Below are positions 1 to 64,000 of a stretch of 64,000 bases of DNA, piece after piece. Each line of letters starts with the position of its first letter. Position 1 is the stretch's first letter. Under the pieces are notes generated by a model. That model saw only the letters and a list, made by a program, of their open reading frames with translations, was not told the DNA's origin and did no database searches. Made by a program: the position numbers and the translations under genes. The stretch lies in contig CM026400.1 in NCBI GenBank assembly GCA_014843695.1, positions 32,617,500 to 32,681,499 on the forward strand. The letters are read 5' to 3'. This DNA comes from Archivesica marissinica (lineage: Eukaryota > Mollusca > Bivalvia > Venerida > Vesicomyidae).

Positions 1-60
1 GATATACAGGTATCACTTTCTCTCTCTCAAACAAATCGAAGTCATGATGGCGCAGTGGGA

Positions 61-130
61 GCGCGTTTGAGAGGGATGGAGGGAGGGATATAGGGGGGGG
101 GGAGAGAGAAGAGAGAGAGAGAGAGAGAGG
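61..130. repeat. GA-rich microsatellite
   Basis: Purine-only stretch of GAGAGA and a G run. No gene is seen in 1-360. Confidence 0.9.
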
Positions 131-364
131 TATGTGATGACAAACACATGCGAAAATGATGTATAAATACATTCATAATGACTGCTAACTCGATTTATGG
201 ATCTTTATTTACAAATAATTATAATGTTTTACTCTGTATACTGATAGTTTTAATTCTCCATTTGTAGAAATATAAAAAACATATGTGTGTTTGTATTATT
301 ACCTGAATCACCTCCTGTAGCGCTAATTTACTGTCACCTGAAATCCAGAATGCACATCAGTATA

Positions 365-541
365 CAGTCAAACCTGTCTTAAGCAACCAGTCAAGGGAAT
401 AACAGGAAGTGGCTGCTTAGGACAGGTGGCTGCTTAATAGAGGGCAAATGTATAATAAAACAACATATTGGGAATCTGGAACCTGGCTGCTTAATACAGG
501 TTGGCTGCTTAATAGAGGTGACCACTAACGCAGGGTTGAAT
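365..541. mobile_element. MITE, pogo/Tigger-like TIR family
   Basis: Begins TA|CAGTCAAACCTGTCTTAAGC and ends in a degraded inverted copy (CAGGGTTGAATGTA). TA flanks and CAGT ends fit the pogo/Tigger group of Tc1-mariner transposons. The inside repeats GGCTGCTTAATA. Confidence 0.65.
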
Positions 542-600
542 GTATTCATATTACACAGGTAATACACTTACACTGTAGGTACAAGTGTACACATTGTAAG

Positions 601-751
601 TAAGGGTTTTAAATATAGGATATAAGCCGAAAACGATCCAATATGTAAAAATATAGGACTGTGTGAGACGCGCTAAGTGCAAAAAGACAGTACAAATAGT
701 TTACATATTGGATCCGTTTGAGGCTTATATCTTACTTAAAACACACACTTA
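601..751. mobile_element. Foldback element with about 50-bp inverted arms
   Basis: Left arm TTTAAATATAGGATATAAGC to TTGGATCG-like sequence near 649; right arm from 699 is its imperfect inverse (TTTACATATTGGATCC, GGCTTATATCTTACTTAAAA). The loop is about 50 bp. Probably a MITE; superfamily unknown. Confidence 0.7.
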
Positions 752-892
752 TATAACAAGATCCTACTAATTAAAATGGTTAATTTCGTACAATTATGCG
801 TAGGACTTAATATAATACTCTGTCCTTTTGACACCAGTCCAATATTAATAATAATGGACTGCAAGTACAAGGTATGACGTCACGACAGTGAT

Positions 893-1283
893 TTAAATTT
901 ATTTATCGTCGCTACCGGTTGCCCATATGAGCGACGCATCCTGAAGATATTAGTCATTTTAGATTGTTGGGGGATAGTGCAATGATACAGATGGAGACCC
1001 ATTCCAGATTCTCCTCTGGTTCTTGTACGTGCACGGTGTAAAGCACCGACACGAGACCTCGGTTTACCGTCCCATCTGAAATACTATTAATTTTATTAGG
1101 GTCAGACGGGCGCTCGAACCGGCCCATTTGAGCGACGACTCTTGAATAGATTAGTTAGTTTTTGGATAATAGTGCAATGATACAAATATAGACCCTTTCC
1201 AGAGTATGTTCTGGTTCTTTTACGTGCACGGTGTAAAGCACCGACACGATACCTCTGTTTTAGGTCACATCTGAAAGAACGGA
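893..1283 (-). mobile_element. Two tandem SINE-A bodies without tRNA heads
   Basis: Two copies (893-1110 and 1117-1283) of the body found with a tRNA-like head at 13402-13682. Shared blocks are CGTGCACGGTGTAAAGCACC and GAGCGACG. Minus orientation. Confidence 0.75.
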
Positions 1284-1323
1284 AGAATTCTATAAGACAT
1301 AGTGATTCAGTCCTATACTTTTG

Positions 1324-1440
1324 TTTTAATATTTATATTTATTTTTATATTTATTTTTATATTTATTTTTATATTTATTTTTATATTTTATATTATTTAT
1401 ATATTTATTTTGTATTAATGTATGTCATTTATTGCTGATA
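1324..1440. repeat. AT-rich simple repeat (TTTTATATTTAT)
   Basis: Imperfect 12-bp tandem units of TTTATATTTATT. Confidence 0.85.
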
Positions 1441-1500
1441 ATAATTGAAAAATAAAATACTCTAACTAATACACGTTTACTTTAAGTTATGCACAACGTT

Positions 1501-1712
1501 ATTGTCGTTTGTTAGCACGCTCGTTTCTCACAAATGCAACCCCGGTTCGATCCTCGGTATGATGGTACGGTGGTTGCCAGATCGGGCAGGTGAGTTTTCT
1601 CCGGAGGAACTCCGGTTTCCTCCCACACGGATGACCACATATACGCTTTCTTTTATCCACGGCAACGAGAGTGATTACTATAAGTTGCCGAAGCATGTTT
1701 CGCAATCGTTGT
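1501..1712 (+). mobile_element. SINE-D copy, split by the LINE
   Basis: Matches the SINE with head at 46803: B-box GGTTCGATCC, then CGCCAGATCGG-like, TTTCTCCGG and CACATATACGCTTTC. The tail is cut at CGCAATCGTTGT and resumes after the LINE at 6182. Confidence 0.75.
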
Positions 1713-1767
1713 CCATTCTGGAGGATTATTGATTTATGCCTCATCTCATTTAAGACCAAAAAGAATT

Positions 1768-2767
1768 NNNNNNNNNNNNNNNNNNNNNNNNNNNNNNNNN
1801 NNNNNNNNNNNNNNNNNNNNNNNNNNNNNNNNNNNNNNNNNNNNNNNNNNNNNNNNNNNNNNNNNNNNNNNNNNNNNNNNNNNNNNNNNNNNNNNNNNNN
1901 NNNNNNNNNNNNNNNNNNNNNNNNNNNNNNNNNNNNNNNNNNNNNNNNNNNNNNNNNNNNNNNNNNNNNNNNNNNNNNNNNNNNNNNNNNNNNNNNNNNN
2001 NNNNNNNNNNNNNNNNNNNNNNNNNNNNNNNNNNNNNNNNNNNNNNNNNNNNNNNNNNNNNNNNNNNNNNNNNNNNNNNNNNNNNNNNNNNNNNNNNNNN
2101 NNNNNNNNNNNNNNNNNNNNNNNNNNNNNNNNNNNNNNNNNNNNNNNNNNNNNNNNNNNNNNNNNNNNNNNNNNNNNNNNNNNNNNNNNNNNNNNNNNNN
2201 NNNNNNNNNNNNNNNNNNNNNNNNNNNNNNNNNNNNNNNNNNNNNNNNNNNNNNNNNNNNNNNNNNNNNNNNNNNNNNNNNNNNNNNNNNNNNNNNNNNN
2301 NNNNNNNNNNNNNNNNNNNNNNNNNNNNNNNNNNNNNNNNNNNNNNNNNNNNNNNNNNNNNNNNNNNNNNNNNNNNNNNNNNNNNNNNNNNNNNNNNNNN
2401 NNNNNNNNNNNNNNNNNNNNNNNNNNNNNNNNNNNNNNNNNNNNNNNNNNNNNNNNNNNNNNNNNNNNNNNNNNNNNNNNNNNNNNNNNNNNNNNNNNNN
2501 NNNNNNNNNNNNNNNNNNNNNNNNNNNNNNNNNNNNNNNNNNNNNNNNNNNNNNNNNNNNNNNNNNNNNNNNNNNNNNNNNNNNNNNNNNNNNNNNNNNN
2601 NNNNNNNNNNNNNNNNNNNNNNNNNNNNNNNNNNNNNNNNNNNNNNNNNNNNNNNNNNNNNNNNNNNNNNNNNNNNNNNNNNNNNNNNNNNNNNNNNNNN
2701 NNNNNNNNNNNNNNNNNNNNNNNNNNNNNNNNNNNNNNNNNNNNNNNNNNNNNNNNNNNNNNNNNNN
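1768..2767. other. Assembly gap, 1000 N
   Basis: Exactly 1000 N. The 50 bp before it (1718-1767) are identical to the 50 bp after it (2768-2817), so the gap may be a false join of overlapping contigs. Confidence 0.99.
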
Positions 2768-4068
2768 CTGGAGGATTATTGATTTATGCCTCATCTCATT
2801 TAAGACCAAAAAGAATTATTGAACTAGAGAATATACTCGCTGAATCAATGTGGATCGAAATTAAAGACCATTCCAAAAAATATTTAATTTGCAATTTATA
2901 TCGGCCTCCAAATTCTACAGTTGACTTATGGGATAAAATTAATGTGTGTATAGAAAGAGCATCCGAAATGTCAACAAATATTGTCTTAGTCGGAGATATT
3001 AATGAAGATCAAATGAATTACAACAATTCTAAATTAAGAAACATCCTACTACTAAACAATATGACCAACATTATTAATGAACCTACTAGAGTAACTAATC
3101 ATTCGAGAACATTAATTGATCCTGTGGCAATTACAAATAGCATTACTTCATTACACTCGGGTATCTTTGAAACAGAAAATAGAATTAGTGATCATTTCGG
3201 TACTTTTGCGTACATCAAAGTCGATTTTCAATCGAATGGACCTTATAAACGAAGGGTATGGAACTATAAACGTGCTAATTTTGAATCACTAAATAACATA
3301 ATACGTGTAACTGATTGGTCATTTATTTACTCACATAATCTAGATACTGCTACTTCTCTTTTTATTGATACATTCTTAAACATAGTAAAGTCATGTATAC
3401 CAACTTATTTAGTTACAGTCCGTCCAAACGACAAACCATGGTATAACTCAGAATTAAGGAAAATATCTAGACAGCGCGACAGGCATAAAAGTACTGCAAT
3501 ACGTACAGGAAAATTAGATGACTGGATCAGTTATAAAAGATTGAGAAACAAGGTAAATAATATGAAAAAACACGCAAAAGAACTATTTTTTAATAACATT
3601 GAATTTACACTAAATGACTTAAACTCATCCAATCCGCGACAATATTGGAAAATAGTTCAAATGTTAGTTAAGGAAAATTCTACAAAATGTGAAAAGATAC
3701 CACCACTGTTAAGAAATGATAATTCATATTCCGTCTCGGATTTAGATAATGCCACTACTCTTAACGACTACTTTGCATCCATTTCGACAATAAACGATTC
3801 TCAAACAGATCTGCCAAATTTTAGTACTGAACAAGACATTACCTACATCTTATCAAATTTAATAGTAAAACAATCCAGTGGGCCAGATGAAATTAGCCAT
3901 CGTATGCTTAAAGAAACCTCTCGCACTATAAGTCGCCCGCTTTGTATACTTTTAATAGGTCAATACAAGAACAGACTTATCCAGCTAGCTGGAAAAGTGC
4001 AAATGTCATGCCACTGTTCAAAAAGGGTGACCGCGATATTCCATCAAACTATAGACCTATCTCCTTAA
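2768..4068 (+). pseudogene. LINE ORF2 endonuclease and N-terminal RT part, frame broken
   Basis: Apurinic-type endonuclease motifs are visible: NLYRPPNS, LVGDIN and ISDHFGTFAY. A linker region follows, then the start of RT (QSSGPDEISHRMLKE). The frame is lost near 3945-3955 and continues in another frame (MPLFKKGDRDIPSNYRPISL) to about 4190, so the copy is inactive. Confidence 0.85.
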
Positions 4069-4182
4069 TTAGTTGCGTAGGAAAAGTAATGGAACGAGTT
4101 ATGTTCAAATATTTATATAACTATTTGCACGAGAATGAACTAATATACAAAAGACAATCGGGCTTCCTCCCGGGACACTACC

Positions 4183-5691
4183 GTGTATCAGTTAATTGAC
4201 ATTTACAACCAAATTTGTAAGGCCTTTGATGAACGTAAATCAACTTGTATTATATTCTGTGATATTAGTAAGGCATTTGACCGAGTTTGGCACAAAGGTC
4301 TTCTTTTCAAACTTCGACAGTATGGCATTTCGGGAAACATAATCAAGTGGTTATCTAGCTATCTTAATGAACGGCGACAAAAGGTTTTTGTTGGATCTGC
4401 ATTCTCTAATGAAAAATGTCTTAATGCTGGTGTACCACAAGGCTCTGTCTTGGGACCCTTACTTTTTATAATATACGTCAATGACATTGCTGAATCTCTT
4501 TATAGTCTAACAAGATTATTTGCTGATGATAGTTCCTTGGCAATGACATCCAACGACTCAAATGTTATAGAAGCTTCACTGAATCATGATCTAATTATAA
4601 TATCAAAATGGTCTAAACAATGGCTTGTTCAATTCAATCCAGCAAAAACAGAAGTTATGTTCTTATCACTAGGTAACGTTAATCGACCAGTGCTATTCTT
4701 CGAAAATACGCAGTTAGATTACTTAAATCACCATAAGTATCTCGGAGTTACACTTAGTGAAGACGGTACGTGGCACAAGCATATATCAAACATTACTACT
4801 TCCGCTTCAAAAACACTAGGATCAATGAGAATGTTAAAATTTAAATTAAAACGCCAAACTCTTAATCAAATATACATATCTTATCTCCGACCTATTTTAG
4901 AATATGCGTCCATAGTCTGGGATAGTTGTACATTATATGAAAAAGAATCTCTAGATAAAATTCAATATGAAGCTGCTAGAATAGTCACGGGACTTACAAG
5001 ATCAGTTTCCATTGAGAAACTTCTTCAAGAAATTGGCTGGGTTTCACTCTCTGATCGCAGAAAAATGCAAACATTAATTTTAGTTCATAAACATATACAC
5101 GATAACGTACCAAGCTACATAACTGATTTATTTCCAACAACTGTTGACGAAGTAAATCCGTACAACTTAAGAAACAATAAAGATTGTGTTACTTTAGCAA
5201 GGCGAACTGAAATTTATTCAAAATCTGTATTACCATCGTCAATAAAACCGTGGAATGAATTGGATATTAATATTCGTAATATAAATACATTGTCGTCATT
5301 TAAAGGGAGGTTGAAAGAAATCTTCAAACCACCAATAGTACCATCATTTTTTAAATCTGGAACTCGACGTCAGCAAGTATATCATGCTCGCATTCGAAAT
5401 TCTTGTAGCAACCTGCATTCAGATCTTTATAATAATCATTTGCGCGATAGTCCAAAATGCTTGTGTGAACTTAACGAAAATGAGGATGCGGAGCACTATC
5501 TAGTTCGCTGTCTATTCTATGTAAATTCCAGACGCGTACTATTCGTAAACACACGTACTTATCATCCCTTAAATACAAGAAAACTACTGTTAGGCTTCGA
5601 AAACTTAGCGGACAATGAAAATGAATATATTTTCACACAAGTTCAAACATTTATTAAAACGACTAAACGCTTCGAGCAAATAACCACATGA
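4183..5691 (+). pseudogene. LINE reverse transcriptase domain, long open part
   Basis: Shows RT motifs CDISKAFDRVWHKG, GVPQGSVLGPLLFIIYVND and LFADDSS (catalytic Asp pair near 4525-4530), then the C-terminal region with a Cys-rich end (CLCELNENEDAEHYLVRC). About 500 residues remain open, but two upstream frameshifts separate it from the endonuclease half. This is a mobile-element gene, not a host gene. Confidence 0.9.
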
Positions 5692-6174
5692 TCTGTATAT
5701 ATATATATATATATAGGCTGTTCTCTTGTGACGATCTATGTTAGGGTGTGGTGACGGGTGTGGCTGGCTGGGTAACGTTGTATGGTGGGACACTTGATTG
5801 GAGTAGCTATTACAGTTACATTTCCTAAACTTTTTTTTTTGGTTTGTTTATTGTTGTTTTTTGTTTCTAAATTCTTATTATCTAAAATGTTGCTTATTCT
5901 CTTAATCATTTTACCCTTTTTCTATTAGTATCATTAAATTTAGTAAACTACTAGCACAACCCTTGTATTCAGTCTCTTTGTTAATTACAATCTAGTCTTA
6001 TGGGGAGGGCCGTAACTAATGTTGTTAAAACTTGTGGCCCAACCCATTTGCTTCAACATATAATGACAATCCTTGAGCAAACAATGCCACGAATCATGCA
6101 TTATGGATAGTTATACAAGTTTGTTCATTTGTTTTGTATTGTACATTGTATATATAGAATGCAATAAAATATGA
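5692..6174 (+). other. LINE 3' untranslated region
   Basis: Starts with a TA dinucleotide run just after the stop codon and ends with AATGCAATAAAATATGA. The same tail recurs at 29131-29215 and, inverted, near 43421 and 43633. Confidence 0.7.
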
Positions 6175-6289
6175 TCGTTGTAAAATAAATACAGTTTACA
6201 CGTTTTCATAACTCAGCATTTCCCGAAGTACACACAACTTTACAATACCGGTACTATTACTATTGTATTCCTTGATTTAACATATTTAC

Positions 6290-6457
6290 CATTTGCATCA
6301 TATGTTGTGAAGATCGAGTCCATGTCGGAATGTCCTGTTATATAACCATCGTTGTTCTGGTCTATGTCCCCAAACAACATATCGGCATCGGACATGAGTG
6401 CAAAATCAGCGTGCGCCCAGCCGTTGTCAAATTCGGTGTTATCGACTTTACCATCGG
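6290..6457 (-). CDS. EF-hand gene exon, half of loop 6, loop 7, start of loop 8
   Basis: Minus strand, 168 nt. Encodes DGKVDNTEFDNGWAHADFAL then MSDADMLFGDIDQNNDGYIT and ends TTYDAN. Acceptor TTGATAG|CCGAT, donor AATG|GTAAAT, phase 1. The next exon should begin with two nt then DG; none was found at lower coordinates. Confidence 0.85.
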
Positions 6458-9400
6458 CTATCAATGAAATACATGTACAAATGTTAATACAGTCAAACCT
6501 CTCCAGAGCAAACACCATCCGGATACACCCATGATTGGTTGTTGTAGAGAGGTTGCTGTTCTAGGGAGGTTCAACTTTTTGAAGTTTGGAAATGCGGGAA
6601 TAGTCAGTTTCGACAGTTATATCTGCTCATACTGATTTGAATATAGAGTATACAGAATGGGGGTACTACTTATATGTACAGACTGTTTTTTCCCCCAGCA
6701 AAATGTTTTGTCTGTTCTTGGGAGGGTTTCTGCATCGCTTGGTGGGAAATTGAATGTCGTTGTGTGTTGTTGGGAGGTGTCGTTCATGAGAGGTGAACTT
6801 GTATTAAAACACAACGGGTGGGAATAAAGGTGACGTTATAAAGAGGGTGTCGCTCATGGGAGGTAATATTTGGGGAGGTGGGACTGTATAATGGTTTTGC
6901 AATACCAGATTTTGCAATACCACTTCTTGCACTACCAATGTTTTCAATACCAGATTTTGCAATACCGTTTTTGCTATGTCAGATTTTGCAATACCAGCTT
7001 TGGCAATACAATTTTTTTCAATACAAGATTTTGCCGTACTGTTTTTGCTATGCCAGATTTTGCAATACCAGTTTTGGCATTACCAGTTTTTGCATTTTGC
7101 AATACCGTTTTTGCTATGCCACATATTGCAATACCAGTTTGTTTGCAATATCGTGTTTGCTATGCCACATTTTGCAATACCAGTTTTGGCAATACCAGTT
7201 TTGACCATATTATTTATTGTAATACCAATTTTTTCAATACGAAATTCAAGCAGTGACAGAGAAATGCCATCTTTCACTGTTTGAAAACAGTTTTCTTTCA
7301 AAACTCAATCATTATTTGGAAGACATACAAGACATACTGGGCTGTCATGTCTTCCACTAGACGAATAAATACAAGTGCATGATAGTAACGTTTTTAGAAA
7401 TTGTGACCCTGAGTTTGAATATGAATATATCTTTAATGCAAACATTGTGGAAGTCGTGGTAGCACTGTGGTAGAGCGTTCGTTTCAGGTGCGAAAGGCCC
7501 GGAGTTCGAGCCCGCTGGAGCCGTTACGATAATGCCCTTAGGCAAGGCATTTAAATTCCACGTTGCCTCTTAAGTTTAAACGGCAGTTTTCCCGTTATTA
7601 CAATGTAGTTTTCATGGTAGCTTGTCGGAGGATATTAATTCGAGACACGTGTTGTGAAATAACGATATCTGATTGGATTATTGATTAGTTTGATTGACAG
7701 GCAGCGACTGGTAAATTACTAAACTAATGTAAACATTACTTACAATTTGTATCAAATGACGAGAAGAAGTTTCGGAATTCCGAATGACTAAGGAATCCAT
7801 CAGTATCTAGGTCAGCCCTCTCAAACAAAACAACAAACGGCGTCTCCCTGACGATCTGCATAAATATATTATATACTTGTATGATAAACAACAAACGGCG
7901 TCTCCCTGACGATCTGCATACACATATACTTATAGGATAAACAACAAGCGACGTCTCCCTGACGATCTGCATACATATATACTTGTAGGATAAACAACAA
8001 GCGACGTCTCCCTGACGATCTGCATACATATATACTTGTAGGATAAACAACAAACGGCGTCTCCCTGACGATCTGCATAAATATATACTTGTAGGATAAA
8101 CAACAAGCGACGTCTCCCTGACGATCTGCATACATATATACTTGTAGGATAAACAACAAGCGACGTCTCCCTGACGATCTGCATACATATATACTTGTAG
8201 GATAAACAACAAACGGCGTCTCCCTGACGATCTGCATAAATATATACTTGTAGGATAAACAACAAACGGCGTCTCCCTGACGATCTGCATACACATATAC
8301 TTGTAGGATAAACAACAAGCGACGTCTCCCTGACGATCTGCATACATATATACTTGTTGGATAAACAACAAGCGACGTCTCCCTGACGATCTGCATACAT
8401 ATATACTTGTAGGATAAACAACAAACGGCGTCTCCCTGACGATCTGCATAAATATATACTTGTAGGATAAACAACAAACGGCGTCTCCCTGACGATCTGC
8501 ATACATATATACTTGTAGGATAAACAACAAACGGCGTCTCCCTGGCGATCTGCATACATATATACTTGTAGGATAAACAACAAACGGCGTCTCCCTGGCG
8601 ATCTGCATACATATATACTTGTAGGATAAACAACAAACGGCGTCTCCCTGACGATCTGCATACATATATACTTGTAGGATAAACAACAAGCGACGTCTCC
8701 CTGACGATCTGCATAAATATATACGTGTAGGATAAACAACAAACGGCGTCTCCCTGACGATCTGCATACATATATACTTGTAGGATCAACAACAAACGGC
8801 GTCTCTGTTCTGATATGGCCGGTTGGTGAGCCGCCAGCTAGTTAAATAATGGTTACCGATTACCTACCAGCCTGGCGCCTGGCATACAAGCATATGATTC
8901 GGGGAGTACTGATGTTCATAAGAAGATATGTCAGAAATGACTTGCCCTTTAAATAGGGGTGAACAACAATTAACAAACACTTTTACTTTAACAATATATA
9001 CTTGTAGGATAAACCACATGCGGAGGCTGAAAATTGAGACTGAACATTTAAAAAAATATTTGTATTTTACTTTTATCAGCCTCAATCATGATATTATTAT
9101 TATTATTAAAAAACGACTACATTTTACTTAATTTCGATATTAATGTATACTCCATTGTTATTATTACAAAATGTATTGTTTAACCCTGTCAACACTACAG
9201 GCCTCTAAATAGACTTACAAAAAGTGTAGATCCAGATGAGTCGGCTAATAATTATTACTATTTTTAGATAAAATTACCCATTTTGATAAATGAACTGGTC
9301 CAAAGGTATTTTTCTTATTAATTTATTGCTCTAAAAATATCATGCACCAGTCCATGTCAGTTACTTGGTGTTGAATGGGTTAAATACCATGCACCAGTCC

Positions 9401-12400
9401 ATGCCAGTTATTTGGTGTTGAATGGGTTAAATACCATGTACCAGTCCATGTCAGTTACTTGGGGTTGACTGGGTTAAGTCACGAAAGCATGAGATGGAAA
9501 TAGAAACAAAACTCACGTCCTCCCATTTCTTGGCAAATTCCTGTGCGGATACGGAACCGTCGTCTGAATAAAATATACAGGTATGCATATATACAGGTAT
9601 GCATATATACACTCAACATAAATACAGGTATGCATATATACACTCAACATAAATACAGGTATGCATAAATACAGGTATGCATAAATACAGGTATGCATAT
9701 ATACACTCAACATAAATACAGGTATGCATATATACACTCAACAAATATACAGGTATGCATATATACACTCAACAAATATACAGGTATGCATATATATACA
9801 CTCAACAAATATACAGGTATGCATATATATGCCTGGGAACAGTCGATTATCCCCCGGAACTTTCTTGTTATTTAACCATATGTTATTGCAAATCAATAGT
9901 ACATATGTCAAAGATACAATACTTGGCATGAAAATACAAATGGTTTGGGCCACAAGTTTTAACAACATTAGACAACGGCCCGCACCAGAAAGTCAAGCTA
10001 ATATTTGACTAAGCTAAATGACCTGAATTTCTTTCTTGAAAAGAGTACGCAAAATAGAATGTAAATAAATATCACATGAAGGATCAGAAAAAAAGACAAA
10101 TTTATAAAAAAAAAGAAGAAGATATTGCTTAGATTGATACATGTATCTCACGATTCCACCCGTTGTTTCCCAACACCACGCCAATACACGAACCCACGAT
10201 CCCGTCTCATAAACAAATAACCCGAACCCATGATCCCGTCTGGTTTAAACATATTTATTCCGCTATATACATTCACAAAACAATACATGCACACAAAATC
10301 AAAGAATAGGAAAGGAACAAAACGGAAGCAGAGCTTATATAGTTTCTCTCCTTGCAGTTCAAAATACACAGTACTATTTTGGACGGTGTGGAGCTAATAC
10401 ATGTATACCAAATGTGCATATTGCTTAGAAATGACAGAAACATAATACCGGTAAGAAAGCAGAAGAAAGAGAAGATATTTGAGAATGTAGCGCAGGCAAG
10501 TCATCAAGTGCACGTCTTATATACATGGGGTCTTATTATGCATAAGGTTTCACTCAAAGAATCGTTTTGTATCACGAATGAAGCTATGGACATATTCAAC
10601 TATTATTTTGTTAATGTCATATGTCAGGGTCTCCTCGCCATGTAGGATACAGATTAGCAGTAGGGCATAATCTTAGCACATTGTGAATCAATTCGAATAT
10701 TAGAATAGTATATACATTCAAAGAAAAAGTGGTAGCTTAAAGTTGTGTTTTATTTGAAGAACAATATAAAGACTCGGGATAGGCGTTATATTTGGACAGA
10801 TTTGTACAAAATTGTTTCAGATAGGGCCATTTTACTGATCGATGCGAAATCTGACATCCCAGAGTAGAATCCCTGTACTTAAATATATATACTAGTACCC
10901 CCAAACGTGCCGAATCCCTGTGTGTAATACTTGTAGGTATCTATCGCCATAATAGAAGAACGTAGGAGTTTTTCTTTTATCTTTGTTTATATAATTTTTA
11001 AAGGTGTTTAGAGTTGTGGCATTCCTAACGTTACTCTCTAGGTCATTCCATTCTCTTATTACGGATGGTAAACATGAATTGTAGTATGAAGTTGTCCTGC
11101 AGTCAATTGGTCGTATAGCGTCGGTATTTCGAAGATTATATCGACTAATTGAAGCAACAGTTGCAGGTACAAGATCAGATAAGTATTCAGGTGTTAAACA
11201 GTTTTTCATTTTATAAAACAGAATTAGTTTGTGTTTGTATCTACGGGTACTTAAAGGTTCCCAGTTAACTTCATTTTGTAGATCAATTAATGAAACTAAT
11301 TTAGATGCACATGTTGCGATTCTGGCAGCCTCGTTTTGATATGTTTCTATTTCATTTTTTTACGAATTCGAGACAGTTATCCCATACAACATCTGAATAT
11401 TCTAAAATATGGCGTATGAATGATGTATAAATTATCTCTAAGGATTTACGATCAAGTTTGTATTTTAATTTCCGCATTATGTATATTCGTTTCCATGATC
11501 CCGTCTCACAAGCAAATAACGTAAAATAATAATAATAATAATAAATAAATAAATAACTTTCCTGTGTGAACAGGCATTGATATATTTTGCCTTGTCAGTC
11601 ATATCAATATATTTTAACACCGATGCCATTAATTGATCCGTATTGAGTTTCTGATAATATCAGATTGAAACCCCATACTAGTTTATAATCGAAAGTGGAA
11701 TTCTGCGAGGGTTGGACTCGTTTGATGAGACGCTTCTAACAGAGACACCCTGAACATTGCCCGAACATATATATTAATAGTTTGTATACTCACGGTCCAG
11801 ATCGAATACACGGTAAACGGCATCATAGTCCAGCTGATTGATCATATTGTCGACATGTAGATCAGCCAGATGGAAATAAGCGTTTGCAAGAGGCTTCGTT
11901 TGTGAAGTAAGTCTTATCCAGTTTTCAACAAATTCCGCGTGTGTTACCGTTCCATCAGCTGCACAGCGGGAACCAGGAATGACAGCAAGAACAACCGCAT
12001 TAAATATGGAATAATACATATTGCATAATTAGAAAACTTAAAAGCGACACTACATCTGTTTCCACAGAATGTAATTTATTATTATATGGTGTACTTGTCT
12101 TCGAAATACAGCCAGATGGAAATAAGCGTTTGCAAGAGGCTTCGTTTGTGAAGTAAGTCTTATCCAGTTTTCAACAAATTCCGCGTGTGTTACCGTTCCA
12201 TCAGCTGCACAGCGGGAACCAGGAATGACAGCAAGAACAACCGCATTAAATATGGAATAATACATATTGCATAATTAGAAAACTTAAAAGCGACACTACA
12301 TCTGTTTCCACAGAATGTAATTTATTATTATATGGTGTACTTGTCTTCGAAATATTTTCCTCAAATACTGGTCCAACGTGATATGTGAAATATGTTTATA

Positions 12401-14865
12401 ACAGAAACCCAATAAAAATAAACACGATATAGGTGATCCAGGTAGTTGGTATCGACCCGGTATAATGAGATACAATCACTTATAAATAAAAGCGAGTTTC
12501 ACTATATATTAGTGTAATGGTATCGTCCTCAATATCGCGATGCATTTATACTGAGTATTTCAACTAATAAACAAACGTCGAATAAAACAAACGTCGTATT
12601 CGACGTTTGTTGACATAACAAAGTAATCTAAATAGAGCCAAAAATGCAGGCGTAATAGTTTATAGTTTATACAAATTTAGTTTAGCTCGATTGCGAAACA
12701 AGTTCTTACAATTTATATTAATCGCTCTCGAGATCTCATTCCTGATGGAATCCATTGCCACGAGGAGAGAGAGAAGAGGCAACGTGGAATTTAAATGCCT
12801 TGCCTAAGGGCACACTCGTAACGGCTCCAGCGGGGCTCGAACTCCGGACCTTTCGCACCTGAAGCGAACGCACATCCATTGCGCTATCACGACTTCCAGG
12901 CGTAATAAAACGCATGTATCCTGAATAACCTGGTTTATGGTACATATTTACCGTTATATCTCACACATGTGCCAATGGATATCTATTTTACACTATTCTT
13001 AGTTAAATATCATCTAAGCGACGGTATCACGCCATTAGTATTGACTCCAATTCAGGAGCTTGGATGACCGTTATATAAAATCCTATTTTCGCTTTTGAAA
13101 GTGTGTAGACCACAACAACACAATGCTACTTACGAAAGATGATATAAAAGTAATGAAATTGGCACGGCACATCTCATCATTTCCAACCCGAATTCGTTTC
13201 GGATAACCCGTTTTATAATACTGAAACGACGACAACCTAGTATAACGTACCATTTTTGTCTAATCCCTTGAATACATCGGATAACTCGCTTTTTGTAATA
13301 TTGCGGTCCAGATTCGCGTCTGCTTTCAGGTACAAGACGTTTATCAGACCGTATATGTCCGGTCGAGAAGGACTGAAATAGAAATGAAACTGTGTGTGTT
13401 TTACGTTTATTTTTCGTCGCTACCGGTTACCCATTTGAGCGACGCCTCCTGAAGAGATTAGTCATTTTAGATTTTTGGAGTACAGTGCAATGATACAGAG
13501 AGAGATCCATTCCAGACTCTCCTCTGGTTCTTTTAAATGCACGGTGTAAAGCACCGACACGAGACCTCGGTTTAACGTCCCATCTGAAAGACAGTTAATT
13601 TTATTAGGGTCAGACGGGGGATCGAACCTGCGATCCCTGGATTACCAGTCCAGCGTGTTACCACTGGACTACAGATCCGTCTTTAAAATGAAATGAAACT
13701 TATTTGAACGCAAGCCTATATAGCGGGACTAATCCACTCAAGAATCATCTACGACAACATTGAAAATGACATATTTAAAGCAATGTTGCAAAACGAGAGT
13801 TTTTGCGTTCATGTATCGTCGCTACCGGTTGCCCATATGAGCGACGCCTCCTGAACAGCTTTGGAGGATAGTGCAATGATACAGACAGAGACCCATTCCA
13901 GAGTCTCCTCTCGTTCTTTTACGTGCACGGTGTAAAAGCATCGATACGAGACCTCTGTTAAAAGACCCATCTGAAAGACTGTTATTTTTATTAGTATCAG
14001 GCGGGGGATCGAACTTGCGATCGCTAGATTCGCAGTCCAACGTATTAACCAGTGCACTACTGACCTGTCTGTTGTTGCAAAGCATAGACACATTTATATA
14101 TACATGTGTGTATATAATTATGCTGCAACACGCTGTTAGTGTGTTTCTAATCACAACTTTAGAATATAGTGTGTTTGTTTATTATAGTGTCACCCCTATT
14201 TAAAGGCCAGCCATTTCTGACTTATGAGACACCTCTTTTTATGACCATCATTACTTTCCGAATCCTATGCTTGTATGCCAGACGCCAGGCTGGTGCATAT
14301 ATTACTAGGTGTCTTAGACCAGTCATTAAATTAAATAATATTATTCGACACTAGGCGTACTATACGTGTTGCTTGGTGGAATACACGGAGAAAACCCTCC
14401 TGTACGATTTAGCGGCCACCATACCATCTCACATATATCTCGGTCCGAGGATCGAACCAGGGTTGTAGTGGCGAGAACCCTTATAAATGACTTTTCACAA
14501 GCTGTATAAGCTGTATATGACTGGCAGCGAAGAGATTGTAGTACCGGAAATTTCGATCGAAATTCAGTAAAGAAACAAAGAGACTCTGTGGGTTTTTCAG
14601 AGTTAAGAGCACGGACTGATGAAATTGCGAGGTGAGCAGCTTACGGGAATATTTTAGTCATGATCAACAAATAATATTTAGTTTTGACATATTTTCAATA
14701 TTTAATTACCACTATTATCCAGTTTGAAAATATATTACACATCAAAATACCGAAAAGGATTAGAATGAAAGACATAATCTTATATAATTCTTCTCCTCAA
14801 AATAATACTTACTGAGTGTGTGCACTGAAAGTGCAAACCACCAAGGAGATAAGCCAACATGTAAC
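6290..14865 (-). CDS. Secreted multi-EF-hand calcium-binding protein, six exons found, both ends missing
   Basis: Exons in transcript order: 14865-14813, 13372-13251, 11958-11794, 9563-9517, 7855-7744, 6457-6290 (667 nt). All phases join. Joining them restores EF loops exactly: DKNADGTVTHAE, DLDHDGSVSAQE and DTNSDGKVDNTE span exon junctions, and DLDTDGFLSHSE is intact within an exon. Looser loops are DANLDRNITKSE (Arg at the Gly position), DLHVDNMINQLD, and DQNNDGYITGHS (no final Glu). The first exon reads as a signal-peptide core (VTCWLISLVVCTFSA), so the product is probably secreted. Resembles extracellular EF-hand proteins of molluscs; the exact family is not recognised. The start ATG and the exon completing the eighth loop were not found. 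Confidence 0.85.
6490..6886. mobile_element. pogo/Tigger-like MITE
   Basis: Starts TA|CAGTCAAACCTCTCC and ends GGGAGGTGGGACTG|TA, with TA flanks. The interior repeats GGGAGGT. It lies in the intron just upstream of the 6290-6457 exon. Confidence 0.65.
6888..7245. repeat. Minisatellite, GCAATACCAGTTTT units
   Basis: About 15-20 irregular copies of a 14-30 bp unit built on TTTTGCAATACCAG. Intronic in the EF-hand gene; open frames here are by-products of the repeat. Confidence 0.85.
7449..7571 (+). mobile_element. SINE-B, 5' half with tRNA-like head
   Basis: Head AAGTCGTGGTAGCACTGTGG resembles an A box, and GAGTTCGAGCC a B box. Followed by the family body CCCTTAGGCAAGGCATTTAA. 3' truncated. 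Confidence 0.8.
7744..7855 (-). CDS. EF-hand gene exon, loop 5 and half of loop 6
   Basis: Minus strand, 112 nt. Encodes IVRETPFVVLFERADLDTDG then FLSHSEFRNFFSSFDTN. Acceptor TATGCAG|ATCGTC, donor AATT|GTAAGT, phase 1. The acceptor and first 28 nt are repeated about 17 times in the adjacent array. Confidence 0.87.
7856..8790 (-). repeat. Splice-acceptor minisatellite, 53-bp unit, about 17 copies
   Basis: Each unit, read on the minus strand, contains TATGCAG|ATCGTCAGGG and the first 28 nt of the EF-hand exon at 7744-7855, followed by intron sequence. Two variants alternate (exon-identical, and one with two substitutions). No stop occurs in any of the three minus-strand frames for over 800 bp. 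Confidence 0.95.
8810..8975. mobile_element. Unnamed interspersed repeat
   Basis: Matches segments at 14193-14310 and 20214-20560 (shared CTTGTATGCCAGGC and GGCTCACCAACCGGCC in one or other strand). No coding capacity or termini identified. Confidence 0.6.
9181..9382. mobile_element. piggyBac-like MITE (TTAA family)
   Basis: TTAA|CCCTGTCAACACTA start and GGTGTTGAATGGG|TTAA end are inverted copies. Shortened internally compared with the 240-bp copies. Followed by two extra tandem copies of its right end (9383-9476). Confidence 0.8.
9383..9476. repeat. Two tandem copies of the MITE right end
   Basis: About 47 bp each, ending TTGAATGGGTTAA and TTGACTGGGTTAA. Same unit as the large array at 29700-31500. 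Confidence 0.85.
9517..9563 (-). CDS. EF-hand gene exon, second half of loop 4
   Basis: Minus strand, 47 nt. Encodes DGSVSAQEFAKKWED. Acceptor TATTCAG|ACGAC, donor GAC|GTGAGT, phase 0. It completes DLDHDGSVSAQE with the preceding exon. Confidence 0.86.
9572..9832. repeat. Minisatellite, ATACAGGTATGCATATATAC units
   Basis: About ten copies of a 20-31 bp unit beginning just intronic of the EF-hand exon 9517-9563. Unlike the neighbouring array it does not contain exon sequence. Confidence 0.85.
9871..10010 (-). mobile_element. LINE 3'-tail fragment
   Basis: Shares ATTGCAAATCAATAGTACAT and AACATTAGACAACGGCC with 14948-15085 and 43421-43600. Inverted relative to AATAAAATATGA tails. 10011-10890 holds AT-rich sequence with a possible further LINE tail near 10240-10345; nothing else recognised. 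Confidence 0.55.
10892..11480 (-). mobile_element. LINE fragment, RT C-terminal region
   Basis: On the minus strand, IRHILEYSDVVWDNC and, further on, LVPATVASISRYNLRNTD and LPSVIREWNDLESNVRNA align with the C-terminal third of the LINE at 4183-5691 (YISYLRPILEYASIVWDSC; LPSSIKPWNELDINIRN). It is frameshifted near 11360 and truncated at both ends. Confidence 0.82.
11481..11790. other. No feature recognised
   Basis: Contains an AATAATAAT microsatellite at about 11525-11560; otherwise intron sequence of the EF-hand gene. Confidence 0.5.
11794..11958 (-). CDS. EF-hand gene exon, half of loop 2, loop 3, half of loop 4
   Basis: Minus strand, 165 nt. Encodes DGTVTHAEFVENWIRLTSQT then KPLANAYFHLADLHVDNMIN and QLDYDAVYRVFDLD. 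Acceptor TGTGCAG|CTGAT, donor GACC|GTGAGT. Its first 96 nt and its acceptor are copied in the tandem duplicate at 12109-12354. Confidence 0.88.
12109..12354 (-). pseudogene. Tandem 246-bp duplicate with broken copy of an EF-hand exon
   Basis: This segment repeats 11863-12108 almost base for base at an offset of 246. It carries the acceptor (12205-12206) and the first 96 nt of the 165-nt exon (12204-12109), then breaks into intron sequence. It has no clear donor at the break, and reads through to a stop about 20 codons later (LAVFRRQVHHIIINYILWKQ). Near-identity to the parent implies a recent event. Confidence 0.85.
12658..12896 (-). mobile_element. SINE-B, near full length, with target duplication
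   Basis: Minus orientation. Flanked by CAGGCGTAATA at 12647-12657 and 12897-12907, an 11-bp target site duplication. The head ends in CGCTATCACGACTTC; the tail includes GCGAAACAAGTTCTTACA. Confidence 0.9.
13251..13372 (-). CDS. EF-hand gene exon, loop 1 and half of loop 2
   Basis: Minus strand, 122 nt. Encodes PSRPDIYGLINVLYLKADAN then LDRNITKSELSDVFKGLDKN. Acceptor TATTTCAG|TCC, donor AATG|GTACGT, phase 1. The exon ends inside an EF loop after DKN. Confidence 0.85.
13402..13682 (-). mobile_element. SINE-A, full length, tRNA-derived head
   Basis: On the minus strand the head reads GACGGATCTGTAGTCCAGTG (A box), with a CTGGA stem, CTGGTAA loop and TCCAG stem (tRNA-like anticodon GGT), and B box GGTTCGATCCC. 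The body ends with TAAACGTAAA. Polymerase III promoter elements are intact by eye. Intron of the EF-hand gene. Confidence 0.88.
13806..14070 (-). mobile_element. SINE-A copy
   Basis: Same family as 13402-13682, with a more diverged head (GGTCAGTAGTGCACTGG) and a deletion in the body. Intronic. Confidence 0.85.
14193..14482. mobile_element. Unnamed repeat followed by diverged SINE-D-like copy
   Basis: 14193-14310 matches 8810-8975 inverted. 14344-14482 contains inverted CGGAGAAAACC and GGATCGAACC, like SINE-D. 14483-14812 shows nothing recognised. Confidence 0.5.
14813..14865 (-). CDS. EF-hand gene, signal-peptide exon
   Basis: Read on the minus strand between TTTCAG and GTAAGT, 53 nt. In the frame that joins the next exon it gives VTCWLISLVVCTFSAHTH, a hydrophobic core followed by small residues typical of a signal-peptidase site. 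Another frame has an ATG, but its phase would not fit the next exon. The upstream initiator exon is unidentified. Confidence 0.65.
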
Positions 14866-14947
14866 CTGAAACATAAACATTTTCACTTTTGCTTAGTGTT
14901 TCATATATTGACTTAGATAGATAGCAGTAGTCATATTTGTATGTTCT

Positions 14948-15085
14948 ATTTATCCATATTTTATTGCAAATCAATAGTACATATGTTGACCATACACATA
15001 CACATACAATACATAGCATGAACATACAAATGGTTTGGACCACACGTTTTAGCAACATTAGACAACGGCCTGTACCAGATAGTTA
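14948..15085 (-). mobile_element. LINE 3'-tail fragment
   Basis: CATATTTTATTGCAAATCAA is the inverse of the LINE tail; close to 9871-10010. Confidence 0.6.
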
Positions 15086-15164
15086 AGCTAACGTTTGATT
15101 AAATTAAATGACTGATTTTCTTTCTTGAAACGTGTACGCAAAATAAAATGTAAATAAAAACCAC

Positions 15165-15678
15165 TTAAAGCGACATTACATCGGTGAAAACGCAAATTGC
15201 TACAGAATATATTTCCCTATTATATAGTATTAATATTTCCCGAATATTTCCACCAAAATCTGAGTGTTTCAACTAATAAACTAACGGCGTATACGACGTT
15301 TGTTGACATAACAAACTAATGTAAACATGGTCAACATCGATGCGTAATGCAATGTGTGTATCCTGAATAACACGATTTATGGTACACATTTATTCCGTTA
15401 TATTTCACACTGTGTGCCTATGCATATATAATTTTAGACTAATACGACAGTAGCACGCGCTTGGTATAGACTCCAATAGTAAACAAACATTAATTCAGGA
15501 GCGTAGCTGACAGTGATATGAAATCATACTTTCACTTTTGAATGTCTGTATACCACAAAAACAATGTTTATGCATAGAAAGTTAGGTTTCGAATTATTTC
15601 GGACGAATTTGTATTAGCAATGCTATTTATACATAAAGACGCATTTTTGGGGCATTTTGCGATGTAATGTCGCTTTAA
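15165..15678. mobile_element. DNA-transposon-like element with perfect 19-bp TIRs
   Basis: TTAAAGCGACATTACATCG (15165-15183) is exactly inverted at 15660-15678. No coding capacity, 514 bp. An older relative spans roughly 12282-13135 and hosts the SINE-B at 12658. Confidence 0.8.
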
Positions 15679-16941
15679 AGAATCAGAAAAAAACGACAAA
15701 TTAATAATAAAAAAAAGAGAAGAAGATATTGCTTAGATTAGTTCAATCATATTTTATTTTATCAATATTTACATCATGTTGTAACATTAATATACAAGAA
15801 CAGATGGATTAAATCGGAAGCTAGTAGCTTATTTAGATATTCTCCATGACAAACATATTTTTCATAGACTATGGCAGAGTGTATATACATTTATGAATGT
15901 GACAAGTTTTACTCAACTGTAATGATATAAGTGTAAGTAAAAATAATATGGAGATGATGATGAAGTAAACAATCAGACTGGCTTACCAGTCGGATTACGT
16001 GCAGTCAATTTAGGAAATGGTGAGAAAGAATTGCTTAGATTGATACCTGTATCTCACGATTCCATCCGTTGTTTCCCAACACCACGCCAATACACTTGTA
16101 TGTTCATAACCGAACACGGTATGCTATGTTTTATTGTGCCATAAATTCATCGTCGGTGGCAGATTTTGTTATTTATACATACATGTACCTTCTTAGCGAT
16201 TTTTATAGTTGAAACTGACATACATTACTTTTCATGATTACGATATGAATGTTTCATGTCTTAGCAATGCGAATGATGATAAAAACAAGGAAAGCTCTCT
16301 TATTGCAAAACAAGCAAATAATGACAGACATCGGTCAGTTACTGCCCCTGAATATTCCCTAAAAGTAGATAGGTCATATTAAGTGTTTTCCTCTATTTTT
16401 ATCCTAGTTTCCTTTGCACACCATGCTAACACTTTTATCCCACTATCGCTTCTTGTAATTATTAAATTACTACATGTATATATCGGCAGATATCCTACAG
16501 TATATGCAATGGACACTTATTTGTAAAACAATGATATCAGTTAATTAACGCCATTTTGATAAAAACACATTTTTTTCATACCGCAAAATCTTGTTAGGAC
16601 ACAACAGTAAAAACAAAGGATACCAACAAAAAGGACCTATTTACATTTTGGGATAAATCAGACTATCTGCCAAGGGAGATAATACAAAATTTGCGATGTC
16701 TCTCATTATCAGAATTAAAATAATTAAACATTGGTGTGTACAGTGAAACAGCCCCAAACAAGAACCCTTATATGATAGAATTCTCTTCATACCGAACACA
16801 AGTCTTGGTCCTGAATTTCCCCTGTACAAACACATCTGTAAATCGGAACCCGAACCGATAAAAAAATGTGCCAGACTTTTTCACCTGTTATTTACCTCTG
16901 TAAACCGAAAAGCAACTTGTCTTGATCAACTATGAAACTTT
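15679..16941. other. Intergenic, no gene recognised
   Basis: A LINE-tail-like stretch (ATCATATTTTATTTTATC) lies at about 15745-15900. The rest is AT-rich; a missing 5' exon of the EF-hand gene could be here but I could not identify it. Confidence 0.4.
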
Positions 16942-17184
16942 TAATCCATTCAACACCAAGTAACTGACATGGACTGGTCCATGATATTTTTAGACCAATA
17001 AATTAATAACAAAATTACGTTTGGATCAGTACATTTATCAAAATGGGTAATTTTTTCTTCTAAAAATAGTTATATTACTTGAAAAAAGTGCAGATCCTGA
17101 TGAGACGGCTCGTCACGAGCCGGCTCATCTGGATCTACACTTTTTTGTAAGCCAATTTAGAGGTATGTGGTGTTGAAAGGGTTA
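16942..17184. mobile_element. piggyBac-like MITE, full length
   Basis: TTAA-flanked, with TAATCCATTCAACACCAAG and GGTGTTGAAAGGGTTA ends. The centre holds the palindrome GGCTCGTCACGAGCC flanked by GATGAGAC and GGCTCATC. Confidence 0.88.
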
Positions 17185-17426
17185 AACAAACAAACTTCAG
17201 CTATATTTTTCAGAATGTTATTATTGTACACTTACAATTAATACGTTCTTTACTAACTGTCGAACTATAAACATGTACCAGGGTCCTTCCAAGCATCGCA
17301 TCGTTGAACTGTTACATTTGAGAAATATTAAAAAAAACCTCTAAATCGAATACCCCATCCAAACCGAATCTTATTTCTGGTCCGGAGGCAGTTCTGTTTT
17401 ACAATTGATTCAAATAAGCACAACCC

Positions 17427-17691
17427 CGCCTCCGTGGTCGAGTGGTTAAGGTCGCTGACTTGTATACCACTGTAACCTATCATCACTGATGGTCACGGGT
17501 TCGAGCCCCGCTCAGGCAATGCCTCATTTATATGAAAAAGTTGGCAGTTTCTTTCGGAGGTTGGTGCACTCACGTACTGGTTAACCGCTGGAGCCTGCCC
17601 AGGAAAGGTGTTGTTAAGTAAACTTCCCGCCGGCGATATAGCCCGAAATGGTGCTGATGCAGGCGTAAAACCCGAAATATAGCATAACAAT
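17427..17691 (+). mobile_element. SINE-C, full length
   Basis: Head GCCTCCGTGGTCGAGTGGTT (A box), B box GGGTTCGAGCCC, body with CCTGCCCAGGAAAGGTGTTG and a GATGCAGGCGTAAAACCCG end. No long poly(A). 17692-18309 has a 36-bp SINE-A head piece at 17963-18000 and nothing else recognised. Confidence 0.88.
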
Positions 17692-18309
17692 ATATAACCT
17701 AATGCAAACTTGATGTTTTCAATAGCTCAATTTAATTGTCATATTCTTACCATATTTGAAAGAGATAACCACTGTAGGCTTAATCGCATGCCAACTGACT
17801 TCAGCCGATTCGTTATCAGTAACCTTTGCCTTATCATTTTGAAATGCGTCCTATACACGTACGCACCATTTGTGAATCACCAACTTATTCTGTTTCTGAT
17901 ATCAAATGTTTGTATGTACATATATATTGCCACTTATTCAACCATGAATGGCATATCCCTATATTACCAGCGTGTTACCACTGGACTACAGATCCGTCTG
18001 TATCAGCGGAAACTGGAAACGTTTTATCAAAATGTGATCGTTATGAATAACAGGACGTGTAAAGAATGCAATAACTATCCAGCTGGGTTGGGGTAGATCA
18101 GTGGTTCTACCCTGGCGCCCGTCTGTGCCAGAAATAAGGTTCGGAGGCGCTCGGGTTCTTCTTCCACCAATACCAGTCGCCATATGAACTCCAAAAACAA
18201 AACAAGAAAGTTTGAAATTTCATATACATATGTATGTATCATTACGAAGATATTTTACTGTTCGTATTCAGTACGGTACTGTTACGGGGTTTATTGAAAT
18301 TTGCCAAGA

Positions 18310-19309
18310 NNNNNNNNNNNNNNNNNNNNNNNNNNNNNNNNNNNNNNNNNNNNNNNNNNNNNNNNNNNNNNNNNNNNNNNNNNNNNNNNNNNNNNNNNNN
18401 NNNNNNNNNNNNNNNNNNNNNNNNNNNNNNNNNNNNNNNNNNNNNNNNNNNNNNNNNNNNNNNNNNNNNNNNNNNNNNNNNNNNNNNNNNNNNNNNNNNN
18501 NNNNNNNNNNNNNNNNNNNNNNNNNNNNNNNNNNNNNNNNNNNNNNNNNNNNNNNNNNNNNNNNNNNNNNNNNNNNNNNNNNNNNNNNNNNNNNNNNNNN
18601 NNNNNNNNNNNNNNNNNNNNNNNNNNNNNNNNNNNNNNNNNNNNNNNNNNNNNNNNNNNNNNNNNNNNNNNNNNNNNNNNNNNNNNNNNNNNNNNNNNNN
18701 NNNNNNNNNNNNNNNNNNNNNNNNNNNNNNNNNNNNNNNNNNNNNNNNNNNNNNNNNNNNNNNNNNNNNNNNNNNNNNNNNNNNNNNNNNNNNNNNNNNN
18801 NNNNNNNNNNNNNNNNNNNNNNNNNNNNNNNNNNNNNNNNNNNNNNNNNNNNNNNNNNNNNNNNNNNNNNNNNNNNNNNNNNNNNNNNNNNNNNNNNNNN
18901 NNNNNNNNNNNNNNNNNNNNNNNNNNNNNNNNNNNNNNNNNNNNNNNNNNNNNNNNNNNNNNNNNNNNNNNNNNNNNNNNNNNNNNNNNNNNNNNNNNNN
19001 NNNNNNNNNNNNNNNNNNNNNNNNNNNNNNNNNNNNNNNNNNNNNNNNNNNNNNNNNNNNNNNNNNNNNNNNNNNNNNNNNNNNNNNNNNNNNNNNNNNN
19101 NNNNNNNNNNNNNNNNNNNNNNNNNNNNNNNNNNNNNNNNNNNNNNNNNNNNNNNNNNNNNNNNNNNNNNNNNNNNNNNNNNNNNNNNNNNNNNNNNNNN
19201 NNNNNNNNNNNNNNNNNNNNNNNNNNNNNNNNNNNNNNNNNNNNNNNNNNNNNNNNNNNNNNNNNNNNNNNNNNNNNNNNNNNNNNNNNNNNNNNNNNNN
19301 NNNNNNNNN
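18310..19309. other. Assembly gap, 1000 N
   Basis: Exactly 1000 N, a default scaffold gap. It abuts a near-perfect 90-bp satellite on the right, so unassembled satellite is the likely content. Confidence 0.99.
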
Positions 19310-19850
19310 TGTAATATCACCAAATTTCCATGTTCACCAAATGCATTGCGCTTCTGAAAATTAAGAAATATTCCCCAATTTCAAACACATTTTATTTAGT
19401 GTAATATCACCAAATTTCCATGTTCACCAAATGCATTGCGCTTCTGAAAATTAAGAAATATTCCCCAATTTCAAACACATTTTATTTAGTGTAATATCAC
19501 CAAATTTCCATGTTCACCAAATGCATTGCGCTTCTGAAAATTAAGAAATATTCCCCAATTTCAAACACATTTTATTTAGTGTAATATCACCAAATTTCCA
19601 TGTTCACCAAATGCATTGCGCTTCTGAAAATTAAGAAATATTCCCCAATTTCAAACACATTTTATTTAGTGTAATATCACCAAATTTCCATGTTCACCAA
19701 ATGCATTGCGCTTCTGAAAATTAAGAAATATTCCCCAATTTCAAACACATTTTATTTAGTGTAATATCACCAAATTTCCATGTTCACCAAATCCATTGCG
19801 CTTCTGAAAATTAAGAAATATTCACCAATTTCAAACATATTTGAAATATT
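19310..19850. repeat. Satellite, 90-bp unit, six copies
   Basis: Unit begins GTAATATCACCAAATTTCCA. Copies are almost identical, and the array runs straight into the assembly gap. 19851-20213 shows nothing recognised. Confidence 0.97.
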
Positions 19851-20213
19851 ATTAATAGGTGTAACAACACCGAATTTCTTTTTTCACCAAGCTGGCACGA
19901 ACCTTATTATGACTGTTCCACTTTAAATATGTAAACATTGAGATTGTTGGAAATGTGAGAACAATGTATACCAATAATATTGTACTTTGAAGAATAAAAA
20001 ATGCACAAATATTTACTATGTTTTTTATCTATAGCAATGCCATTGATGACAGAGAATATATGTAACTGTAACCTAGGGAATGGGGCCAAATGAACAAAAT
20101 TCATATTCATTTTTTCTATTCAAAAGCACTTGCATATATATGAAAGAAGTAAAGGCTGCACTAATTTTCTGGTGCCCTTTTTAATTGTAAAAGTAAAATG
20201 TTTGTTTATTATA

Positions 20214-20560
20214 GTGTCACCTGAGACACCTCTTTTTTAGGTTATACAAATTTATTTTAGCTCGATTGCGAAACAAGTTATTTCAACTTATATAAATCAC
20301 TCTCGAGACCTCATTCCTGATGGAATCCATCGCAACGAGGGAGAGAGAAGAGGCAACGTGGAATTTAAATGTCTTGCCTAAGGGCACAATCGTAACGGCT
20401 CCAGTGGGGCTCGAACTCTGGACCTTTCGCACCTCTTTTTTATGAACAGCAATACTTCCCGAATCATATACTTGTATGCCAGGCTGGTAGGCTGGTAGGC
20501 AATCGGTAACCATTATTTAACTAGTTGGCGGCTCACCAACCGGCCATATCAGAATGGACC
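20214..20560. mobile_element. Unnamed repeat interrupted by SINE-B
   Basis: The host repeat (as at 14193) is split by a 5'-truncated SINE-B (20242-20434, minus). ACCTCTTTTTT(A) occurs on both sides, a target duplication of about 11 bp. Confidence 0.8.
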
Positions 20561-20770
20561 CCTGACGAGATTCAAACCTTGTATTTAGTTACGATAACAG
20601 TGTTTTTAATTCTAAAGTTTTGACAGCCTGATTGTCATGAGCACTCTGTCTGATCATTTATTTTATGGACTTTTGGCCCCAATTTGCTGCCATCAGATAT
20701 TTGACTAACAATGTCCTCTGCCTGGCAAGGACCAGTTTCATCAGATTACCTCTCCATTCTCAATGCAACT

Positions 20771-21170
20771 ACGGTATATCAAGTATTTGAGGTTGGACGG
20801 GTTGGGTTTTGGTATAGTCCAGCCGTTCAACCACGGTATATCAAGTATTTGAGATTGGACGGGTTGGGTTTTGGTATAGTCCAGCCGTTCAACCACGGTA
20901 TATCAAGTATTTGAGATTGGACGGGTTGGGTTTTGGTATAGTCCAGCCGTTCAACCACGGTATATCAAGTATTTGAGGTTGGACGGGTTGGGTTTTGGTA
21001 TAGTCCAGCCGTTCAACCACGGTATATCAAGTATTTGAGATTGGACGGGTTGGGTTTTGGTATAGTCCAGCCGTTCAACCACGGTATATCAAGTATTTGA
21101 GATTGGACGGGTTGGGTTTTGGTATAGTCCAGCCGTTCAACCACGGTATATCAAGTATTTGAGGTTGTAC
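20771..21170. repeat. Minisatellite, about 62-bp unit, 6-7 copies
   Basis: Unit built on GGTATATCAAGTATTTGAGA and TTGGGTTTTGGTATAGTCCA. Further diverged copies lie at 21425-21560, beyond a SINE-E insertion. Confidence 0.93.
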
Positions 21171-21244
21171 AGTTTCAAGTAGTTGATTGTACAGTGGTTG
21201 CCAGGTTGGATGGATTGGGTTTTGGTATAGTCCAGCAGTTCAAC

Positions 21245-21420
21245 CGGTGGCATCCGTAGTCCAGTGGTAGAGCGTCGGATTTGTAATCGAATGGTCCCGG
21301 CATTGAGCAACCTTACACACATTGCTTAGTACTGGTTAACCACTTAGGCCGGCTAAGCCTGCCCAGGAAAACATGTCTAGGTCCCCGCAAGGGGTTTGAC
21401 ATTAATGGAACATACAACAT
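21245..21420 (+). mobile_element. SINE-E copy
   Basis: Head GGCATCCGTAGTCCAGTGGT with tRNA-like GTCGGATTTGTAATCGAA, and a body ending AGGTCCCCGCAAGGGGTTTG. Second copy at 62098-62305. Confidence 0.8.
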
Positions 21421-21560
21421 ACATACAACCACGGCATATCAAGTATTTGAGATTGCACGGTCGTTGCCAGGTTGGGTTGGGTTTTTGTATAGTCCAGCGG
21501 TTCCATCACGGTATATCAAGTATTTGAGATTGCACGGTCGTTGCCAGGTTGGATTGGTAG

Positions 21561-23505
21561 TGTTACGGTGTAGCCCTGTATCGAGTTCTCAATGAAGAAT
21601 TAGAGTTCAATTTATGCTAAAATATTTACATACTTGTGCAAATGCATATGAACTATATGAAACTTGTATATAGTTCTTTATACCTTGGTGTTCTCAAACA
21701 ATCGATATCATTCTATTAAATCATTAAATATCTAGAGTGGTGGAACCTATGCTCAGCGTATTCCTATGTTTGGCGTATTATTTCCATTTACATCTGTATT
21801 TAAAATATTTAAATAGTTTTAACCTATTTTCGCTGATAGAGGTGAAGCATGGTTCAATAGCATTCCGTTGTGCGTGCCGGTAGCATAATGCAACTGTCAC
21901 CTGACTGGCTCCGTAGCCGAATATAAACAGATAACTTGATGGGAATTTTTTTCCACTGAAACGATGCGGTTTATAAGCATTTCAGGTAGCTATCCGAATT
22001 GGAAAAAAATGTACAAATAGGTAACCAGAAAAAAAGTTTCTTATGAGTTTTAATATTGTTAGTTATTGATGTTACTAAGTCAAAATAATATATTCAATAT
22101 TTACACGTGCATACATAAACAAATTCATGTACGCCGTGCATAGGTGCCCTAAAGTATCTAGTTTCCTATGGAAACGGGTGCCGTTGCGATAGCTGTATTT
22201 AGGCGCATGGTCACATAATGAAGCTAACATTTTCAACAACAATTTTTTGAAAGTTGTGTTCACGACTTAATAAAATAATAATATACGGCAAGTGCATTTA
22301 ACTTTTTTTATGGGCCATGATATGTAGGATTTACGCCGAACATAGGTTCCACCACTCTAATTCACATTTGCATATCAACATCAATTAAATAAATAGCAAA
22401 ACATCCCTACTAAACTATAAGAATTAGACACAAATAGCAATATTTATTGAATCTGTCGGGTGTAGAGGACTATGCACAATAATGCTATTCACACAGTCTC
22501 TCATCAAAGAACTTAGGAACAATTATTGGTATTAGACCTACAATGTGATAATGTTAAACGTCACGAGCGCAACAATAACGGGACGGGAACAAAACAAGCA
22601 CCGTTCAAAAACGCAAATGACAAATAATTCATTCTACACACGACTGTTTATTGTTTGTCTATAGCTGAACTTTTAATGCTAATCTTGGAGTATGTATATC
22701 TGTTCGTCTTAATTTTGTAAATGTTATTATGATGTGTTATATTGATTAACCAGGAATATGACACTAGTTTTCGCGACCTCGAAATATAGGTTATACGCCA
22801 CTAAATTGTTTATTTTATAAACTTACTGTATATCCCTGTACATTTGTAGTTTGTACCTCTTCTGTCATTGTACAAACACATACCACTGTGCGTTTTGTCT
22901 TGACCCAACTTCATTAATGATATTGGACAACATTTTTAGATGGTCAAAACAATCAAACCACAGGAACTTGAAATGTTATCCATAAGCCACCAAAGGTCTC
23001 GTACCTCCATCATAGGACACCCCCCTCTATTAAAAAAAAAGAAATGTTATCCATAAGCCACAAATGGTCTCATACCTCTATCCTAGGATCTTATGGAAAA
23101 ATTCCAAGTTCCTGTGATAAAACATATGGTACCTATATTGCCTATAACCTGCTGGACTTTTTCTCCTTTTGATTTATACAACTGTACAAGGCCCACTCAG
23201 TGGCTGGGTTAGGGATAGAGGCAGTAATCCCTCAAAACAAGTGGTAGTAAGCTACAACTGAAAAGTTGGAATATATCCGAAACCACTCCCAAGATTACTG
23301 CCAATTGTCCCAAGATTACTGCCAATTGTATATTTCGTTTTCTGCAGTGGCTGTGGAGCATTAGCATACAAAGCCAATCTGTTGTGGTGAAGACATCCAC
23401 ATATTCCCGGTAGAGACCAGTACTATCTTCCCTCACATATCATTTTATAGCTTATTAAAAAAAATACGAGCCTCTGTGGTCGAGTTGTCTAACACAATAT
23501 CATCA
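21561..23505. other. Intergenic, no gene recognised
   Basis: Low-complexity-free AT-rich sequence. A small foldback with CACAGGAACTTG at 22964 and CAAGTTCCTGTG near 23108 is the only structure noted. Confidence 0.4.
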
Positions 23506-23509
23506 GGGT

Positions 23510-23765
23510 CACAGGTTCATCCTTACGATAATGTGCCAATCAGGTTTGCTCACTACGATAATGCGCCAATCAGGGTCACAGGTTCGTCCTTACGATAATG
23601 CGCCAATCAGGGTCACAGGTTCGTCCTTACAATAATGCGCCAATCAGGTTTGCTCACTACGATAATGCGCCAATCAGGGTCACAGGTTCGCTCCCTACGA
23701 TAATGCACCAATCAGAGTCACAGGTTCGCTCCCTACAATAATGCGCCAATGTGGGCACTGTTCAA
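23510..23765. repeat. Minisatellite, ACGATAATGCGCCAATCAGG units
   Basis: Seven to eight copies of a 35-40 bp unit with GTCACAGGTTCG. 23800-24040 is a diverged SINE-B-like body. Confidence 0.85.
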
Positions 23766-24285
23766 ATCAAATACCAATGGAAGTGTTATGTTGTTTGACC
23801 GGTGGAGAAGATGATTGCGGAGCGTCTTTACTGGCAACAATGGAATTCATCTCCATGAGGGAGAGAGAGGAGTCAATATGGATTTAAGGGTCTCCCTTAA
23901 GGATTCCACCACCGTGGTTCACATAGCGCTCAAACTCACAACCTCTCGGTTACCCGGCAAACACCATATCACCACCTTGGTTCTGGGGATTCAAACTCGC
24001 AACCTCTCGATTACAAGGTAGACACCGTAATTAATTTGCATTCCATCACGCAGGCTCCACAGTGTCAGTGCATGATTTCCATATCATTTCTGGCTGAATT
24101 GATTGTCTTCTTATATATACTACAACTGTTGAACATATATTTTAATATATTACTACATTGTACATTATAATACTAACAGGTTCATGGATTATGTCAAGTA
24201 CCTGGTGCGCACCCAGGTAGAACCTCCAGCCGTCTGCTGTGTTTTACATATCCTGTTCTGATCCTGTGTTTTGGTTAGTTTAGTT

Positions 24286-24518
24286 CATACAAATTTATTT
24301 TAGCTCTATTGCGAAACAAGTTCTTACAACTTATATTAATCACTCTGGAGACCTCATTCCTGATGAAATCCATTGCCACGAAGGAGAGAGAGAGAAGAGG
24401 CAACGTGGAATTTAAAAGCTTTGTCTAAGCCAACGGCACAATCGTAGCAGCTCCAGCGGGGCTCAAACTCCGGGCCTTTTGCACTTGAAGCGAACAAACT
24501 ACCACTGCACTATTACTT
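24286..24518 (-). mobile_element. SINE-B copy
   Basis: Minus orientation, with family blocks GCGAAACAAGTTCTTACAAC and TGAAGCGAAC. Nearly full length. 24041-24285 and 24519-24800 show nothing recognised. Confidence 0.85.
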
Positions 24519-24811
24519 CTCCATTCTCAAAGCCTCTTCAAAATCTACATGGTTTTCAATCGTAGCAAACTGTTACTTTATTGTTGTATGTTGTTGGCGG
24601 TATTTCGGGCACCAGGGTAGAACCACCGACCTTGCACAATGCAGTAGTGTATCTTCAGCACATTAAATAATTTGACACCCTCGGTGGAATTAGAACCTAC
24701 AGTTGTTACGGGCAAGTGATTTGAAGGCAACAACCATAATCACCAGAACCCCTAAATACACCACCTTTGAACCAAAAAGAAGCTGTACAAACTATACCAA
24801 TTTAGATAGTA

Positions 24812-25223
24812 CAGTAAAACCCCTATAATAAGACCACCTATGGGACTTCCAATAAGTGGTCTTATTAGCGGGTGGTCTCTTTATCGAGTTTGGTCAAGAA
24901 GACCAAATTATGATAATTTTACTACATGTACAATGTACTTTCACACATGATAATTTCTTGGGGTTTTTTCTTGGTTTTTCTGTTTTAATTACAGAAGAGT
25001 TGGTCGTTTCTATGGTTTAGCACGGTCGTATTAGGGGTTCAATTAGCATAGGATTAATGGCATTTGTCTGAATTAACTGGTCGTATTACGGAATAACGGA
25101 GTGGTCTGGTTGTCGGAGTCAACGACCATTGACATATATAGTGAAATATTCCGTTCTGAAAAAAATCGTTCGCAATAGCGGGGTGGTCTCGAAATCGGGT
25201 GGTCACATAGAGGGTTTTTACTG
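24812..25223. mobile_element. pogo/Tigger-like element just upstream of SKIV2L exon 1
   Basis: TA|CAGTAAAACCCCTATAATAA at the left and TAGAGGGTTTTTACTG|TA at the right, 412 bp. It ends 36 bp before the first coding exon, so any promoter or acceptor context abuts this element. Confidence 0.85.
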
Positions 25224-25285
25224 TACATGTATGTATACATTATTTTATCTTTGTTTCAGATAATTTGGTGTAGACATTCGCAGTA

Positions 25286-63969
<38,684 letters not shown>

Positions 63970-64000
63970 GTAAACATTGTAGCCTGACCACACCCACATA

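Follow-up and report, generated by a model that had tools for sequence, protein, structure and literature searches.

Why should tandem repeats of introns start within the adjacent exon? The window analysed here, i.e. the whole stretch of 64,000 nucleotides from the bivalve Archivesica marissinica, raises this question. A first-pass annotation had described, at eight exon borders in two unrelated genes, intronic minisatellites whose unit includes the splice site and 7-53 nt of the exon, and had read them as implying either a process that duplicates exon-intron borders or a tolerance for such duplication. We address here which genes carry the arrays, which copy of the splice site is the working one, and whether the borders hold more arrays than chance would place there.

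Genes carrying the arrays

The gene models are ortholog-guided and comprise two genes with 25 introns and 53 splice sites (26 acceptors and 27 donors). The SKI2 (SKIV2L) RNA helicase gene, on the forward strand at 25286-63969 (exons E1 to E22), was modelled from a tblastn search with the Mercenaria SKI2 protein (P0001), which can be aligned across the 22 exons; its 3' end lies outside the window. SKI2 is the helicase of the Ski complex. The model gives 1101 aa free of stops, with AG/GT at all internal junctions, and a joined translation of 571 residues matches Helicase SKI2W (PDB 7qdr) with an E value of 9e-253. Using a query of 919 residues, the best match was Mercenaria mercenaria at 85%, ahead of a further entry at 80% and of Mactra at 78%, and the Branchiostoma entries among the 120 matches listed showed 58-60% identity. 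From these identities amphioxus was rejected as the source, a clam close to the Veneridae being the probable one.

The other gene, on the reverse strand at 6290-13372, encodes an EF-hand protein in five exons supported by Pfam EF-hand matches, exon phase and relatives: X1 (13251-13372), X2 (11794-11958), X3 (9517-9563), X4 (7744-7855) and X5 (6290-6457); the gene may extend past the first and last of these. Its relatives come from Ruditapes (75% over a query of 196 aa), Mactra, Mya and Dreissena; Mercenaria and Ruditapes are venerids. Elsewhere in the window, an open reading frame at 4183-5691 encodes a reverse transcriptase domain (PF00078, E 7e-25), presumably of a non-LTR retroelement, and a tRNA-Thr (GGT)-like sequence at 13606-13678, within a stretch marked as dispersed repeat, is perhaps a tRNA-derived element.

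Nine tandem arrays straddle splice junctions

Arrays were called by Tandem Repeats Finder (TRF), which returned 82 rows in the window. All eight arrays reported previously were recovered, and their copies show a unit that crosses the junction. The exonic overlaps given by TRF (28, 14, 17, 22, 14, 33, 53 and 7 nt) agree with the 7-53 nt claimed, and the exon borders stated before are those of our models, i.e. 7855/7856 (minus strand), 45296/45297, 58746/58747, 59621/59622 and 63858/63859 for the acceptors and 52760/52761, 54445/54446 and 61317/61318 for the donors. The outer, intronic ends of the arrays are offset by a few to 15 nt between the two descriptions. A ninth array, absent from the first-pass annotation, was found at the EF-hand X2 acceptor. 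Junction arrays are thus present at 9 of the 53 splice sites (6/26 acceptors and 3/27 donors), with exon overlaps of 7-96 nt.

In the EF-hand gene, on the minus strand, the X4 acceptor array (7828-8805) has 18 copies of a 53-bp unit with 28 nt in the exon, as seen from TRF, exon phase and orthologs, and the X2 acceptor array (11863-12354), seen from TRF and the ortholog alignment, consists of two copies of 246 bp, 100% identical, with 96 nt in the exon. The SKI2 arrays lie on the plus strand. At the E10 acceptor (44643-45310, junction 45297) 19 copies are spaced by 32 and 37 bp within a higher-order period of 276 bp, 14 nt being exonic. The E13 donor array (52728-53286, junction 52760) has 13 copies of a unit of about 41 bp with 33 exonic nt, followed by that of the E14 donor (54393-55468, junction 54445), with 16 copies of 61 bp and 53 exonic nt. 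The E18 acceptor array (58407-58763, junction 58747) contains 9 copies of 39 bp, with 17 nt in the exon, and its working copy matches the consensus of the array at all but 4 of 24 positions. Twelve copies of 45 bp, with 22 exonic nt, are found at the E19 acceptor (59124-59643, junction 59622), 24 copies of 21 bp, with 7 exonic nt, at the E20 donor (61311-61826, junction 61317), and 19 copies of 27 bp, with 14 exonic nt, at the E22 acceptor (63375-63872, junction 63859).

Protein homology points to the exon-side copy as the working splice site

In 9/9 arrays the working copy is the outermost one, on the exon side. When aligned with seven SKI2 and five EF-hand relatives, the protein predicted from the window presents no insertion at any of the nine junctions; among the SKI2 relatives, P0016 is short by one residue, 20 residues upstream of the E13 junction. 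Since the nine junctions pass the ortholog alignment in this way, the exon-adjoining copy is the one that gives the conserved protein. The previous statement that the functional site is always the copy touching the exon is therefore borne out by protein homology, and it extends to nine junctions.

The remaining copies were counted by sliding comparison, with windows of 19-28 nt; copies with more than 34% mismatch were excluded, so that decay is underestimated. The AG or GT dinucleotide is intact in 108 of 123 non-functional copies, and in the SKI2 E20 array the GT is gone from 9/23 of them. No selection on these decoys is visible: their splice dinucleotides are changed in 17/246 cases compared with 122/2635 at other positions (Fisher P = 0.12), a difference that leans toward faster change at the dinucleotides. 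The 24 array-free donors and 20 array-free acceptors were used to build a splice-site matrix, under which 69 of the 108 intact decoys equal or surpass the working site and 75 are no weaker than the poorest ordinary site. Use of a decoy would bring a stop codon in frame for 102/108, and the frame would stay open for 6/108, all of them among the 17 upstream acceptors of EF-hand X4. We also considered that weak splice sites might favour extra copies, and found no difference in leave-one-out scores between sites with and without arrays (P = 0.98 for 6 vs 20 acceptors and P = 0.51 for 3 vs 24 donors). Unprotected dinucleotides, stop codons upon use and junctions of ordinary strength fit passive decoys, and from the sequence the splicing machinery would be expected to ignore them.

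Junction-spanning arrays compared with chance

Tandem arrays occupy 20,503 of the 41,850 nt (49%) of sequence in the 25 introns. In a list merged by hand from TRF, which was used for this count and for the distances to borders, the intronic arrays number 30, of which 9 cross a junction and 21 do not (nonspanning). When the arrays were slid within the present introns, 2.5 spanning arrays with at least 7 exonic nt were expected (P = 0.0002), and 2.9 with at least 1 nt (P = 0.0008). With every array collapsed to one unit, the expected numbers became 3.4 (P = 0.003) and 4.0 (P = 0.009), respectively. Removing also the dispersed repeats, which were identified by self-comparison and are assumed to have entered later than the arrays, led to 4.9 (P = 0.03), or 5.8 when one exonic nt was required (P = 0.09).

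The three nulls were also run on automatic lists of 26-36 arrays, built at four different score cut-offs, in which four arrays with recurring units were either kept or left out. Sliding in the present introns gave 3.3-3.6 expected (P 0.0014-0.0041), collapsing the arrays 4.2-4.9 (P 0.010-0.032) and removing the dispersed repeats as well 5.6-6.5 (P 0.06-0.17). For the E10 array these lists take 276 bp, the higher-order period, where the hand-merged list has 34 bp, and this raises the expected number; they also shorten the E14 and E13 arrays and count the remainder of the former as extra nonspanning arrays. Leaving out the four arrays with recurring units, i.e. those at 9335, 29673, 25515 and 61920, which have matches elsewhere in the window, lowered the P values slightly. 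Other nonspanning arrays with such matches were retained in all runs (39740, 45433, 48858 and 49408, which match each other, and 56699).

Depending on the null, the excess of spanning arrays is 1.4- to 3.6-fold, with P from 0.0002 to 0.17, and all P values in this work are optimistic because the window was picked for its striking look. The excess is moderate and depends on the length of the introns when the arrays were seeded. The nonspanning arrays (n = 21) also crowd near splice sites, with 5, 7, 10 and 10 of them within 30, 50, 75 and 100 nt; the corresponding P values are 0.009, 0.004, 0.0004 and 0.004 in the present introns and 0.10, 0.09, 0.04 and 0.20 with the arrays collapsed.

Of the two readings offered at the outset, a process duplicating exon-intron borders is thus not required, since 49% of the intron sequence is array and seeding in short introns brings the expectation nearer to nine, and tolerance for duplicated borders is supported. 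A moderate bias of seeding toward the borders is possible.

Internal structure of the arrays

If duplications were measured out from the splice site, the junction would be expected to recur at one position in the unit. The part of the unit that is exonic ranges from 0.33 to 0.87, a spread which does not depart from uniform at the low power of nine arrays (Kolmogorov-Smirnov P = 0.22). Duplication driven by hairpins was considered as well; single-strand DNA folding was not unusual at the 8 of 9 junctions that were folded (z from -1.13 to 1.35).

The copies are arranged in repeating patterns in the E10, E20 and E22 arrays, with a period of 276 bp in E10, which suggests block duplication or unequal exchange. 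Copies farther from the exon are more diverged from the working copy in E13 (rho = 0.68, P = 0.015) and in E22 (0.65, P = 0.004); the trend is marginal in E19 (0.57, P = 0.065) and absent in the other five of the eight arrays tested.

We also considered that the junction arrays could be borne by transposons. At E 1e-3 the rest of the window holds no match to eight of the nine, and for the X4 array (7828-8805) it gives short matches alone; the best six of these 16 measure 26-30 bp and lie about 190 bp deeper in the same intron. Among the nonspanning arrays, one unit is common to the distant arrays 25515-26890 and 61920-61967 and another to 29673-31500 and 9335-9477, the latter pair adjoining dispersed repeats. 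The finding of two units each at two distant places suggests that some minisatellites travel within mobile elements.

Introns of the SKI2 gene contain other unusual arrays. At 48858-49998, in intron 11, two adjoining arrays with 20-bp units run in opposite orientation and form a 1.1-kb inverted tandem array; compared between strands, they share about 71% identity over 549 bp. Most of intron 3 (3560 of its 3912 nt) is taken up by some 94 copies of a 38-bp unit, at 32254-35813. The only purely exonic array of both gene models lies on the plus strand at 61010-61132, within SKI2 E20, where 18-bp units keep the frame and make an Asn/Ser-rich stretch 18 residues longer than in Mercenaria. That the sole exonic array is in frame fits the removal of most exonic duplications by selection.

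Relation to known boundary repeats

The first-pass annotation knew of no named system of this kind; in this it was wrong, as both the amphioxus minisatellites called mirages and the human 31-bp VNTR of CBS are known. The original paper on the amphioxus Adh3 mirage is reportedly that of Canestro 2002. Two later papers describe mirages in Adh3 and in the globins BflGb6 and BflGb9 (PMC3087553), and also in PGBD5 and troponin C (PMC3902484), with units of 10-72 bp in Adh3 and 150-160 bp in the globins (PMC3087553, PMC3902484). Length instability, somatic instability and RT-PCR evidence are all on record for these mirages, which are possibly general in cephalochordates (PMC3087553, PMC3902484).

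The nine arrays share with mirages a unit that spans the exon-intron boundary (7-96 nt being exonic here) and an AG or GT that is intact in many but not all copies (108/123 here). Regular splicing is undisturbed in mirages; here the protein continuity with orthologs at nine junctions bears on this indirectly. Mirages vary in copy number, in the germline or somatically; in the one assembly at hand, repeating copy patterns hint at past block duplication. Mirages are also homogenised internally, with the end copies spared; here the divergence trend gives a mixed picture, being seen in E13 and E22, marginal in E19 and absent from the other five of the eight arrays tested. Mirages have been reported from cephalochordates, whereas the present host is a bivalve mollusc with nine arrays on the 53 splice sites of two genes; the host group is a matter of reported taxonomic range and not a structural feature of the repeat. 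In the literature searched, which left most subscription papers outside its coverage, we found no title that announces mirages in a mollusc. The arrays are of the known kind, i.e. mirages, and their density in a mollusc is new as far as we searched.

The CBS VNTR is said to be associated with enzyme activity (Lievers 2001, reportedly). This human repeat, c.1444_1467+7(16_21), has 24 exonic and 7 intronic nt in 16-21 copies and crosses a donor (PMC2630376), at a place given as 'exon 13-intron 13' (PMC1395315). It has the form of the donor arrays found here, but is a single polymorphic locus. In segmentally duplicated human genes, internal tandem repeats likewise sit at exon-intron boundaries; there copy number varies between paralogs and is tied to novel introns (PMC2812944); unlike these, the present arrays show no exon change in the protein alignment. 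Intron gain by tandem genomic duplication (the Rogers model, with potato RdRp) takes duplicated splice signals as raw material (PMC4974935, PMC3087553); in the present case the protein alignment shows no gained exon at the nine junctions. Earthworm metallothionein genes have intronic minisatellites and exon duplications, and the portion of that paper examined mentions no junction arrays (PMC12783039).

Origin of the junction arrays

We consider it probable that the arrays are mirage-type minisatellites which were seeded at random, tolerated where they straddle a border and extended into the intron, their decoys being passive. Tandem duplications of about 20-250 bp would arise throughout the genes, the window being very rich in tandem repeats, and selection would remove those internal to exons and keep the intronic and the border-straddling ones, the latter because in them the outermost copy leaves both the splice site and the exon unbroken. 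Slippage and unequal exchange may then have extended the arrays intronward, as the copy patterns suggest. The spliceosome would use the exon-adjoining copy, which protein homology identifies as the junction, and would leave the other sites as passive decoys; from what is generally known of splicing, exon definition probably makes this choice. No duplicator seeking splice sites would be involved, and the excess at borders would reflect introns that were short at seeding. Against random seeding stands the count itself: nine spanning arrays are too many for the present introns (2.5-3.6 expected, P 0.0002-0.004), and collapsing the arrays alone leaves P at 0.003-0.03. The crowding of nonspanning arrays near splice sites also speaks against it.

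That count also invites a rather doubtful alternative, in which tandem duplication favours exon-intron borders, so that these seed minisatellites more than other DNA does, for example by RNA copying, by steps in the chromatin where exons end or by strand breaks coupled to transcription or splicing. Besides the 9/30 intronic arrays that span a junction when 2.5-3.6 are expected by sliding in the present introns, 10/21 nonspanning arrays lie within 75 nt when 3.4 are expected (the strongest of four cut-offs), and in amphioxus such arrays are found in several genes unrelated to each other. Extended to a bivalve lineage that, like amphioxus, would have borders as genuine hotspots of duplication through transcription or splicing, with introns growing outward from their own edges by minisatellites, the idea seems to us no less doubtful. 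Once the introns are deflated the excess falls to 1.4-1.8 fold (P 0.03-0.17), in a case chosen for its striking look; the position of the junction within the unit varies (in a test of low power), donors (3/27) and acceptors (6/26) are both affected, splice strength is irrelevant and folding is unremarkable at the eight junctions tested.

It is quite unlikely that the arrays are selected, with the repeated sites serving as spare or regulatory ones that yield alternative isoforms. The 108/123 decoys that retain their dinucleotide, 69 of them equalling or surpassing the working site in score, would suit such a role, as would the 6/17 upstream acceptors of EF-hand X4 that leave the frame open, and human boundary repeats can give rise to new introns (PMC2812944). 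However, 102/108 intact decoys introduce a stop codon, and the splice dinucleotides are no better preserved than other positions, the E20 GT being lost in 9/23 decoys. We give slightly less credit still to an assembly error, by collapse or expansion of repeats or joining of haplotypes. The window does contain two runs of exactly 1000 N, gaps of set size (1768-2767 and 18310-19309), the two perfectly identical 246-bp copies at X2 make an assembly duplication possible there, and one amphioxus mirage was seemingly misassembled in the genome draft, as its authors state (PMC3087553). Yet point differences among copies in 8/9 arrays, together with repeating copy patterns in three, are not the product of a simple join error; the copy numbers of the arrays may nonetheless be wrong. 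Random seeding with tolerance of mirage-type minisatellites is in our view the likeliest account.

Significance

The arrays form natural series of near-identical competing splice sites among which the spliceosome must choose the exon-side copy, and such dense decoys are a caution for gene predictors. The arrays at 9/53 splice sites of two mollusc genes suggest that mirages extend beyond cephalochordates, and whether exon-intron borders attract duplication or merely tolerate it becomes testable in sequenced bivalves.
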